Part shown: piece by piece, positions 1 to 64,000 of the stretch
Numbering within the stretch: the stretch's first letter is position 1
How the letters are laid out: each line of letters begins with the position of its first letter
Source: Niabella beijingensis
Lineage (GTDB): Bacteria > Bacteroidota > Bacteroidia > Chitinophagales > Chitinophagaceae
Length of the DNA stretch: 64,000 nt
Assembly (NCBI RefSeq): GCF_020034665.1
Contig: NZ_JAIQDI010000001.1
Coordinates: 3,596,001-3,660,000 of the forward strand
Direction of reading: 5' to 3'
Made by a program: the position numbers and the translations under genes
The notes under the pieces: generated by a model
The model's database searches: none
Seen by the model: the letters and a program-made list of their open reading frames with translations, nothing else
What the model was told of the DNA's origin: nothing

Positions 1-114
1 CAGCTGGAGATATTTTACTTTTTCCTTTACGGAATGGCGACCCCCAAAGGGCAGAAATTGATCGAAAAATATAAAAAACATAAACCAAAAAATAGTTCAG
101 ATGCAAAAGATTAG
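1..114 (+). CDS. C-terminal end of an upstream gene, possibly a TetR-type regulator
   Basis: An open frame enters from the left edge and stops at 112-114 after 37 codons, ending in a lysine-rich tail. It overlaps the start of the following TolC-like gene by 14 bases, so the two are probably translated from one message. In Bacteroidota, TolC/adaptor/RND operons are often headed by a TetR-family regulator, and the visible tail with aromatic residues followed by a basic end would fit the C-terminus of such a protein. The DNA-binding part lies outside the window, so the family assignment is inference from context only. Confidence 0.5.
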   Translation, partial: QLEIFYFFLYGMATPKGQKLIEKYKKHKPKNSSDAKD

Positions 115-1456
115 GCTGATGGTATTAACCATCGTTGGGCTGGTGATGGCAGGCAGCGGAAGGGCACAGGACAGCACCCATTACTTTACATTACAGCAGG
201 CGCTGGATTACGGGCAGAAACATAATGTGCAGGTAAAAAATGCCCTGCTGGATATCAAGTTACAGGAACAGGTAAACCGTGAGGTGACCGGCAGCGCTTA
301 TCCGCAGATCAACGCGAGCGGTGAGGTTGTAGATAATTTCAAATTACCCGTTTCCATTATCCCGGCGGGAACCGTTTTTATGCCCGGCACACCTCCCACA
401 ACAGAGGATACCCGTTTGTCTTTTGGTGTAAAATGGAGCAGCATGGGCGGCGTGTCAATCAGCCAGATCCTTTTTGACGGTCAGGTTTTTACCGGTTTGC
501 AGGCGAGAAAGACACTGATCGATTATAAAGCAAAAACGGCGGAGGTTACTGAAGAACAAATCCGGCAGACAATTGCCAAGGTGTACTACCAGCTGGTGGT
601 GAGCAAAACACAGGTAGCACTGATCGATTCAAACCTGGCCCTCGTTCAGAAAAACAGGAATGATACGAAAATCATGTATGATAACGGGTTTGCAGAAAAA
701 CTGGATATTGATAAACTGGATGTGCAATTGGCAAACCTCCGGTCTCAGAAGAACCAGGTACTTAACTCTGTTAATAACGGATACCTGGGATTAAAAGTGT
801 TGATGGGAATGCCCGTTCGCGAACAGCTGGTGCTTACAGATACGCTTACAGATGAAAGTTTGAAAGAAGATATTTTAGAAGATGGAACGTTTGACTACAG
901 CCGGCGAAGAGATTATCAGGCGGCATTATTGGGAGTAAAACTGAATGAATATGATGTACAGCGTTATAAGAGAAGTAAAATTCCAACGCTGTCATTGAAT
1001 GGATATTGGAACCAGATGACACAGGCTAACCGGTTCGGGGACATGTATAGCTCAAGTGCCTACTGGTTCCCGGTTAGTGCAGCAACATTAAAGTTATCGA
1101 TTCCTATATTCAGCGGCTTTGCCACCAATGCCAAAATTGCGCAAGCAAAAATAAAATTGCAGCAAACAGAAAACCAGGTGGAGGCGCTCAAACTGAGCAT
1201 CGATATGCAAAGGGATTCTGCAATGAATACCTTTAAGTCGGCGCTGACCGATATGGATTATCAAAAACAAAATATGGTACTGGCAGAAAATGTGTACAAC
1301 CAGACCAAGAAAAAATATGAAGTAGGTACCGGCAGTCAGATCGAAATCGACAATGCAAGGGTGCAGTTGCAGACAGCTCAAACCAATTATTACAATGCCC
1401 TCTATAATGCAGTAGTTGCCAAGGTAGATTACCTGAAGGCAACCGGTAAATTTTAA
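101..1456 (+). CDS. TolC-family outer membrane efflux protein
   Basis: Outer membrane channel component of a tripartite RND efflux pump. The 451-residue product has an N-terminal signal peptide of about 22 residues ending in a GRAQ-type cleavage site, followed by two outer-membrane-efflux-protein repeats rich in Gln, Asn and Lys heptads (long alpha-helical barrel helices around residues 130-240 and 340-440). Length matches the TolC/OprM class. It is the first full gene of a three-gene operon: the lipid-anchored adaptor begins 27 bases downstream and the RND permease follows. The substrate cannot be read from the sequence. Start at 101 is chosen because it gives a good signal peptide directly; it overlaps the preceding stop. 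Confidence 0.93.
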   Translation: MQKIRLMVLTIVGLVMAGSGRAQDSTHYFTLQQALDYGQKHNVQVKNALLDIKLQEQVNREVTGSAYPQINASGEVVDNFKLPVSIIPAGTVFMPGTPPTTEDTRLSFGVKWSSMGGVSISQILFDGQVFTGLQARKTLIDYKAKTAEVTEEQIRQTIAKVYYQLVVSKTQVALIDSNLALVQKNRNDTKIMYDNGFAEKLDIDKLDVQLANLRSQKNQVLNSVNNGYLGLKVLMGMPVREQLVLTDTLTDESLKEDILEDGTFDYSRRRDYQAALLGVKLNEYDVQRYKRSKIPTLSLNGYWNQMTQANRFGDMYSSSAYWFPVSAATLKLSIPIFSGFATNAKIAQAKIKLQQTENQVEALKLSIDMQRDSAMNTFKSALTDMDYQKQNMVLAENVYNQTKKKYEVGTGSQIEIDNARVQLQTAQTNYYNALYNAVVAKVDYLKATGKF

Positions 1457-1483
1457 AGTCCAAACTATTTAATACTATATTTT

Positions 1484-2683
1484 ATGCGCAGCGTTTTAAA
1501 AACCACATTAACAATAACTGCTTTTGCAGTGATGCTTTATTCTTGCGGAGGCGGGAAGGAAAAAGGGCGGATAGGTGACCTCAAGGCAAAGATCGAGAAA
1601 CTGAAAGCCGAGCAAAAAAAGAACAATGATGAGCTGGCCAAATTAGAGGAAGAATTAGGCAAGCTGGATTCAACAACATTGAAATCGAAGCTGGTGGCTG
1701 TAGCGCCCATCGGTACAGATGCCTTCAATCATTATATCGACCTTCAGGGATCGGTTGATGCAAGAAATAGTGCTTATGTAGCTCCCAAGATCCAGGGCGG
1801 TGTTGTAAGAGCAATATATGTAAAACAGGGCGACCAGGTGCGCAAAGGACAGGCCCTGCTCAAACTGGATGATGCTATCTACCGCCAGCAGGTAAATGCG
1901 GCACAGCAGCAGACCGGCCAGATAAAGGCTCAACTGAAGCTGGCACAGACAACCTATGAGCGGCAGAAAAATCTCTGGGCCAGCAATATTGGTACCGAAA
2001 TGCAGGTGCTTCAGGCCAAAACCAATGTAGAGGCCCTTACCAGCCAGTTGCGGGCAGCGGAAGCGCAGGTTGCACAAGCTCAGGAGCAGCTTTCCTTTAC
2101 CAATGTTACAGCAGATATAAGCGGAGTGGTAGATCAGCTGAATGTGAGGGTTGGCGAGGCCTTTGCGGGAATGGCCGGCACATCTCCCCAGGTATCCATT
2201 GTAAATACATCAAATCTGCGAATCGTTGTAAAAGTACCGGAATCGTACATCGACCGCGTTAAGACCGGATCCCAGGTAGTGGTGACGCTGCCGGATGCCG
2301 GCAATAAACAAATCACAGGGAAGGCTTCAGTGATCAGCCGTCTGGTAGACCCGGTATCGCGGACCTTTAATATGGAAGTGGCGATCCCCAGTGATCCGGC
2401 CATCAAAGCAAATCAGATCGCCCGCGTGCAGATCATGGACTACAGCCGGCCAGATGCCATTACTATTCCTGTTAACACACTGCAAACGGATGATAAAGGA
2501 AAATATGTGCTGTTGGCGGTGAACGAAAAAGGTAAACTGGTGGCCCGGAAAAAAACAATAGTTGTCGGTGAGCTGTATGGCGATCGCCTGGAAGTGAAGA
2601 GCGGATTGAACGCAGGCGACCAACTGATCACAGAAGGCTTCCAGAGCCTGTATGAAGGCCAGTTGATCACTACCGGAAAATAA
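1484..2683 (+). CDS. RND efflux periplasmic adaptor (membrane fusion protein), lipoprotein
   Basis: Periplasmic adaptor linking the inner membrane RND permease to the TolC-like channel. The 399-residue protein starts with a lipoprotein signal peptide whose lipobox ends LYSC (Cys21), so it is probably lipid-anchored. Residues 30-65 form a short charged coiled coil ahead of the core, an extra element compared with AcrA. Then come the split biotinyl-lipoyl domain (around 90-125, with the GDQVRKGQALLKLDD stretch), a helical hairpin (125-205), a beta-barrel domain (210-310) and a membrane-proximal domain. The order TolC-adaptor-permease with short gaps supports one operon. Confidence 0.94.
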   Translation: MRSVLKTTLTITAFAVMLYSCGGGKEKGRIGDLKAKIEKLKAEQKKNNDELAKLEEELGKLDSTTLKSKLVAVAPIGTDAFNHYIDLQGSVDARNSAYVAPKIQGGVVRAIYVKQGDQVRKGQALLKLDDAIYRQQVNAAQQQTGQIKAQLKLAQTTYERQKNLWASNIGTEMQVLQAKTNVEALTSQLRAAEAQVAQAQEQLSFTNVTADISGVVDQLNVRVGEAFAGMAGTSPQVSIVNTSNLRIVVKVPESYIDRVKTGSQVVVTLPDAGNKQITGKASVISRLVDPVSRTFNMEVAIPSDPAIKANQIARVQIMDYSRPDAITIPVNTLQTDDKGKYVLLAVNEKGKLVARKKTIVVGELYGDRLEVKSGLNAGDQLITEGFQSLYEGQLITTGK

Positions 2684-2724
2684 TTGCTTTACAGGCGCGA
2701 TACGATAACGCATAAAAAAATGTT

Positions 2725-5700
2725 ATGTCAGCATTAGAGAATTTTAAAGAAAAATTTAAAGAGTTCGGCCCGACGTCCTGGGCGATCCGGAGCCGGACTT
2801 TTATATACTTATTAATATTGGTGGTATCCGGCTGGGGGGTAATGTTGTTTGTAACATTACCTAAAGAACAGTTCCCGGATATTGTGATCCCTACCGTATA
2901 CATTTCCACGATCTATGTGGGAAACTCGCCCAAGGACATGGAGAACCTGGTGACGCAGCCGATCGAAAAACAGATCAAGGGGATCACGGGGGCCAAAATA
3001 ACAAAGGTTACCAGTACCTCTGTGCAGGATTATTCGGCGATCACGGTTGAATTTGGGACCGATGTAAAAGTGGATGTGGCGGTCCAGAAGGTGAAGGATG
3101 CCATGGATAAGGCCAAACAGGATCTGCCGACAGATCTTACGCAGGAGCCGACCGCAATGGAAATCAGTTTCTCGGAGGTGCCGATCATGTATGTGAACCT
3201 GAGTGGCGATTACGACGCGCAGCGGTTGAAAAAGTTTGCGGATGACCTGCAGGACAAGCTGGAAGAGCTGCCGCAGATCAACCGGGTAGATCTTGTGGGT
3301 GCACCGGAGCGGGAGTTCCAGGTGAATGTGGACAATGCGCGTATGCAGGCTGCCGGGATCACTTTTACGAATATTTCCGATGCGATCAAATATGAAAACA
3401 TGGATATATCCGGCGGACAGCTGGATGTGGGTAATATGCAGCGGAACCTTCAATTAAAAGGACAGTTCAAAACCAAGGAAGATATTGAGCAGGTGCTGGT
3501 ACGGAATACTAAAGGTGCTGCCATTTATCTGAAGGATATTGCGGTTATTAAAGATACGATCAAAGACCGGGACAGCTATGCGCGGCTGGACGGGAAAAAT
3601 GTGATCACGCTGAACATCATTAAAAGAAGCGGGGAGAACCTTATCGAGACCAGTGATGCAGTAAAAAAGATCGCGGAAGAAGCCAAGGCCAATTACCTGC
3701 CGAAGGATCTGGATGTACGTGTAACAGGTGATTCCAGTAACAGCACCCGTACTTCTTTTAATGACCTGGTAAACTCTATTGTCATCGGGTTTATCCTCGT
3801 ATTAATGATCCTTATGTTCTTTATGGGGGTCACCAACGCATTTTTCGTGGCATTGAGTGTGCCGCTGAGTATGTTTGTGGCGTTTATCTTCCTTCCTTTC
3901 GGAAGTCTGGTTGTGGGGTCGGATATCACCCTGAACTTTATCGTACTCTTTGCGCTGTTATTTGGGTTGGGGATCATTGTGGATGATGCGATAGTGGTGA
4001 TCGAGAACACGCACCGGATCTTTGTGGAAGGCAAAGGGAAGGTCAGCAGTACTGTGGCTGCCCGTATGGCTGCCGGAGAAGTATGGTATCCCGTTCTGGC
4101 GGGTACACTTACCACGCTGGCGCCCTTCTTCCCGCTGTTGTTCTGGCCGGGTATTATCGGTAAGTTCATGGTGTACCTGCCGCTGATGCTCATCTTTACG
4201 CTGACGGCCTCGCTGATCGTGGCCTTTATTATGAACCCGGTGTTCGCTGTGGATTTCATGAACCACGAAGAGCATGAAAACAAAGAGCCCAAATCAGCAT
4301 TATTTAAAAAGCCTTTTTTCTGGATCGCTATCGGATTAGGCATTTTGCTGGATCTAGCCGGTGCGCCCTTCCTGGGAAATATCATTTTATTTATTGTAAT
4401 TCTTGTAATACTCAATCGTTATTTCTTCGATGGCTGGATACATAGTTTTCAGAACAGGGTGCTGCCCTGGATCATGGGGCATTATGAAACCCTGCTGCGC
4501 TGGGCCCTGCACGGCTGGCGGCCGGTATGGTTGCTGCTGGGTGCGGTGGGTATGTTCTTTTTCTCACTGGTACTGTTTGGGGCTGTCGGAAAATCACCGG
4601 TATTCTTTCCCGGTGCGGATCCGAACCAGATCTATGTATACCTCAAACTGCCTACGGGTACAAGGGTGGAATATACTGACAGTATTACAAGGCAGCTGGA
4701 GCAGAAGGTGTTTAAGGTACTGGAAATGGATCCTGCCAAAAACAAGACCAATCCTATTGTGGAGAGTGTAATTACAAACGTTGCTGTGGGTGCAGCAGAT
4801 CCGAACAGCGGCGACAGAAGCACCCGGAGTGAGCTGGGGCGTATACAGGTATCTTTTGTGGAGTTTGAAAAACGGCATGGCCAAAGCTCTGCACCCTACC
4901 TGGATAGCATCCGGGCGGTAATGAAAGGCATTCCCGGTGCAGAGATATCGGTAGATAAAGAAGCCAATGGCCCGCCCACTGATCCGCCGGTGAATATAGA
5001 AGTGGCCAGTGAGGATTTTGATAACCTGATAAAGACCGCAGTAAATCTGAAGAATTATCTCGACAGTATCAATACTCCTGGTGTGGAGGAATTGAAAATG
5101 GACATTGACCTCAAGAGTCCGGAGATCTCGCTTACGGTTGACCGGCAGCGGGCCCTGACAGAAGGGGTGTCCTCCGCTCAGATCGGACAACAGATCCGTA
5201 CGGCGCTCTTTGGCTTTGAAGCGAGTAAAATAAAAGAAGGGGAGGATGAATATAAGATCCAGGTACGCAACAATGAACTGCAACGGAAAAACCTCGTGGA
5301 TCTGCTGAACATGAAAGTGGCATTTATGGATATGTCTTCCGGTCAGTTCAAACAGGTGCCCATCGCCTCCCTGGTTAAGGTGGATTATACGAATACGCTT
5401 GGTAGTGTGCAGCGTAAGAATCAGAAACGTATGATCACCCTGCGGTCGAATGTATTGCTTACACAAGGCTATACGCCCACTGCGGTTAACCAGGAACTGA
5501 CACGTCATATCGCTAACTTTAAAGGGGTAGAAGACGGCGTTACGATCAAACAGACCGGTGAGGGGGAACAGCAGGCCGAAACAGGAGCATTCCTGGGTAA
5601 GGCCCTGGTGATCGCCCTGGCCATCATCCTGGCCATCCTGGTATTACAATTCAATTCCGTAAGTAAGGCAGTGATCATTCTTACAGAGATCATCTTCAGC

Positions 5701-6318
5701 GTTATCGGTGTGCTGCTGGGCTTCTCATTAACAGGAATGACCGTTTCTGTGGTAATGACAGGGGTTGGTATCCTGGGACTTGCGGGTATCGTAATTAAAA
5801 ACGGGATCCTGGTAATCGAGTTTGCCGACGAGTTGCGGGCGCGGGGATTAAAGACCCGTGAAGCAGTGATACAGGCGGGTAAAACGCGTATCATCCCGGT
5901 ACTGCTGACGGCATTGGCCGCCATCCTGGCATTGATTCCACTGGCGGTAGGGTTTAACCTCAATTTTGTTACCCTGTTCTCCAGCCTCAATCCTCATATT
6001 TTCTTTGGAGGCGATAACGCAGCTTTCTGGAAACCACTATCATGGACCATCATTTTCGGTCTGGCATTTGCCTTCTTTATGACCCTGGTGCTGGTGCCAA
6101 GCATGTATCTGATAGCCGAAAGGCTCCGGAGGCCGATGCGGAATACTTATGGTGGAAAATGGGTTTCGTTTATGGGAATACCGCCATTCATCTTCATCTT
6201 CTTTATTATGATGATCATTTCCCGGTTTATACAGGGCAAAAAAGTGTACCGGAGAAGATTGAAGCTGGCCAATCAAAAAGATAAAGTGAACGAAGCTTTT
6301 GTCGGAAGCTGGTTTTAG
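2725..6318 (+). CDS. RND efflux transporter permease (AcrB/MexB superfamily)
   Basis: Proton-driven inner membrane pump. The 1197-residue product is about 150 residues longer than AcrB. Proton-relay residues are visible: paired Asp420-Asp421 in TM4 (IIVDDAIVVIEN) and Lys1025 in TM10 (VIKNGILVIEF). Two large periplasmic loops follow TM1 and TM7 as in the family. The extra length is in two places: a pair of hydrophobic segments between TM6 and TM7 (around residues 525-565) and an added hydrophobic helix with a basic tail at the C-terminus (about 1140-1197). It closes the efflux operon and is followed by a strong hairpin terminator. Substrate unknown; the HAE-1 type fits best but a lipid or dye substrate cannot be excluded. 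Confidence 0.94.
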   Translation: MSALENFKEKFKEFGPTSWAIRSRTFIYLLILVVSGWGVMLFVTLPKEQFPDIVIPTVYISTIYVGNSPKDMENLVTQPIEKQIKGITGAKITKVTSTSVQDYSAITVEFGTDVKVDVAVQKVKDAMDKAKQDLPTDLTQEPTAMEISFSEVPIMYVNLSGDYDAQRLKKFADDLQDKLEELPQINRVDLVGAPEREFQVNVDNARMQAAGITFTNISDAIKYENMDISGGQLDVGNMQRNLQLKGQFKTKEDIEQVLVRNTKGAAIYLKDIAVIKDTIKDRDSYARLDGKNVITLNIIKRSGENLIETSDAVKKIAEEAKANYLPKDLDVRVTGDSSNSTRTSFNDLVNSIVIGFILVLMILMFFMGVTNAFFVALSVPLSMFVAFIFLPFGSLVVGSDITLNFIVLFALLFGLGIIVDDAIVVIENTHRIFVEGKGKVSSTVAARMAAGEVWYPVLAGTLTTLAPFFPLLFWPGIIGKFMVYLPLMLIFTLTASLIVAFIMNPVFAVDFMNHEEHENKEPKSALFKKPFFWIAIGLGILLDLAGAPFLGNIILFIVILVILNRYFFDGWIHSFQNRVLPWIMGHYETLLRWALHGWRPVWLLLGAVGMFFFSLVLFGAVGKSPVFFPGADPNQIYVYLKLPTGTRVEYTDSITRQLEQKVFKVLEMDPAKNKTNPIVESVITNVAVGAADPNSGDRSTRSELGRIQVSFVEFEKRHGQSSAPYLDSIRAVMKGIPGAEISVDKEANGPPTDPPVNIEVASEDFDNLIKTAVNLKNYLDSINTPGVEELKMDIDLKSPEISLTVDRQRALTEGVSSAQIGQQIRTALFGFEASKIKEGEDEYKIQVRNNELQRKNLVDLLNMKVAFMDMSSGQFKQVPIASLVKVDYTNTLGSVQRKNQKRMITLRSNVLLTQGYTPTAVNQELTRHIANFKGVEDGVTIKQTGEGEQQAETGAFLGKALVIALAIILAILVLQFNSVSKAVIILTEIIFSVIGVLLGFSLTGMTVSVVMTGVGILGLAGIVIKNGILVIEFADELRARGLKTREAVIQAGKTRIIPVLLTALAAILALIPLAVGFNLNFVTLFSSLNPHIFFGGDNAAFWKPLSWTIIFGLAFAFFMTLVLVPSMYLIAERLRRPMRNTYGGKWVSFMGIPPFIFIFFIMMIISRFIQGKKVYRRRLKLANQKDKVNEAFVGSWF

Positions 6319-6345
6319 ATAACCATTAACCTTTGAATAGATGAC

Positions 6346-6380
6346 AAACGGTGATCCCTCAAAGATCACCGTTTGCTTTT
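6346..6380 (+). terminator. Rho-independent terminator of the efflux operon
   Basis: A perfect 11-bp stem (AAACGGTGATC, 6346-6356, with its complement 6364-6374), a 7-base loop and a T-rich run (6372-6380, with interruptions) lie 28 bases after the RND permease stop codon. Confidence 0.85.
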
Positions 6381-6427
6381 GTATAAGCGGATTGTTGCTT
6401 TTATAAGACCATTCATTCACTGATCCC

Positions 6428-6455
6428 AATAAAAAAAGCCCCTGTAAGGGGCTTT
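6428..6455 (-). terminator. Rho-independent terminator of the RRM protein gene
   Basis: Stem AAAGCCCCT (6435-6443) with its complement (6447-6455) and a 3-base loop. Read on the minus strand it is followed by seven or more T, and it sits about 20 bases after the stop of the RNA-binding protein gene. Confidence 0.85.
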
Positions 6456-6475
6456 CGTATCGTTACGAAAATAAA

Positions 6476-6814
6476 TTAGTACCGATCGCGGTATCCGCCA
6501 CCGCCTTTGTTGTATCCGCCGCCGCCCTGGCCAAAGCTTCTTTTCTTAAAGCCACCGCTGCTTGAGCCACCTTCTTTCGGACGGCTTTCGTTCACAACAA
6601 TGTTCCGGCCATCAACCTCAGTGCCGTTTAATGCATCGATGGCAGCTTTTGCTTCTTCATCAGAAGCCATTTCTACAAACCCGAAGCCTTTGCTTCTGTT
6701 TGTAAACTTATCAGCTACAATTTTTGCAGATGTTACTTCCCCATAAGGAGCGAATAAGTTTTGCAGATCCTGGTCTTTCAGGTTCCAGCTTAGGTTTCCT
6801 ACGTAAATGTTCAT
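6476..6814 (-). CDS. RNA-binding protein with single RRM and glycine-rich tail
   Basis: A 112-residue protein with one RNA recognition motif: RNP2-like IYVGNLSW near residues 3-10 and RNP1-like KGFGFVEM at about residues 43-50. The tail (from about residue 85) is Gly, Arg, Tyr-rich with GGGYNKGGGGYRDRY-type repeats, as in cyanobacterial and Bacteroidota Rbp/cold-responsive proteins. It likely binds single-stranded RNA in the cytoplasm, possibly as an RNA chaperone; Bacteroidota generally lack Hfq-like coverage, and such RRM proteins are regarded as candidate substitutes (established context, function here inferred). It is monocistronic, with its own promoter (6920-6949) and terminator, and has a 5' untranslated region of roughly 100 bases. 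Confidence 0.95.
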   Translation of the reverse strand: MNIYVGNLSWNLKDQDLQNLFAPYGEVTSAKIVADKFTNRSKGFGFVEMASDEEAKAAIDALNGTEVDGRNIVVNESRPKEGGSSSGGFKKRSFGQGGGGYNKGGGGYRDRY

Positions 6815-6919
6815 TTTATTTGAATTTAAAAAAATAAAAGAGTGCTAAAACAGTACCAAATTCAATGAACATTAAAAATATTCTGAAGCTTTTTACTGAA
6901 AGAACACTGTATTCTATAT

Positions 6920-6949
6920 CAAATATAGGCTAATTTCTTTGCCATCAAA
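6920..6949 (-). promoter_or_regulatory. Housekeeping-type Bacteroidota promoter for the RRM gene
   Basis: On the minus strand TTTG (6949-6946), 18 bases, then TATATTTG (6927-6920), matching the Bacteroidota TTTG / TAnnTTTG pattern. Transcription would begin near 6912, leaving about 100 untranslated bases before the ATG at 6814. Confidence 0.65.
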
Positions 6950-6970
6950 TTTTTTTTTGGGGGAAATAAC

Positions 6971-7002
6971 AAAAAAAACACACCAAAATGGTGTGTTTTT
7001 TT
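6971..7002 (-). terminator. Terminator after rplI (works in both orientations)
   Basis: Stem AAACACACCA with its complement (6976-6985 with 6989-6998) around a 3-base loop, flanked by A and T runs on both sides; on the minus strand it follows the rplI stop by about 22 bases. Confidence 0.8.
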
Positions 7003-7024
7003 ATAAAACTTTAAAAAACAGGTA

Positions 7025-7471
7025 TTATTCTGCTACAACTTCAAATTCAACCGCTGTACTGTGACCTGCGCCGAAATCAATCGTCGCTTTATAGGTACCC
7101 AGTTCTTTAATATCATCAGAAATGTGGATCTTCTTGCGATCGATCTCATAACCTTTTTGCTCGCGGATGGCGCGGCTTAATTGCAGGTTGGTCACACTTC
7201 CGAAGATCTTACCACTGGTTCCGGTTTTTGCACCCAGTTTTAAAGGAGCAGCGTTTAATTTAGCGATAACGCTATTGATCTCGGCCAGCATTGCTTCTTC
7301 TTTTTTGCGGGCCTGTTTCAACCGCTCTTCCAGCTGTTTTTTGTTGCTGTTGCTGTTTTCTACAGCTAATTTACGGGGGATCAGATAATTACGGGCATAC
7401 CCGTTTTTTACGGTTACTACCTCGTTGATAGCACCCAGATTATCCACATCCTGGATCAGAATTACTTCCAT
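7025..7471 (-). CDS. rplI: 50S ribosomal protein L9
   Basis: Ribosomal large-subunit protein L9, 148 residues, the usual length. The N-terminal rRNA-binding domain begins MEVILIQDVDNLG and contains the conserved GYARNYLIPRKLA stretch; a long charged connecting helix (about 50-80) leads to the C-terminal domain. It is the last gene of the rpsF-rpsR-rplI cluster, separated from rpsR by a 120-base gap that holds a weak CCCG/CGGG hairpin (near 7522-7536). Confidence 0.98.
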   Translation of the reverse strand: MEVILIQDVDNLGAINEVVTVKNGYARNYLIPRKLAVENSNSNKKQLEERLKQARKKEEAMLAEINSVIAKLNAAPLKLGAKTGTSGKIFGSVTNLQLSRAIREQKGYEIDRKKIHISDDIKELGTYKATIDFGAGHSTAVEFEVVAE

Positions 7472-7591
7472 TGTTATTTTTTTAGCTCCCGGCGCCCAAT
7501 CGATGATTGTGACTGTCTTCCCGAAAAACGGGAGTTAGGGATGGTTACTAATTGCTTGACTTACGGATCATTGCACATGATCCGGTCAGGG

Positions 7592-7855
7592 CTATTTTAA
7601 AAGATCTGTTACGTAGGGTAATAAAGCCATTTGACGGGCTTTCTTAACCGCATCAGAAACACGACGCTGGAATTTCAGGCTGTTTCCGGTTAAACGGCGG
7701 GGTAACAGTTTACCTTGCTCGTTCAGGAACTTTTTCAAAAACTCAATGTCTTTGTAGTCCACATAGCGGATGCCATATTTTTTAAAACGACAAAACTTCT
7801 TAACGCGTTTGTCGGTCTTAATGGCCGTCAGATATTTGATTTCATTCTTTGCCAT
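7592..7855 (-). CDS. rpsR: 30S ribosomal protein S18
   Basis: Ribosomal small-subunit protein S18, 87 residues. The conserved core is present: [18 protein letters not shown], then [32 protein letters not shown]. It pairs with S6 on the 30S platform. Only four bases separate it from the rpsF stop, indicating co-translation; there is no ssb gene between rpsF and rpsR, unlike in many Firmicutes. Confidence 0.98.
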
Positions 7856-7859
7856 AATA

Positions 7860-8216
7860 TTAAGCCTCCACTGCTTTTTCGGTTCCTGTTTTTACGCCAC
7901 TATTCTTTTTTGCATTATACTCAACGGCGAATTTATCGAGTTTAGTGCAGAGGTGACGAAGTACATTCTCGTCACGTAAAAGCTGGATTTTCAGCTTTTC
8001 ATTGAAGTCGGATGGCGCAGTGTATTCCAGAACCCAGTATAAACCAGTGGTTTTTTTCTGGATCGGGTACGCCAGTGATTTCAGTCCCCAGGGATTTTCA
8101 TGCACGATGGTTCCGCCTGCTTCAGTTACCAGGGTGGCAAACTTTTTCTGCGCAGCTTTGAACTCATCTTCGCTTAAAACCGGGGTAAAAATCACCATCA
8201 ATTCATAATTGTTCAT
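7860..8216 (-). CDS. rpsF: 30S ribosomal protein S6
   Basis: Ribosomal small-subunit protein S6, 118 residues, starting [18 protein letters not shown], which is the typical N-terminus, with the conserved [22 protein letters not shown] core. First gene of the rpsF-rpsR-rplI operon. A -7 box (TATCTTTG, minus strand 8281-8274) and a stem-loop lie in the 65 bases upstream. Confidence 0.98.
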
Positions 8217-8249
8217 TACCCAAATTGTTTTTTAATAAAAAATAAATAA

Positions 8250-8281
8250 CCTCAGGGTTTTCCTAAGGGGCTGCAAAGATA
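8250..8281 (-). promoter_or_regulatory. Putative promoter -7 box and 5'-UTR stem-loop upstream of rpsF
   Basis: On the minus strand TATCTTTG (8281-8274) matches TAnnTTTG, but no TTTG is found 19 bases upstream. Directly downstream a hairpin CCTTAGG / CCTGAGG (8268-8262 with 8256-8250, one G-U pair) would lie at the 5' end of the message. rpsF leaders in many phyla carry an S6:S18-binding RNA motif; whether this hairpin belongs to that class cannot be decided here. Confidence 0.4.
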
Positions 8282-8440
8282 GGAAATTTCTGATTTTATC
8301 ACGGCTTATTTAGGCGGCCACCTGTTTTTACCAGCAGTCAACGGGGCGGGATGAGACATTCTCAACCTGGAAAGATTGTCGGGGCCTTATTATTACACTT
8401 CTCATCATTGATTATTAATGAATTGTAAATATTAAACACC

Positions 8441-10144
8441 TCAATATTCTTCTGATGGCCGTATATCTTCTACTTTTAGCTGCAGGTTTTTCTGTCCCTG
8501 CCATTCATTTTCCTCTATTTTGAACACGAGGTCAAAAGGCTGCCGGCTTTGGAGGAGGGGGAATTTTGACGCCATGTTAAAGCCAATCCCGGTGAGCTGA
8601 ATGCCTTTTTGCTGTACCACAAAGCGCAGGTGGTTTTCTTTGACGATACGGCTGAAGCCACTGTCGGTTACATTCCGGGCAATAAAAACGGGTGTCATAT
8701 TACCGGGGCCGAATGGCTCCATTTGCCGGACAATACCATAAAAAGCCGGGGTAATTTCGGGGAAGGTGATTTCAGCATCGATCAGGATCTCCGGTACCAG
8801 CAGTTCTTCGGGAATACTTGAGGCAACTACTTCTTCAAACTTTTCGCGAAACAGCTCAATATTGGCTTTGTTTAGGGTGAGACCCGCAGCTGCAAAGTGG
8901 CCTCCGTAGCCGATCAGGTATTCACGACAGGCATGGATGGCCTCATACAGGTTGAACCCGGGAACACTTCTGGCACTTCCTGCCACGTAGTCCCCGCTTT
9001 CCGTCAGCACCACGGTAGGGCGGTAGTGATGCTCGATGAGTCGCGAAGCAACAATGCCCACCACTCCTTTATGCCAGTGTGGCTGATATACGACAGTAGA
9101 TTTACGCGAGCGCCATTCGCTGTTCTGTACAATGAGCTTCAATGCTTCTTCGGTGATGCTGGAATCGGCCTCCTTACGCTCGCTGTTATCGCTATGCAAT
9201 AACTCTGCATAGGAGAGTGCTTCCTCATAAGTAGCTGCCACAAAAAGCTGTACCGCTTTACGTGCATCATCCATACGACCGGCTGCATTGACCCTGGGCG
9301 CGATCATAAATACGAGATTATGGATATATAGGGGAAACCGTGTTTCACTCAGAAAGGCCAGGGCTTTGATACCGGTATTCGGCAGACGGTTGACGGTTTC
9401 CAGACCGTAATACGCAAGGATCCGGTTTTCCCCGGTTATGGGAACGATGTCGGCAGCAATAGCGGTAGCTACCAGGTCCAGGTATTGATACGGAAATCCG
9501 GAAGGCAATCCCAGTTTTTCGCAAAGTGCTGTAACCAGCTTATAACCCACGCCGCAGCCGCAAAGTTCTTTATAAGGATAAGGACAATCTTTTTGTTTGG
9601 GATTTAAAATTGCCACGGCTTGGGGTATGATCTCATCCGGCAGGTGATGGTCGCAGATCACAAAATCGATACGAAGGGTATTAGCGTAAGCCACGAGATC
9701 AACCGATTTTATCCCGCAATCCAGTGCAATGATAAGGGTACATCCGTTTTCTTTGGCATGATCGATTCCTGCTTTACTGACACCATATCCCTCCCTATAC
9801 CGGTGGGGGATGTAGAAATCAACCAGGTTGTGCTGTGTTTTCAGAAAGCGGTAGAGGAGCGCTACTGAGGTGGTGCCATCTACATCATAGTCGCCAAAAA
9901 CGAGTATCCTCTCCTTATTTTCAAATGCCCGGAGTATCCGGTCCGTGGCATTTTGCATGTCCTTCATCAGCCAGGGACTATGGATATGCTGGAGCTGCGG
10001 ACGGAAAAAATCCTTAGCCTCATTGAAGGTTTTAATGTTCCGTTGTACCAGGATTTTACAAAGCACAGGATTGATTTTGAGCGCTTCCTGCAGGGCTGCG
10101 ACTTCATTTTCGTTTGGTTGCTGTATGTTCCAACGTTTCTTCAT
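8441..10144 (-). CDS. recJ: Single-stranded-DNA-specific exonuclease RecJ
   Basis: 5'-3' single-strand exonuclease of recombination and mismatch repair. The 567-residue protein has the DHH phosphoesterase motifs: FGDYDVDGTTS (about residues 83-93), DCGIKS (about 142), ICDHHLPDE (about 164, the DHH triad) and the DHHA1 GYGGHFAAAG motif near residue 420, followed by a C-terminal OB fold. Length fits the short RecJ form. It lies 48 bases downstream of the prenyl synthase gene on the same strand and is probably co-transcribed with it. Residues 164-166 (DHH) are intact, so an active enzyme is expected. Confidence 0.96.
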   Translation of the reverse strand: MKKRWNIQQPNENEVAALQEALKINPVLCKILVQRNIKTFNEAKDFFRPQLQHIHSPWLMKDMQNATDRILRAFENKERILVFGDYDVDGTTSVALLYRFLKTQHNLVDFYIPHRYREGYGVSKAGIDHAKENGCTLIIALDCGIKSVDLVAYANTLRIDFVICDHHLPDEIIPQAVAILNPKQKDCPYPYKELCGCGVGYKLVTALCEKLGLPSGFPYQYLDLVATAIAADIVPITGENRILAYYGLETVNRLPNTGIKALAFLSETRFPLYIHNLVFMIAPRVNAAGRMDDARKAVQLFVAATYEEALSYAELLHSDNSERKEADSSITEEALKLIVQNSEWRSRKSTVVYQPHWHKGVVGIVASRLIEHHYRPTVVLTESGDYVAGSARSVPGFNLYEAIHACREYLIGYGGHFAAAGLTLNKANIELFREKFEEVVASSIPEELLVPEILIDAEITFPEITPAFYGIVRQMEPFGPGNMTPVFIARNVTDSGFSRIVKENHLRFVVQQKGIQLTGIGFNMASKFPLLQSRQPFDLVFKIEENEWQGQKNLQLKVEDIRPSEEY

Positions 10145-10192
10145 GCCAGAAAGGCTTCTGTTTGCTCCGGGTTCGAAGCAGCAACATCTGCT

Positions 10193-11155
10193 TTAGTATT
10201 TTCGTTCGGTTACGTAATTTACCAGATCGATCAGACCGTTCCGGTATTCATTGTCAGGGCAGGTCTCTAAAATGGCCAGGGCTTCATTTTTATATGCATT
10301 CATTTTAGCGGTTGCATAGTCAATTCCGCCGGTTTCTTTTACCACATTTAGAATCCACTGCACTTTTTGTTTGTCATTATTATTATTTTTCACAATATTA
10401 ATGATTTTTTGCCGGGTGCTCTTATCCGTGTTATTAAGGGTATAGATCAGGGGGAGTGTCATTTTCTTTTCCTTAATATCATTGCCTGTAGGTTTTCCTA
10501 CATCTTCGCTGGCATAGTCAAAGAGGTCATCCTTTATCTGAAAGGCAATTCCCGTTTTTTCACCGAAAAGTCTTGCTTTCTCAGTGGATTCCTCATCTTC
10601 CGTGACCGACCAGGTGCCGGCGCTGCAGGCGGAAGCGAGGAGGGAGGCCGTCTTATTTTTGATGATATCGTAGTAGATCGCTTCTTTCAGGTTGAGCGAC
10701 CGGGCTTTTTCCAGCTGCAGCAATTCACCTTCAGCCATTTTCTGGATGGCATCGGACATGATCCGGAGCATCCGGTAGTCGCCATGTTCCAGTGATAACA
10801 GGAGCCCGGTTGCAAAAAGATAATCGCCAACCAGCACGGAGGCCTTGTTTTTCCATAATGCGTAGGTCGAAAAAAAGCCCCTTCTTTCATAGGAATCGTC
10901 CACCACATCATCATGTACGAGCGATCCTGTATGCAGGATCTCCACGAGGGAGGCGGCTCTGTAGGTCGCCTCAGTGGTAGGGCCGAACAGTTTGGCGGAC
11001 AAAAAAACAAACATCGGCCGTAATTGTTTACCTTTCCTTTTAACAATATAGCGCATAATCCGGTCCAAAAGGGGCGTATTGCTCTTGACAGACTGGTTAA
11101 AACGCTCTTCGAAGTTTTCTAACTCAACTTTTATAAGGGATGTGGGAAGCTTCAT
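10193..11155 (-). CDS. Polyprenyl diphosphate synthase (octaprenyl/heptaprenyl type)
   Basis: Trans-isoprenyl diphosphate synthase making the long-chain prenyl tail for menaquinone in most Bacteroidota. Both Asp-rich motifs are present: first DDVVDD (residues 82-87) and second KDDLFDY (about 208-214), with GKQLRP near residue 42. Product 320 residues. The frame is open to a GTG at 11164, but the ATG at 11155 (MKLPTSLIKVELENF) is the better start. Chain length cannot be read with certainty. Probably co-transcribed with recJ. Confidence 0.93.
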   Translation of the reverse strand: MKLPTSLIKVELENFEERFNQSVKSNTPLLDRIMRYIVKRKGKQLRPMFVFLSAKLFGPTTEATYRAASLVEILHTGSLVHDDVVDDSYERRGFFSTYALWKNKASVLVGDYLFATGLLLSLEHGDYRMLRIMSDAIQKMAEGELLQLEKARSLNLKEAIYYDIIKNKTASLLASACSAGTWSVTEDEESTEKARLFGEKTGIAFQIKDDLFDYASEDVGKPTGNDIKEKKMTLPLIYTLNNTDKSTRQKIINIVKNNNNDKQKVQWILNVVKETGGIDYATAKMNAYKNEALAILETCPDNEYRNGLIDLVNYVTERKY

Positions 11156-11280
11156 TGTCAACACATAATTAGGGGCAAAATAAGGCTAAATCCGCCAAAT
11201 AAGGAGGATTTAAAGCACTCATTTTTAATTGAAAATAAAGAAGAAACAGTGAAAAAATTATTATTTTTTTTGGTTAAAAA

Positions 11281-11311
11281 TTTGTTTATTTAAGAAATGG
11301 CTCTAAATTTG
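11281..11311 (+). promoter_or_regulatory. Consensus Bacteroidota promoter for the OmpA-family gene
   Basis: TTTG (11281-11284), exactly 19 bases, TAAATTTG (11304-11311): a full match to the TTTG-N19-TAnnTTTG pattern. Predicted transcript start is about 11316, leaving roughly 38 untranslated bases before the ATG at 11355. A strong promoter fits an abundant outer membrane protein. Confidence 0.8.
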
Positions 11312-11354
11312 CTATTCATTTTAGGAAATCGTTTTTAAATCTTAATCCTTAGTT

Positions 11355-13025
11355 ATGACAAGCAAAAAGTACACATTATTGGCAGGTCTAGGCTGCCTGA
11401 TTGCGTCTACAGGGTTTGCCCAGGTAAGCCCTTCGCATCCGTACACAGCGCCTCATCCGCTGTACGGTACTTATTCTGTTACTGACTCGAATTATTATTC
11501 TGGCAAAAAACTGCAACAGCATAATGATTTCATGGTTGGTACAAGCGATTATCCCGCTAAACCGAAAGACATGTGGGAAATCGGTATTAAAGGTGGATCT
11601 TTCACTGTAAACGGTGATGTAGATGCACGCTTTTTAAAATCTTATGGTTTTGGTGGACATATCCGTAAGTCTCTGGGACATGTAATGTCTTTGAGATTAG
11701 AGTATGTTTATGGTAGCGCTGCTGGCCTGAACTGGAGACCTTCCAGCCCGAATAGCTATCGACCCGGAGCTGGTACTGGAAATCCGTGGGCAGCAGCAGG
11801 GTACACTGATCGTATCTATAACAACTATCGCACAAAATCTCAGGATCTTTCTTTACAGGCGCTGTTTAATTTAGGCAATATTCGTTTCTATAAAGCGCAG
11901 ACTGGTGCTACGATCTATGCACTGATCGGTGGTGGTGTTAATACTTTTAGAACTACTGTGAACGCGCTGAATGGTAACAGTCCCTATTCCTTCTCTGGTG
12001 GAACTCAAGATCAGCCGAACAAAAAAGATGAACTGGATCGTTTAAAAGATCTGTTTGACGATTCTTATGAGTCTCCTGCTGAAAGAGATCCAAGTGTAAA
12101 ATGGAGCAAAACATTTGCTGGTTATATCACTCCTTCTGCAACAGCAGGTGCTGGTATCGCCTTCAGACTTTCTCCCCGTGTAAACCTGGCAATTGAAGAT
12201 CGCGTAATCTTTAATCTGAAAGCTTCTGACCTGTTAGATGGCCAGCGCTGGACAGAGCAAGGTGTCCCAGGAACTACAGGTGTGTTGTCTTCCGACAAAG
12301 ATTTCTTCAACTACCTGACTGTAGGTCTGAACTTTAACCTGGGTAACAAATCCAAAAGAGTTGAGCCCCTGTACTGGTTGAACCCGCTGAACTATGCTTA
12401 CGGTGAACTGCGTCGTGTACCTGAAATCGTTCTTCCTGATTCTGATGGAGACGGTGTAACTGACCAATTCGACCAAGAGCAAACTCCTGCTGGTTGCCCG
12501 GTTGATACACATGGTGTAAGCCGCGATACAGATGGTGATGGCGTTCCTGATTGTAAAGATAAAGAACTGATCACTCCAACTATTTGTCAGCCGGTTGATG
12601 CAGATGGTGTTGGTAAATGTCCCTGCCCTGGCCCTGAGTGTGGTGTTGTTAAAAATGACGACTGTGCTACACAATTAGGTGCTCTGCCCAGCGTACATTT
12701 CAATGCAAACTCTAACAAACTGTCTGACGATGCTACTGCTACTTTAGCTACTGTAGCTTCCAAGCTGAGAGCAAACCCGAACTGTAAAGTTGTTGTGGTT
12801 GGCTACTGCGCTGCTACAAAACGTCAACAGCAGTTAAGCTGGGATCACGTAAATAAAGTGATCACTCACTTACAGGAAAAAGAAGGCATCAGCGGAGACA
12901 GATTTATCTTCTCTTCTGGTCAGGAAGGTGGCGACTGCGACACTGTAGATATCCGTGCAGCAGCTCCTGGTGAAGATGGACCCAACACTGTGGCTCCTCC
13001 TCATCCGAATCTTCGCAAAAAATAG
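11355..13025 (+). CDS. OmpA-family outer membrane protein with thrombospondin type 3 calcium repeats
   Basis: A 556-residue protein with a signal peptide ending GFAQ (residue 23), a putative N-terminal beta-barrel (about 50-340), a calcium-binding thrombospondin type 3 linker (DSDGDGVTDQFD ... DTDGDGVPDCKD, about 360-400) and a C-terminal OmpA-like peptidoglycan-binding domain (about 445-540). The order matches the abundant OprF-like proteins of Bacteroidota, which anchor the outer membrane to peptidoglycan. The OmpA domain is divergent: the usual NxxLSxxRA signature reads LSWDHVNKV. Codon choice is noticeably different from its neighbours (many T-ending codons), as in highly expressed genes. 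It stands alone with a consensus promoter and a strong terminator. Confidence 0.9.
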   Translation: MTSKKYTLLAGLGCLIASTGFAQVSPSHPYTAPHPLYGTYSVTDSNYYSGKKLQQHNDFMVGTSDYPAKPKDMWEIGIKGGSFTVNGDVDARFLKSYGFGGHIRKSLGHVMSLRLEYVYGSAAGLNWRPSSPNSYRPGAGTGNPWAAAGYTDRIYNNYRTKSQDLSLQALFNLGNIRFYKAQTGATIYALIGGGVNTFRTTVNALNGNSPYSFSGGTQDQPNKKDELDRLKDLFDDSYESPAERDPSVKWSKTFAGYITPSATAGAGIAFRLSPRVNLAIEDRVIFNLKASDLLDGQRWTEQGVPGTTGVLSSDKDFFNYLTVGLNFNLGNKSKRVEPLYWLNPLNYAYGELRRVPEIVLPDSDGDGVTDQFDQEQTPAGCPVDTHGVSRDTDGDGVPDCKDKELITPTICQPVDADGVGKCPCPGPECGVVKNDDCATQLGALPSVHFNANSNKLSDDATATLATVASKLRANPNCKVVVVGYCAATKRQQQLSWDHVNKVITHLQEKEGISGDRFIFSSGQEGGDCDTVDIRAAAPGEDGPNTVAPPHPNLRKK

Positions 13026-13048
13026 TAACTTTTTGCTATAACAAATAT

Positions 13049-13078
13049 AAACCCCTCCCGCTTGGGAGGGGTTTTTGT
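13049..13078 (+). terminator. Rho-independent terminator of the OmpA-family gene
   Basis: Stem AAACCCCTCCC (13049-13059) with its complement (13064-13074), a 4-base loop and a T run. Confidence 0.9.
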
Positions 13079-13407
13079 TATGTGTCCACTCCCCCTTAAA
13101 TTAATGATCCTCGATTTTCGAGGTGCTGGGAGCCGTTACAGCAAGGCTGCAAAGGCTGCTGATGGTGCTTTAAGCAGATGGGACATTAAGTAGAATAACA
13201 CCATCAACGCAACAGATCGAATACCTTTTATTGGCATAACAATTTCGGTTCATTGAACTGCATGGTGCGTATTCATTCCTCGAGGGCCTTTCAGGGGCCA
13301 GGAGAAGTCTGGCAACAAAATATACGGTAAAAAGCTCTATAACGGCGCAGGCTGCATATCTGGTGAGCGCCAATAGTTGCCCCATCTTTTTACAATAAAT
13401 CTGGCAA

Positions 13408-13438
13408 AAATAAAAGCCGGCCCAATCGAGCCGGCTTT
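13408..13438 (-). terminator. Rho-independent terminator of gltBD
   Basis: Stem AAAGCCGGC (13413-13421) with its complement (13430-13438), 8-base loop; on the minus strand it is followed by TTTT-ATTTTT about 20 bases after the gltD stop. Confidence 0.85.
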
Positions 13439-13457
13439 ATCTATTTATAAACTGCTT

Positions 13458-14963
13458 TTATTCAAAAGACATCAAAACGGATTGTTCCTTAGACTCCAGA
13501 ATGGAATGGCCCATCAGGAATTCGTCTACTTTCCGGGCGCATTCGCGCCCTTCACTGATCGCCCATACAACCAGGCTTTGGCCCCTTCTCATATCACCGG
13601 CAGTAAATACTTTGGGTATATTGGTCTTGTATTCCTGTTCGGTGGCTTTTACATTTCCCCTGTTGTCCAACTCTGTATCCAGTTCTTCCAGCAGCCCCTG
13701 GTGTTGGGGGTGTACAAATCCCATTGCCAGTAATGCCAGTTCACAAGGCATTTCACGCTCCGAGCCTGGGATCTCTGTAAACTGGGCAGGCTTTCCGGGT
13801 TCAGGGGTCTTCCATTCCAGATCAACAACAACAAGTGATTTAAGATTTCCATTGTCATCGCCTTTAAATTCCTTGGTGGCAATGGACCAATGACGGTTGG
13901 CACCTTCCTCATGACTGGTAGTTGTTTTCAGCAGCATGGGGTAGGAGGGCCAGGGCATGATATCTGTCCGTTCTGTAGGGGGCATGGGTAATAACTCAAA
14001 TTGTGTTACGGAAACCGCTCTGTGCCGGTTGCTGGTTCCTACACAATCGCTTCCGGTATCACCTCCTCCGATTACCACAACATTCTTTCCTGTCGCCAGT
14101 ACTTCCCCTGTTAAAATATTGCTTTCTATGTCGCTGTGCGCCAGAAAATCCTTTCCGTCCACGCGTTTATTATTCTGTTTCAGGAAATCCATGGCGAAAT
14201 GCACCCCTTTTAATTCGCGGCCCGGAATGGGAAGATTACGGGGAACTGTGCTACCACCGCACAAGACCACTGCATCATAATTGCGCAGCAGGTCATGAAC
14301 ACTTACATTCTTACCCACGTTGGAGTGGCAACGGAACTCAATACCTTCTTCCTGCATTACTTCGATACGACGGTCGATCACCCATTTCTCCAGTTTGAAA
14401 TCCGGAATGCCATACCGGAGGAGCCCACCGGGTTTCTCATCCCGCTCAAAAACTGTTACATTATGTCCTGCATAGTTCAACTGAGCAGCTGCAGCAAGAC
14501 CAGAGGGGCCGCTGCCCACTACCGCTACTTTTTTACCAGTACGGATATTGGGGCCTTTTTTGGAAACAAAACCGCGATCAAACGCGATTTCAATGATGTG
14601 CTTTTCGATCTCTTCAATAGCGATCGGCGGCTGATTGATGCCCAGCACACAGGCCGATTCACAGGGTGCGGGGCATATCCTCCCGGTGAACTCCGGAAAA
14701 TTATTGGTCGAACTTAAAATATCGTATGCCTCCTTGTATTCTTTACGATAAACGGCATCATTGAATTCCGGGATCACATTACCCAGCGGACAACCACTGT
14801 GGCAAAAAGGAACACCACAGTCCATACATCTTGCGGCCTGGTTGTTTAGTTTATCTTCAGGAAATAATTCAACAAATTCTTTATAGTGCTGAACACGCTC
14901 TGTTACTGCTTTCTTTTGGGGAGTTTCTCTCGAAAACTCTAAAAATCCTGTTGGTTTACCCAT
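13458..14963 (-). CDS. gltD: Glutamate synthase (NADPH) small subunit
   Basis: Beta subunit of NADPH-dependent glutamate synthase; it passes electrons from NADPH through FAD and iron-sulfur clusters to GltB. The 501-residue protein has the N-terminal cysteine groups CMDCGVPFCHSGCP (about 41-54) and CPAPCESAC (about 97-105), an FAD-binding VVGSGPSGLAAAAQL motif (about 149) and an NADPH-binding VVIGGGDTGSDCVG motif (about 297). It follows gltB by 56 bases on the same strand, an ordinary gltBD operon, although the gap contains a copy of a dispersed palindromic repeat. Confidence 0.97.
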   Translation of the reverse strand: MGKPTGFLEFSRETPQKKAVTERVQHYKEFVELFPEDKLNNQAARCMDCGVPFCHSGCPLGNVIPEFNDAVYRKEYKEAYDILSSTNNFPEFTGRICPAPCESACVLGINQPPIAIEEIEKHIIEIAFDRGFVSKKGPNIRTGKKVAVVGSGPSGLAAAAQLNYAGHNVTVFERDEKPGGLLRYGIPDFKLEKWVIDRRIEVMQEEGIEFRCHSNVGKNVSVHDLLRNYDAVVLCGGSTVPRNLPIPGRELKGVHFAMDFLKQNNKRVDGKDFLAHSDIESNILTGEVLATGKNVVVIGGGDTGSDCVGTSNRHRAVSVTQFELLPMPPTERTDIMPWPSYPMLLKTTTSHEEGANRHWSIATKEFKGDDNGNLKSLVVVDLEWKTPEPGKPAQFTEIPGSEREMPCELALLAMGFVHPQHQGLLEELDTELDNRGNVKATEQEYKTNIPKVFTAGDMRRGQSLVVWAISEGRECARKVDEFLMGHSILESKEQSVLMSFE

Positions 14964-14967
14964 TCAA

Positions 14968-15006
14968 TTTGATATTTGAGTCCCGATAGCTATCGGGATG
15001 AGATTT
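14968..15006. repeat. Dispersed palindromic repeat, copy 1 (gltB-gltD gap)
   Basis: Centred on the perfect 18-base palindrome TCCCGATAGCTATCGGGA (14981-14998). On the reverse strand the 39-base unit matches 34 of 39 positions of the unit at 38903-38941 in the trp operon, so the similarity extends well beyond the palindrome. It lies in the 56-base space between gltB and gltD. Confidence 0.8.
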
Positions 15007-15019
15007 AAAATTTCTACAG

Positions 15020-18000
15020 TTATGCCAATTGTTTTTGCTCTTCTTTTGCCAGTAAAACTTTTTTGTATTCCGAAGGGAACACCTTTACAAAGTTCTTCAG
15101 CTGGTTTTCAAAATCATCCAGAATGAATTTGGCCACCGGGCTGCTGGTGTACTGGTAATGCCTGGTGATATACTGGTTCAGGAATTGAGCATCCACATCA
15201 TTTACAGGGTCCAGCTCCACCATTTCTTTATTGCAATTATCCGCAAATTTCTGGCTGGCATCATATACATATGCGAGACCCCCGCTCATACCAGCAGCAA
15301 AATTGCGGCCGGTATTGCCGAGGATAACTGCCCGGCCTCCTGTCATGTATTCACAGCCGTGATCACCAACGCCTTCTACCACTACAGTAGCACCGGAGTT
15401 CCGAACTGCAAAACGTTCGCCGGCTTTGCCGCGGATAAAGCCTTCACCGCTGGTGGCACCATAAAATGCCACATTGCCAATGATGCTGTTTTCCTCGGCC
15501 ACAAAGCCTGCTTTGGCATCCGGATAGGTGATCAGTTTTGCACCACTAAGCCCTTTACCAAAATAATCATTGGCGTCGCCTTCCAGTTCAAGTGTAATAC
15601 CTTTGTTGCAGAAAGCGCCAAAACTCTGTCCTGCGGTTCCTTTCAGCTTAAGATGTACCGTATCTTCCGGCAGACCTTCTGAACGGTATTTTTTGGTGAT
15701 CTCGTGCGAGAGGATGGTTCCTGCTGCACGATCTGTATTTACAATATCAAAAGCTGCTTTGATCGCGGTTCCGTTTTCAATTGCCGGTTTTGCGGCTTCC
15801 ACAAATTTCCAGTCAAGCACCGATTTAATACCATGATCCTGCTCCTCAGAATGATACAGGCCAATACCCTCTTCTTCTTTCTGCCGGTAAAGGATGGGTG
15901 ATAAATCAAGATTTTTATATTTCCAGTGGGTGATTCCTTCGCGTACTTTCAGATCATTTGATTGTCCGATCATTTCTTCTACGGTCCGGTAGCCCAGTTC
16001 TGCCATTACCTCGCGCATGTCTTCCGTAAGGAACTTAAAGAAATTTACCACATGATCCGGGTTTCCGGTAAACCGTTTTCTCAATTCGGGATCCTGTGTA
16101 GCCACACCAACAGGACAGGTGTTCAGATGGCATTTACGCATCATGATACAGCCTTCCACGATCAATGCAGCAGTTGCCACACCCCATTCCTCAGCGCCCA
16201 GCATCGCGGCAATAACAATATCCCGCCCGGTGCGCATCTGGCCGTCGGTCTGCAGCACTACGCGGCTTCTCAGTTTATTTTTAACCAGGGTTTGCTGTGC
16301 TTCAGCCACACCCAGTTCCCAGGGTAATCCGGCGTGCCGGATCGAGCTCATCGGCGATGCACCGGTACCTCCGTCATGACCCGCAATCAGCACCACATCG
16401 GCCTTGGCCTTGGTAACTCCTGCGGCAATAGTACCTACTCCGGCCTTGCTCACCAGCTTTACATTGATGCGGGCATGCCGGTTGGCATTCTTCAGATCGA
16501 ATATCAGCTGCGCCAGGTCTTCAATAGAGTAAATATCATGGTGCGGGGGAGGTGAGATCAACCCTACTCCCGGTGTCGCATGACGGGTCTTGCCGATCCA
16601 GTCATCCACTTTATCACCGGGAAGCTGTCCGCCTTCACCGGGCTTGGCACCCTGGGCCATTTTGATCTGCAGTTCATCGGCTTCAGTCAGGTAAAGACTG
16701 GTTACCCCAAAACGGGCACTGGCCACCTGTTTGATGGCACTGCGCATGCTGTCGCCATTTTCAAGCGGTGTGTAACGTGCTTCATCTTCACCACCTTCAC
16801 CGGTATTGCTTTTACCACCCAGGCGGTTCATGGCAACAGCCAGCGTCGTATGCGCTTCCCAGCTGATGGAACCAAAGCTCATGGCTCCTGTGGCAAAGCG
16901 TTTATAAATATCCGCTGCGGGCTCTACCTCGTCAATGGAGATCGGTTTCCGTGTCCGTTTGAAATCGAGCAGTCCCCGGAGCGTGATCGCCTTTGTGGTC
17001 TGATCATTTACCAGCTTCGTATATTTCTTAAAAATGTTGTAGTCATTCATTTTTGTTGAATACTGCAACAGGTGAATCGTCTGCGGATTGAAAAGATGTG
17101 CTTCCCCTTTCCGTTTCCACTGGTAGAAACCACCGGTGGGCAACTGGTCTACGGGTGAAGGTTTCTGGCTGAATCCAAAATGATGTTTGGTCACCGCCTC
17201 GCGTGCAATTTCATCCAGTCCCATTCCTTCGATCCGGGAAGTAGTTCCCGTAAAGTATTTTCTTACTACGGCCTGGTTCAGACCAATGATCTCAAAGATC
17301 TGTGCTCCCTGGTAAGATTGCAGGGTGGAGATCCCCATTTTGGAAAAGACCTTTAGTAAACCGTCGCTAACCGCTTTGATATAATTCTTATTTAATTCAT
17401 CAACGGAAAGAGTGGTCTTCAGTTTTCCGCTTTCTTTCAGATTACGGATCGTGGAGAATGCCAGGTATGGGTTGATGGCAGTGGCACCAAAGCCCAGCAA
17501 GCAGGCAAAATGATGTACTTCCCAAACATCTCCGGCTTCCACCACCAGGCCTACCTTGCCCCGGAGACCTCTCCGGATAAGATGATGATGCACCGCTGCT
17601 ATAGCCAGCAGTGAGGGGATCGGGGCGTGCTGACTGTCGATAGCCCGGTCCTGGAGCACCAATACCTCAAAGCCGTCATTCACCGCGTCTTCTGCATAAG
17701 AGCAGATACGGTCAAGCCCTTTTTCCAGGGAGCCCGGTTTCCCATCTGCCCTGAAATAACATTGGAGGGTCTTGGCCTGGAAGGTGCCGGTATCGATGCT
17801 CCGTAAGGTCTCTAATTCGAAATTATTCAGCACCGGCTGCTTGAGCGCTACCACATGGCAATCCATTTCATCTTCTACCAGCAGGCTTCCGTTGTCGCCA
17901 ACAAATGTGGCCAGCGACATAACCATGCGTTCCCGGATCGGGTCGATGGGCGGATTGGTTACCTGTGCAAACAGCTGTTTGAAATAAGAGCTCAGGTGCT

Positions 18001-19534
18001 GGGGCTGATCGCTCAGTACCGCCAGCGGGGTATCCACACCCATGGCACCGATGGGCTCCTTGCCCGTAACAGCCATGGGCGCAATAATATTTTCAACATC
18101 TTCCGAAGTATACCCGAATGATTTCTGATACCGGAAAATCTGGTCTTCGCTCAGATTGGTGAACATCACCCTTGGTTCGGGCAGTTCATTCAGTCGGATC
18201 TTGTGCTTATTCAGCCAGTCGCCATAAGGTTTTTGAGAACAGATCTCCTGTTTCAGTTCCTCATCGCTGATGATCCGTCCCTGTTCCATATCCACCACAA
18301 ACATCTTACCCGGCTGCAGGCGCCCTTTTTCGATTACAAGACTTTGATCCACAGGGAGTGCACCGGTTTCTGAGGCCATAATCACCCTTCCGTCGCTGGT
18401 AACACAATAGCGAGAGGGACGTAAACCGTTCCGGTCGAGCGTAGCACCAATGATCTTGCCGTCGGTAAAGGAAATGGAAGCCGGGCCGTCCCAGGGCTCC
18501 ATCAGACAGGCATGAAACTCGTAAAAAGCTTTTTTAACAGGGTCCATATCCTCATTGCCATCCCATGCTTCGGGGATCAGCATCATCATTACATGCGGCA
18601 GGGAACGGCCGGTAAGGGCCAGTAGTTCGATCATATTGTCCAGACAAGCAGAGTCACTCTGGTCATTGCTTACAATAGGCACCAGCATATCCATCTCTTC
18701 CTGTGTGAACAGGGGCGAATCAAAACTGTTCTCGCTGGAGCGTAACCAGTTCAGGTTTCCCTGCAGGGTATTGATTTCACCATTATGGGCAATAAAGCGG
18801 AACGGCTGTGCCAGTCGCCAGGATGGGAAGGTATTAGTAGCAAAGCGGGAGTGTACCAGCCCGAAAGCACTTACCGTCCTGTTGTCTGTAAGATCTTTAT
18901 AATAAGTACGTACCTGGAAACTGGTAAACTGTCCTTTATAAATGACTGTTCTGCAGGAAAGCGAGCTGATATAAAAACCGATCGGATCCTTTTTTACCGC
19001 ATTGGTGGTCAGGTGTGTGGCATATTTGCGCAGCACAAAAAGCTTGCGCTCAAACTCTTCGGCTGTCTTGATATTGTCCGGCCGCTGAAGGAATACCTGC
19101 TCAATGTCCGGTTCTACAGAAAGTGCGGAAGAACCAATGCCATCCGGATTCACCGGCACATTGCGCCAGCGGATGACCTTCATGTGCATTTTTTCCGCCG
19201 CGCGGGTAAAAATATCGCGGCATTCTTCCCGGGCTTTTACCTCTTTCGGGAAAAAGACCATGCCTACTGCGTACTCTTCAACTGCCGGAAGGGAGATACC
19301 CATCTGAAGACACTCGTCATAAAAAAGTTCATGCGGGATCTGAATCATTATCCCCGCACCGTCCCCTGTATTGGGCTCGTAGCCGCAGGCGCCCCTGTGA
19401 TCCATGTTCTCCAGGACCGTAAGCGCATCCGAAATGGTCTGGTGGTTCTTATTGCCTTTTATGTTGGCAACAAAACCAATACCACAGGCATCACGTTCAA
19501 ACGAAGGGTCGTATAATCCTTTTTTTTCTGTCAT
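15020..19534 (-). CDS. gltB: Glutamate synthase (NADPH) large subunit
   Basis: Alpha subunit of glutamate synthase: hydrolyses glutamine, channels ammonia and forms two glutamates from glutamine and 2-oxoglutarate. The 1504-residue protein begins with a short propeptide ahead of the catalytic cysteine of the class II amidotransferase domain (ERDACGIGF, Cys17, exposed after processing). The central domain and FMN-binding synthase domain follow (GHDGGTGASP region near residue 1050-1065), with the 3Fe-4S cysteines in CIMMRKCHLNTCPVG at about 1130-1143 and the C-terminal GXGXG beta-helix domain from about 1230. Standard length. First gene of gltBD. Confidence 0.98.
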   Translation of the reverse strand: MTEKKGLYDPSFERDACGIGFVANIKGNKNHQTISDALTVLENMDHRGACGYEPNTGDGAGIMIQIPHELFYDECLQMGISLPAVEEYAVGMVFFPKEVKAREECRDIFTRAAEKMHMKVIRWRNVPVNPDGIGSSALSVEPDIEQVFLQRPDNIKTAEEFERKLFVLRKYATHLTTNAVKKDPIGFYISSLSCRTVIYKGQFTSFQVRTYYKDLTDNRTVSAFGLVHSRFATNTFPSWRLAQPFRFIAHNGEINTLQGNLNWLRSSENSFDSPLFTQEEMDMLVPIVSNDQSDSACLDNMIELLALTGRSLPHVMMMLIPEAWDGNEDMDPVKKAFYEFHACLMEPWDGPASISFTDGKIIGATLDRNGLRPSRYCVTSDGRVIMASETGALPVDQSLVIEKGRLQPGKMFVVDMEQGRIISDEELKQEICSQKPYGDWLNKHKIRLNELPEPRVMFTNLSEDQIFRYQKSFGYTSEDVENIIAPMAVTGKEPIGAMGVDTPLAVLSDQPQHLSSYFKQLFAQVTNPPIDPIRERMVMSLATFVGDNGSLLVEDEMDCHVVALKQPVLNNFELETLRSIDTGTFQAKTLQCYFRADGKPGSLEKGLDRICSYAEDAVNDGFEVLVLQDRAIDSQHAPIPSLLAIAAVHHHLIRRGLRGKVGLVVEAGDVWEVHHFACLLGFGATAINPYLAFSTIRNLKESGKLKTTLSVDELNKNYIKAVSDGLLKVFSKMGISTLQSYQGAQIFEIIGLNQAVVRKYFTGTTSRIEGMGLDEIAREAVTKHHFGFSQKPSPVDQLPTGGFYQWKRKGEAHLFNPQTIHLLQYSTKMNDYNIFKKYTKLVNDQTTKAITLRGLLDFKRTRKPISIDEVEPAADIYKRFATGAMSFGSISWEAHTTLAVAMNRLGGKSNTGEGGEDEARYTPLENGDSMRSAIKQVASARFGVTSLYLTEADELQIKMAQGAKPGEGGQLPGDKVDDWIGKTRHATPGVGLISPPPHHDIYSIEDLAQLIFDLKNANRHARINVKLVSKAGVGTIAAGVTKAKADVVLIAGHDGGTGASPMSSIRHAGLPWELGVAEAQQTLVKNKLRSRVVLQTDGQMRTGRDIVIAAMLGAEEWGVATAALIVEGCIMMRKCHLNTCPVGVATQDPELRKRFTGNPDHVVNFFKFLTEDMREVMAELGYRTVEEMIGQSNDLKVREGITHWKYKNLDLSPILYRQKEEEGIGLYHSEEQDHGIKSVLDWKFVEAAKPAIENGTAIKAAFDIVNTDRAAGTILSHEITKKYRSEGLPEDTVHLKLKGTAGQSFGAFCNKGITLELEGDANDYFGKGLSGAKLITYPDAKAGFVAEENSIIGNVAFYGATSGEGFIRGKAGERFAVRNSGATVVVEGVGDHGCEYMTGGRAVILGNTGRNFAAGMSGGLAYVYDASQKFADNCNKEMVELDPVNDVDAQFLNQYITRHYQYTSSPVAKFILDDFENQLKNFVKVFPSEYKKVLLAKEEQKQLA

Positions 19535-19857
19535 GTTTTTAACAAACGATTTTTAATAAATAAGTTTGGCTTTTCAATACAGAGTGGGCAATCGAGCTGT
19601 GTAAATTAATAAAAAATCTTCTTATTTAGACAATAGCCACCCGAATCGATAAAAAAATTGAAATTTTTTAACAATATGTGTATTTTTTATTATTTTTTTC
19701 AATAAAAAACAAGTCACTTTAAAAGTGATTCAGGGTGTTTTTTCTTCTGCCAGAAATCGTTCAACGGGAAAAAACCGGATCAGAGGAAAGCCGTTTTTCT
19801 GAAATTTATTGCTACTTTTATTACCTGACTTTATTCAGCGGGCATAAACTTCAACCT
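19535..19857. other. Divergent intergenic region between gltB and a small unknown gene
   Basis: Very AT-rich upstream region of gltB. A short perfect palindrome TCACTTT-A-AAAGTGA (19714-19728) could be an operator. No TAnnTTTG box was found on either strand. A frame open from 19735 is continuous with the gene starting at 19858, but its first 41 codons look non-conserved. Confidence 0.5.
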
Positions 19858-20343
19858 ATGCGTTTTTTTGATTTTTTTAATGGCACAAATAAAAAGGACC
19901 CTGCCATAAAAACACCAGATACCGGCCTTACCGGCCAGGAAAAGGAGCTCCGGGAGCAGGCTGCAGCCTTTCTCCGAAAATATGCGCCACGGTACCCGGG
20001 GCTCGATTATTCTGTCAAAAGCCTGGCCATACTGGAAGACCTGCTGAATGATGCGAGCGGATTTTATGGCGAAATGACCAGTTCCCAGCAGCAAAAGATC
20101 ATCGAAGGAGCGGGGGCCTATCTTTTTGAAGTAGCCCGCAGTAATGTTGGTGGTACCTATTACTGGTACCAGAAACTGAACCAGCCGATACTGATTACCG
20201 GGCAGCCGGAATTTGAAAGCGGGATCCTGGCATTTAACCAGGTGCGTAACCGGTTGAAAAATGGTGTTGAAGACAGTATCCCTGTTTATTTTGAAGGATA
20301 CCTGGATTGTGTACAACAGCGCCGGTCTGCTATTATTATATAA
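19858..20343 (+). CDS. Hypothetical protein, 161 residues
   Basis: I do not recognise this protein. From the ATG at 19858 it starts MRFFDFFNGTNKKDP and is soluble, with a predominantly helical, mixed-charge composition and no signal peptide or membrane segment. Middle part reads AAFLRKYAPRYPGLDYSVKSL and then a small Gly/Tyr-rich stretch (GGTYYWYQKL). An upstream in-frame start at 19735 would add 41 residues of low-complexity hydrophobic character and is less likely. It lies between divergent gltB and the ECF sigma factor gene, 208 bases upstream of the latter. Confidence 0.65.
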   Translation: MRFFDFFNGTNKKDPAIKTPDTGLTGQEKELREQAAAFLRKYAPRYPGLDYSVKSLAILEDLLNDASGFYGEMTSSQQQKIIEGAGAYLFEVARSNVGGTYYWYQKLNQPILITGQPEFESGILAFNQVRNRLKNGVEDSIPVYFEGYLDCVQQRRSAIII

Positions 20344-20551
20344 AAAGGACCGATCTGACCAGTGCCGGCTCCCTGACAGAACTGCGTTTCAACAGCTGAC
20401 ATTTGGAGGCCCTGAACGGAAAGGGCAGGTCTCCATAACCACCCGGATCATTTGTACTAAAAAACAACAAACAGCTCAGTCAGCGGATGGTTTGAAATAA
20501 TAGTTATCGTCCAGTAAGTATATGCTCTATTTTTAGTGTCTGTATATACGC

Positions 20552-21145
20552 ATGCAACAATCATCTATTCAGCTTTTGTTCCGGGAAATAAGCCTGGGAC
20601 AAAAGGAGGCTTTTAACCGGCTGTTTTACGACTTCTACGAACGGCTGGTGCAGTTTGCAGTGCAGTACACCAAACAACCCGAACCTGCCGAAGAAGTGGT
20701 TTCTACGGTATTCGTAAATATCTGGCAGAAGCGTGAGCGGCTTGCTGCCGTTAAAGCACCGGAGGTATATCTTTTTGTTGCTGTCAAAAATGGATGCCTG
20801 AACTTCCTGCGGCGATCTTCAAAAACAATAAGAACCGGTCCGGATACCGCAGAGCTTCCGGAAGGTTGCCGGAGTGACGGTGCCGAGTACAAAGAACTGG
20901 AGGTGATGATCAGTAATGCTATTGACCGGTTGCCCGTACAACGGCAGCTGATCTTCCGGCTGATCCGGGAAGAGGGGCTGAAAGCAAAAGAAGTGGCGGC
21001 GATCCTATCGGTCTCAGTGCGGACCGTTGAGAGCCAGCTTTACAAGGCGGTTAAAAGCCTCGCGGCGGCGTTGAGTGATTATCTGGGATACCATCCGCAA
21101 CGCGACGGCCATCTGCGGGAAAAACTTTTTTCATTATTTTTTTAG
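20552..21145 (+). CDS. ECF RNA polymerase sigma factor (FecI-like)
   Basis: A 197-residue extracytoplasmic-function sigma factor. Region 2 is seen around residues 10-75 (FNRLFYDFYERLVQFAVQYT, EEVVSTVFVNIWQKRERL) and region 4 around 125-180 (AIDRLPVQRQLIFRLIREEGLKAKEVAAILSVSVRTVESQL helix-turn-helix, shown here only as its position). It is followed by a FecR-type anti-sigma factor and an STN-containing outer membrane receptor, the arrangement of Bacteroidota cell-surface signalling. It probably drives the receptor gene through the GTAAC-N16-CGTAT site at 22201-22226. Confidence 0.93.
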   Translation: MQQSSIQLLFREISLGQKEAFNRLFYDFYERLVQFAVQYTKQPEPAEEVVSTVFVNIWQKRERLAAVKAPEVYLFVAVKNGCLNFLRRSSKTIRTGPDTAELPEGCRSDGAEYKELEVMISNAIDRLPVQRQLIFRLIREEGLKAKEVAAILSVSVRTVESQLYKAVKSLAAALSDYLGYHPQRDGHLREKLFSLFF

Positions 21146-21200
21146 AACCGGTAAGTAGAACCAACCAATTTTTTGTCCTTTTAAATGAAGCAATAATAAT

Positions 21201-22190
21201 ATGGACAGGGAAACATTTTTAACCTTGTTATCGAAAAAGATGAGAAATGAACTTTCGCCGGATGAGGAAGCACAGTTTCTGATTTGTGTGAAAGAGAATG
21301 ACCGGTACCGCCAGCTTGCTGAAGCGATTGGAAACAGCAGCCGGCAGCGCATCGCCGTAGAAGGGATGGAAGGAAAACTAAAGGCGATCTGGGCGCGCAT
21401 CGAAACGGCGCCGGAGCTGAAGACCAGACGGCCTTCTTTTTTACAGCCGCCTTTTTTCAGGATAGCGGCTGTATTGATCCTGGCAGCAGGTATAGGACTG
21501 GCGATCCGTTATTATTTCAAACCATTAAAAGATGACCCGATGATCGTATTGCAAACCACCAATGAAAAATTGTATACGACGTTGCCCGATGGAACGCAGG
21601 TAACGCTGAACTATCATTCCCTGCTGGAATACAATACGGACTTTGGTGATGAGAAACGGAAGATCATCCTGCAGGGGGAGGCTTTTTTTGATGTGACCGA
21701 GAATAAGAAAGTGCCGCTACAGGTGCTGGCCGGCCCCCTGGTGGTGGAGGTAAAAGGAACGGCGTTTAATGTGAATGCTTACAAAACCAATCCGGACGTG
21801 AAAGTGGTTTTGCTGAGAGGTGCTATCGAAGTATCAAGAAGAGGTGAGCAAACCGATAAGGTTTTATTGAAGCCGAATCAGTGGTTGCTGGCGCCTAATA
21901 CAGGTTCAGGCGCTGTACATTTTAGTATCGACTCCGTTGATCAGGCCCTCGTTCGGCAGATGCACTGGAAAGACGATTCGCTGGTGTTTAAAAAGGAAAA
22001 ACTGGAGGCGATCGCATTGCAGCTTGAAAAAAAATATGGAGTAACGATAGCAATAGAAAATGAAACGCTGAAAGCGAAACGGTTCAGCGGTATGCTGATC
22101 AATGAGAGTCTGACTGAAGGGCTGGAGGCGCTCCGGCTGGCATATCCCTTCAGCTATAAAATCGAAAATAAAAAAGTGAAGATCCGGTAA
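21201..22190 (+). CDS. FecR-family anti-sigma factor
   Basis: Inner membrane sigma regulator of 329 residues. A cytoplasmic N-terminal part (1-85) should bind the sigma factor; one transmembrane helix (about 87-106, FFRIAAVLILAAGIGLAIRY); then the FecR domain (about 115-215, with TLPDGTQVTLNYHSLLEYNTDF and GEAFFDVTENKKVPLQV) and a C-terminal DUF4974-like domain (about 255-329) that contacts the receptor's STN domain. It lies 55 bases after the sigma gene and 54 bases before the receptor gene. Confidence 0.94.
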   Translation: MDRETFLTLLSKKMRNELSPDEEAQFLICVKENDRYRQLAEAIGNSSRQRIAVEGMEGKLKAIWARIETAPELKTRRPSFLQPPFFRIAAVLILAAGIGLAIRYYFKPLKDDPMIVLQTTNEKLYTTLPDGTQVTLNYHSLLEYNTDFGDEKRKIILQGEAFFDVTENKKVPLQVLAGPLVVEVKGTAFNVNAYKTNPDVKVVLLRGAIEVSRRGEQTDKVLLKPNQWLLAPNTGSGAVHFSIDSVDQALVRQMHWKDDSLVFKKEKLEAIALQLEKKYGVTIAIENETLKAKRFSGMLINESLTEGLEALRLAYPFSYKIENKKVKIR

Positions 22191-22200
22191 ACAGTGGTTT

Positions 22201-22226
22201 GTAACAATTCTGAAAAACCGGCGTAT
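22201..22226 (+). promoter_or_regulatory. Candidate ECF-sigma promoter for the STN receptor gene
   Basis: GTAAC (22201-22205), 16 bases, CGTAT (22222-22226), resembling the general ECF promoter form (-35 AAC core, -10 CGT core). It is placed in the short gap between the FecR and receptor genes, 19 bases before the ATG. The match is inferred from general ECF promoter architecture, not from this sigma factor's known specificity. Confidence 0.45.
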
Positions 22227-22244
22227 AAAGTGTAATTAAACTTC

Positions 22245-24899
22245 ATGAAGTTGTTAAGGAGGGGCCTCTTTATTGTTATCATAACTGTGCTGGCGGCAAC
22301 TGCATACCCACAGGATAAAAAGATCTCGATCACTGCATTCGATCAGCCACTCAAATCCGTACTCGATGCAATTCAGCAGCGCAGCGGTTATAATATCATT
22401 TACAGTGATGAAATCGTCCAGGATTCAATAAAGGTGAATATTGATGTCAGCCAGCAACCGGTTGGGCAGATTCTGGACAGCCTGCTGCAACCGAACGGAT
22501 TGTTCTATGCCAATCGCGATGCCGGTATGATCGTGATCGGAAGTACAGAGTTAAGGGAACAGAACCGGGCAGCCCGGACGCGTACCAGGGAACTGAAAGG
22601 GCGGATCGTGGATGCAGATGACCGGCCCGTGCCCTATGCATCTATCATGCTGCTGGAGGAGGACAAAAATGTTTCAGGTACTTCGGGGGAGAAGGACGGC
22701 AGCTTCAGTGTCCGGTATACATTTGAAGAAGGGATGGTTTATAAATTGCAGGCATCATCCATAGGATACCTGCCTTCGGTAACTACGTTTCAGTTTTCAG
22801 ATACCCTGCAAATACCGCCCCTGGTACTGCAAAACGATAAAACAGCAATGCGTATGGTAACCGTGGAAGCAGCGAGGCCTTTTGTGGAACGGCGCGCCGA
22901 CCGGTACATTGTCAATGTGGAGGGTTCACCGCTGGCGGATGGGAATAATGCACTGGAAGTGTTGCAAAAAACACCAGGTATATGGGTAGACCCCAACGGG
23001 GCAATCCGAATAAATGGTACCGGGACGGTAACCGTTATGATCAATGATGTGACACAGCGGATGTCCGCAGCTGATCTGGCAGAATACCTCCGTACCATCC
23101 GGTCGGAAAATATCAAAAAAATCGAAGTGATCGCTAACCCTCCCGCAGAATATGAAGCTTCCGGCACCGGGGGGATCATACATATTGTTCTGAAAAAGGC
23201 CAGGGACGAGGGTTTTACCGGTCAGGCCTCGGTGGTTTACAAGCCACAGAAAGGAAAACCGTACATGTCTTCCGGTATTACAGCACAGTATAAAATAAAA
23301 AAGTTATACCTTTTCGGGAACGGATTTCTTTCAAAGGAGGAACAGGTATATTATGCGCGTACCATTAATGATTATAAGGATGGTTCTTCTTATGATGGCG
23401 TAACCGATCGTATCAACAGGAACCGGCAAAGCAGTTACCTGGCAGGACTTGTATATGATATTTCCGATAAGCAATCCGTGAGCTTTCAGGGAGGCTCCAC
23501 CCTGGTGAACCTGCGGCGGTATTTTAAGACCGGCATCGTTTTAAAGGACAGTGCCGGCATTCCTGTAACCGGTTATTCAGTGACCAACTGGCGGCGCATC
23601 CCGGCATTAACAACGGCAACCCTTAACTATAGTTATAAACTGGACACGCTGGGCTCGATGTTTAAACTGCTGGCAGATTATGTAAGAGGAAAGAAGACAG
23701 AGGACATGGATGTTACATCTGCTTACACAGATCCGCTTCGCGATACCGTTTACCGGAACCAGTACCCCAGCAGTACGGAAATTTACAGTGGCCAGGCGGA
23801 CTATGTAAAACAATTCAGTTCCCGTATCAAGTTGCAGACCGGAGTGAAATATGTAGCAACGCGAAGGGACAACACCGTTACAACTGAATACCCGGGCGAT
23901 CAGGGCTGGACGGCAGATCCGGCGGCAAGTAATCAGTTTATCTATGATGAGAATCTGTTAATGGGATATGCGGCAGCAGAGCGCTCTGTACAACGCACCA
24001 GTATCAAGCTGGGTGTAAGGGCAGAAGAGACCTATATGAAAGGAAATAATGTTACATCCGGCCAGCAATTTTCCCGGAGATACCTCAACCTGTTCCCCTC
24101 TGCATTTATATTACAGAATCTGAACCGTAAATCTGTTCCGGCTTCCCTCTCCTTTAGTTATAGCCGCAGGATCCGAAGGCCACAGTTCGGCGACCTGAAT
24201 CCCTTCCGGCTGCGCATCGGCGATTACAGTGTGGTGGTTGGTAACCCCGACCTGCTGCCTGAATATTCGAATAATTTTAAACTGGGGTATAATTTCTGGA
24301 AAGGTTATATGGCCAGCCTTCAGTACCAACGTACCAGTAATATCATTGCCGAATTTGCCAACCCGCAGGAAAATGGAGTGATCGAGTACCAGACGCGGAA
24401 CTTTGATCACCGGGTAACGTATGGGGCTTCATTATATGCCCCGGTAAAAATCACAAAATGGTGGACCGCTAATACTTATGCCGGTGTTTTTTATACGGCC
24501 TATATCATCAATGATTTTGAGCTTGCTCAAACGACCCTGAACCTGAATACCTATCAGGTTTTTACGCTGAAAAGCAATATTGATTTTACACTTTCCGCTA
24601 TTTACAGTTCCCCGTATGTGGCAGGCAATACAAAAAATGCCTCTTTGTTTATAACCGATGTGTCCGCAGGCAAAAAATTCTTTGATAACAAACTGCGTGT
24701 GCGGGTAATGCTTACCGATATATTCAATACGTTCCGGGAAAAATCCCTAACTACTTTTAACGGTGTCCGGATCGATTTTTACCAGAAGCGGCCTACCCGT
24801 GCTGTTGGTATCTCGGTGAACTATATCCTGAATGCCGGTAAAAAAATAAAAGATAAAAAAGTAGAACAGAGCGCTGAAGAAGAAAAGAACCGTATTTAA
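22245..24899 (+). CDS. STN-containing TonB-dependent-type outer membrane receptor
   Basis: An 884-residue outer membrane beta-barrel protein. After the signal peptide (1-22, ending AYPQ) there is an STN (secretin/TonB short N-terminal) domain at about 28-100, the periplasmic element that signals to FecR; a carboxypeptidase-regulatory-like beta-sandwich (about 115-200); a plug-like domain (about 205-310); and an outer-membrane-barrel region of the PF14905 type. It completes a sigma-FecR-receptor set and is followed 58 bases later by gluconokinase and the gluconate permease, hinting at sugar acid or oligosaccharide uptake. No SusD partner is adjacent. Substrate is inferred only. Confidence 0.9.
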   Translation: MKLLRRGLFIVIITVLAATAYPQDKKISITAFDQPLKSVLDAIQQRSGYNIIYSDEIVQDSIKVNIDVSQQPVGQILDSLLQPNGLFYANRDAGMIVIGSTELREQNRAARTRTRELKGRIVDADDRPVPYASIMLLEEDKNVSGTSGEKDGSFSVRYTFEEGMVYKLQASSIGYLPSVTTFQFSDTLQIPPLVLQNDKTAMRMVTVEAARPFVERRADRYIVNVEGSPLADGNNALEVLQKTPGIWVDPNGAIRINGTGTVTVMINDVTQRMSAADLAEYLRTIRSENIKKIEVIANPPAEYEASGTGGIIHIVLKKARDEGFTGQASVVYKPQKGKPYMSSGITAQYKIKKLYLFGNGFLSKEEQVYYARTINDYKDGSSYDGVTDRINRNRQSSYLAGLVYDISDKQSVSFQGGSTLVNLRRYFKTGIVLKDSAGIPVTGYSVTNWRRIPALTTATLNYSYKLDTLGSMFKLLADYVRGKKTEDMDVTSAYTDPLRDTVYRNQYPSSTEIYSGQADYVKQFSSRIKLQTGVKYVATRRDNTVTTEYPGDQGWTADPAASNQFIYDENLLMGYAAAERSVQRTSIKLGVRAEETYMKGNNVTSGQQFSRRYLNLFPSAFILQNLNRKSVPASLSFSYSRRIRRPQFGDLNPFRLRIGDYSVVVGNPDLLPEYSNNFKLGYNFWKGYMASLQYQRTSNIIAEFANPQENGVIEYQTRNFDHRVTYGASLYAPVKITKWWTANTYAGVFYTAYIINDFELAQTTLNLNTYQVFTLKSNIDFTLSAIYSSPYVAGNTKNASLFITDVSAGKKFFDNKLRVRVMLTDIFNTFREKSLTTFNGVRIDFYQKRPTRAVGISVNYILNAGKKIKDKKVEQSAEEEKNRI

Positions 24900-24957
24900 A
24901 TGATCGCGTCTATGTACCCGGAAGCGGATTTTCGGAGTGGTGGCGTAACTTAGCGGT

Positions 24958-25473
24958 ATGCAGGATCAGCGTATCATTATAATGGGTGTTTCAGGGAGTG
25001 GTAAAACAACGGTAGGAAAGGCGCTGGCCGCAGCAAGGGGATACCGCTTTATAGACGGGGATGACCTGCATCCTCCCGGTAACATCGAGAAAATGCGGAA
25101 TGGCATTCCGCTCACAGACGAAGACCGCTGGGAGTGGCTGGAGCGGATCGGTAATGAAATGGCAGAGATCAATGAAGAAGGTGTTACTGCCGTAGCTGCC
25201 TGTTCTGCACTGAGAAAGCGCTACAGGGATGTATTGCGGCACAACAGCGCTGTAATGGTGTTTATCTATCTTAAAGGAACTTTTGAACAGATACATCAGC
25301 TATTGGCAACACGTAAAGGGCATTTTATGCCTGTAAAACTGTTGGAAAGCCAGTTCGCGGCGCTGGAAGAACCGGCGAAAGACGAAGCTGATTGTTATGC
25401 GATCCCCTTGTCGGATCTTAAAGAGGAACTTGATCAGGTCAATGCAGTGCTTACCCGCAACGGCTTTTTATAA
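24958..25473 (+). CDS. gntK: Gluconokinase
   Basis: Phosphorylates D-gluconate to 6-phosphogluconate with ATP. The 171-residue protein has the P-loop GVSGSGKT (residues 10-17), the RFIDGDDLHPPGNIEKM substrate segment (about 30-46) and the DEDRWEWL-like stretch typical of GntK. Length is standard. The gluconate permease gene follows 176 bases later on the same strand, which supports the substrate. The start ATG at 24958 is preceded by AACTTAGCGGT without a clear ribosome binding site. Confidence 0.94.
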   Translation: MQDQRIIIMGVSGSGKTTVGKALAAARGYRFIDGDDLHPPGNIEKMRNGIPLTDEDRWEWLERIGNEMAEINEEGVTAVAACSALRKRYRDVLRHNSAVMVFIYLKGTFEQIHQLLATRKGHFMPVKLLESQFAALEEPAKDEADCYAIPLSDLKEELDQVNAVLTRNGFL

Positions 25474-25577
25474 ATGGTTCTGATGGACGGATATATCCGG
25501 TTTTTCTTGATTGGATAAAACAAAGCAGCTGTCTGACTGCAGGTGCTGAACAGCAAAATGAGATCTTGTCCGGCTTC

Positions 25578-25608
25578 TGTCGTATCCTGTACCACCGGTG
25601 TCGTATCC
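25578..25608 (+). promoter_or_regulatory. Paired direct repeats upstream of the gluconate permease
   Basis: TGTCGTATCC occurs at 25578-25587 and again at 25599-25608, exactly 21 bases apart (two helical turns), 41 bases before the permease ATG. This spacing is typical for a dimeric regulator binding one face of the DNA; the binding protein is unknown. Confidence 0.4.
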
Positions 25609-25649
25609 CGGGAAAAATATTTTAGCGTATTTTCGGTAAAATACTTGCC

Positions 25650-26966
25650 ATGGCCCTGATAATTCTCGTATTTGGAATCCTGTTGTTGTTGCTGCTGATC
25701 ACTGTTGTTAAACTTAATGCATTCATCTCCCTGATCCTGGTGACGCTCTTGATCGGTCTTTGTAACGGGATGGAGCCTGTGCAGCTGGCCCTTGCCCTGA
25801 ACAAGGGAGTAGGGGATACGATGGGATCTGTATTATTAGTGCTGGGGTTTGGGGTGTTGCTGGGGGCACTGCTTACGGAAACCGGTGCCACGCAACAGAT
25901 CTGCGGCGGACTGCTCCGTTTCTTTGGCCCGGCAAGGGCGAAGATCGCACTGGCGGTCACTGGTTTTGCTGTAGGGCTGGCGTTGTTTTATAATGCAGGT
26001 TTCGTGGTGCTGATACCGCTTGTGTTCATCATTGCCCGGCAAACCGGCGCCCCGTTGGTACCGCTGGCAATAGCAATGGCGGCACCACTTTCCATTACGC
26101 ACGGTTTTTTACCGCCCCATCCCGGTCCTACGGCTATCGCGGCCCTTTTTAAGGCGGATCTTGGCAGAACATTGGTCTACGGTATCTGCATCGCAATCCC
26201 GACCCTTATCCTCGCCGGTATATGCTTCCCGGGGCTTTTAAAAAAAATAAAAGCGACGCCGCCTGCGGGTATGGTAGGCAGTGAGCAGGCCATGGATGTT
26301 CCCCTGCCGGGTTTTGGTATCAGTCTTTTCACGGCGCTGATCCCGGTATTGTTAATGGCTGCTGCCACTATTTGCACCCTGCTTCATATGGAAAAAAGCC
26401 GTTTGGGCGCCCTGATACTTTTTGCCGGTGAGCCGGCGATCGCCATGTTCATTGCTATTATCTGTGCCCTGTTGTTTTTAGGACTGTTCCGGAAGATCCC
26501 TGTAAAAACGTTGATGGACCGGACAGGTGGTGCTGTTCCGGCGGTTGCTTCGATCATCCTTATCGTGGCCGCAGGCGGGGCATTAAAGGAAGTGCTGATC
26601 CAGAGTAAAACGGGAGACGCCATTTCGCTGTTCTTTATGCAATCCTCCATGACGCCCCTGCTGCTGGGCTGGCTGGTGGCCACACTTATCCGTATTGCGG
26701 TAGGGTCCGCTACAGTTGCGGGTCTTACCGCAGCAGGTATCGTACAGCCGCTGATCGCTACGCTGCATGTAAAACCGGAGCTGATGGTGCTTTCCATTGG
26801 CGCGGGCAGTCTCATGTGTTCTCATGTGAATGACACCGGCTTCTGGATGTTCAAGGAATACCTGGGGCTTAGCGTTGCTGATACGTTTAAAACCTGGACT
26901 GTTATGGAATCCATTATCGGAGTGGCCGGACTGCTGGGTGTATTGCTGCTGAATGTATTGGTGTGA
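25650..26966 (+). CDS. gntP: Gluconate permease, GntP family
   Basis: Inner membrane gluconate:H+ symporter of the GntP family. The 438-residue protein is hydrophobic throughout with about 12-14 membrane segments; the family-typical stretches GFLPPHPGPTAIAALF (about residues 152-167) and GAGSLMCSHVNDTGFWMFKEYLGLS (about 386-410, shown as a position only in part) are present. Next to gluconokinase, it completes uptake and phosphorylation of gluconate feeding the pentose phosphate or Entner-Doudoroff route. A 176-base gap with paired direct repeats suggests it may have its own control site. Confidence 0.94.
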   Translation: MALIILVFGILLLLLLITVVKLNAFISLILVTLLIGLCNGMEPVQLALALNKGVGDTMGSVLLVLGFGVLLGALLTETGATQQICGGLLRFFGPARAKIALAVTGFAVGLALFYNAGFVVLIPLVFIIARQTGAPLVPLAIAMAAPLSITHGFLPPHPGPTAIAALFKADLGRTLVYGICIAIPTLILAGICFPGLLKKIKATPPAGMVGSEQAMDVPLPGFGISLFTALIPVLLMAAATICTLLHMEKSRLGALILFAGEPAIAMFIAIICALLFLGLFRKIPVKTLMDRTGGAVPAVASIILIVAAGGALKEVLIQSKTGDAISLFFMQSSMTPLLLGWLVATLIRIAVGSATVAGLTAAGIVQPLIATLHVKPELMVLSIGAGSLMCSHVNDTGFWMFKEYLGLSVADTFKTWTVMESIIGVAGLLGVLLLNVLV

Positions 26967-27102
26967 TTTTCTTTATATGGATTAATAATTCCAGCTGCTT
27001 TTTGGATAATCCCGCAGAGGAGCAATGACCGGATTACAGATTAAAAAAAGCGGTGTTTTCTTTTCTGTCCCGCCGATTGCACAGGCTTTTGATACAGCCC
27101 TT

Positions 27103-28452
27103 TTATTTGGCCGCAGGCACACCGGGCAATACCGGCAGACTTTCATTACCGTTCTGGCTGACGGATTGAATGGCGAAGAAATAATTGTCTTTTGAGTAAG
27201 GGATAGTGATGGCGGTGCTGGTGGTAAAGATCTTTTTTTCCCACCGGGCACTGCTGGTTTCCCGCAGCAACAGATAGTAGCCGGAGCCGTTAGCAACAGG
27301 ATCCCATTTTACCGTAGTGGAATTTTCCAGCCCTTTTGTAACGTATATGACGTTCTTTGGCACCAGCGGTGCTTTTGCAAGGTTGGCCAGTGTAACCAGA
27401 TTGAGTGCCGTATTTTTTCTCAGGTACTCAAAGTCCATAAATTCCGGCAGGTCGCCATATTGCGTACCGTTCTCGGTTCGCAGGTCCTGGTGCTGGTGTT
27501 CAAAGTTCTCATTCATTTCAGTGATGCGCACGGCGGTATAACCCTTCTCAACAAACGGACTGTGGTCGCCATTGCGGAGGAACCGGTCGTTGCGGTAAAC
27601 AAGCTTTACCGTCATGTTGTCTACATAACGTTCACCCACTTCTTTGAAGTAGCGCGCCAGTTGCCGCGGGGCACCATCATTTTCCAGGCCAAGAGACCGG
27701 ATCTTTGCAAATCTCGCGGGATCCGTACCCAAAGGGATGCCTTCGCTGAAAACGCGTACCTGGGTATTGTTGATCACCCGGGTTTCGTTGCTGTTATTGC
27801 TCCCGATGATATCATTGTTGAGCAACGCTTCCAGCTGCCACTTTTTTTCCTGCAAACTGCTGGCCAGGAACCTGGCACCCAGCAGTCCCTGCTCTTCACC
27901 GGAGGTAGCCACAAAAACCACTGTTGCCGGGAAAGGCTGCCGGCTCATGATCCTGGCGCACTCTATTACAGCTGCTACCCCGCTGCCATCATCATTGGCT
28001 CCGGGTGCACTACCCGTCCGGTCCATTACATCGCTGCGCCGGCTGTCGAGGTGGCCGGTGATCATAAATACCCGGTGGTCCTGCGGATCGGTCCCTTTTA
28101 AAACCGCCACCACGTTCCCCAACACAAAGGAGTTGTCTACCCGTTTGCCATCGGGATTGTAGGTGATGGTATCGATAAAAGAAGAGAGCCTTTTCCCGTC
28201 GCCGGCAAATTGCCGGAATTTATGAAGCACCCATTGCTGTGCTGCACCGATGCCTTCTTTGTTTTCAGAAAGCCTGCTCAAAGTATGGCGGGTGTTGAAT
28301 TGCATCAGTGCGGTAATGTATGATTTTAACGAGTCGGCAGAAACCTCTTGCACCATTTTTTCGATTACGGGGTCTTTGTGGATAATGGTTTGGGCATGAA
28401 TGCGGAGCACTGAGCAGCAAATCAGGCCATATAGCATATATTTTTTTATCAT
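27103..28452 (-). CDS. Secreted M28-family zinc metallopeptidase
   Basis: Aminopeptidase-like peptidase of family M28. From the ATG at 28452 the product has 449 residues with a signal peptide (MIKKYMLYGLICCSVLRIHAQ). The metal and catalytic segments are visible: TGHLDS (His and Asp region near 150), GANDDGSGVAAV (about 172-183), SGEEQGLLGA (about 208-217) and NNDIIG. A C-terminal fibronectin-type-III-like region (about 360-445) follows the catalytic domain. A longer frame open to 28509 adds 19 residues that would break the signal peptide, so the later ATG is preferred. Single gene on the minus strand. Confidence 0.92.
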   Translation of the reverse strand: MIKKYMLYGLICCSVLRIHAQTIIHKDPVIEKMVQEVSADSLKSYITALMQFNTRHTLSRLSENKEGIGAAQQWVLHKFRQFAGDGKRLSSFIDTITYNPDGKRVDNSFVLGNVVAVLKGTDPQDHRVFMITGHLDSRRSDVMDRTGSAPGANDDGSGVAAVIECARIMSRQPFPATVVFVATSGEEQGLLGARFLASSLQEKKWQLEALLNNDIIGSNNSNETRVINNTQVRVFSEGIPLGTDPARFAKIRSLGLENDGAPRQLARYFKEVGERYVDNMTVKLVYRNDRFLRNGDHSPFVEKGYTAVRITEMNENFEHQHQDLRTENGTQYGDLPEFMDFEYLRKNTALNLVTLANLAKAPLVPKNVIYVTKGLENSTTVKWDPVANGSGYYLLLRETSSARWEKKIFTTSTAITIPYSKDNYFFAIQSVSQNGNESLPVLPGVPAAK

Positions 28453-28582
28453 ACAGAAATGGATTGGAGAATTCAAAAGTAGTAAAAAGCAGGCAGGAGT
28501 TGAACACATGACATTGGTTTAGGCAGCGTACTTTTTTTACTTTAAATTTAACGCAGTATAAAAACAGAAAGGATAGCAGAAA

Positions 28583-29095
28583 GTGAAACTCCGACAAACT
28601 CCTAAAACGCATTTTAGTACATGCGGATTTATATTAATTACCGGGATCCTGGTATTCCTGATAGGGATCTGTTTTAATGCGGACGCAACCCTTTGGAGTA
28701 TATTCATTCTTTATTATTTGTTAACCACGCTGCCTGCCGTGTATCTTCATATCCTCTATTATTTAAAAAATAAAGGAGAAGCGATTGAATTGAAGCCTGA
28801 TCAGATCATTGTTTTACGATCGAGTAGGGAGCAGGTTTACACGGGTAAAGATATTTCAAAGATCATCGTCTGTAAGTCGGCAAACATGGATAACGGTATT
28901 CCAATGATGGCAGTGGAATATTATTATTACGCCGAAATCGTAATGAACAATGGGGAGAATGTGGTTATAACCTGTCTTATGTCCAGAAAAATAGACGCGA
29001 TCTTAAAGGGATATCTGAATGTCTCATTTTATCGCGATAAAAATGTTTTTAGTCTGTTTAAATGGCGGAAATCAATTTCAGCTGTTACTTTATAA
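28583..29095 (+). CDS. Hypothetical membrane protein, PH-like architecture
   Basis: A 170-residue protein with two N-terminal hydrophobic segments (about 14-32 and 37-60), followed by a soluble beta-rich part (LKPDQIIVLRSSREQVYTGKD...). This two-helix-plus-beta-domain layout resembles bacterial PH-domain membrane proteins, but I cannot assign a function. It opens an AT-rich stretch of small genes and remnants (28583-30507) that differs in composition from its surroundings. The start at 28583 is not ATG-supported by a ribosome binding site; its reading begins with a GTG. Confidence 0.6.
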   Translation: MKLRQTPKTHFSTCGFILITGILVFLIGICFNADATLWSIFILYYLLTTLPAVYLHILYYLKNKGEAIELKPDQIIVLRSSREQVYTGKDISKIIVCKSANMDNGIPMMAVEYYYYAEIVMNNGENVVITCLMSRKIDAILKGYLNVSFYRDKNVFSLFKWRKSISAVTL

Positions 29096-29111
29096 TATCT
29101 GGTGCTCTTAA

Positions 29112-29357
29112 AAAGAATATAAGCCCCGCCAGTGGCAATCATCGATCATTAGTTGTACCGGAACGTACGATGTTTCTTTTAACAACCTGAAAACCGCTGT
29201 TTATGTTGAATGTCTGAATGAGAATTTTTTAAGCTTAAACCCGGAACCTGATATACAGCAGTGGCGACCTTCAACGGGAGATGCCGAAGCAGATCGGCAA
29301 GTGGTCGAGGAATTCAATCAGGGAATTTATAACTGGACAGACTATTTTCAAGAATAA
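29112..29357 (+). pseudogene. Start-less gene remnant
   Basis: An 81-codon open frame (ends TAA 29355-29357) without a usable start codon; the upstream codon in frame is a stop at 29109-29111. The translation looks protein-like (EYKPRQWQSSIISCTGTYDV..., ending NQGIYNWTDYFQE). Probably the C-terminal end of a decayed gene. The family is not recognised. Confidence 0.4.
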
Positions 29358-29377
29358 ACAACTAATTTTAAAAGTAA

Positions 29378-29789
29378 ATGTTAAGTTTATATTATAAAAT
29401 TTGGATCGATTGTATCGTCAGGGGTAGATCACAGGAGAATAATAAGAAAAACTGGAAAGTGATGAGTATTTTATTCATGACCTTAGCGATGTCTTTTAAT
29501 CTCATTGTTTTTATAATTAGTTTTAGAAAAATTTGTAGTAAAAAGAGATTTTTATACAATTAATATTCCACAACTTAGAGGCTATTTGAAAAGTTTTGTC
29601 AGTTTTGTATTGTTATATTTTTCTCCATGCTTAATTGCCAATTATTTTTTGATTTTTAAAAATCAAAAGTATAAAGCTGTAATAGAGAAATACCCGTATA
29701 ATAACGGTAAACTTTTTGTGGCATATTTTTTTATATCAATGCTGTCGCCAATAATATATATGTGGATCGGCATTTTTTTTCTATCATAA
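29378..29789 (+). pseudogene. Small membrane protein gene broken by a +1 frameshift
   Basis: Two frames, 29378-29563 and, in the next frame, up to 29789, together encode what looks like one protein of about 137 residues. The first part begins MLSLYYKIWIDCIVR and has one hydrophobic segment; the second, read back upstream of 29586 in its own frame (RDFYTINIPQLRGYLKSF), continues smoothly with two more hydrophobic segments. Many Bacteroidota encode small membrane proteins beginning MLSLYYKIWVDCI with this same layout (recalled family resemblance, not searched). One extra base near 29515-29540, in the TTTT or AAAAA runs, would explain the break, so either sequencing error or real decay. Confidence 0.6.
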
Positions 29790-30111
29790 CTTTAGCACTT
29801 CCGGCGTAATAATCCTGCGCATGCGAAATCATCCATCTTGTAATTGATGGTATTGGCTGTCAGGTGCGTGCCAATATTTTTTGCAGGTGAAACAGCAGAA
29901 ATACACTGCAGCGGCCGGTTTACTTCTGACAAATACGCGATCTTTTGCCGAATGGAACAGTTTCTGGTCGTATAAAAGAAGCGAAGGGGAGCGATAAACA
30001 AACGTTACATGTGCTTAATAAGTTGGTATAGCGGACAATGTTATTGTACCTTTTAATACCTTTGAGGAGCGACTAAAAAATAGAAACCACACTAAAATTA
30101 TATATAGTTTT
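29790..30111. other. Intergenic stretch with a GC-richer remnant
   Basis: About 200 bases (29795-30000) are distinctly more GC-rich than the flanking small genes. A 69-codon minus-strand frame (29792-30001) covers it but resembles nothing I know; it may be a fragment of an older gene. Confidence 0.35.
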
Positions 30112-30507
30112 ATGATTGTTTTTTTTGATTTTCTATTTTACAATATCTCTAAGAAAATAGGGCTCGATAAAGAAGGGAATCCAAATTCAGATGCTGCTTT
30201 TATTCTGAGCGTGTTACAGTTTTTTAATATTAATGCCACAGTGCTTCTGATTTTAATCTTCAGAGGGTATGGCACTGAATCGATCAATAAATATGTTGCA
30301 GGAGGAATTTTATTGACTCTGATTATTTTTACCCATATCCGTTACTTCTATATCAAAAAATTCGATTATCACGCTATTGGTATGCGATGGGAAGCTAAAT
30401 CGGAACGGTATAAAAGTAAATTCGACGCAATTATGTGGATTTATATTGTTATCAGTATTGTACTCTTTATCGCTGCGTTAATCAAGGCTGGCAGCTGGGG
30501 AAGATAA
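30112..30507 (+). CDS. Hypothetical small membrane protein
   Basis: A 131-residue protein with three predicted membrane segments (about 28-48, 62-80 and 106-125) and a basic loop between the second and third (KKFDYHAIGMRWEAKSERYKSK). No family is recognised. It resembles in size, composition and topology the other small membrane proteins of this AT-rich island. Such genes can be orphan immunity proteins, but nothing here proves that. Confidence 0.6.
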   Translation: MIVFFDFLFYNISKKIGLDKEGNPNSDAAFILSVLQFFNINATVLLILIFRGYGTESINKYVAGGILLTLIIFTHIRYFYIKKFDYHAIGMRWEAKSERYKSKFDAIMWIYIVISIVLFIAALIKAGSWGR

Positions 30508-30620
30508 ATGAAATATATTAAACATAACGAATGTATCTTTTAATGTGACTGGGCACACCTTATTTCGTGAATATTTTTGGTAGATATACTTTTAATTCAT
30601 AAACGCCTTAAGAAGGACCT

Positions 30621-31610
30621 TCATACCACCGTTTCCTTATTGTATTTCAGCTTGTACTCCATCGGCGACAGCCCGGTGATCTTCCGGAATACTTCCCGGA
30701 AGGCCTTGGTATCGGAGTAACCCACCTCATACATTACCTCATTAATGGTTTTGCGGGTGGTTTCAAAAGCTTTCTTGGCTGATTCGATCTTTACCCGCTG
30801 CAAGTACTCAACCGGTGTGTTGTTGGTGGCCTTGATGAAGCGCCGGTCGAAGTTCCTCCTGCCTACCGCCAGCTTTTTTGAAAGCTCCTCAAAAGAGATC
30901 TTTTCCTCAAAATGTTCTTCGATATAAATCTGTGCTTTTTTTATCACTTCATCGCCATGCGATTTCTGCCCGGTGAAAATGGTAAAAGCCGACTGGGTAT
31001 GCCGGTCGATCTCCACTTGCAGGATCTTGGAACAATAAATAGCTGTGGGGCGGTCGTAATATTTCTCAACCAGGTAAAGCAACAGGTTCAGAAAAGAAAA
31101 ACCACCGCCGTTGGTATAAATACCTTCTTCGTCGGTAATGAGCTTTTCGGTTTTCAGGTGTACCCCGGGAAACAGGTCTTTGAAATTTTCGGCGGCGTTC
31201 CAGTGTATGGAGCAATTTTTTTTATGGAGCAGCCCGGTACTCGCCAGCATATAGGCGCCGGTGCACATACTGGCAACCTCAGCGCCCATTTTATACTGCT
31301 CCCTGATCCAGTCGGTGAGCAGTATGTTGCCCGCTGCCGCTTTTTTAAAGTCAATGGTCAGGGAAGGGATCAGGATCAGGTCGGTCCTGGAGATAGACGC
31401 GATATGGGCCTGCGGCTTTACGGTCAGCAGCCCGTCAAGGAATGCTGATTCGTGCGATACGCCTGCCGTTTCGATCCGGAACAGCGGATTTCTGTCAGTG
31501 GCCTGCCAGTAGTTATTGGCACAGGTAAATACCTGGTGGGCACCTACAATACAGGAAACGGTACTGGGAGCAGCTTGTGCATCGGGTATGAGGATGGTAA
31601 GATGTTTCAT
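30621..31610 (-). CDS. GlxA-family transcriptional regulator (DJ-1/PfpI domain plus AraC-type HTH)
   Basis: A 329-residue regulator. The N-terminal half (about 1-180) is an amidase-like DJ-1/PfpI domain with the EVASMCTGAYMLASTGLL nucleophile-elbow region (about 112-129, Cys in SMCTGA). The C-terminal part (about 220-325) is an AraC/XylS helix-turn-helix domain ending in the RKITGLSPMEYK motif. The frame is open to 31670, but MKHLTILIPDAQ at 31610 is the natural start. It is divergent from the twin SRPBCC gene across a 198-base region that contains palindromes, so it may control that gene. Confidence 0.9.
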   Translation of the reverse strand: MKHLTILIPDAQAAPSTVSCIVGAHQVFTCANNYWQATDRNPLFRIETAGVSHESAFLDGLLTVKPQAHIASISRTDLILIPSLTIDFKKAAAGNILLTDWIREQYKMGAEVASMCTGAYMLASTGLLHKKNCSIHWNAAENFKDLFPGVHLKTEKLITDEEGIYTNGGGFSFLNLLLYLVEKYYDRPTAIYCSKILQVEIDRHTQSAFTIFTGQKSHGDEVIKKAQIYIEEHFEEKISFEELSKKLAVGRRNFDRRFIKATNNTPVEYLQRVKIESAKKAFETTRKTINEVMYEVGYSDTKAFREVFRKITGLSPMEYKLKYNKETVV

Positions 31611-31748
31611 ACATTGTTTTTTGGAGTTCAGTGATCGGAAAATATCAGCCACACAAATTCGGCAGGACATACAAAATTAAAGAAAACATCTGTCCGGATC
31701 AACCCGTTACAAAGTCTGTTTTACACCCCCTGTCCACGGGTGGGTCAC

Positions 31749-31765
31749 ACTACCTTTGGGGTAGT
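31749..31765. promoter_or_regulatory. Short inverted repeat between the GlxA regulator and the SRPBCC gene
   Basis: ACTACC-TTTGG-GGTAGT (31749-31765) overlaps a TACCTTTG box (31751-31758) that fits TAnnTTTG and points toward the SRPBCC gene. No TTTG lies at the proper distance upstream, so the promoter call is weak; the palindrome could be an operator. Confidence 0.35.
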
Positions 31766-31808
31766 AAGCAGGTATTCAACAATATTTCTCATTTAAAAAT
31801 ATCAGAAA

Positions 31809-32738
31809 ATGAAAAGCCAGGATTTTACAACAACAATTGCAGTGGCCGCAACACCGGAAACCGTTTTCAATGCCGTGAATAATGTGCGCGGCTGGTGGTC
31901 CGAAAATATTGAAGGCAGCACCGACCAGCTCAACAGCGAGTTTGAGTATCACTACCAGGATGTGCATCGTTCCCGGATGCGGATCACCGGACTGGAGCCC
32001 AATAAAAAAGTGGTATGGAAGGTGCTGGATAATTATTTTAAATTCACGGCGGATGAAACGGAATGGAAAGGCACGCAGGTGATCTTTGAGCTTTCCGAAA
32101 AGAACGGAGAAACAATATTACAGTTTACGCATCAGGGGCTGGTGCCGGAATATGAATGTTACAATGTATGCCATGATGCCTGGACGCACTATATCCAGGA
32201 CAGCCTGAAGGCGCTTATTATTACGGGCAAAGGCAAACCGACTCCCAGGGAAACTGAAACGGGCGGCATCCCTGCTTCCCAGAAGAATGCTGTACTGAAT
32301 TTGCCCGCAGGAAAAAGTATCTGTCACCGGCTGCTGATCAAAGCTCCCGTGGAGAAGGTATATGAAGCCGTAACAACCCGGGAGGGCCTGGCAGGCTGGT
32401 GGACCCCCGATACTGTGGCCCGGCCGGAAGTGGGTGCTGTATTACGATTTGCTTTTGGTCCCGATTATTTCAAAGAGATGGAGGTTCTGGAACTTCAGCC
32501 TTACAGCCGGGTGCAATGGCGTTGCCTCAAAGCATTTGAGGACTGGATCGGTACTACGCTCACATTTGAGCTGAGCCCACACAAAGACGGCTGTGTATTA
32601 CTTTTCCATCACGATGGGTGGAAGGAGTATACGCCGGAGTTCGCTTCCTGCAGTTTTGATTGGGCGCTTTTTTTCCGAAGCCTGAAATTCCTTTGCGAAA
32701 CCGGCAAAGGATTTCCTTACCCGGACTTCAATCAATAA
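31809..32738 (+). CDS. Twin SRPBCC (AHSA1/START-like) domain protein
   Basis: A 309-residue cytoplasmic protein made of two tandem SRPBCC hydrophobic-ligand-binding domains. Domain 1 (about 1-140) starts with the FTTTIAVAATPETVFNAV pattern and has the WWSENIEG stretch; domain 2 (about 165-305) repeats it with LLIKAPVEKVYEAVTTREGLAGWWTPD (seen as a position). Both carry the aromatic WW near the cavity entrance. Single-domain AHSA1 proteins are common; the fused pair is less so. Ligand unknown. Divergent from a GlxA-type regulator and followed by its own terminator. Confidence 0.85.
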   Translation: MKSQDFTTTIAVAATPETVFNAVNNVRGWWSENIEGSTDQLNSEFEYHYQDVHRSRMRITGLEPNKKVVWKVLDNYFKFTADETEWKGTQVIFELSEKNGETILQFTHQGLVPEYECYNVCHDAWTHYIQDSLKALIITGKGKPTPRETETGGIPASQKNAVLNLPAGKSICHRLLIKAPVEKVYEAVTTREGLAGWWTPDTVARPEVGAVLRFAFGPDYFKEMEVLELQPYSRVQWRCLKAFEDWIGTTLTFELSPHKDGCVLLFHHDGWKEYTPEFASCSFDWALFFRSLKFLCETGKGFPYPDFNQ

Positions 32739-33266
32739 TATTTGTGCAGCGCCGGATTATTTCCCATTGGGTTCATATGTTTCTTTTACAGTGCCAATTG
32801 CCTCTAATAAGGCAATTTTTTTTGTACCTGGAGATGCCGGGGCCCCGGAGATGAAGGTCTAGCTAGTGGTTGGTGTGGATGCGGTGTGCGGTTCACAGGA
32901 TCTGATCGTCATTGTTTCCTGTAGTAAAAGTGTTGTTTGATTCCCATGACGGGCCGCTATGGCTGCGGATTTACGCGGTGCTTTAACAACAGGTTCCCAC
33001 CGGAACGAAATTGTTTATTCTTGGGTAATTATTTTAATTTTACAACGATAAGGATGACCCTCATATTTTGATTTTTCTCTCCCGTGTTTTTGCTCCGTGT
33101 TTTGTTCTACTGTTACTACTCATTCATCCTTGTTTTTATAGAAATAACGGTTCAGTAAAGAAGAACTGACCCCTCCCGGAAAGGTGTTTATTGAGTTCGT
33201 GTTGAGCCCGTAGTCTCCCCGGAGGGTATGTTCAGCAATATTGGTCAACACTAAATACAATGAATT
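32739..33266. other. Long intergenic region
   Basis: Besides the terminator at 32796-32823 no gene or repeat was recognised. The sequence around 32840-33000 is GC-rich and may be old coding DNA, but all frames are closed quickly. Confidence 0.5.
32796..32823 (+). terminator. Rho-independent terminator of the SRPBCC gene
   Basis: Stem AATTGCCT (32796-32803) with its complement (32810-32817), 6-base loop and an eight-T run. Confidence 0.85.
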
Positions 33267-33650
33267 ATGAAGCTTAAAGTACTGTTTATAACTGCTTCGG
33301 TTTATCTGGGGCTGTCCGGCCTGGGTTTTATTATGATACCACAGATCTTTGGTACGGGAGCCGTACCGCCCGATCCGTCTCCCGAGTTACTCACCTATTT
33401 AAGGGTCTTTGGAAGTCCGTTGCTGGGTATCGCGGTCCTGGATTGGATGGCACGAAACGAACCCTCTTCCAGCGCCAGGAACGCTATTATCATCGGGAAT
33501 ATAGTAGGTTTTGGAACTATTGCCTTACTGGATATTTGGGGGCTTCTTCATGAGGCCCGGCCGGCAACCTGGGTATTTGTGGTCATACACCTGTTTTTCA
33601 CATTGTCGTTTATAGTGATCGGGCGAAAAGCAATTTATAAAAGACAGTAG
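33267..33650 (+). CDS. Small four-helix membrane protein, unknown function
   Basis: A 127-residue hydrophobic protein with about four membrane segments (about 5-26, 48-63, 72-92 and 100-120). The last residues are basic (RKAIYKRQ), which suggests a cytoplasmic C-terminus. Topology is like that of small DUF4345/DoxX-like proteins of Bacteroidota, but no diagnostic motif is visible. Stands alone between two long non-coding stretches. Confidence 0.7.
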   Translation: MKLKVLFITASVYLGLSGLGFIMIPQIFGTGAVPPDPSPELLTYLRVFGSPLLGIAVLDWMARNEPSSSARNAIIIGNIVGFGTIALLDIWGLLHEARPATWVFVVIHLFFTLSFIVIGRKAIYKRQ

Positions 33651-33957
33651 TATTTACGAACAGCTGATTAATCCGAAGGCAGGAATACATAAGCCAAATA
33701 GGTAGAAATAAAGCAAAATCGCAACAGGAGGCGAGCCATCATGCTGCTGAATTTGTAGGTTCAAAAGATATTATACCAATCCTAAATTTTCAGCTCCTTC
33801 TTTGGTAGCCAGGATGTCAGAATACGCTTGAAAAGCGGTTTTTAAGAGGATCTGACTATTATACAGATTCTATAACACCAAATTAAACGCGAAGCAGCAA
33901 TAAGTGTGCGAAAATATAATTATTTTCGCACACTTAATAGTTGCAATTTCATTAACT
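33651..33957. other. Intergenic region ending in an inverted repeat
   Basis: No gene seen. The only structure is the 16-bp inverted repeat at 33901-33936 just upstream of the methyltransferase start. Confidence 0.5.
33901..33936. repeat. Perfect 16-bp inverted repeat upstream of the methyltransferase
   Basis: TAAGTGTGCGAAAATA (33901-33916), four bases, then the exact complement (33921-33936). It has no T run after it, so it is not a standard terminator. It lies 22 bases before the preferred ATG and may be an operator or a mobile-element scar. Confidence 0.6.
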
Positions 33958-34665
33958 ATGTCCGAGCAAAAAGCAAACAGAGACTTTAATCCATCTATCG
34001 GCCGGTCGGTTTATTTGGGACGGAACCTGTTAATCTCGAACCTGAAAAAACATTTTGGTGTATTGAAAGGTCGTATGCTGGATTTTGGATGCGGTAGTAA
34101 GCCCTATAAAAGCCTGATTAGTGTGGATGAGTATATCGGAGTGGATTATGAAGGTCAGGGGCATAGTCACGAGAATGAAGAGATAGATGTTTTTTACGAT
34201 GGTAAAACCATCCCTCTGGAATCAAATTCGTTTGATAGTGTCTTATCTACAGAGGTGTTTGAGCACGTGTTTAACCTGGAAGAAATACTGGTGGAAATAC
34301 ATCGGGTAATGAAACCCGGAGCTGTAATTCTTATTACCTGTCCCTTTATTATAGCAGAACATGAAGTGCCGAATGATTGTAGTCGCTATACTTCTTTTGG
34401 CTTGAAGAGCTTATTGGAACGAAAGGGGTTCGAAATAGTGCATTATGAAAAACTGGGTACTTCTGTGCAGGCTCAAATGCAAATGTTTATGTCTTACCTG
34501 GACAGTTATGTTTTATCAAAGCTGAATTTTATCAGGCCATTTAAAAATCTAGTGGCATTTTGCACCTTTGCCTGCCTTAATCTTTGGTGCAAAATAGTAA
34601 ATCGGGTTCTTCCTAAGCGGTACGATGCATTCCTGAACCACCTTGTCATTTGTAAAAAACGTTAA
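33958..34665 (+). CDS. Class I SAM-dependent methyltransferase
   Basis: A 235-residue Methyltransf_11-type enzyme. Motif I is clear: MLDFGCGSKPYKS (about residues 40-52); the acidic residue of motif II lies in IGVDYEG, and VLSTEVFEHVFNLEEILVEIHRVMKPGAVILITCPF (position about 94-130) is the classical motif-post-I region. It is near relatives of methyltransferases in sugar or O-antigen loci, but none surrounds it here. The frame is open upstream to a GTG at 33904, which would place the long inverted repeat inside the gene; the ATG at 33958 is therefore preferred. Substrate unknown. Confidence 0.88.
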   Translation: MSEQKANRDFNPSIGRSVYLGRNLLISNLKKHFGVLKGRMLDFGCGSKPYKSLISVDEYIGVDYEGQGHSHENEEIDVFYDGKTIPLESNSFDSVLSTEVFEHVFNLEEILVEIHRVMKPGAVILITCPFIIAEHEVPNDCSRYTSFGLKSLLERKGFEIVHYEKLGTSVQAQMQMFMSYLDSYVLSKLNFIRPFKNLVAFCTFACLNLWCKIVNRVLPKRYDAFLNHLVICKKR

Positions 34666-35170
34666 TTGATAAAACCAAGATGGTAATTCTGAATCGTGCT
34701 ATTAACGCAATAAGTCTTTTTATTGACAACAGAATTTTGGAATACAACACAATTTTTAGAACAACACCGTTTGACAGGGAGGCGCATTTTGTGTACCTGT
34801 TGCAGAACCTGGAGTGTCTTCACGCTCTGGGAGCTGATGCAATTTCTGTAGATCCTTCCTTTGAGGAACATTCTTTGGCGTTCTCCTGAGAAGGAAAAGT
34901 GGAACTTGTTATTTCCTTTGTAAAAGCTGGAACAGGGTTGCTAAGGTTTCAGAAAATAGCAGACGCAGTCAAAGTCGAATTGTAAAAATAAATATTTCGA
35001 TTCCAGAGAATGGATTTAAAGCTGAAAAATTCCGGGCCAAATCAGTAGCTACAATCCGGGGGCAATGCGGTGTAGCTTGGCGAATATGATGAAATAAATG
35101 ATATGAGGATATTCGGTTTATATAAATAATGGCACCATATTGTCTTCCAATGGTTCCATTTGGCGTTAAG
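34666..35170. other. Intergenic region with a possible decayed reading frame
   Basis: A frame from 34680 runs 69 codons to a TGA at 34887-34889 and then continues in the same frame for 31 further codons to a TAA at 34983-34985. Its translation (for example GADAISVDPSFEEHSLAFS) looks protein-like, so it may be a gene interrupted by a stop. No family is recognised. 34990-35170 shows nothing. Confidence 0.35.
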
Positions 35171-35244
35171 TGACCCGGATTGGATTCGAACCAATGACCT
35201 ACTGCTTAGAAGGCAGTTGCTCTATCCAGCTGAGCTACCGGGCC
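35171..35244 (-). tRNA. tRNA-Arg (anticodon UCU)
   Basis: Reading the minus strand from 35244 gives a 74-base cloverleaf: 7-bp acceptor stem (GGCCCGG with CCGGGTC, one G-U pair), D arm with AGCTCAGCTGGATAGAGC, anticodon stem ACTGC/GCAGT with loop CTTCTAA (anticodon TCT), T arm ATTGG-TTCGAAT-CCAAT and discriminator A. CCA is not encoded. It decodes AGA and likely AGG. Confidence 0.95.
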
Positions 35245-35316
35245 AATTATGTTTGTTATTGTCATTGATTACTGGCCTAACCAATGATTTTCCCGCTTTC
35301 CTCGTAAATGAGTGCG

Positions 35317-35324
35317 CAAAGATA
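35317..35324 (-). promoter_or_regulatory. Probable -7 box for tRNA-Arg
   Basis: TATCTTTG on the minus strand (35324-35317) fits TAnnTTTG and lies 72 bases upstream of the tRNA 5' end. No TTTG element is found at the expected distance. The same TATCTTTGC string occurs upstream of rpsF. Confidence 0.4.
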
Positions 35325-35373
35325 GACTAAATTTACCTGTTTTTGAAAAACATTGATGCAAAACCGGAAAAAA

Positions 35374-35405
35374 TTTGCTGGTATTGTTTTTGAAATTTAT
35401 ATTTG
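35374..35405 (+). promoter_or_regulatory. trp operon promoter
   Basis: TTTG (35374-35377), 20 bases, TATATTTG (35398-35405): one base from the optimal TTTG-N19-TAnnTTTG spacing. Since the -7 box ends at 35405, transcription should start within a few bases of the leader peptide's ATG at 35412. Confidence 0.65.
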
Positions 35406-35411
35406 CTCGTC

Positions 35412-35471
35412 ATGAACTATACAAATAACAACAACTGGTGGTGGCATAGTAACTCTTTCTGGGGGCACTGA
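35412..35471 (+). CDS. trpL: trp leader peptide (attenuator peptide), 19 residues
   Basis: Short open frame encoding MNYTNNNNWWWHSNSFWGH, with Trp codons at positions 9, 10, 11 and 17 (four of 19 residues, where about 0.2 would be expected). It lies between the trp promoter and a rho-independent terminator just before trpE. Ribosome stalling at codons 9-11 when charged tRNA-Trp is scarce would leave the antiterminator (35461-35509) free; translation to the stop codon would cover its 5' side. This is the classical proteobacterial logic, seen here in a Bacteroidota genome. No Shine-Dalgarno sequence precedes it, and the transcript start is predicted almost at the ATG. Confidence 0.88.
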   Translation: MNYTNNNNWWWHSNSFWGH

Positions 35472-35509
35472 TGCTATTGTTCAATGTTGTAATAATATAG
35501 TGAAACCCC
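35461..35509 (+). promoter_or_regulatory. Antiterminator hairpin of the trp attenuator
   Basis: GGGG (35462-35465) can pair with CCCC (35506-35509), CACTG (35466-35470) with TAGTG (35498-35502, one G-U pair), and TATT (35475-35478) with AATA (35491-35494); AAA (35503-35505) is bulged. Because CCCC and AAA are also the 5' arm of the terminator, the two structures exclude each other. The leader stop codon (35469-35471) is inside the 5' arm, so a ribosome finishing the leader would block it. Confidence 0.7.
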
Positions 35510-35528
35510 GGTACCCACCGGGGTTTTT
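35503..35528 (+). terminator. Attenuator terminator upstream of trpE
   Basis: Stem AAACCCCGGT (35503-35512) with its exact complement (35517-35526), 4-base loop ACCC and a five-T run (35524-35528). It ends 22 bases before the trpE ATG and 32 bases after the leader peptide stop codon. Confidence 0.9.
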
Positions 35529-35550
35529 CATTGATCGAATTAAATAAACT

Positions 35551-36969
35551 ATGCAAAAAATAAGGATTCAAACAGAAGTACAAACGTTGCTGGCAGACCT
35601 GTTTACGCCGGTGGGGATCTACCTGCGCCTGCGCGACCGCTTCCGGGACACCATCCTCCTGGAGAGCGCGGATAATAACGCTACCAACAACAGCTGGTCC
35701 TTTATAGGAGTGAATGCCATAGCGGGGATCGAAATGATCTCAGGGGATACCATCGACCTGAAATTACCGGGACAAACAGCAGAAAAGATCCGGCTTGCCG
35801 GAACTCAGAAAATTACGGAGGTCCTTGCCGATTTTATGAACCGGTTTGAAGTAGCGGAGAACAGCACGAAAGAAGCACGCTATGCGCAGGGGCTCTACGG
35901 GTATACCACCTACGATGCCATCCAGTATTTTGAGACCATCCCGGGCAGCCGGTTCAAAAACAGCAACAGCGATATTCCGCTGATGCGTTACCGCCTTTAC
36001 CAGTACATTATAGCGATCAATCATTTCCGGGATGAGCTGCTGATCCTTGAGAATAAGATCGAAGGGGTGAAAAGCGAGCGGGAAGTACTGCAATCGCTGA
36101 TCATGGGTAAGGATGTGCCGGTATATCCCTTCCGCAAAAAAGGAGCCGAAGCTTCCAATATGTCGGATGACGCACACCGCGATATGGTGCGGGCAGGGAT
36201 CGCGCACTGCCACCGGGGCGATGTGTTCCAGATCGTGCTGAGCCGCCGTTTTACACAACAGTTCACCGGTGACGAATTTAATGTCTACCGCAGCCTCAGA
36301 AGCATCAACCCATCACCCTACCTGTTCTTTTTCGATTATGGCGATTATAAACTGATGGGCTCCTCGCCGGAGTCGCAGCTGATCATCCGGCAGGGGCAGG
36401 CAACCATACACCCCATTGCGGGCACCATCCGGCGCACGGGGGATGATAAGACCGATGCGGAGCAGACAAAGACCCTGCAGGCAGACCCCAAGGAAAATGC
36501 AGAGCACGTAATGCTGGTAGACCTGGCACGCAATGACCTGAGCCGCGGCTGTGGCGATGTGCATGTGAGTCATTTTAAAGAGCCGCACTATTACTCGCAT
36601 GTCATCCACCTGGTGAGCGAGGTGAACGGTACCGTATATCCGGAAACCAGTCCCTTCGACCTGTTTGGAAAGACCTTTCCTGCGGGTACATTAAGCGGCG
36701 CACCCAAGATCAGGGCCATGGAACTGATCAGCCAGCTGGAGCCTACTGCACGGAGCTTTTATGGTGGTGCTATCGGGTTTATGGGCTTCGACGGCAGCTG
36801 TAACCAGGCCATCATGATCCGCAGCTTTTTAAGTCGCCATAATACGCTCACCTGCCAGGCCGGTGGCGGCATTGTTGCGGCCAGCAACCCGGAAGGCGAA
36901 CTGCAGGAAGTGAACAATAAACTCGGGGCTTTAAAAAAGGCGATCGTTGAGGCTGAAAAGATACTGTAA
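35551..36969 (+). CDS. trpE: Anthranilate synthase component I
   Basis: First step of tryptophan synthesis: chorismate plus ammonia (from TrpG) to anthranilate. The 472-residue protein carries the N-terminal feedback-inhibition motif LLES (about residues 31-34), the partner NPSPYLFF (about 252-259), and the chorismate-binding C-terminal core (PIAGTIRRTGDDKTDAEQ, LVDLARNDLSR, FPAGTLSGAPKIRAMELI as positions about 290-390). Standard length. It is the first structural gene of trpEGDCF, behind the leader-peptide attenuator, so it should be controlled both by tryptophan binding to the enzyme and by attenuation. Confidence 0.97.
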   Translation: MQKIRIQTEVQTLLADLFTPVGIYLRLRDRFRDTILLESADNNATNNSWSFIGVNAIAGIEMISGDTIDLKLPGQTAEKIRLAGTQKITEVLADFMNRFEVAENSTKEARYAQGLYGYTTYDAIQYFETIPGSRFKNSNSDIPLMRYRLYQYIIAINHFRDELLILENKIEGVKSEREVLQSLIMGKDVPVYPFRKKGAEASNMSDDAHRDMVRAGIAHCHRGDVFQIVLSRRFTQQFTGDEFNVYRSLRSINPSPYLFFFDYGDYKLMGSSPESQLIIRQGQATIHPIAGTIRRTGDDKTDAEQTKTLQADPKENAEHVMLVDLARNDLSRGCGDVHVSHFKEPHYYSHVIHLVSEVNGTVYPETSPFDLFGKTFPAGTLSGAPKIRAMELISQLEPTARSFYGGAIGFMGFDGSCNQAIMIRSFLSRHNTLTCQAGGGIVAASNPEGELQEVNNKLGALKKAIVEAEKIL

Positions 36970-36982
36970 AACTGTTGGGGCC

Positions 36983-37023
36983 CGGCTGCAGTGCAGGCAT
37001 CAGCATCGTTGCGTCGCACACTT
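36983..37023 (+). repeat. Intergenic repeat, copy 1 (trpE-trpG gap)
   Basis: A 41-base unit (starts CGGCTGC, ends TTGCGTCGCACACTT) that matches the reverse complement of 37779-37819 at 29 of 41 positions, with the last 15 bases identical and both ends conserved. It sits in the 164-base trpE-trpG gap. Confidence 0.7.
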
Positions 37024-37133
37024 GTGCTGCAGTGCTCCTGGCGGCCGGATGGGGAGAAGAAGAACGGGAGAAGTAAATAGTGAAAAGTGGACGGGTCTTT
37101 TGCAAACTAAAATAAGAAATTAGAAATTCGGAT

Positions 37134-37703
37134 ATGAAACTATTGGTTTTCGATAATTACGATTCATTTACCTACAACCTGGTACACATGGTGGAAAAGA
37201 TCCTGCATCAGAAAGTGGATGTGTACCGGAACGACCAGCTGCCGCTGGAAGAAGTGAAACAATATGATAAGATCATCCTGTCTCCGGGACCGGGTATTCC
37301 GGTGGAATCCGGGCTGTTGCTGCCGCTGATCCGTGAATATGCTGCCACCAAATCCATACTGGGTGTGTGTTTGGGACAACAGGCCATCGGTGAGGTCTTT
37401 GGCGGTACGCTGTACAACCTTCCCAACGTGTATCACGGAGTAGCCACCAACTGCAATATCATCCGGCGCAGTGGTAACCTGTTTACGGACATGCCGGATC
37501 AGTTTGAGATCGGCCGCTATCATTCCTGGGTGGTCTCCCGTGAAAATTTTCCGGAGGAGCTGGAAATAACGGCAGTGGACGACCAGGATATGATCATGGG
37601 CCTGCGGCATAAGACCTACGATGTACAGGGCGTACAGTTTCACCCGGAAAGTGTACTGACCCCGATGGGCGAGACCATCATACGGAACTGGCTGACGAAC
37701 TGA
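37134..37703 (+). CDS. trpG: Anthranilate synthase component II (glutamine amidotransferase)
   Basis: Class I glutamine amidotransferase that supplies ammonia to TrpE. The 189-residue protein has the catalytic triad: nucleophile Cys79 in GVCLGQQAIG, His170 and Glu172 in FHPES near the C-terminus, and the oxyanion segment SPGPGIP (about 50-56). It is a single-domain subunit, separate from TrpD. The 164-base gap before and 133-base gap after it each hold one copy of an intergenic repeat in opposite orientations. Confidence 0.96.
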   Translation: MKLLVFDNYDSFTYNLVHMVEKILHQKVDVYRNDQLPLEEVKQYDKIILSPGPGIPVESGLLLPLIREYAATKSILGVCLGQQAIGEVFGGTLYNLPNVYHGVATNCNIIRRSGNLFTDMPDQFEIGRYHSWVVSRENFPEELEITAVDDQDMIMGLRHKTYDVQGVQFHPESVLTPMGETIIRNWLTN

Positions 37704-37778
37704 TGCAAAAGGCACTGCGTAGCGGTACAACAGTTGTAGCCGCATAGCGGCGAAGAGATATTTATAGCACAGGTGTTG

Positions 37779-37819
37779 AAGTGTGCGACGCAAGACGGCC
37801 CGGCCTTGTACCGCAGCCG
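37779..37819 (-). repeat. Intergenic repeat, copy 2 (trpG-trpD gap)
   Basis: Reverse-oriented partner of the unit at 36983-37023 (29 of 41 identical; AAGTGTGCGACGCAA at 37779-37793 is an exact complement of 37009-37023). In the trp message the two could pair across trpG. Confidence 0.7.
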
Positions 37820-37836
37820 GCACAAAAAATAAAACA

Positions 37837-38829
37837 ATGAAGAAGATATTAACCCTTTTATTTGAACACAAAAATCTTGACAGGGCAACAGCAAAGGAAG
37901 TGCTGGTGAATATCGGCAAGGGTGTTTATAACGAGCATGAGGTGACCGCCTTTATGACGGTGTACCTGATGCGCAGCATTACCCTGCAGGAGTTACAGGG
38001 TTTCCAGGAAGCACTGCTGGAACTTTGTCTGCCCATGGAATTTGAGGGAATGGACACGATCGATATCGTGGGTACCGGGGGCGATGGAAAGAATACGTTT
38101 AATATCTCCACACTTTCCTGTTTTATTGTGGCCGGAACCGGGAATAAAGTGACCAAACACGGCAACTATGGTGCGTCCACCATCAGCGGGTCTTCCAATG
38201 TGGTGGAGTCGATGGGCTATAAATTCAAAAATGACAATGCGGCGCTGCGGCGTGAGCTGGAGGAAGCCAATATCTGTTTTCTGCATGCGCCATTGTTTCA
38301 CCCGGCGTTAAAAAATGTAGGCCCGATCCGTAAGAACCTGGGTATGCGCACGTTTTTTAATATGCTGGGACCACTGGTAAACCCGGCGTTCCCTACATTC
38401 AGCATCATCGGCGTATACAACCTGGAAATGGCCCGGTTGTACAATTACCTGATGCAGCAGCAGTCGAAGAACTTTGCAATTGTGCATGGACTGGATGGCT
38501 ATGATGAGATTTCCCTGACGGGCGACTCCAAAGTAATTACAGCAACGGGCGAACAGGTATTTGCTGCTACAGAGCTGGGTGGGATGGAGGTGGTACCGGA
38601 AGTCATCAAAGGTGGTGATACGATCGAAGCTGCCGCAACGATCTTTTCGGATATCATCCAGGCAAAGGGAACCCCGCAACAGGAGGCGGTAGTACTGGCC
38701 AATGCGGCTGTAGCCTTGCAGGTAACAGGTGTTTATCCCGATTATACAGAGGCTTTTGAAGCAGCCAAAGAAAGCCTCCGGTCGGGCCGCGCCTACCAAT
38801 GCCTGCAAAAACTGATCGCATTGCAGTAG
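37837..38829 (+). CDS. trpD: Anthranilate phosphoribosyltransferase
   Basis: Transfers phosphoribose from PRPP to anthranilate. The 330-residue protein has the PRPP-binding GTGGDGKNTFNIST motif (residues 79-92), the KHGNYGASTISGSS stretch (about 107-120) and the RKNLGMRTFFNMLGPLVNP segment. The frame is open back to 37783, but the ATG at 37837 (MKKILTLLFEHKNLD) gives the normal N-terminus; the longer start would take in part of the upstream repeat. Third enzyme gene in trpEGDCF. Confidence 0.96.
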   Translation: MKKILTLLFEHKNLDRATAKEVLVNIGKGVYNEHEVTAFMTVYLMRSITLQELQGFQEALLELCLPMEFEGMDTIDIVGTGGDGKNTFNISTLSCFIVAGTGNKVTKHGNYGASTISGSSNVVESMGYKFKNDNAALRRELEEANICFLHAPLFHPALKNVGPIRKNLGMRTFFNMLGPLVNPAFPTFSIIGVYNLEMARLYNYLMQQQSKNFAIVHGLDGYDEISLTGDSKVITATGEQVFAATELGGMEVVPEVIKGGDTIEAAATIFSDIIQAKGTPQQEAVVLANAAVALQVTGVYPDYTEAFEAAKESLRSGRAYQCLQKLIALQ

Positions 38830-38902
38830 GGGCTATCAGCTATCAGTCATCAGCAGGAGAGAGGTCCTCATCTCAATTCTCAATTCTCAAATCGCAAACC
38901 CC

Positions 38903-38941
38903 AAATCCCATCCCGATAACTATCGGGACCCAAGTCTCAAA
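38903..38941. repeat. Dispersed palindromic repeat, copy 2 (trpD-trpC gap)
   Basis: Contains TCCCGATAACTATCGGGA (38911-38928) and matches the reverse complement of 14968-15006 at 34 of 39 positions. It is preceded by short tandem-like words (CTATCAG-type at 38832-38850 and TCTCAAT-type at 38872-38886). Confidence 0.8.
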
Positions 38942-38948
38942 AAACGAT

Positions 38949-39737
38949 ATGAATATTCTTGATACGATCATCGAACAGAAACGGATAGAAGTTGCGGAGC
39001 GCAAGGCACAAACCTCCATCCGGCAACTGGAGCACACGGAGGCATTCAGCCGGTCGGTACGTTCACTGGCGGCCTCCCTGCAGCAGCCGGGGAGCACGGG
39101 GATCATTGCCGAGTTTAAACGAAAATCGCCTTCCAAAGGATTTATCAATAAAGATGCGGATGTGACAGCAATCACGGAAGCGTATACAAAATACGGAGCC
39201 GCTGCATTATCCGTGCTGACTGACGGTCCTTTTTTTGGTGGTTCCTTTGCTGATCTTACCGCTGCCCGCAAAAATGATATTCCGATCCTGCGTAAGGATT
39301 TTATTATTGATGAATACCAGATCGTGGAAGCACGGTCGGTAGGCGCGGATGTGATCCTGCTGATCGCTGCCTGTCTTACCCCCGCTGAAGTGGAACGGCT
39401 GGCCTTGTTTGCCGCCTCACTCGGGCTGGAGACGATCCTGGAATTACATGCCGGAGCGGAGCTGGAACATATTTGCGATGCTACAAAGATCGTGGGGATC
39501 AATAACCGGGATCTGAAAACGTTTTCTGTGGACCTCGAGCGCAGTCTGAAAATGGCGGAAAAGATACCGGATGATAAGCTGAAAATCGCTGAGAGCGGTA
39601 TTGATAAAATTGAAGACATTCTTTTGTTCCGCCGGAACGGCTTTAAAGGATTTCTGATCGGCGAATATTTTATGCGCCAGGAAAACCCGCCTGTGGCATT
39701 TGCCGGTTTTGTAAACAACTTAACTACAAAAGCATGA
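38949..39737 (+). CDS. trpC: Indole-3-glycerol phosphate synthase
   Basis: Closes the indole ring of CdRP to form indole-3-glycerol phosphate. The 262-residue (beta/alpha)8 protein has AEFKRKSPSKG (residues 54-64) including the catalytic Lys and Glu, FIIDEYQIVEAR (about 120) and IAESGI (about 217). The ATG at 38949 follows a repeat-containing gap; an in-frame upstream extension to 38799 overlaps trpD and the repeat and is rejected. Its stop overlaps the trpF start by four bases. Confidence 0.96.
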   Translation: MNILDTIIEQKRIEVAERKAQTSIRQLEHTEAFSRSVRSLAASLQQPGSTGIIAEFKRKSPSKGFINKDADVTAITEAYTKYGAAALSVLTDGPFFGGSFADLTAARKNDIPILRKDFIIDEYQIVEARSVGADVILLIAACLTPAEVERLALFAASLGLETILELHAGAELEHICDATKIVGINNRDLKTFSVDLERSLKMAEKIPDDKLKIAESGIDKIEDILLFRRNGFKGFLIGEYFMRQENPPVAFAGFVNNLTTKA

Positions 39738-40366
39738 CCCGTCCCCTGATCAAAGTATGTGGTATGACGCAGCTGCAACAGGTGGCACAACTGGCCGCAA
39801 TGGGGGTGGACTATGCAGGGTTTATTTTTTATCCGCCTTCTCCGAGATATATTGGCGGCAACATCGATCCGGCGGCACTGAAACGGCTGAACGGTATTAA
39901 AAAGGCGGGGGTATTTGTAAATGCCACAGTGGAAGAAGTATTGGATGCGGTGGCGGCCTATGGTCTGGATATGATACAGCTGCATGGTGATGAAACACCG
40001 GAGCTTTGTAGCCGGCTGAAGAACGCGGCAGAAATTGTAAAAGTATTCCGCATAACCGGTAAGGAAGACCTGAAGCAACTGACCTCCCCCTATACGGATG
40101 TCGCCGATGCATTCCTGTTTGATACAAAAGCAAAGGAATACGGCGGTACAGGAAAAAAATTCGACTGGTCCGGACTGCAACATGCAGAACCAGGTGTACC
40201 GTATTTTTTAAGCGGAGGTATTGGTCCGGATGACCTGGAAGAACTGAAGGCTTTTCTTACAGCCAATACGGTCCATGCCCTGGATGTAAACAGTAAGTTT
40301 GAGACGGCACCGGGGATAAAGGATATCCGGTTGCTGGAGCATTTTTTGAACCGCCTCCACGGCTGA
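39734..40366 (+). CDS. trpF: Phosphoribosylanthranilate isomerase
   Basis: Converts phosphoribosylanthranilate to CdRP. The 210-residue protein starts with IKVCGM (catalytic Cys near residue 9), has the GFIFYPPSPRYI stretch (about 30-41) and LFDTK with the second catalytic Asp (about 133). Overlaps trpC by four bases (ATGA), indicating translational coupling. Last gene of trpEGDCF; trpBA is 12 kb downstream. Confidence 0.95.
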   Translation: MTRPLIKVCGMTQLQQVAQLAAMGVDYAGFIFYPPSPRYIGGNIDPAALKRLNGIKKAGVFVNATVEEVLDAVAAYGLDMIQLHGDETPELCSRLKNAAEIVKVFRITGKEDLKQLTSPYTDVADAFLFDTKAKEYGGTGKKFDWSGLQHAEPGVPYFLSGGIGPDDLEELKAFLTANTVHALDVNSKFETAPGIKDIRLLEHFLNRLHG

Positions 40367-40381
40367 TCAACCACAGGATCA

Positions 40382-40460
40382 GGTCCAGCCGCACAGGATC
40401 AAAAGCTTATATAACTGCTGGACCGGAGAACGATAATTTTTTAAAACTCCCTGACACGGT
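40382..40460 (+). repeat. Inverted repeat and paired words after trpF
   Basis: GGTCCAGC (40382-40389) and GCTGGACC (40417-40424) are complementary around a 27-base loop, with a six-T run about 11 bases later; CACAGGATC occurs at 40372-40380 and 40392-40400. It may end the trpEGDCF message, but the long loop makes a normal terminator doubtful. Confidence 0.3.
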
Positions 40461-40498
40461 TTATGGATTTGGCGGTTGTCAATGTCTTATTTAAAAAA

Positions 40499-40750
40499 AT
40501 GCAATTGAGTCAGCGCTTCTCCCGGTCGTTATTTTTCCTGCTGCTTGCCACCGGCTATCCTGCCTGTAAAACAAAACAGGAAGCGGCCGTTAAAGACCCG
40601 TTCCGGACCCGTATAAAACCTGCGGTCAGGGAAAAGGTCGACTCATTCTTTGGGGCATCATTGCACCAGTCATTGAATATCTATGATGTCTTCGTAAAAA
40701 GCAAACCTTTAACCAATGAAATCGATAAGCATCATACATGCCTTGTTTAA
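40499..40750 (+). CDS. Hypothetical short protein, possibly a lipoprotein fragment
   Basis: Frame of 83 codons from the ATG at 40499 (a longer frame begins at 40463). The start MQLSQRFSRSLFFLLLATGYPAC looks like a lipoprotein signal with a poor lipobox. The rest has no recognisable family and runs 35 bases into the following GNAT gene. It may be a truncated gene; I am not sure it is translated. Confidence 0.3.
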   Translation: MQLSQRFSRSLFFLLLATGYPACKTKQEAAVKDPFRTRIKPAVREKVDSFFGASLHQSLNIYDVFVKSKPLTNEIDKHHTCLV

Positions 40751-41198
40751 GGATCTGCCCGCAGTGCTGGAATTACAGAAATGCTGTTATCAGTCCGAAG
40801 CGGCAATTTATAATGATTACACGATCCCCCCGCTAACGCAAACACTTGAAGAACTGTATGCAGAAGTGAAGCAGGATGTGGTTTGTATGATCGCCCGGGA
40901 GGAACAGGTAATGGTGGGCGCTGTACGGGGGTATGTAAAAGACGGTACCGGATACATTAATAAACTGATCGTAGCACCGGGGCACCGGAACCAGGGCATT
41001 GGCAAACTGCTGATGCATTCTATTGAAAAAGAATTGCAACCGGTTCGCCGGTACGAATTATTTACCGGTCACAACAGCCAAAAGAACCTGTATCTCTATC
41101 GGAAACTGGGTTATTCCGAAACCAGGGAGGCGAAGGTAAATAAAGGGCTGCGTCTTATTTATCTGGAGAAAATCATCAGCGGATTCGGGCAGGAATAA
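40716..41198 (+). CDS. GNAT-family N-acetyltransferase
   Basis: A 160-residue acetyl-CoA-dependent N-acetyltransferase. The acetyl-CoA-binding motif A is clear in LIVAPGHRNQGIGKLLMHSIE (about residues 86-106; R/Q-x-x-G-x-G/A pattern HRNQGIGK) followed by NLYLYRKLGYSE motif B (about 128-139). Substrate unknown. It begins 350 bases after trpF on the same strand. Confidence 0.92.
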   Translation: MKSISIIHALFKDLPAVLELQKCCYQSEAAIYNDYTIPPLTQTLEELYAEVKQDVVCMIAREEQVMVGAVRGYVKDGTGYINKLIVAPGHRNQGIGKLLMHSIEKELQPVRRYELFTGHNSQKNLYLYRKLGYSETREAKVNKGLRLIYLEKIISGFGQE

Positions 41199-41282
41199 AA
41201 AAAACATTTGCCAGGGGTAACAAATCAAAGCGTTCGCGGATATAGCAGTTAAAAGGTACCATCACTTTTAAAACTGAATATC

Positions 41283-43112
41283 ATGCAAACGAAAGAGTTG
41301 ACCTGCATTAAAATGTGCAGACCCGCAGGAAGATTATTACCGGTTCTGGGTGCAGTACTGCTGCTGTTTGTTTCGCAGCAACTTTATGCGCAGCAGCACC
41401 GGGATGAAGCGGCGGCACCCGGCTTGCCTGTAAAAGGTTGGCGGTTTGGATTGAACGGCGGTTATGACCTGTTCCCCGATTATAAAAACAACACGCCTTA
41501 TATCGATTATAAAGGAGGACTGAACCTGGGTGTAACCGCGGGGTATTACTGGAAATGGTTCAGCGTTGGTGCGGATGCTGACTATATTAAAAATCAACCT
41601 GTCAACAAGTACCCTGCGGATGCTGTTTTTGATCCGGTGAATAATACGATGATCGGCGATTTTTCACTAACCCGCGCAGGCATTACCCGGATCTTTTATG
41701 GTGTGGGACCCGGGATGCATTACACGGATCGCCAGGGCCGGTTCGCTGTGGAGCTGAATGGCAGGGTGGGCCTGGCTTCCATCAAAGGTGGCGCACTTAC
41801 GCTGACCGGTAAAAGCAGCGCCACGGAGCAGGTGCTCAATGAGCACGGAGGGTATCATGTTAATAACAGTCTGAGCGCAAAGGGATCACTCAGTGCGCAT
41901 TACTTTTTTAACGAAAAGATCGGTGTGCATATCGGCGCATATTACCTGCGTCACTTCAATGCCGGCGACGCTGTGGGAACGGCAGGGTATTCGGCGGCAT
42001 ACCGTGCCTTTGAGCCGAATGAAGAAGGGGCATTTGTGTTTATGGAAAAAAACCTGCGAACGATCGATAAAAGCTGTGCCTGTGCTATTGCTTCCATAGG
42101 CGGCTATGCGGGTCTTAGCTTCCGGCTGCCTTCCCGCAGGAAGGCCCGGCCGGTACCACCGGCAGCTCCGCCTGTAGCTCCTGAAACCTGCACTACCTGT
42201 GAGGTGTATGCCCTGGCCGTTACTGCCCGCGATCAGTATACCAAAGAGGTACTTGCTGAAACAGATGTGATCGTTAAAGATGCTTCCGGCAACACCATAA
42301 GATCGGGTGTGACCAATGCCTTTGGGGTAATCGTATTTAACAATATCACCCCCGGAAATTATACCATAAACGGAAAGCTGTACGCTGTTGACCTTAAACC
42401 GGCGCAGACGGAAACGACTGCATTTATTTCCAATGGAACGTTGCAGAAAGAGCTGCTCTATACCAATGCTGATTTTATTCTTAAGGGCAAAGCCGTGGTA
42501 TGTAATTCCGTTATGCCGCTGCCGGGCGCTACCGTGGTGCTGCGCGACCGTGCCGGCGCCGTGGAAAAAAACACGCAAACGGATAAGGAAGGCGCCTTCC
42601 TGTTTCACCTGAAACAAAAATCAGAAATGATCCTGTATGGGAAAAAAGAAAAATATTTTTCCCAGATGGTGCACATAAAAGCTGCGGACTACGACCGTAA
42701 CACCACCCTGTTTGTAAAACTGGAAATGTGCATGGAGGAAACCGATTGCGATAAAGCCATCCGCCTGGAGAACATCCACTATGATCTTGATAAATATTTT
42801 ATCCGTGAGGATGCCAAACCCGAGCTGAACCGGCTGGTACAGTTCATGACCGATAACCCCGGGGTTCGCGTGGAACTGGCTTCCCATACCGATTCCAGGG
42901 CCTCGCATACATATAACCAGCGGCTTTCGCAAAACAGGGCCAATGCTGCCAGGGCCTACCTCGTTTCCAGGGGAGTTGCCGGAGACCGGATCATCGCAAA
43001 AGGGTATGGAGAAACACAGTTGCTAAACCGTTGTGCTGATGGCGTTAACTGTTCGGAAGCAGAACATCAGTTCAACCGGCGCACGGAGATGAAAGTGATT
43101 TGTCCGAAGTAA
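41283..43112 (+). CDS. OmpA-family protein with carboxypeptidase-regulatory-like repeats
   Basis: A 609-residue outer membrane protein. A signal peptide (about 1-37, ending LYAQ) precedes a putative beta-barrel (about 45-290), a proline-rich linker, two beta-sandwich carboxypeptidase-regulatory-like modules (about 310-390 and 400-475) and a C-terminal OmpA domain (about 495-605) with VELASHTDSRASHTYNQRLSQNRANAARAYL (seen as a position) that should bind peptidoglycan. It ends with a hairpin terminator and is directly followed by a vWA lipoprotein gene, hinting at a shared surface role. Confidence 0.88.
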   Translation: MQTKELTCIKMCRPAGRLLPVLGAVLLLFVSQQLYAQQHRDEAAAPGLPVKGWRFGLNGGYDLFPDYKNNTPYIDYKGGLNLGVTAGYYWKWFSVGADADYIKNQPVNKYPADAVFDPVNNTMIGDFSLTRAGITRIFYGVGPGMHYTDRQGRFAVELNGRVGLASIKGGALTLTGKSSATEQVLNEHGGYHVNNSLSAKGSLSAHYFFNEKIGVHIGAYYLRHFNAGDAVGTAGYSAAYRAFEPNEEGAFVFMEKNLRTIDKSCACAIASIGGYAGLSFRLPSRRKARPVPPAAPPVAPETCTTCEVYALAVTARDQYTKEVLAETDVIVKDASGNTIRSGVTNAFGVIVFNNITPGNYTINGKLYAVDLKPAQTETTAFISNGTLQKELLYTNADFILKGKAVVCNSVMPLPGATVVLRDRAGAVEKNTQTDKEGAFLFHLKQKSEMILYGKKEKYFSQMVHIKAADYDRNTTLFVKLEMCMEETDCDKAIRLENIHYDLDKYFIREDAKPELNRLVQFMTDNPGVRVELASHTDSRASHTYNQRLSQNRANAARAYLVSRGVAGDRIIAKGYGETQLLNRCADGVNCSEAEHQFNRRTEMKVICPK

Positions 43113-43141
43113 AAGTGCCGAATCTGTTAAAATACCGGAGG

Positions 43142-43167
43142 AACGGGTGATAACGCCCGTTTCTTTT
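43142..43167 (+). terminator. Terminator of the OmpA-like gene
   Basis: Stem AACGGGTG (43142-43149) with CGCCCGTT (43154-43161, one G-U pair), 4-base loop and TTTCTTTT. Confidence 0.75.
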
Positions 43168-43196
43168 AAACGATTTGTTCCATTAAAAAAAACGAT

Positions 43197-44093
43197 ATGA
43201 AAACAATAATCCCGCTAACGAAAACCTCGTCCGGTTTTCCCGGCCTGCTGGTCCTGCTTTTCCTGGCATCGCAGCTCCTGTCCTGCAGTAAAACAGAAAA
43301 TTGTAATTATTCCGCTCCTGAAATGGCAACACAGGGTTGTAGCGCCGGTATGGATGTGGCATTCCTGATCGACTATACGGGAAGCATGGGACCGGCCATC
43401 GATTCGGTAAAAAAAGAAGTGAATAATATTGCCAACGCCATTGTAGCGGAGTCCGGTGGTGATTACAGGCTTTCGCTTTCTATTTTTGATGAGTATACGA
43501 AGCCCGGGGCCGAATATCCCACACCACAATACCTTAATGCACCTGATTATGTGAACCTGCCGGCCAATCAGAAACTGGTGATCAGCACCGGACCAACCAC
43601 CAACCAGTACCTGACGATGATGGAAAAATTTTCACCGGCGAATAAAACCAGTTTCAGTGCACAGCTGGCCAAACTGAATAACAGCAATGCCCTGAAGCTG
43701 GGCGCGGGTATCGGCGGCCCCGAACCCGGCGACCTGTTGCTGAATGAGATCCTGAGCAACCAGTTTGCGGGCGCCTGGCGCAGCGGAAATATCACCAAAC
43801 TGGCAGTGATCATTACCGATGCGCCGGCAGGAGGCGATGATGATAATGCGAATGCGGCGGATGATGCCTACCTGGCTGCACTGGCGGCCACTGCCAACAG
43901 CATGGGCATTCAATGCATCCTGCTCACCACTTTTAAAGGAAGTCCGTGGTATACGGCCAATTACAAACTGCAGCTTATTGCCAACAATACCGGCGGCCAG
44001 GCCTATGAATTTGATAATTTCAATACGATCTCCAGGGATCTTATTTCCATTATTGAAAATATCTGCGATCAGGACGGCGGCGCCGGGCGATAA
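43197..44093 (+). CDS. von Willebrand factor A domain lipoprotein
   Basis: A 298-residue secreted lipoprotein. The signal peptide ends in lipobox LLSC (Cys30). The vWA domain starts near residue 52 with the metal-ion-dependent adhesion site DYTGSMG (residues 59-65) and later has the TDAPAGGDDD region (about 205-215) with two further acidic positions. vWA domains bind proteins through a metal ion; the partner could be the adjacent OmpA-like protein. Cysteines at 36, 48 and near the C-terminus may form disulfides. Followed by its own terminator (44118-44156). Confidence 0.85.
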   Translation: MKTIIPLTKTSSGFPGLLVLLFLASQLLSCSKTENCNYSAPEMATQGCSAGMDVAFLIDYTGSMGPAIDSVKKEVNNIANAIVAESGGDYRLSLSIFDEYTKPGAEYPTPQYLNAPDYVNLPANQKLVISTGPTTNQYLTMMEKFSPANKTSFSAQLAKLNNSNALKLGAGIGGPEPGDLLLNEILSNQFAGAWRSGNITKLAVIITDAPAGGDDDNANAADDAYLAALAATANSMGIQCILLTTFKGSPWYTANYKLQLIANNTGGQAYEFDNFNTISRDLISIIENICDQDGGAGR

Positions 44094-44117
44094 ATGTACA
44101 CCTTCGTCAGCAGCAAT

Positions 44118-44156
44118 GCGGCGTTGCTCTTCCGGGAGCGGCGCCGTTCTTTTTTT
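44118..44156 (+). terminator. Terminator of the vWA gene; also decides the acyltransferase start
   Basis: Stem GGCGTTGCTC (44120-44129) with GAGCGGCGCC (44136-44145), two G-U pairs, followed by TTCTTTTTTT. It lies inside the extended reading frame that starts at 44094, which shows that the following gene must start later (44250). Confidence 0.75.
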
Positions 44157-44249
44157 AAGCGGTTCCTGCCGCCGGCAAAAACCGTTGCTCCAAAGATCCC
44201 GGCTGCTGAACTAAAAACCGCTATTTTTGATTTTTATAACAGCCAAAGA

Positions 44250-44984
44250 ATGCAGATATTTAAAGAAATAGCGGGTCGGATTTGCGCAGCCTGGGCGTTG
44301 ATTACCTTTGTCATCACCTTCCTTCTTGTATTACCGTTTGCCCTTATTTCCTATCTGTTTCCAGAACCGGCATCCACTGCTTATTTTATCCGGGTTTCCA
44401 AAGTATGGATGCATGTATGGTTCTTTCTTATCGGGTGCCGCATACGGGTACGGGGTACAGAACATTTTAAAAAGGGTACCGGCTATGTAGTTACCTGCAA
44501 CCATAATTCCCTTTTGGATATCCCGCTGTCGTCGGCATTTATTCCCGGGCCCAATAAAACGATCGCCAAGAATAGTTTTGCCAGGATTCCGATATTTGGC
44601 TGGTATTACTCAAAAGGCTCCGTGCTTGTTGACCGGAAAAGTGAAAAAAGCCGGAAAAAAAGCATTGAAAAAATGAAAGCGGTGCTGAAACAGGGAATGC
44701 ATATGTGTATTTACCCTGAAGGCACCCGTAACCGTACCAGGGAGCTGCTGAAACCCTTTTATAACGGGGCATTCAAGCTATCGGAAGATACGGGGCATGC
44801 GATCATTCCTGCGGTGATCCTGGGAACAAAAAAGGCCGTGCCTTTAAGTAAACCATTTTTCTTTTTGCCACGTACGCTTGAGATCCATTTTCTGGAACCG
44901 GTGTCGCCGCTGTCAAAAACAACTGCTCGGTTAAAGGAGGAGATTTTTACGATTATGAAGGATTATCTTCAGCAGCATCAGTAA
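44250..44984 (+). CDS. 1-acyl-sn-glycerol-3-phosphate acyltransferase (PlsC type)
   Basis: Second acylation of phosphatidic acid synthesis. The 244-residue inner-membrane-associated enzyme has a hydrophobic N-terminus (residues 10-35), the catalytic HX4D motif (His85 ... Asp90 in NHNSLLDIP), and EGTR in YPEGTRNR (about residues 155-160). The start at 44250 (MQIFKEIAG) is preferred over an in-frame ATG at 44094 because a terminator lies in between. Its 3' end overlaps the stop codon of the convergent LptD-like gene by seven bases. Confidence 0.93.
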   Translation: MQIFKEIAGRICAAWALITFVITFLLVLPFALISYLFPEPASTAYFIRVSKVWMHVWFFLIGCRIRVRGTEHFKKGTGYVVTCNHNSLLDIPLSSAFIPGPNKTIAKNSFARIPIFGWYYSKGSVLVDRKSEKSRKKSIEKMKAVLKQGMHMCIYPEGTRNRTRELLKPFYNGAFKLSEDTGHAIIPAVILGTKKAVPLSKPFFFLPRTLEIHFLEPVSPLSKTTARLKEEIFTIMKDYLQQHQ

Positions 44985-47821
44985 CGGGGTCCGCCGTTAA
45001 AGAACGACCGGTTCCGGTTGATCTTCAGATCCTGCAGCATACCCGATTTCGGACTGATGGTAAAATTGTAATATTTGTATACACCCACCGGCGATACGCT
45101 TGCGGAGAACTGCCAGCAATGGAGGTCGCGCGAAATGGTGAAACCCACGGTCTGGATCTGCTTGGTCTTGAAATCATAGGCGCCGTTGACACTGAAATTC
45201 CATTTAGGGGTCAGGTTGAAACTGCCGTTAAAATTCGTGCTGGAATTGATCCCGTTCCCCGCGCTGAGGCCCGTGGTACGGTTGGGCTTTGTATACATTA
45301 ATGAATAGGAGAGATTTATTGACCAGGGCGTGTTGAAGTCCACGAACTCTGCAGGGTTTTGCCGCATGTATTCCAGCAGGCGTTGCTGATCCGCCTGCAG
45401 CATGGGATCATTCATCTGCTGGTTCAGGGCTTCTTCCCGCTGTTTGGCTTTGTTGGCGTCTTTGGGCTTGCTCTGGAAGCTGGTGCTCATGGTAATGCTG
45501 GCGTTCGTCAGTGTGCCTATATTGAACCGCCCGTCCTGCCAGGCATAGTACTTGGTGGGAACCCCGTTCGCATCCAGTTTGTAGGGGGTTATGGTACCAT
45601 TGGCGCTGATATTGATCTTTTCAAAAAGGTTGGTACGGAAATAAAGACTGAAAGGCGATAACTGCATCGAATCTGCAAACATATTATAGGAAGAACTGAA
45701 TCCGAAACCATCGATCAGCCGGATCTTTTTAAAGCCGTTCTCATCTACGCCGTTAGCACCGTCGGTCGTACTCTCATCCGTGGAATCGGAATCTGCCTTG
45801 GGCTTTTTCTTCGCCTTTACCTTCATCTCCAGGTTATTGTCGATACCAAAATTGATACCACCAAACCTTCGGGCCGTGAATATGTCCACAGGAGGAGAAC
45901 CGATACCAGCCAGTTTGTCGTAATACCTGTAGGAGGTATCTTTTTTGTCTTTGGAGATCACCTGAACCCGCTGCCAGTTGTTCCGGTTCATATCCGGTGT
46001 ATAACTTAGCGACAGATTGGGGCGGATCACGTGGCGGATGCCCTGTATTCGTTTGTTACGGAACTGATAGGTTCCGTAAAGCGCGGTATTGATACTGATA
46101 CCCATGCTCATCTGCTGGCGCAGTGCGATCTTGTTAGTGGCCACCCCTATAACTGTATCCAGTTCGGGGATAAAGGAATAATCGGTTTTCTTGTTCACCA
46201 GGGTTTGCGAGTACGAGATGGAAGGGGAAATCATCACCGCCCCGCCCAGTATCGGAGGCAGGGAAAGGGTGATGGGGATGCTCTGGTTACCATTCCACTG
46301 CAGTGTATCCCACATACGCTGGAAAGTACCGCGGTACAGCCCGCGCGTACGCAGTGAATCCTTTGTTGAATCCGCCAGTTCATAAAATGACATAGCTGTC
46401 TGGAATCCGCCCTGGTAGCCGATCCCCAATTGCTCGTACCATTTTTTGGTGCCCACGGAGTTCTTTTTCTGGAAAGGATAAATCGTATTCACCGTGAACG
46501 CCATGTTGGGGAAATTAAAGGTCACCAGGCGCGCGGCATTGTTCTGGTTATGGTTAAAGCTCGCTGTAAAGTTAAAGGGCTTATCCTGCCAGGTTTTTGA
46601 ATAAGTAATGGAAGACCCTGCTGTGTTGTTCATCAGGTTCATAAGATTACTGTTCGGAATGTTCTCATTGTAACGGGTGGAGCTCATGTTCACATTGGCA
46701 GAAAAACTGACCCCCGGACGAGAGCGGGTGTCGGAAGAATGGGTCCAGGCAAACGAATAGGTCTTGGTCAGCGAAAAATCGGGGTCGCCCCTGAAATTAC
46801 GCCGGTAACGCTGTAATCCGAATTTTACCGATCCCTGGTATTTGTAAATTTTCCGGTAGGTGGGCAATACATCCACCATCCAGCTTCCGTAGGAGTAAAT
46901 ATTTCCATATACCTGTACATCCCAGTTATCATTGATCACCTGGTAATAACCCAGGCGGGAGAGTCCCAGCCCCCATTGATCATTCCGCTCAAAAGAGGGG
47001 GTCATGAGCCCCGAATGGCGACCCTGATACAGCGGATAGATACCAAATGGCAGGTACACCGGAACCGGTACCGAGTCAAATTCCGGCCGGACAGCTCCCG
47101 TAACCGCTAATTTTTTGTTAACGATTTTTGAGCGGCGTGCCCGGAAGCCGAAATGCGGATGATCGAGGTTACAGGTGGTAAAAAATGTACCCTGTCCGTA
47201 CATCGTACGCGCATCGATCTTTTTTGCAATGTCGGAATGAATGAACATCTCTCCCTGCTGGGTAATGGTTCCCTTGGTAATACCCTGCTGGGTCTTGATA
47301 TTGTATTCCATCCCCTCACTCTTATATTCTTCCTGTCCCTGCTTCATTTCGGCATAATCCGATATTTCGCCCGTACTGTCCTTGCCTGCTTTGGCAGTTA
47401 CAATATGGTTGGTCTGGTCGATGCCGATCTCAGGGGCCGTAAGCGTCATGTCTTCATATTCAGCCTTGGCTTTTCCGTAAAGATTGATCTTTTTGGAGTC
47501 AAGAAAGCCTACAATGGAATCCTGGCCAAAATAGTTCACCGGTCCTGACAGGGTGTCTTTGGATATTTTCAACCGGAACGTATCTGTTTTTACCCGGCCT
47601 GTATCTGTTGTCAGTTTGGTAGAATCGGCTATCTTTAGGCTGTCGTTGCCCGGAAGCGTATCTTTTATGGATTTTTGCGGAACCGTGTCTTTTTGAAAGG
47701 AAAATGAGGGCACTCCCTGCCGGTCCGAACCCGCAACAGCAGCAACGTCTTTTTTACCAGCCATCAATATCATAGCTGTTAGAAAAAGGACAACAAAATA
47801 AAATCTTTTAAATTTGCGCAT
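44978..47821 (-). CDS. LPS-assembly LptD-like outer membrane protein
   Basis: A 947-residue outer membrane protein of the Bacteroidota LptD type, which inserts lipopolysaccharide into the outer leaflet. Signal peptide at 1-30; an OstA-like N-terminal part (about 85-230, GKAKAEYEDMTLTAPEIGID) and a long beta-barrel with TYGSWMVDVLPTYRKIYKYQG-type strands. The frame is open to 47863, but the ATG at 47821 (MRKFKRFYFVV) starts the signal peptide directly. It is divergent from an amidase-MlaD-OstA operon, a conserved arrangement in this phylum (recalled, not checked). It converges with the plsC gene with a seven-base overlap of the ends. Confidence 0.85.
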   Translation of the reverse strand: MRKFKRFYFVVLFLTAMILMAGKKDVAAVAGSDRQGVPSFSFQKDTVPQKSIKDTLPGNDSLKIADSTKLTTDTGRVKTDTFRLKISKDTLSGPVNYFGQDSIVGFLDSKKINLYGKAKAEYEDMTLTAPEIGIDQTNHIVTAKAGKDSTGEISDYAEMKQGQEEYKSEGMEYNIKTQQGITKGTITQQGEMFIHSDIAKKIDARTMYGQGTFFTTCNLDHPHFGFRARRSKIVNKKLAVTGAVRPEFDSVPVPVYLPFGIYPLYQGRHSGLMTPSFERNDQWGLGLSRLGYYQVINDNWDVQVYGNIYSYGSWMVDVLPTYRKIYKYQGSVKFGLQRYRRNFRGDPDFSLTKTYSFAWTHSSDTRSRPGVSFSANVNMSSTRYNENIPNSNLMNLMNNTAGSSITYSKTWQDKPFNFTASFNHNQNNAARLVTFNFPNMAFTVNTIYPFQKKNSVGTKKWYEQLGIGYQGGFQTAMSFYELADSTKDSLRTRGLYRGTFQRMWDTLQWNGNQSIPITLSLPPILGGAVMISPSISYSQTLVNKKTDYSFIPELDTVIGVATNKIALRQQMSMGISINTALYGTYQFRNKRIQGIRHVIRPNLSLSYTPDMNRNNWQRVQVISKDKKDTSYRYYDKLAGIGSPPVDIFTARRFGGINFGIDNNLEMKVKAKKKPKADSDSTDESTTDGANGVDENGFKKIRLIDGFGFSSSYNMFADSMQLSPFSLYFRTNLFEKINISANGTITPYKLDANGVPTKYYAWQDGRFNIGTLTNASITMSTSFQSKPKDANKAKQREEALNQQMNDPMLQADQQRLLEYMRQNPAEFVDFNTPWSINLSYSLMYTKPNRTTGLSAGNGINSSTNFNGSFNLTPKWNFSVNGAYDFKTKQIQTVGFTISRDLHCWQFSASVSPVGVYKYYNFTISPKSGMLQDLKINRNRSFFNGGPRY

Positions 47822-47926
47822 TAGGGTTTGTGCCAAAGTACGGCGCAAATGTATAAATAACATAGTAAAGATTTTGTGAAGCTTGAAACTAAAAATCAGA
47901 TATTACGTCGAAGCCTGAAAAAAATT

Positions 47927-48943
47927 ATGAAAAAATTTATAAGTCCGTTTCTATTATTTATACTTACTGCAGGATGTTTTTCTGTTATTGCTGCCCAGCA
48001 GGGTAATTCCGGGGCAAAGTCGGGTGCTGTTAAAACGATCATTGTAGACGCGGGACATGGAGGAAGCGATGTGGGGGCAGAAGGGCTTCAGACCACTGAA
48101 GCGGCGATTACCCTGCAGGTGGCCAGAAAGCTGGCAACGGCCATGAGGAACCAGTTGAAGGGAATCAATATCCTGGAAACAAGGACCACTTCTGCATTAC
48201 CGGGCGGGCTGTCAAATTCTGTTGCGGCCAACCGTTACCGGGCGGATTTTGCCAACCGGAACAATGGCGACCTGTTTATTTCCCTCCATTGCAACGCGGC
48301 GGGGAGAAGGCCCGGAGGCTGGTATATAAAAAAGGTCGTGGGAAGGGAGGCGCATACAAAAACAGTAACCGTAGGGAAGGGCAAAAAGAAAAAAAAGGTA
48401 AAAAAGACCTATTATGTAAACAAATACGAGGATGTATGGGTTGAAAACAAGGCAAGGGGTACAGAAACCTATATCTGGGCTGTTGGAAAAAATGAGCAGA
48501 AGGTCAACTCGATGAAAAATATCGATGATGACGACAAGGACTACTACAACGAAGAAACCGGCGATGGTGCCGATGCCCCTCCGATGCCGGATTCAAACGA
48601 TCCTGCTGAACGGGTACGGATGCTGATCTATACACAGAACTATTTCAGAAAAAGCTATTCACTGGCCACACTTGTGGAAAAGAATTTTATTGCTGACGGG
48701 CGTACCAGCAGGGGTGTACAGCAGCGCAACCATAAGGGTATCTGGGTGCTTCAGGCTACCGGAATGCCAAGCGTTCTGGTAGAAATGGGCTTTATCAGCA
48801 ATAAAGAGGATGAAGCCTACCTGGTCAGCTCCCAAGGTCAGGAAGAAATTGTGAACAGTATACTGGACGCAGTTAAAACATACATTGAAAAATACAGCAC
48901 CACAGCTCCGCAGTCCCTTGCAGCAGCAGGTAAAGCAGACTGA
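47927..48943 (+). CDS. N-acetylmuramoyl-L-alanine amidase (Amidase_3) with basic insertion
   Basis: Cleaves peptide stems from peptidoglycan in the periplasm. The 338-residue protein has a signal peptide (1-24), and Amidase_3 zinc residues in IIVDAGHGGSDVG (His44), a second Glu region, NGDLFISLHCNA (His121) and the catalytic Glu in VLVEMGFISN. Between the second and third motifs is an unusual insertion (about 127-180), with a run KGKKKKKVKK (151-160), that may contact cell-wall or acidic polymers. A longer frame from 47876 exists; the ATG at 47927 gives the proper signal peptide. First gene of the amidase-MlaD-OstA operon. Confidence 0.92.
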   Translation: MKKFISPFLLFILTAGCFSVIAAQQGNSGAKSGAVKTIIVDAGHGGSDVGAEGLQTTEAAITLQVARKLATAMRNQLKGINILETRTTSALPGGLSNSVAANRYRADFANRNNGDLFISLHCNAAGRRPGGWYIKKVVGREAHTKTVTVGKGKKKKKVKKTYYVNKYEDVWVENKARGTETYIWAVGKNEQKVNSMKNIDDDDKDYYNEETGDGADAPPMPDSNDPAERVRMLIYTQNYFRKSYSLATLVEKNFIADGRTSRGVQQRNHKGIWVLQATGMPSVLVEMGFISNKEDEAYLVSSQGQEEIVNSILDAVKTYIEKYSTTAPQSLAAAGKAD

Positions 48944-49088
48944 TATGCCGGATTGACGGAATGGGCCGGAGAATTAAGATTCTGATAACGAGTTTTTTGT
49001 ATAATTAAGCTTGTTTTTAATTTTTTCGGACGTTATTTGCAATATTATTTGAGTCAATTGGCAGAGGACAGAACTTAAACCATGTTTC

Positions 49089-50072
49089 ATGAAAATATCA
49101 AATGAACTTAAGGTGGGTGTATTGGCCGTGATAGCTATTACCGCCCTGATATTCGGGTTCAGGTTTTTAAAGGGAAAGGATATTTTTAACCACAATCCCA
49201 AAATTTACGCAATATTCAGATCGGTAGGCGGACTGGAGAAGTCCAACTTCGTAAAAATAAACGGTCTTGCCATCGGTTCGGTATATAAAATTGAGCCGGC
49301 GGATGCCAATGTAAGCGCGATCAGAGTTACCCTGAGTATTACCGAGGATGTGAATATTCCTGCGAATTCCGTCGCCTATATTTCCGGAAGTCTGCTGGGA
49401 GCATCAGAGGTAGTGATCGACAAAGGGAACTCCAAAGAGTATCTTGGTGATGAGGCCGAGATCAAAACCCGGGTGGAAGAAGGGTTGCTGGGCGATCTTT
49501 CGTCTGAGGCCAAACCGCTGATGGGGAAGGTGAGAACCGTGGCGGACTCACTCACATTGCTGTTGTCTCATTTCAATAATACGCTGGATGTGCCTACACA
49601 GCGCAACCTCCAGGAGGCCATCGCGCACCTGAAAAATACCGTTGGCTCACTGAACCTCCTGTTGTCAAGTGTTCAGAAGCCGCTGGCGGCGTCGCTGGAT
49701 AATATGAGCGTTTTTACAGAGTCCTTAAAAAGGAATAACGGACAGGTGGACCAGATCCTGGGTAATGTGAACGCATTAACAGGTAATCTTTCAAAGCTGC
49801 AGCTGGAGCAGACACTGGATACGCTTAGTACGACGGTGGTGGCGCTGCGCGATGCAGTGAACAAGATCTCCAGTCCTGAAGGAAGCATCGGCGCACTGAT
49901 GAACGACCGGCAGTTGTATAACCGGTTGAATGGAGTGGCACTGAGTGCCGAAATCCTGCTGGATGATATCCGGGTGCATCCCAAACGCTATGTGAACATT
50001 TCTGTTTTTGGCAAGAAAAATAAGGCAGGTGAGCTTACTGCACCTGCAATAAAGGATACGGTTCCCCGATAA
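49089..50072 (+). CDS. MlaD/MCE-family periplasmic protein
   Basis: A 327-residue MCE-domain protein: one N-terminal membrane helix (about 8-28) and a periplasmic MCE beta-barrel (about 38-120, FRSVGGLEKSNFVKINGLAIGSVYKIE), followed by a long helical tail (about 135-290). MCE proteins such as MlaD bind phospholipids and pass them between membranes. No ABC permease or ATPase is beside it here, so the partners must be elsewhere. It ends one base before the OstA-like gene. Confidence 0.9.
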   Translation: MKISNELKVGVLAVIAITALIFGFRFLKGKDIFNHNPKIYAIFRSVGGLEKSNFVKINGLAIGSVYKIEPADANVSAIRVTLSITEDVNIPANSVAYISGSLLGASEVVIDKGNSKEYLGDEAEIKTRVEEGLLGDLSSEAKPLMGKVRTVADSLTLLLSHFNNTLDVPTQRNLQEAIAHLKNTVGSLNLLLSSVQKPLAASLDNMSVFTESLKRNNGQVDQILGNVNALTGNLSKLQLEQTLDTLSTTVVALRDAVNKISSPEGSIGALMNDRQLYNRLNGVALSAEILLDDIRVHPKRYVNISVFGKKNKAGELTAPAIKDTVPR

Positions 50073-50073
50073 G

Positions 50074-51960
50074 ATGTATAACTCCCTTTTTCTGAAATAC
50101 AGCCTGTTTCTTGTTCTGCTGATAGGGGCAGGTATCGCAGGTGCTCAGCAACCGGCGGGCACTCCGGTAGATATCATTCATGCCGACAGCATTTCATTAA
50201 AAAAGGCGAACGACAGCACCGAACTTACCATACTGGTGGGTAGTGTGGTGATGAAACAGGGGACCACGATTTTTAAATGCGACCGTTGTGTGAAAAACGA
50301 CCGCACCCGTACCTTTGAGGCCTGGGGCAATGTCCACATCAACGATTCCGATACTACAAATATCTATTCCGGTCATTTACGGTATCTTATAGAAAAGCAG
50401 ATCGCTTACCTGGATAAGGATGTAAAGCTGACCGACGGACACGCTACACTTACCACCCCCGACCTGGAATACAATATGAGCACCAATATCGCCATTTATA
50501 AGAATGGCGGGAAGGTGGTTAATAAAAAAACGGTGATCACCAGTAAGGAGGCTTTTTACTATACAGATCTTAAAGATGTCTTTTTCAAGAAAAATGTACT
50601 GGTGAATGATCCCGGATACCGGATCACCACCGACTCGCTGCAATACAATACCGAAAACCAGATCGCCCGCTTTATCGCATTGACGCATATAAAGGACAGT
50701 ACAAATGCGACCATCGACACCCGGGCCGGTTATTATAACCTCAAGAGTGGTGATGCGCAGTTCGGACAACGTCCGCTGATCAATGACGGGAAAGGCGTAA
50801 CGGTAGAGGCGGATAATGTTTCCCTGGACAATGGATTTGCCAAAGCGGAAGGAAATGCTGTGGTGATTGACACCATCCGTAAAACAACACTTATCGGTAA
50901 CCTTATTTACCAGAACAGGACGACCGAAGCCGTACTGGCTACGCTAAAGCCGCTGATGATCATAAAGCAGGGGGAAGACTCGATCTATATTACCGCCGAT
51001 ACATTGTTCAGCGCAAAACTGACCGACCTGTATGCCGTGTCGCCGGCGCTGGGAGGAGACCGCATCCGGATAACGCCGGATTCCGCAGCTGTGCCTTCAG
51101 ATTCCCTGCTGCCGGTTGTATCAAAAGCAGCTGACATAGTGCCCGGGACGGATTCCACCGGTATATCCGGCAATGAGAAGAAGCTCCCGCTGCCGGCCGC
51201 ACTTGAGCCGGAAAAGCCGGCAACTGCCCGGGACAGCATTCCCGCCCGGGCAATAGCCGAAGTGCCCAAGGTATTAACGCATGCGGAGCTGCTCTCCAAA
51301 CCGGGAGAAACCCCGCCCAGGCAAACCACAGGAGTTCCCGCACTGCCGGCACAGGGAAAAAATGCAGTAAAGGAAAAACCGGCGGATAACGACAGTACGA
51401 ACCGCTATTTTGAAGGCTTTCACCACGTAAGGATCTTCAGCGATTCGCTCCAGGCGGTATGCGACAGCCTGTTCTACTCCTTTAAGGATTCCACCTTCCG
51501 TTTATACCAGGATCCCGTTGTATGGGGAAAGGCCAGCCAGATAACAGGAGACACCATCCTGCTGCATACGAAGAACAAGCAAATGGACCGGTTTGAAGCC
51601 TTTAAAAGGGGATTTATGATCAATCATGTGGAGGATCAGGCATACAACCAGGTAAAAGCTACCAGACTGGACGGATATTTCACGGATGGTAACATGGACT
51701 CCGTTCGGGCAAAAGGCTCTGCCGAATGTATTTACTATGTTCAGGATGAGGACAGCTCCTATATCGGTGTCAACCAGACAAAATCCGATATCCTGGATGC
51801 CTATTTTTCCAATAAAGAACTGAAAAAGGTGGTGTTGAGAAGCGAAGCCAGCGGAACCCTCTATCCTCTAAAGGATAAATCACCGGATGAAATGCGGTTA
51901 CCTGATTTTAAATGGCGAGAGGCAGAACGGCCCAAAACAAAATACGAACTGCTGCAGTAA
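50074..51960 (+). CDS. OstA/LptA-like periplasmic protein
   Basis: A 628-residue secreted protein with an N-terminal signal peptide (about 1-25) and repeated OstA/LptA-type beta-jellyroll segments (KANDSTELTILVGSVVMKQGTTIFKCDR..., then HINDSDTTNIYSGHLRYLIEK...). LptA-like proteins form the periplasmic bridge for lipopolysaccharide. A low-complexity proline-rich linker (about 345-450) separates an additional C-terminal OstA-like part (ending near 628). The gene follows the MlaD-like gene with a single base between stop and start, which suggests coupled translation. Confidence 0.88.
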   Translation: MYNSLFLKYSLFLVLLIGAGIAGAQQPAGTPVDIIHADSISLKKANDSTELTILVGSVVMKQGTTIFKCDRCVKNDRTRTFEAWGNVHINDSDTTNIYSGHLRYLIEKQIAYLDKDVKLTDGHATLTTPDLEYNMSTNIAIYKNGGKVVNKKTVITSKEAFYYTDLKDVFFKKNVLVNDPGYRITTDSLQYNTENQIARFIALTHIKDSTNATIDTRAGYYNLKSGDAQFGQRPLINDGKGVTVEADNVSLDNGFAKAEGNAVVIDTIRKTTLIGNLIYQNRTTEAVLATLKPLMIIKQGEDSIYITADTLFSAKLTDLYAVSPALGGDRIRITPDSAAVPSDSLLPVVSKAADIVPGTDSTGISGNEKKLPLPAALEPEKPATARDSIPARAIAEVPKVLTHAELLSKPGETPPRQTTGVPALPAQGKNAVKEKPADNDSTNRYFEGFHHVRIFSDSLQAVCDSLFYSFKDSTFRLYQDPVVWGKASQITGDTILLHTKNKQMDRFEAFKRGFMINHVEDQAYNQVKATRLDGYFTDGNMDSVRAKGSAECIYYVQDEDSSYIGVNQTKSDILDAYFSNKELKKVVLRSEASGTLYPLKDKSPDEMRLPDFKWREAERPKTKYELLQ

Positions 51961-52023
51961 ACAACAGTGCATAACATTACCCGTCCCTGTATGGAAATTT
52001 CCCCGCTGCTGGCTGGTTGCTCT

Positions 52024-52227
52024 TCAGGCTTTTTTATCCGTTACGATGTACCATTCCCTGCCGTCGATGATTTCAATATGCCATATCCATTCTGCAATAT
52101 TAAACGTTGCGGTTTTTTCTGCAAGATGAACGATGGCGTCTGCCGTAAAACTTATATTACTCAAAAAAGCTGACTGATGAGCATCCTTTTCAGGCCGGTG
52201 GATTTTATCATCTAAAATCACTCTCAT
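52024..52227 (-). CDS. Possible small protein, 67 residues
   Basis: From the ATG at 52227 the minus strand encodes a 67-residue soluble protein ending [16 protein letters not shown], with a protein-like composition (aromatic and charged residues evenly spread). It fills most of the 443-base gap between ostA-like and trpB and no other feature explains that gap. I do not recognise a family, and it could be spurious. Confidence 0.4.
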
Positions 52228-52403
52228 GTTTACCGCTTTTTGTGATCTGTGTCCTAAATATACATCAGAATGGGAGGGCCTGCAAAAATTGTTTTGCACA
52301 ATGGGGTACAGCGTTCAGTCTCATTACATTGGCAAACAGGACCGGATTATACACCCATTTCTTGTATCTTTACGCCTCACCAAAAAGTACAGGGGTAAAT
52401 AAA

Positions 52404-53603
52404 ATGCAGGCATCATATAAGGAACCGGATGAGCAGGGATATTATGGAGAATTTGGAGGCGCTTATATTCCGGAAATGTTGTATCGGAATGTGGAAGAAC
52501 TGCGGGAAAACTATCTTAAGATCATAGCCGACCCGGCTTTTCAGAAAGAATACCATTTGTTGCTGACCGACTATGCCGGCCGGGAAACCCCGCTGTATTA
52601 TGCAGGACGCCTGAGTCAGAAGTACGGCACCAATGTCTATTTAAAGCGGGAGGATCTTTGTCATACCGGAGCACATAAGGTAAACAATACTATCGGTCAG
52701 ATACTGGTGGCAGAGCGCCTTGGGAAAAAACGCATTATTGCAGAAACAGGTGCCGGGCAACATGGTGTGGCCACTGCCACCGTATGTGCCTTGAAGGGCC
52801 TGGAGTGCATCGTATACATGGGGGAGAAAGATATCGAGCGCCAGGCACCGAATGTAGCAAGGATGAAGATGCTGGGTGCCACCGTGATCCCGGCAAAAAG
52901 CGGTAGCAAAACGCTTAAGGATGCCACCAACGAGGCGATCCGGGACTGGATCAATAACCCGAACGATACTTTTTACATCATCGGAAGTGTGGTGGGACCC
53001 CATCCTTATCCGGATATGGTGGCCCGCTTCCAGAGCGTGATCAGCAAAGAGATCAGGGCACAGCTGGCGGAAAAGACGGGATCGGAACTGCCGGCCGCTG
53101 TTATCGCCTGTGTAGGCGGAGGCAGCAATGCTGCAGGAACCTTTTATCATTTCCTGGATGAACCTGCTGTTGCCATCTACGCCGTGGAAGCAGCCGGATG
53201 TGGCATCGATACCGATAAAAGCGCAGCGGCCACGCAGCTGGGAAAACCCGGGATTTTACATGGCAGCAGAAGCTACCTGATGCAGACGGAAGACGGACAG
53301 GTGGAAGAACCCTATAGCATTTCTGCGGGGCTTGACTATCCCGGCATCGGGCCCATGCACGCCAACCTGTTTGTGACCGGCAGGGGCAATTTTTTAAATG
53401 CAACGGACGAAGAGGCACTCCAGGCCGCTTTTGAACTGGCGGAACTGGAGGGGATCATCCCGGCGCTGGAAAGCGCGCACGCCCTGGCGGCACTCAATAA
53501 GATCCGGTTTGCAAAAGAAGACAATGTTGTCGTTTGTCTGAGCGGACGCGGCGATAAGGACATGGAAACCTACATGCGCTACATGGACAGGCATTCAAAA
53601 TAA
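52404..53603 (+). CDS. trpB: Tryptophan synthase beta chain
   Basis: Condenses indole and serine to tryptophan with pyridoxal phosphate. The 399-residue protein has the PLP lysine Lys92 in [15 protein letters not shown], the phosphate-binding GGGSNAAG (about 234-241) and the [10 protein letters not shown] stretch. The frame extends upstream to 52242, but the ATG at 52404 ([15 protein letters not shown]) is the normal N-terminus. No Trp-rich leader or terminator precedes it, so unlike trpE it is not attenuated in an obvious way. It is followed 25 bases later by trpA. Confidence 0.97.
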
Positions 53604-53628
53604 ACAGCACTTAAGAAGAGGATCGATC

Positions 53629-54399
53629 ATGACAAGACTGAAGCAACTATTTGAACAAAAGCAGCAGCAGGTGCTGAATGTATATTGTACCGCCGGTTTC
53701 CCCCAGGTTGACAGCACACTGGCGGTTATGGAAGCACTGCAGCAGAACGGAGCGGATATCATCGAACTGGGGATGCCCTACAGCGATCCGCTTGCAGATG
53801 GGGAAGTGATCCAGAGCAGCAGCACGATCGCTTTAAAAGCGGGAATGACCATCTCCCGGCTGTTTGAACAACTGAAGCCCATGCGTACCCGGATTCAGAT
53901 ACCCGTGGTACTGATGGGATATATGAACCCGGTATTGCAATACGGTTTTGAGAAATTTTGCGCAGATGCAGCAGCGGCCGGTGTCGACGGACTCATCCTC
54001 CCGGATCTGCCTCCCTTTGAATTTGAAGCAACTTATAAGTCCATTGTAGATCGTCACGGACTTGATTTTATATTCCTTGTTACACCTGAAACATCCGAAG
54101 CCCGTGTACGTAAGCTGGATGCACTGAGCAGTGGGTTCCTTTATGCGGTATCCTCTTCATCAACAACCGGCAATGAAAAAGATTTTTCTGCAGTTGAACA
54201 ATACCTGGAACGCCTGGCCGGTTACAACCTGAGCAATCCGGTACTGGTAGGTTTCGGAATAAAGGATCATGAAACCTTTTCCAGGGCCTGCCGTTTCTCC
54301 AACGGAGCAATCATTGGTTCGGCCTTTATAAAAGCATTGGAAGGGCAAACAGACATTCCCGGTGCTACCGGAAAATTTATTAAAACGGTATTGGGATAA
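53629..54399 (+). CDS. trpA: Tryptophan synthase alpha chain
   Basis: Cleaves indole-3-glycerol phosphate to indole and glyceraldehyde 3-phosphate and passes indole to TrpB. The 256-residue TIM barrel has the catalytic Glu46 in ELGMPYSDPLADG and Asp57 in the same stretch, and the phosphate-binding GFGIKD region (about 205-210). 25 bases after trpB; together a trpBA operon separated from trpEGDCF by 12 kb. Confidence 0.96.
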   Translation: MTRLKQLFEQKQQQVLNVYCTAGFPQVDSTLAVMEALQQNGADIIELGMPYSDPLADGEVIQSSSTIALKAGMTISRLFEQLKPMRTRIQIPVVLMGYMNPVLQYGFEKFCADAAAAGVDGLILPDLPPFEFEATYKSIVDRHGLDFIFLVTPETSEARVRKLDALSSGFLYAVSSSSTTGNEKDFSAVEQYLERLAGYNLSNPVLVGFGIKDHETFSRACRFSNGAIIGSAFIKALEGQTDIPGATGKFIKTVLG

Positions 54400-54652
54400 G
54401 TATTGCAAAAGCAGAAACCTGTTTTTGACAGAATCACTTTCCTAATATTTTGCTAAATAGTAAATAGCGGTGTTCCAACTTATGCTTCCATACGTCAAGG
54501 AATCAGGAGATTATAAATATCCGGCACAGCAGATCTGGGGGTATTGCGGTTTTTAAAGGGGAGTGTTCCGGATCGATCCAACAAATAAATAGTAATCTTG
54601 TTTTACTGAGGCGGCATTATTTGTTGCCCGTTTCAAAAAAATAAACAGCTAC

Positions 54653-55729
54653 ATGAACAGACTTATTTTCTTTTTTGCATTGATGCTGCCTTTGTGCACG
54701 ATGGCCCAGAAATTGACACTTACAGGAACCGTAGACGGATTGCCGGACAATACCGACGTGTTACTGATTGACCTGGAGAATTCCTCTTCAACCATTGGTA
54801 CCACCAAATCCAAAGGGGGCGGTTTTGTATTGTCCGCAAAGCTGGAAGCTCCCACGATCCTCGGGCTGATGGTAGGGGATACGATGAAGACCGCTGTTTT
54901 CCTGGGAAATGAGAATGTGAAAGTGGCCGGATCTGTAAAAACAAAAATGGATGACTGGAATTTCACCGGATCAAAAACACAGGACGATTTCACCGAGTTT
55001 CAGGATGTTTTTATACCCAAATTCGAAAAGATCAACCAGGTGGGTATGGAGCTGCAGTCCGGAACGGGTGGTGAGGGCCTGAATGATGCTTTGAAAACCC
55101 AGATTGACGAAATCCAGAAGCAGGTAGATCTTTTTATTACAAAGCACCCCTCTTCACCGGTAAGCGCCATGGTGATCTTATCCACGATCGGCTTTACAGA
55201 GGATGTGGCACTCCTGGAAAAAAGGGCGGCAATGCTGGGAAAGGATGCGATGGCCACCGCGATGGGCGGACAGCTGAAAAAGGCATTGGTGGATGCACGT
55301 TTTAATGCGGTAGGCAGTATCGCCACAGATTTTATGCAAAAGGATACCAGTGGTAAGGAAGTATCTCTGGCACAGTTCCGTGGCAAATATGTGCTGGTGG
55401 ATTTCTGGGCCAGCTGGTGTGGTCCCTGCCGCAGGGAGAATGTGAACCTGGTAAAAACATTTAAAAAATATAAGGATAAGGACTTTACCGTGCTGGGCGT
55501 TTCCCTGGACGAAGAAAAGGAGCCCTGGCTGGCTGCAATAAAAAAGGATGCGCTCACCTGGACACAGGTAAGTGACCTGAAGGGCTGGGAAAATGAAGTG
55601 GCCCAGAAATACCGGATCACTGCTATCCCACGCAACTTCCTGCTGGGGCCCGACGGAAAGATCCTTGCAAAGGACCTGCGCGGGGAAGACCTTGAACACA
55701 AACTGGCCGAACTGCTGGATAAAAAATAG
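54653..55729 (+). CDS. Secreted thioredoxin-fold protein (TlpA/DUF4369 type)
   Basis: A 358-residue periplasmic redox protein. Signal peptide (1-18, ending TMAQ); an N-terminal DUF4369-like beta-domain (about 20-110, LTGTVDGLPDNTDVLLIDL); a helical spacer; and a C-terminal TlpA-like thioredoxin domain with the active-site WASWCGPC (Cys256 and Cys259) in about residues 220-355. This architecture is common in Bacteroidota; it probably reduces disulfides of cytochromes or other periplasmic proteins. Monocistronic. Confidence 0.9.
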   Translation: MNRLIFFFALMLPLCTMAQKLTLTGTVDGLPDNTDVLLIDLENSSSTIGTTKSKGGGFVLSAKLEAPTILGLMVGDTMKTAVFLGNENVKVAGSVKTKMDDWNFTGSKTQDDFTEFQDVFIPKFEKINQVGMELQSGTGGEGLNDALKTQIDEIQKQVDLFITKHPSSPVSAMVILSTIGFTEDVALLEKRAAMLGKDAMATAMGGQLKKALVDARFNAVGSIATDFMQKDTSGKEVSLAQFRGKYVLVDFWASWCGPCRRENVNLVKTFKKYKDKDFTVLGVSLDEEKEPWLAAIKKDALTWTQVSDLKGWENEVAQKYRITAIPRNFLLGPDGKILAKDLRGEDLEHKLAELLDKK

Positions 55730-56233
55730 CCCCGGTACGCGCCGATCCATATTTTCAGCTGTTTAACAGATCTGATGTACACCCTGACCATTGATGGTCA
55801 GGGTGTGTAATATCCGGGTGCCGGACTCTATGATATATGGACACTGAAGTCGTGATTTTGCGGCTGTGCCTGCTGCCATTGCTTCCGCCACTATCCTGCT
55901 TTGAAGGGTTGCCTTTGGTAAAAGGGCCGGAACTGCCCCTGATGGCTTTAAAGGGCATTACGAACCAGGCCTGTCAGGGAACTCTTGTGCAATACAGAAT
56001 CAGCTCCCTTATAAGAAAAGCGACGTTTAAGGGTGCCCCTGGTATTAATTGGTGCATTGATTGCCTGGTCTGACCAGTTACGCGGCAGCGGACAGGCTTA
56101 TTTTTAGTCAAATAGTAATATCTTTATAACTACCGACATGTTTTTTTGAGAAATTTTAAGTCTAACATATGCACCATGGCTATCGTTCTCAGACAGGGAG
56201 TTGTATAAGCGCAGGGCATCAAATTGTTACCGG
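55730..56233. other. Intergenic region before the second sigma-FecR-SusCD set
   Basis: The hairpin at 55779-55806 is the only clear element. A 78-codon plus-strand frame (55837-56073) lacks any supporting feature. 56080-56230 probably contains the sigma gene's promoter, but I found no certain box. Confidence 0.5.
55779..55806 (+). terminator. Strong hairpin after the TlpA-like gene, without a T run
   Basis: ACACCCTGACCA (55779-55790) with its exact complement (55795-55806), 4-base loop. It follows the stop by 50 bases; the absence of a T run leaves open whether it terminates transcription or is a different palindrome. Confidence 0.5.
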
Positions 56234-56794
56234 ATGAACATTGACGTACTGAATCTAATCGAAGGCGACAAACAGGCATTTAACGCTATTTATTATGCAT
56301 TTCAACCTCAGGTGTATAATTATGTTCTGAATAAAATAGGGAACAGTTATTTTGCGGAGGAGGTTACACAGCTCACTTTTATAAAATTGTGGGAGCGGCG
56401 AAAGCAGGTGGCTGTGGACATTGACATCGGCATTCAGGTCTTCCGGATCGCCAAAACCGTGCTGATCGATCAGCTGAGGAAAATGTGCCGGAAGAAAAAT
56501 GACATCCGGTACCTTGAGGCAAGTACCATGATCCAGGACCCGGACAATCATTTGTTAAACAATATCAGCTACAAAGATACGTACAGACGGTTGGACAAAA
56601 TACTGGATGCACTGCCGCCCGCGCGGAAACGGGTATTTGAATTGAGCAGGCTGGCAGGGCTTTCGCATAAGGAAATCTCCGAATTATTACAGATCAGTCC
56701 AAAAACAGTGGAGAACCACATTACAAAAGCATTAAAGTACATCAAACCTCTTTGGAATACAACGGTTATGATTATGATTCTTTTTAATCGATGA
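56234..56794 (+). CDS. ECF RNA polymerase sigma factor
   Basis: A 186-residue extracytoplasmic-function sigma factor. Region 2 spans about 10-75 (FNAIYYAFQPQVYNYVLNKIG, FAEEVTQLTFIKLWERR) and region 4 about 115-175 (LDALPPARKRVFELSRLAGLSHKEISELLQISPKTVENHI as a position). The ATG at 56234 is preferred over an earlier in-frame start at 56201. Its stop overlaps the FecR start by four bases, indicating translational coupling with its anti-sigma factor. Confidence 0.93.
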   Translation: MNIDVLNLIEGDKQAFNAIYYAFQPQVYNYVLNKIGNSYFAEEVTQLTFIKLWERRKQVAVDIDIGIQVFRIAKTVLIDQLRKMCRKKNDIRYLEASTMIQDPDNHLLNNISYKDTYRRLDKILDALPPARKRVFELSRLAGLSHKEISELLQISPKTVENHITKALKYIKPLWNTTVMIMILFNR

Positions 56795-57837
56795 ATGAAG
56801 GCCGGCATATACTGATAAATGATCAACTGATCTTCCGTTTTTTTTCGGGACATTGTTCCGAAGAGGAGCAGGAGCAGGTACTGTCTTTTTTTGAATACCA
56901 TCCCGAGGCACTGAACCATTACCTGGATCCTGATGCAGGCTCCGGGCTCAGCAGTACACCGGCTCCGGGAGCGGTTGCTCCCGAACAAATGCTGGCTGCC
57001 GTTCATCATTCTATCAACCGGAAACGGACAAAGCGCCGGCTTGTATGGGCATCCGGTATAACCACCACGGTATGTGTCCTCTTTTGCTTTTTGTTTTTTT
57101 ATCGTTCAGGGGTCACGCCGGCTGCGGTTCCCGAGGTGGCTGAAGTACCACCTGCAAGGATCGAGCACTTCAACCGTACTACCCGTTCGGAACACATCAC
57201 GCTGCCGGATCATTCGCAGGTTACGCTTTACAGTAACAGCAGACTCAGCTATCAGCGCAATTTTGGTGAAACGGACCGATACCTTCTTCTGGAAGGCGAA
57301 GCCGATTTTAATGTTGAAAAAGATACCTCCCGGCCTTTTATTGTTGAAGCGGGTCATATTGCCACAAAAGCGGTAGGAACCAGCTTTAAAGTAAAAGCAA
57401 CAGCTGAACAGATCACCGTAAAGCTTTTTGAAGGCAAGGTACTGGTATGGCACAAGACGCAGGGCGACAGTATGCGATATTATTTAACGCCCCATCATCA
57501 GCTGGAATATACCATTGCGCAAAACCGGTTTACTGCTTCAGCATTTGGCCGCCCAAAACCGGCGCCTGTCCGGGCACTACCCCGAAATACCAAACAGCCC
57601 CAACCGGCAAACGAATCGATTTCTTTCAGAACTGCGCCGCTCCGATCGGTTTTGGACCAACTGGCCGCCCTCTATAATATCCGCATTGCGTATTCCAGCC
57701 AGGATCTTGAAGACATCTATATTATTGCGGATTATTCCCGGAAAGAACCGGTGGAGCCTTTGCTGAAGAAAATTGCCATGGTCAACCAGCTGAAACTGGT
57801 TAAAACTGCTCCGGACGCATTTTCCATATCCCGATAA
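56791..57837 (+). CDS. FecR-family anti-sigma factor
   Basis: A 348-residue membrane protein. Cytoplasmic N-terminus (1-70), one membrane helix (about 76-97, including TTTVCVLFCFLFFY), then the FecR domain (about 118-215, LPDHSQVTLYSNSRLSYQRNF and GEADFNVEKDTSRPFIVEAG) and the C-terminal DUF4974-like domain (about 272-348). It overlaps the sigma gene by four bases. The SusC gene that follows lacks an STN domain, so its signal source is unclear. Confidence 0.93.
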   Translation: MNEGRHILINDQLIFRFFSGHCSEEEQEQVLSFFEYHPEALNHYLDPDAGSGLSSTPAPGAVAPEQMLAAVHHSINRKRTKRRLVWASGITTTVCVLFCFLFFYRSGVTPAAVPEVAEVPPARIEHFNRTTRSEHITLPDHSQVTLYSNSRLSYQRNFGETDRYLLLEGEADFNVEKDTSRPFIVEAGHIATKAVGTSFKVKATAEQITVKLFEGKVLVWHKTQGDSMRYYLTPHHQLEYTIAQNRFTASAFGRPKPAPVRALPRNTKQPQPANESISFRTAPLRSVLDQLAALYNIRIAYSSQDLEDIYIIADYSRKEPVEPLLKKIAMVNQLKLVKTAPDAFSISR

Positions 57838-57920
57838 GCGTTTTTCAAAACTCCGGAATACCCGATTCTCCCTTTTTAAAAGGAAAAGGTAACTTTTTTT
57901 TAATTTTTTCTTAACAAGAG

Positions 57921-57950
57921 TAGGGGATGCCCTCTTTAAAAAGCGTATTC
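57921..57950 (+). promoter_or_regulatory. Candidate ECF-type promoter for the SusC operon
   Basis: GGGGA (57923-57927), 16 bases, CGTAT (57944-57948), 46 bases before the susC ATG. The -10-like CGTAT matches that of the other receptor gene (22222-22226); the -35 differs from GTAAC. A weak prediction by analogy. Confidence 0.35.
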
Positions 57951-57993
57951 TTGAGTGATTGAACTATTAAAAACAAAAAAACTATTTGTTTTA

Positions 57994-60900
57994 ATGAGAC
58001 GTAAATTGACTGGAGCCTCTTTGCTGATATTGTTTTGCTATTTTGTTCCGTTGACCGGAACGGGTCAAACAACCACCTCTGTAAATGGAGTGGTTACAAA
58101 TGAAGAGGACGAACCGCTGATACAGGTAACCGTTGTAGCCCGCAACACCACCAATGCCAAACTGATATATCAAACCACTACAGACAGTACGGGTGTGTTT
58201 CGTTTTGGTGCTGTTAACCCTGAAGGACGGTACAGTTTTACCTTTAGCAATATAGGCTACAAGGAGCATACGATCACCGGATACAGCCTGAACGCGCAGG
58301 GCAACACATCCATTGTGGTAAAGCTGAAAAAAGATTCCCTGCTGATGCAGGATGTTGTGGTTACCGGTTTTCAGCGCATCGACCGGCGGAAGTTTACAGG
58401 TTCTGTGGTGCAGGTGGACCGGGAGCTGATCAACCGCTCGGGGTATATGGATGTTTCCAAAATGCTGCAGGGAGCGGCTGCGGGGGTAAGCGTCTCCAGC
58501 CCTTCAGGGACTTTTGGTGCCACACCCAAAATACGGATTCATGGTAATGCCTCAATCAGCGCCAACCAGGAGCCTTTATATGTTTTGAATGGTGTCCCTA
58601 TCAGTGCCCCTGCAAACGTAACGGTAAACCAGTTGTATTCCGGCGATCCCGCCAGTTTACTGAGTTCTGTAATTGCCGGGCTGAATGCCAACGATATTGA
58701 GGATATTTCCATTCTGAAGGACGGCTCCGCCACAGCCCTTTATGGTACCCGCGCGGCAAATGGCATTATATCCATTACAACCAAAAAAGGCCGAAAGGGT
58801 GATATGAATATCAACTTTAGCTCGGCGCTGAGTATGGGGTTAAAGCCGGATATTGACCGGTTCAACCTGATGAATTCAAAACAGCAGATTGAGCTGGCAC
58901 GCGATCTTTATAATTATGGATACCTGTCTGTACTCAATTACCCCACTTCCACAGGCGCATTTACGGACGCTTATTTCCGTTACGCAGAGAATCTTATTTC
59001 AAAGGATCAGTTTAATAAAGAGGTGGATAATGCGGCATACAGAAATACCAACTGGTTTGATGTGTTGTTCAAGAATAACCTGGTACAGGAGCATTCACTT
59101 TCTTTGTCCGGCGGCAGTGAAAAAGCCACTTACTATCTTTCCGGAAGTTATGCCGGTGATAACGGGGCTTCCATCGGATATAATACGAAACGTTATACGA
59201 TTGATCTGCGTACTATTATTAATGTAACCAAGCGCATGGATCTTGATGTGGATCTTACTGCAAATTTCAGAGACCAGATGGCCCCGGGAACGTTTAACAG
59301 TACGACTCCCAACGGCACAGTATCGAGGGCTTTTGAACTGAATCCCACCATCTATGCCACTACTACCAGCAGGGCCATGAGTCCTTATAACGAAGACGGC
59401 AGTTATAAATACTACCGCAGAAACTATGCACCGTTTAATATTCTGGATGAGCTGAATGAAAATTTTACCGGCATTAAAACCCAGGGGATTGCTGTAACAG
59501 TACGCCCCAGCTATAAATTCACTAAAGACCTGACACTGGAAGTACTGCTTTCTGCAAGAAAAAACAGGGCAGAAATCAGCCACGTAATGACCGAATATTC
59601 CAATGTGGCGGCCGCTTACCGGGCCGATTATCCCGATCCGGTACGCAGTGCCAATCCTTATCTGTTTAAAGATCCCACCGATCCGAATTCCATTCCGGAG
59701 ACGATACTACCCCGGGGTGGTATCCTTGATGCTTATAACAGCAATGGTACCGAGCTATACGGACGGGCCACCCTGAACTATGTGAAGCAGATAACGAATC
59801 AACACCGGCTAACATTTTTCGGAGGTGTTGAAATAAGGTCGAACAGCTATGAGAGCGATAGCACAAGAGCATATGGCTATCTGTATTATGGGGGAAAGAT
59901 TATTTCCCCCAGCCAGCAGGCAATGAAATATGCTATTTTAAACGACGAACGTTATTACAGGGAAAACTTTATCAACGAAAGGGCTGTTGGCGGTTTTCTG
60001 AATGTACAATATACCCTTAAGAACAGGTATAATCTTGATCTGATGGCGCGATCGGATGGCAGCAATGTGTTTGGAACACTGACCCGTTCGCGGTTTCTGC
60101 CCAATTACAATGTAGGTGTTTCCTGGAATGTAGACCGTGAACAATTCTTTGAAACATTAAAACTGAATTCCGTTATCGATCGTTTTACAATAAGAGGCAG
60201 TTATGCCTTAAGAGGAAACGCTTATAATACCTCGCCCATGCTGAACGGACAGTTTTACAATGCGGTAAGGGTTGATGATGTAAACAGCCAGGTTGGCCTT
60301 CGGATCTTCTCTCCTGAACTTTATAACCTCGCCTGGGAAAAGGACTACATAACCAATATCGGACTGGACATCGCATTTTTGAAACGCTACTCGATTGTAG
60401 CCGAATATTATTCAAGAAAGAACGAAAACCTGATTGCACCGGGAAGCATGCCTTTTGAAGAAGGATTTGCCAGTAAGGTAATCAACTGGGCTTCCATGAC
60501 CAATAAAGGGTTTGATTTTACCTTTAATGTCAGCAACTGGTTCAATTCGAACAAATTTCGCTGGGGAACCGGCATTATTTACGGGTATGTAAAAAACACC
60601 ATGATCGACGGGGTACTGCAATCGCCGTTGTTAACCAATGTCACCCGGCCGGAAGGATTTGGTAAGATCGGTAAACCACTGTACGGACTATATGCCTATA
60701 ATTTTGCAGGGCTGGATGCCAACGGGCAGCCGACTTTTGCAATTGGTAACACCGGACGCCGGATAGACAATGTTTTACTTTCGAGCACCAATGATTCCCT
60801 GGTATCCTATATGGGACCAAGGGAGCCCACCACCACCGGTTCCTTTTCAAACACCTTTGGCTATGGACCGTTTGAACTGCGTATTTTCTTTACGTACAGC

Positions 60901-61341
60901 TACGGCAACAAGGTCTTCAGAAATCCGATGGTGCAACGCACCTACGCGGATAACCTGGCGGTAGCGCAGGATATTGATGCACGCTGGCGTTCGGCAGGAG
61001 ATGAGCAATTTACCAATATACCCGGGCTGGTTTCCAGCATTCAGGCTGCTTATCTGGCATCTGCGGGAATTCAGAATGAATTTGCCTACAACCGCAGTGA
61101 TATCATGGTGGCGAAAGCTGATGTGCTGCGTCTGAGTGAAGTAATGCTTTCTTATGATGTGAACCGGAAGGCACTGGAACGTACCCGTGTTATTAAAAGT
61201 TTACGCATAATGGCTTCCGCAAACAATATCTACTACTGGGCCGATAGAAAACTGAGAGGCGTAGATCCTGAAAGCCTTATTACAGGCGTAGCACTTCCCA
61301 ATACCAAAAGTTATTCCTTAAGAATCCTAGCACAATTCTAG
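57994..61341 (+). CDS. SusC/RagA-type TonB-linked outer membrane protein
   Basis: Outer membrane importer of 1115 residues. Signal peptide (about 1-25) is directly followed by a carboxypeptidase-regulatory-like domain (about 28-112); there is no STN domain. The plug begins near residue 120 with DVVVTGFQRIDRRKFTGSV, and the SusC signature LYGTRAANGIISITTKKG lies near residue 250-267. Then a long beta-barrel. The frame is open to a TTG at 57955, but the ATG at 57994 starts the signal peptide. It forms a pair with the SusD gene 20 bases downstream. Substrate not evident; no glycoside hydrolases are nearby. Confidence 0.95.
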   Translation: MRRKLTGASLLILFCYFVPLTGTGQTTTSVNGVVTNEEDEPLIQVTVVARNTTNAKLIYQTTTDSTGVFRFGAVNPEGRYSFTFSNIGYKEHTITGYSLNAQGNTSIVVKLKKDSLLMQDVVVTGFQRIDRRKFTGSVVQVDRELINRSGYMDVSKMLQGAAAGVSVSSPSGTFGATPKIRIHGNASISANQEPLYVLNGVPISAPANVTVNQLYSGDPASLLSSVIAGLNANDIEDISILKDGSATALYGTRAANGIISITTKKGRKGDMNINFSSALSMGLKPDIDRFNLMNSKQQIELARDLYNYGYLSVLNYPTSTGAFTDAYFRYAENLISKDQFNKEVDNAAYRNTNWFDVLFKNNLVQEHSLSLSGGSEKATYYLSGSYAGDNGASIGYNTKRYTIDLRTIINVTKRMDLDVDLTANFRDQMAPGTFNSTTPNGTVSRAFELNPTIYATTTSRAMSPYNEDGSYKYYRRNYAPFNILDELNENFTGIKTQGIAVTVRPSYKFTKDLTLEVLLSARKNRAEISHVMTEYSNVAAAYRADYPDPVRSANPYLFKDPTDPNSIPETILPRGGILDAYNSNGTELYGRATLNYVKQITNQHRLTFFGGVEIRSNSYESDSTRAYGYLYYGGKIISPSQQAMKYAILNDERYYRENFINERAVGGFLNVQYTLKNRYNLDLMARSDGSNVFGTLTRSRFLPNYNVGVSWNVDREQFFETLKLNSVIDRFTIRGSYALRGNAYNTSPMLNGQFYNAVRVDDVNSQVGLRIFSPELYNLAWEKDYITNIGLDIAFLKRYSIVAEYYSRKNENLIAPGSMPFEEGFASKVINWASMTNKGFDFTFNVSNWFNSNKFRWGTGIIYGYVKNTMIDGVLQSPLLTNVTRPEGFGKIGKPLYGLYAYNFAGLDANGQPTFAIGNTGRRIDNVLLSSTNDSLVSYMGPREPTTTGSFSNTFGYGPFELRIFFTYSYGNKVFRNPMVQRTYADNLAVAQDIDARWRSAGDEQFTNIPGLVSSIQAAYLASAGIQNEFAYNRSDIMVAKADVLRLSEVMLSYDVNRKALERTRVIKSLRIMASANNIYYWADRKLRGVDPESLITGVALPNTKSYSLRILAQF

Positions 61342-61361
61342 ACTATTTAATAAAAGAAATT

Positions 61362-62810
61362 ATGAAACGCAGCTATTATATAATAGTACTTCTTACACTG
61401 TTCTTTTCGGCGGGTTGTAAACGATTCTTAGATACGCCCTATGATAACCGGGTACGACCTACGCTTACGGAACAGTATGCACAGGTATTAACGGACGCCT
61501 ACCCCGCACGCCATGAAATGTTTACAGACATATTAACAGATGATTACCAGTATTATGCAACATTGGCGCAGGCGAGTATTAATGAGCGTTTCCTGCCCAT
61601 GTATTTATACAAAGACGAATATCCGCAGAATATCCCCACCGGACCTGAAAATGCCTACTCAGAGTTTTATGCAAAAATTTACCGCGCGAATGTTGTGATT
61701 GAGGGTGTAATGAGTTCCGAACGGGGAACAGAAGAATACAAGGCCGCGGTTATGGGGGAAGCATTACTGATCAGGGCCTATTGTCATTTTATGCTGGTTA
61801 ATCTTTTCAGTCAGCATTATGATCCTGCTACAGCAGATAAAGACCTGGGCATCGGGCTGGTGACCGCCGTGAGCCAGGAGAACAAAAAGCTGATAAAACG
61901 GAATTCTGTAAAAGAGGTATATGATCAGGTGGAAAAAGACGCCACTGAAGGAATCGCGTTTTTGAAAAAAGGGCAGGCCTATGTGTCAAAAAATCCCTAT
62001 CATTTCTCGATCGCCAGTGCCAATGCATTCATGACCCGGATGGAGCTGTATAAAGGCAATTGGGATGCTGCGGTTAAATACGCGGATGCCGTGATCGCCG
62101 AAAAAGGAAGAATCGTACGTGACCTGGCCGCCGATTTAGCCGTTAACCGGAAATACAACCGTGAATATTATGCCACCATGTTTATGGATCCTCCCACTCA
62201 TCCCAATATTCTCATGAACTGCTATTCATTGAACCTGGGTTTTTTAACCCCGACAGGCTACACCTTGTGTGGCTTTTTCCCGACAGATGAAGTCAGAGCA
62301 CAGTTTAAAAGCACACCTTACGGAAGGGACCGGCGGGACAGTATACTGGTCTCTGTCGGTACGGTAATCGATAACCAGGTGGTATGTACCAAATACAATA
62401 CCCAGCCCAATAATCCGAATAGTTTTGTACGGGCCGCTTATTTTACAACCGATGAAGTATTGCTCAACCGGGCAGAGGCCGTTTTACGCGGTACTGCAAA
62501 CCCGGTGGCATCCGCACTGGATGATCTCAACACCCTGCGGGCGGCACGGTATACCAATTATACACCGCTGACGACAGCTGTTTCAAGAGACAGCCTGATA
62601 CGCATTGTTGTAGCTGAGCGCCGGAAGGAGTTTTTAAATGAAGGACTGCGCTGGTTTGATGTAAAACGCTTTAAAATTCCGGTAGAACATGTGCTTGGAA
62701 GAGGATTGCCGGTGGCTGCCAGCATCGGCGCTACCGATCTGCGGAAGGCATTACAGATACCGCTGACCGAGCAGCTGGGCAATCCGGGTATCGTTCTGAA
62801 TCCAAGATAA
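61362..62810 (+). CDS. SusD/RagB-family nutrient-binding lipoprotein
   Basis: Surface lipoprotein lid of the SusC channel, 482 residues. The lipobox FSAGC gives the lipidated cysteine at residue 19. The N-terminal TPR-like region (about 60-250) and the C-terminal part ending ERRKEFLNEGLRWFDVKRF (about 418-436) are typical of SusD. Follows susC by 20 bases. The next genes encode a zinc metallohydrolase lipoprotein and a DUF4302-like lipoprotein, so this SusD likely captures a peptide or small molecule rather than a glycan. Confidence 0.94.
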   Translation: MKRSYYIIVLLTLFFSAGCKRFLDTPYDNRVRPTLTEQYAQVLTDAYPARHEMFTDILTDDYQYYATLAQASINERFLPMYLYKDEYPQNIPTGPENAYSEFYAKIYRANVVIEGVMSSERGTEEYKAAVMGEALLIRAYCHFMLVNLFSQHYDPATADKDLGIGLVTAVSQENKKLIKRNSVKEVYDQVEKDATEGIAFLKKGQAYVSKNPYHFSIASANAFMTRMELYKGNWDAAVKYADAVIAEKGRIVRDLAADLAVNRKYNREYYATMFMDPPTHPNILMNCYSLNLGFLTPTGYTLCGFFPTDEVRAQFKSTPYGRDRRDSILVSVGTVIDNQVVCTKYNTQPNNPNSFVRAAYFTTDEVLLNRAEAVLRGTANPVASALDDLNTLRAARYTNYTPLTTAVSRDSLIRIVVAERRKEFLNEGLRWFDVKRFKIPVEHVLGRGLPVAASIGATDLRKALQIPLTEQLGNPGIVLNPR

Positions 62811-62852
62811 TAACAATAGCAACAGAAGATTCCATTAAATAATTTATCTGAC

Positions 62853-63710
62853 ATGAAAAAAATATATTATAAATCATTTTTGTTTTTACTGTGCTTCATG
62901 GTTATCCTGTTTTTCAGCTGCAACAAAGAAACAGCGCTGGTGCGGGAAGCACCTGTTGACTACCTGGAAGTAGTTCACTCCGGGCCTAAAAACGGGTTGG
63001 ATTCCCTTATTGATACGATTCAAAATAACTATGGTGTACAGGTGTACTACCAGTTCACTCCCCGGGTGATTGACCCGACAACATTTTTTACGCCAACTAC
63101 ATACAACCGGGCAATGGCATATGCCGATATAGTCGTGAGAAAAATGTGGCTGGGCCCTTTAAAGCAACGGTTTCCTAAATTCTGGGCAGAGCAGAAACCG
63201 ATTGAGTTCCTGATTGTGGGCAGCGCGATCAAATTCAACAGCATTTCTTCCGGCGGCGCCGCCGGTGCCGGTTTAAACGGACAGTTTTACCGGCTGGGTA
63301 TGGGCGGTGTTGACAATATGAGCTTTACGAGGGCCACAGTGAGGGAACATATGTGTATCCTGTTTCATGAACATGCGCATCAGATGGATCATAAATATGG
63401 AAGAGGATATGATTATGACCGGGTATCGCAGGGTGAATATTATGGCACTCCCGGCTATACCAGCAGAACGGATGAGCAGGCGCAGGAGGATGGTTTTTTT
63501 CGTAATTACGGGGGATACGCACCGGAAGAAGATTTTGCCACAACTGTGGAAGCCTGTTTGCGTTTTTCAAAAGATTCCATTATGAAAATCGTTGCCAAGA
63601 ATGACAAACTTCGCAAAAAGTATAATATGATCTATAGTAAGTACCTGGATATGGGAATGGATCTGCACGAAATGAAAGTTTACCTGGACTCTGCAGCCAT
63701 TGCACTTTAA
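62853..63710 (+). CDS. Putative zinc metallohydrolase lipoprotein associated with SusCD import
   Basis: A 285-residue lipoprotein (lipobox FFSC, Cys22) with a metalloprotease-like HEHAHQMDH motif: His172, Glu173 and His176 form HExxH, and a further His180 is nearby. I recall it as the TIGR04549 type ('substrate import-associated zinc metallohydrolase lipoprotein'), which is encoded next to SusC/SusD pairs in many Bacteroidota. It is thought to process an imported substrate at the cell surface, but the substrate is not known. Placed 42 bases after SusD. Confidence 0.8.
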   Translation: MKKIYYKSFLFLLCFMVILFFSCNKETALVREAPVDYLEVVHSGPKNGLDSLIDTIQNNYGVQVYYQFTPRVIDPTTFFTPTTYNRAMAYADIVVRKMWLGPLKQRFPKFWAEQKPIEFLIVGSAIKFNSISSGGAAGAGLNGQFYRLGMGGVDNMSFTRATVREHMCILFHEHAHQMDHKYGRGYDYDRVSQGEYYGTPGYTSRTDEQAQEDGFFRNYGGYAPEEDFATTVEACLRFSKDSIMKIVAKNDKLRKKYNMIYSKYLDMGMDLHEMKVYLDSAAIAL

Positions 63711-63732
63711 CTGTAACTATTAATCTACAAGA

Positions 63733-64000
63733 ATGAGCAAAAATATATTTAAAGGCGCTGTTTTTATTTTCATATTGTCTGTTTGTCTGAGTGCCTGTCA
63801 GAAAAATGATCTGTCGTCGGATGGTTCGGCCTCCCGTGAAAGAGCTGCAACCCTTCAGAATGAAATTAAAACAGCACTTCATGATACCAAAGATGGCTGG
63901 ATACTGATGTTGAAGAACCTTAATAAGAATGTAAGGACGGCTATGCCGGTATTGATGAAATTCGATACCTTATCCGGTACCGTGAAAATTACCAGCGCTT
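63733..64000 (+). CDS. DUF4302-like lipoprotein, cut off by the window end
   Basis: First 89 codons of a lipoprotein with signal peptide MSKNIFKGAVFIFILSVCLSAC (lipobox LSAC, Cys22), then an alpha-helical start (ERAATLQNEIKTALHDTKDGWILML) typical of the DUF4302 family found beside SusCD/metallohydrolase genes. 22 bases after the metallohydrolase gene, so in the same operon. The remainder is outside the window; the family assignment is by recalled resemblance. Confidence 0.6.
   Translation, partial: MSKNIFKGAVFIFILSVCLSACQKNDLSSDGSASRERAATLQNEIKTALHDTKDGWILMLKNLNKNVRTAMPVLMKFDTLSGTVKITSA

Follow-up and report, generated by a model that had tools for sequence, protein, structure and literature searches.

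A probable ribosome-mediated tryptophan attenuator upstream of trpE in Niabella beijingensis, with counterparts across the Bacteroidota

Results

The trp genes and the leader that precedes them

The window (the whole stretch of 64,000 nucleotides of Niabella beijingensis that was analysed) carries the tryptophan biosynthetic genes trpE-trpG-trpD-trpC-trpF. They lie directly downstream of a short open reading frame (ORF) containing a run of Trp codons, so that this leader adjoins its cognate biosynthetic genes (Table 1). For both trpD and trpC, the true start is probably located inside the ORF given in the table. The trpB and trpA genes, each of which passes a model cut-off, are found at 52242-54399, with other genes filling the roughly 12 kb between them and trpEGDCF. 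On the other side, a divergent tRNA gene occupies 35171-35244 on the minus strand, about 170 bases 5' of the leader ORF.

Table 1. Features of the trp leader and of the genes downstream, in window coordinates
Feature	Coordinates	Strand	Evidence
TTTG, -33 promoter element (final G at -33 if +1 is 35410)	35374..35377	+	Sequence; consensus from PMC6847099, PMC7366714
TATATTTG, -7 promoter element	35398..35405	+	Sequence; register from PMC9723704, PMC6847099
Predicted transcription start, 2 nt 5' of the leader AUG	35410..35410	+	Inferred from the box register
Leader ORF, 19 codons, MNYTNNNNWWWHSNSFWGH, followed by the stop codon	35412..35471	+	Sequence
Protector hairpin (predicted), masking GGGG 35461-35464 in a leader free of ribosomes	35428..35490	+	Minimum-energy folds
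Three adjacent Trp codons (codons 9-11), proposed stall site	35436..35444	+	Sequence; conservation
Antiterminator strand CUGGGG (predicted)	35459..35464	+	Fold with upstream RNA omitted; GGGG conserved
Intrinsic terminator, 10-bp stem 35503-35512/35517-35526, T-run 35524-35528	35503..35528	+	Complementarity
CCCCGG of the terminator 5' arm, pairing with 35459-35464	35506..35511	+	Fold
trpE, anthranilate synthase component I	35551..36969	+	Best NCBIfam model TIGR00564, 403.2 bits, below cut-off 517.7
trpG	37134..37703	+	TIGR00566, 162 bits, above cut-off; other models score higher but below their own cut-offs
trpD	37783..38829	+	TIGR01245, 294.9 bits, above cut-off, from residue 26
trpC	38799..39737	+	NF001377, 276.8 bits, above cut-off, from residue 51
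trpF	39734..40366	+	Best model NF002298, 167.3 bits, below cut-off 215

A preliminary description of this DNA had proposed a 19-codon leader with Trp-Trp-Trp and one further Trp, and its coordinates and translation were confirmed, the Trp codons being found at 35436, 35439, 35442 and 35460. The fourth of these was set aside as a control codon because it is not conserved in the loci compared.

The leader folds better than all of 200 dinucleotide-shuffled versions of itself (200/200, z -4.18). In the place where a 10-bp terminator had been described, fully complementary arms were indeed found (100% over 10 nt, with a loop of 4 nt), together with a short U-run of five residues, three of which lie within the stem. 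This site was not among the matches of a simple terminator scan. The antiterminator, previously drawn as 35461-35509, turned out to be the G4:C4 core (35461-35464/35506-35509) of a 6-bp helix, 35459-35464/35506-35511. When the RNA 5' of 35450 is omitted, as for a stalled ribosome, and the terminator 3' arm has not yet been made, this helix is part of the minimum-energy fold. The pairing of the 5' arm with upstream RNA was then 0.67 with a stalled ribosome, 0.01 with no ribosome and 0.03 with a ribosome at the stop codon, the shuffled mean being 0.59; since 23% of the shuffles pair the 5' arm equally well, the antiterminator of the window alone is not proven by energy. The geometry agrees with that proposed earlier.

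Conservation of the Trp leader in relatives

Related loci were collected by TrpE searches in two sets. The first comprised 59 related genomes, including that of the window, 58 of which gave a match and from which 30 loci were kept; the second was a named collection, from which the best 80 of 592 relatives among the candidates were taken, giving 110 loci in all. Loci L001-L027, L031-L052 and L060, grouped by kinship and labels, are called Chitinophagaceae-type below.

A short ORF with adjacent Trp codons was present within 350 nt of trpE in 28 of the first 30 loci. Over the 110 loci, a script that searched up to 520 nt before trpE for ORFs with two or more adjacent Trp codons returned 101, of which three (L028, L068 and L082) were dropped by eye as chance, leaving 98. 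When the sequence further upstream was inspected for eight loci with no convincing leader, five of them showed a WWW leader and a hairpin before trpB. Leaders with two or more adjacent Trp codons were thus observed in 103 of the 110 loci, 98 before trpE and 5 before trpB. The five loci of the latter kind (L063, L068, L074, L077 and L101) are Bacteroidales-type and include records of Bacteroides fragilis, B. finegoldii and B. timonensis. In these loci trpB, recognised by its resemblance to the trpB of the window, precedes trpE; the leader goes with the first gene.

No leader was seen in L071, L092 and L110, even further upstream; L028 has no Trp leader, and L062 offers only 5 nt of upstream sequence. 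In L082, the leader peptide reads WSWRW. A bin labelled Chitinophaga (L050) retains a similar leader some 134 bases ahead of trpE, with GGGG, a terminator and one Trp codon (MNRNYTNNGWHFISDKG); it is possibly a decaying or weakened attenuator.

A short ORF containing WWW was found in 91 of 109 loci when up to 450 nt preceding trpE were scanned. None occurred in the 109 reverse complements or in 110 downstream windows, and 20 shuffled sets gave a mean of 0.0. For two adjacent Trp codons the count was 100/109, versus 2 in the reverse complements, 1.1 in the shuffled sets and 5 in the downstream windows. Furthermore, a terminator was located 21-55 nt 3' of the leader stop in 94 of the 98 loci, a count in which the script mis-drew the terminator of the window itself; the latter was set by hand for the hairpin-swap and fold tests described below. 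The script found no terminator in L026, L046, L084 and L096, and a hairpin is visible by eye in L026 and L084.

A covariance model built from 36 Chitinophagaceae-type leaders matched 140 of 195 genomes of the family and 77 of 101 genera at E values of at most 0.001, counts that include some of the genomes that supplied the model. Many of the weakest matches, where several share one genome, are probably due to chance. In the genome of the window, the model matched one site only.

Promoter and predicted transcription start

The promoter consensus of the Bacteroidota is TTTG/TAnnTTTG (PMC6847099, PMC7366714), and elements resembling both parts are found upstream of the leader ORF (Table 1). As the TAnnTTTG box is placed at -12 to -5 in this phylum (PMC9723704, PMC6847099), the box of the window predicts that transcription starts at 35410. 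The ATG being so near the promoter, the leader mRNA is probably nearly leaderless, and the leader ORF would then be translated from an RNA with a predicted 5' UTR of 2 nt.

A box matching in 5 or more of the 6 letters and no further than 40 nt away was present in 45 of 48 Chitinophagaceae-type loci. In the other lineages, the spacing of 4-8 nt between box and ATG was observed in 11 of 25 Flavobacteriales, in all 5 Sphingobacteriales and in 4 of the 19 others.

The same attenuator could instead have an ordinary 5' UTR, in which case the transcription start would lie a good distance upstream of the AUG and the promoter-like box near it would be incidental. Published figures speak for this, leaderless mRNAs being rare in the phylum: they amount to 5.5% in Flavobacterium psychrophilum (PMC9723704), 5' UTRs shorter than 10 nt to about 3.7% in Bacteroides thetaiotaomicron (PMC7366714), and in F. 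johnsoniae 87% of the predicted transcripts have a leader longer than 10 nt (PMC6847099). A sequence-based survey, which considered Pribnow-like promoters only, found one genome with leaderless genes among 37 of Bacteroidetes/Chlorobi (PMC3160421). In addition, many leaders of Flavobacteriales and other groups start 12-32 nt past the box. However, 41 of 48 Chitinophagaceae-type loci have the box 4-8 nt before a leader ATG, as against 89 of 2552 other ATGs (3.5%), the smallest spacing being counted where a leader has several in-frame ATGs. Moreover, among the 45 Chitinophagaceae-type loci with a box, 42 have a TTG at the correct distance, around -33, versus 85 of 630 background windows. An ordinary 5' UTR is consequently regarded as rather unlikely, and the nearly leaderless start is retained as the preferred reading.

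Alternative pairing across lineages

In the Chitinophagaceae-type loci, the leader tail contains GGGG in 41 of 49 cases (40 counted, and L018, in which the arm core was missed by the script). In the 40 usable loci of the 49, the first Trp codon is followed at 21-27 nt by GGGG, which lies 10-12 nt ahead of the last base of the stop codon and whose partner in the terminator is CCCC or a variant in which U replaces C. The GGGG occurs in two reading frames (GGG GTN or CGG GGN); thus, it seems to be the RNA that is kept.

The helices of the other lineages are made of different letters. In Sphingobacterium (L086), AGCATCGGG is paired with CCCGATGCT, and in Chryseobacterium (L056-L058), GTCGGGTCT is paired with AGACTTTGAC, with a bulge. 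In Flavobacterium, GTCGTGA, in most loci with the stop codon included, pairs with TCACGAC in the loop and 3' arm of the terminator, while a stretch that follows GTCGTGA pairs with the 5' arm. This wiring, which is unlike that of the window, was seen in L066, L067, L070, L075, L085, L097, L098 (a variant), L102 and L103.

The match between leader tail and terminator hairpin was measured by swapping. For 94 loci, the tail of each leader was compared with its own hairpin and with the hairpins of loci with which it shares no 7-mer. The own tail ranked in the best 10% of swaps for 35 of the 94 loci (9.4 expected) and in the best 5% for 25 (4.7 expected). After the loci had been collapsed to 28 clusters, the corresponding figures were 10 (2.8 expected) and 8. 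The reverse swap, in which the own hairpin was set against the tails of other loci, gave a weaker signal (26/94 in the best 10% and 15/94 in the best 5%). Comparison of the tail with the terminator 5' arm alone, in which the mis-drawn terminator of the window was still used, was weak (19/94 in the best 10%) and was superseded by the comparison with the whole hairpin.

The leaders were also folded with the terminator 3' arm unmade and with the ribosome stalled at the first Trp codon, absent, or at the stop codon, 30 shuffles being made per locus. For 47 Chitinophagaceae-type loci, the median pairing of the 5' arm with upstream RNA was 0.77 in the stalled state, 0.26 without ribosome and 0.18 at the stop, the shuffled value being 0.54. 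For 47 other loci, the medians were 0.64, 0.45 and 0.18, with 0.52 for the shuffled sequences. Part of the drop in pairing at the stop codon is trivial, as less RNA remains to pair with. Stalled pairing exceeded the shuffle mean in 46/47 Chitinophagaceae-type loci and 41/47 others, and it exceeded untranslated pairing in 44/47 and 42/47, respectively. The loci that beat 90% of their own 30 shuffles numbered 26 of 47 in the Chitinophagaceae-type group and 11 of 47 in the other.

By the swap measures, the same antiterminator logic is kept across the relatives. The trpL-like logic put forward in the preliminary description is supported, the Trp codons, a terminator and their spacing being kept in most of the loci examined across the phylum and the alternative pairing recurring with different letters in other lineages. 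The covariation of the antiterminator flanks was not significant in the Chitinophagaceae-type loci (40 of 49 usable, 38 after deduplication; joint p 0.06-0.18). As for the core, it is invariant and could not show covariation, because GGGG served as the anchor.

These observations also bear on the idea that the ORF encodes a small Trp-rich peptide with a function of its own, the RNA structures being incidental. The stretch WWWHTNS is fairly conserved among the Chitinophagaceae-type loci, and the peTrpL peptide of Sinorhizobium acts in trans (PMC7298713). Outside the Trp run, however, the peptide varies between lineages; the GGGG run occurs in two frames, and a terminator follows the leader in nearly all loci. 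A peptide function as the whole explanation is therefore considered very improbable; a role of the leader peptide in trans is compatible with attenuation, and the two could coexist.

There is hardly any more room for another sensor (a T-box, a riboswitch or an RNA-binding protein) or for a plain terminator acting without ribosome stalling, which would account for the terminator present between promoter and trpE but would leave the run of Trp codons unexplained. In the Rfam search of the window, only a tRNA located elsewhere reached the gathering score, and the five matches at the leader were weak (E up to 1; the best, STnc180, with 28.6 of 50 bits), none of them being of the T-box or riboswitch type.

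Other candidate leaders in the same genome

Four other candidate leaders, picked by eye, were observed in the genome of the window: a His leader before hisG (MKVLAHIHHHVTDLPV; L111, minus strand), an Ile/Val leader before ilvD (MTGNFNTGSFFSRNIIVVIVSVILHQNGGGYII; L112), a Phe/Tyr leader before a prephenate dehydratase gene (MKATKFYTWFYFSFFFFSGKPGAFLLN; L117, minus strand) and a Thr leader before thrA (MEYNFKNIQSILSFSIETTTTITTTP; L118). A hairpin with a T-run was observed after the his, ilv and phe candidates; the thr candidate is weak. The distance between ATG and box is 19 nt for the ilv candidate and 10 nt for the phe candidate; in the scan of the leaders of this genome, no promoter box was listed for the his and thr candidates. 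It may be that this organism uses attenuation as a general strategy.

Discussion

Ribosome-mediated attenuation is a classical mechanism. In the trpL region of enteric Gammaproteobacteria, which has an Rfam family, a leader ORF with Trp codons is combined with protector, antiterminator and terminator helices before the trp genes. The locus of the window resembles enteric trpL in its Trp-codon leader ORF, in its terminator and predicted protector and antiterminator helices, and in its position directly before trp genes. It differs in that there is no match to an Rfam family at the gathering score, in that the leader ORF is predicted to begin about 2 nt from the 5' end and has no Shine-Dalgarno site, and in that the putative antiterminator strand and the 3' end of the leader ORF overlap.

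With the caveats given above, the putative attenuator has the defining features of the trpL type that can be read from a sequence. By far the best explanation, which we hold with high confidence, is that the leader is a ribosome-mediated, trpL-type transcription attenuator controlling trpE-trpG-trpD-trpC-trpF. According to this model, when charged tRNA-Trp is scarce, the ribosome would stall at codons 9-11 and open the protector hairpin, and CUGGGG would be freed. The free strand would capture the terminator 5' arm before the 3' arm exists, and RNA polymerase would continue into trpE. When tryptophan is plentiful, the ribosome would reach the stop codon and cover CUGGGG, so that the terminator would form. 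In the absence of translation, CUGGGG would be hidden by the protector hairpin and the terminator would be expected to form too.

The view, expressed in the preliminary description, that such attenuation is established in Proteobacteria holds, but the mechanism is not confined to them, as a Streptomyces case is in print and there are clues in Flavobacterium. In the alphaproteobacterium Sinorhizobium meliloti, the trpL transcript starts with the ATG of the leader ORF, whose 14-aa peptide has roles in trans (PMC7298713). Both systems would be trp attenuators with a start at or next to the leader ATG; the start is mapped in S. meliloti, whereas that of the window is predicted and leaves 2 nt before the AUG. 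In Streptomyces lividans, TrpL1 is a leaderless 18-aa leader with NWWW before trpE, and hairpins and a uridine-rich stretch follow (PMC8079986). The window likewise has a leader with NWWW before trpE, probably nearly leaderless and followed by hairpins and a uridine-rich stretch; S. lividans is, however, an Actinobacterium with another promoter type, and its trpE is monocistronic.

Within the Bacteroidota, structured 5' regions with clues to leader peptides have been described before amino-acid operons of F. psychrophilum, pheA and hisG being among the conserved elements; the passages on these regions give no mechanism, and the word 'tryptophan' does not occur in the main text (PMC9723704). 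This species belongs to the phylum of the window, and the Flavobacterium trp leaders analysed here wire their antiterminator differently. Short leader-like ORFs are also mentioned for B. thetaiotaomicron (PMC7366714). Among the literature matches listed, none describes a trp attenuator of Bacteroidota; a 2010 survey of amino-acid attenuation (Lopatovskaya and others) may contain one.

Taken together, the data incline us, with some reserve, towards a family of trp attenuators that is phylum-wide, absent from Rfam and of early-Bacteroidota origin, with an antiterminator rewired by lineage and with a nearly leaderless form in Chitinophagaceae. On this somewhat favoured reading, the Trp run and the geometry would have been kept while the partner of the antiterminator changed. 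The partner would be the terminator 5' arm in Chitinophagaceae and in some Sphingobacteriales and Chryseobacterium; in Flavobacteriaceae and some others, it would rather be the loop and the 3' arm, with the 5' arm also taking part. For Chitinophagaceae, we slightly prefer the view that ribosomes enter the attenuator by starting at a 5'-terminal AUG, these bacteria making no use of Shine-Dalgarno sequences.

For the Bacteroidota, gut Bacteroides included, this analysis offers a concrete and testable mechanism for the control of tryptophan synthesis, at a site left unlabelled by the Rfam search. The loci also form a large natural set of variants of a single attenuator that share the codon run but have different helices. 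If the nearly leaderless start is true, this would be the third lineage, after the rhizobium and Streptomyces, with a trp leader beginning at the RNA 5' end or immediately beside it; this would suggest that the arrangement is useful for attenuation.
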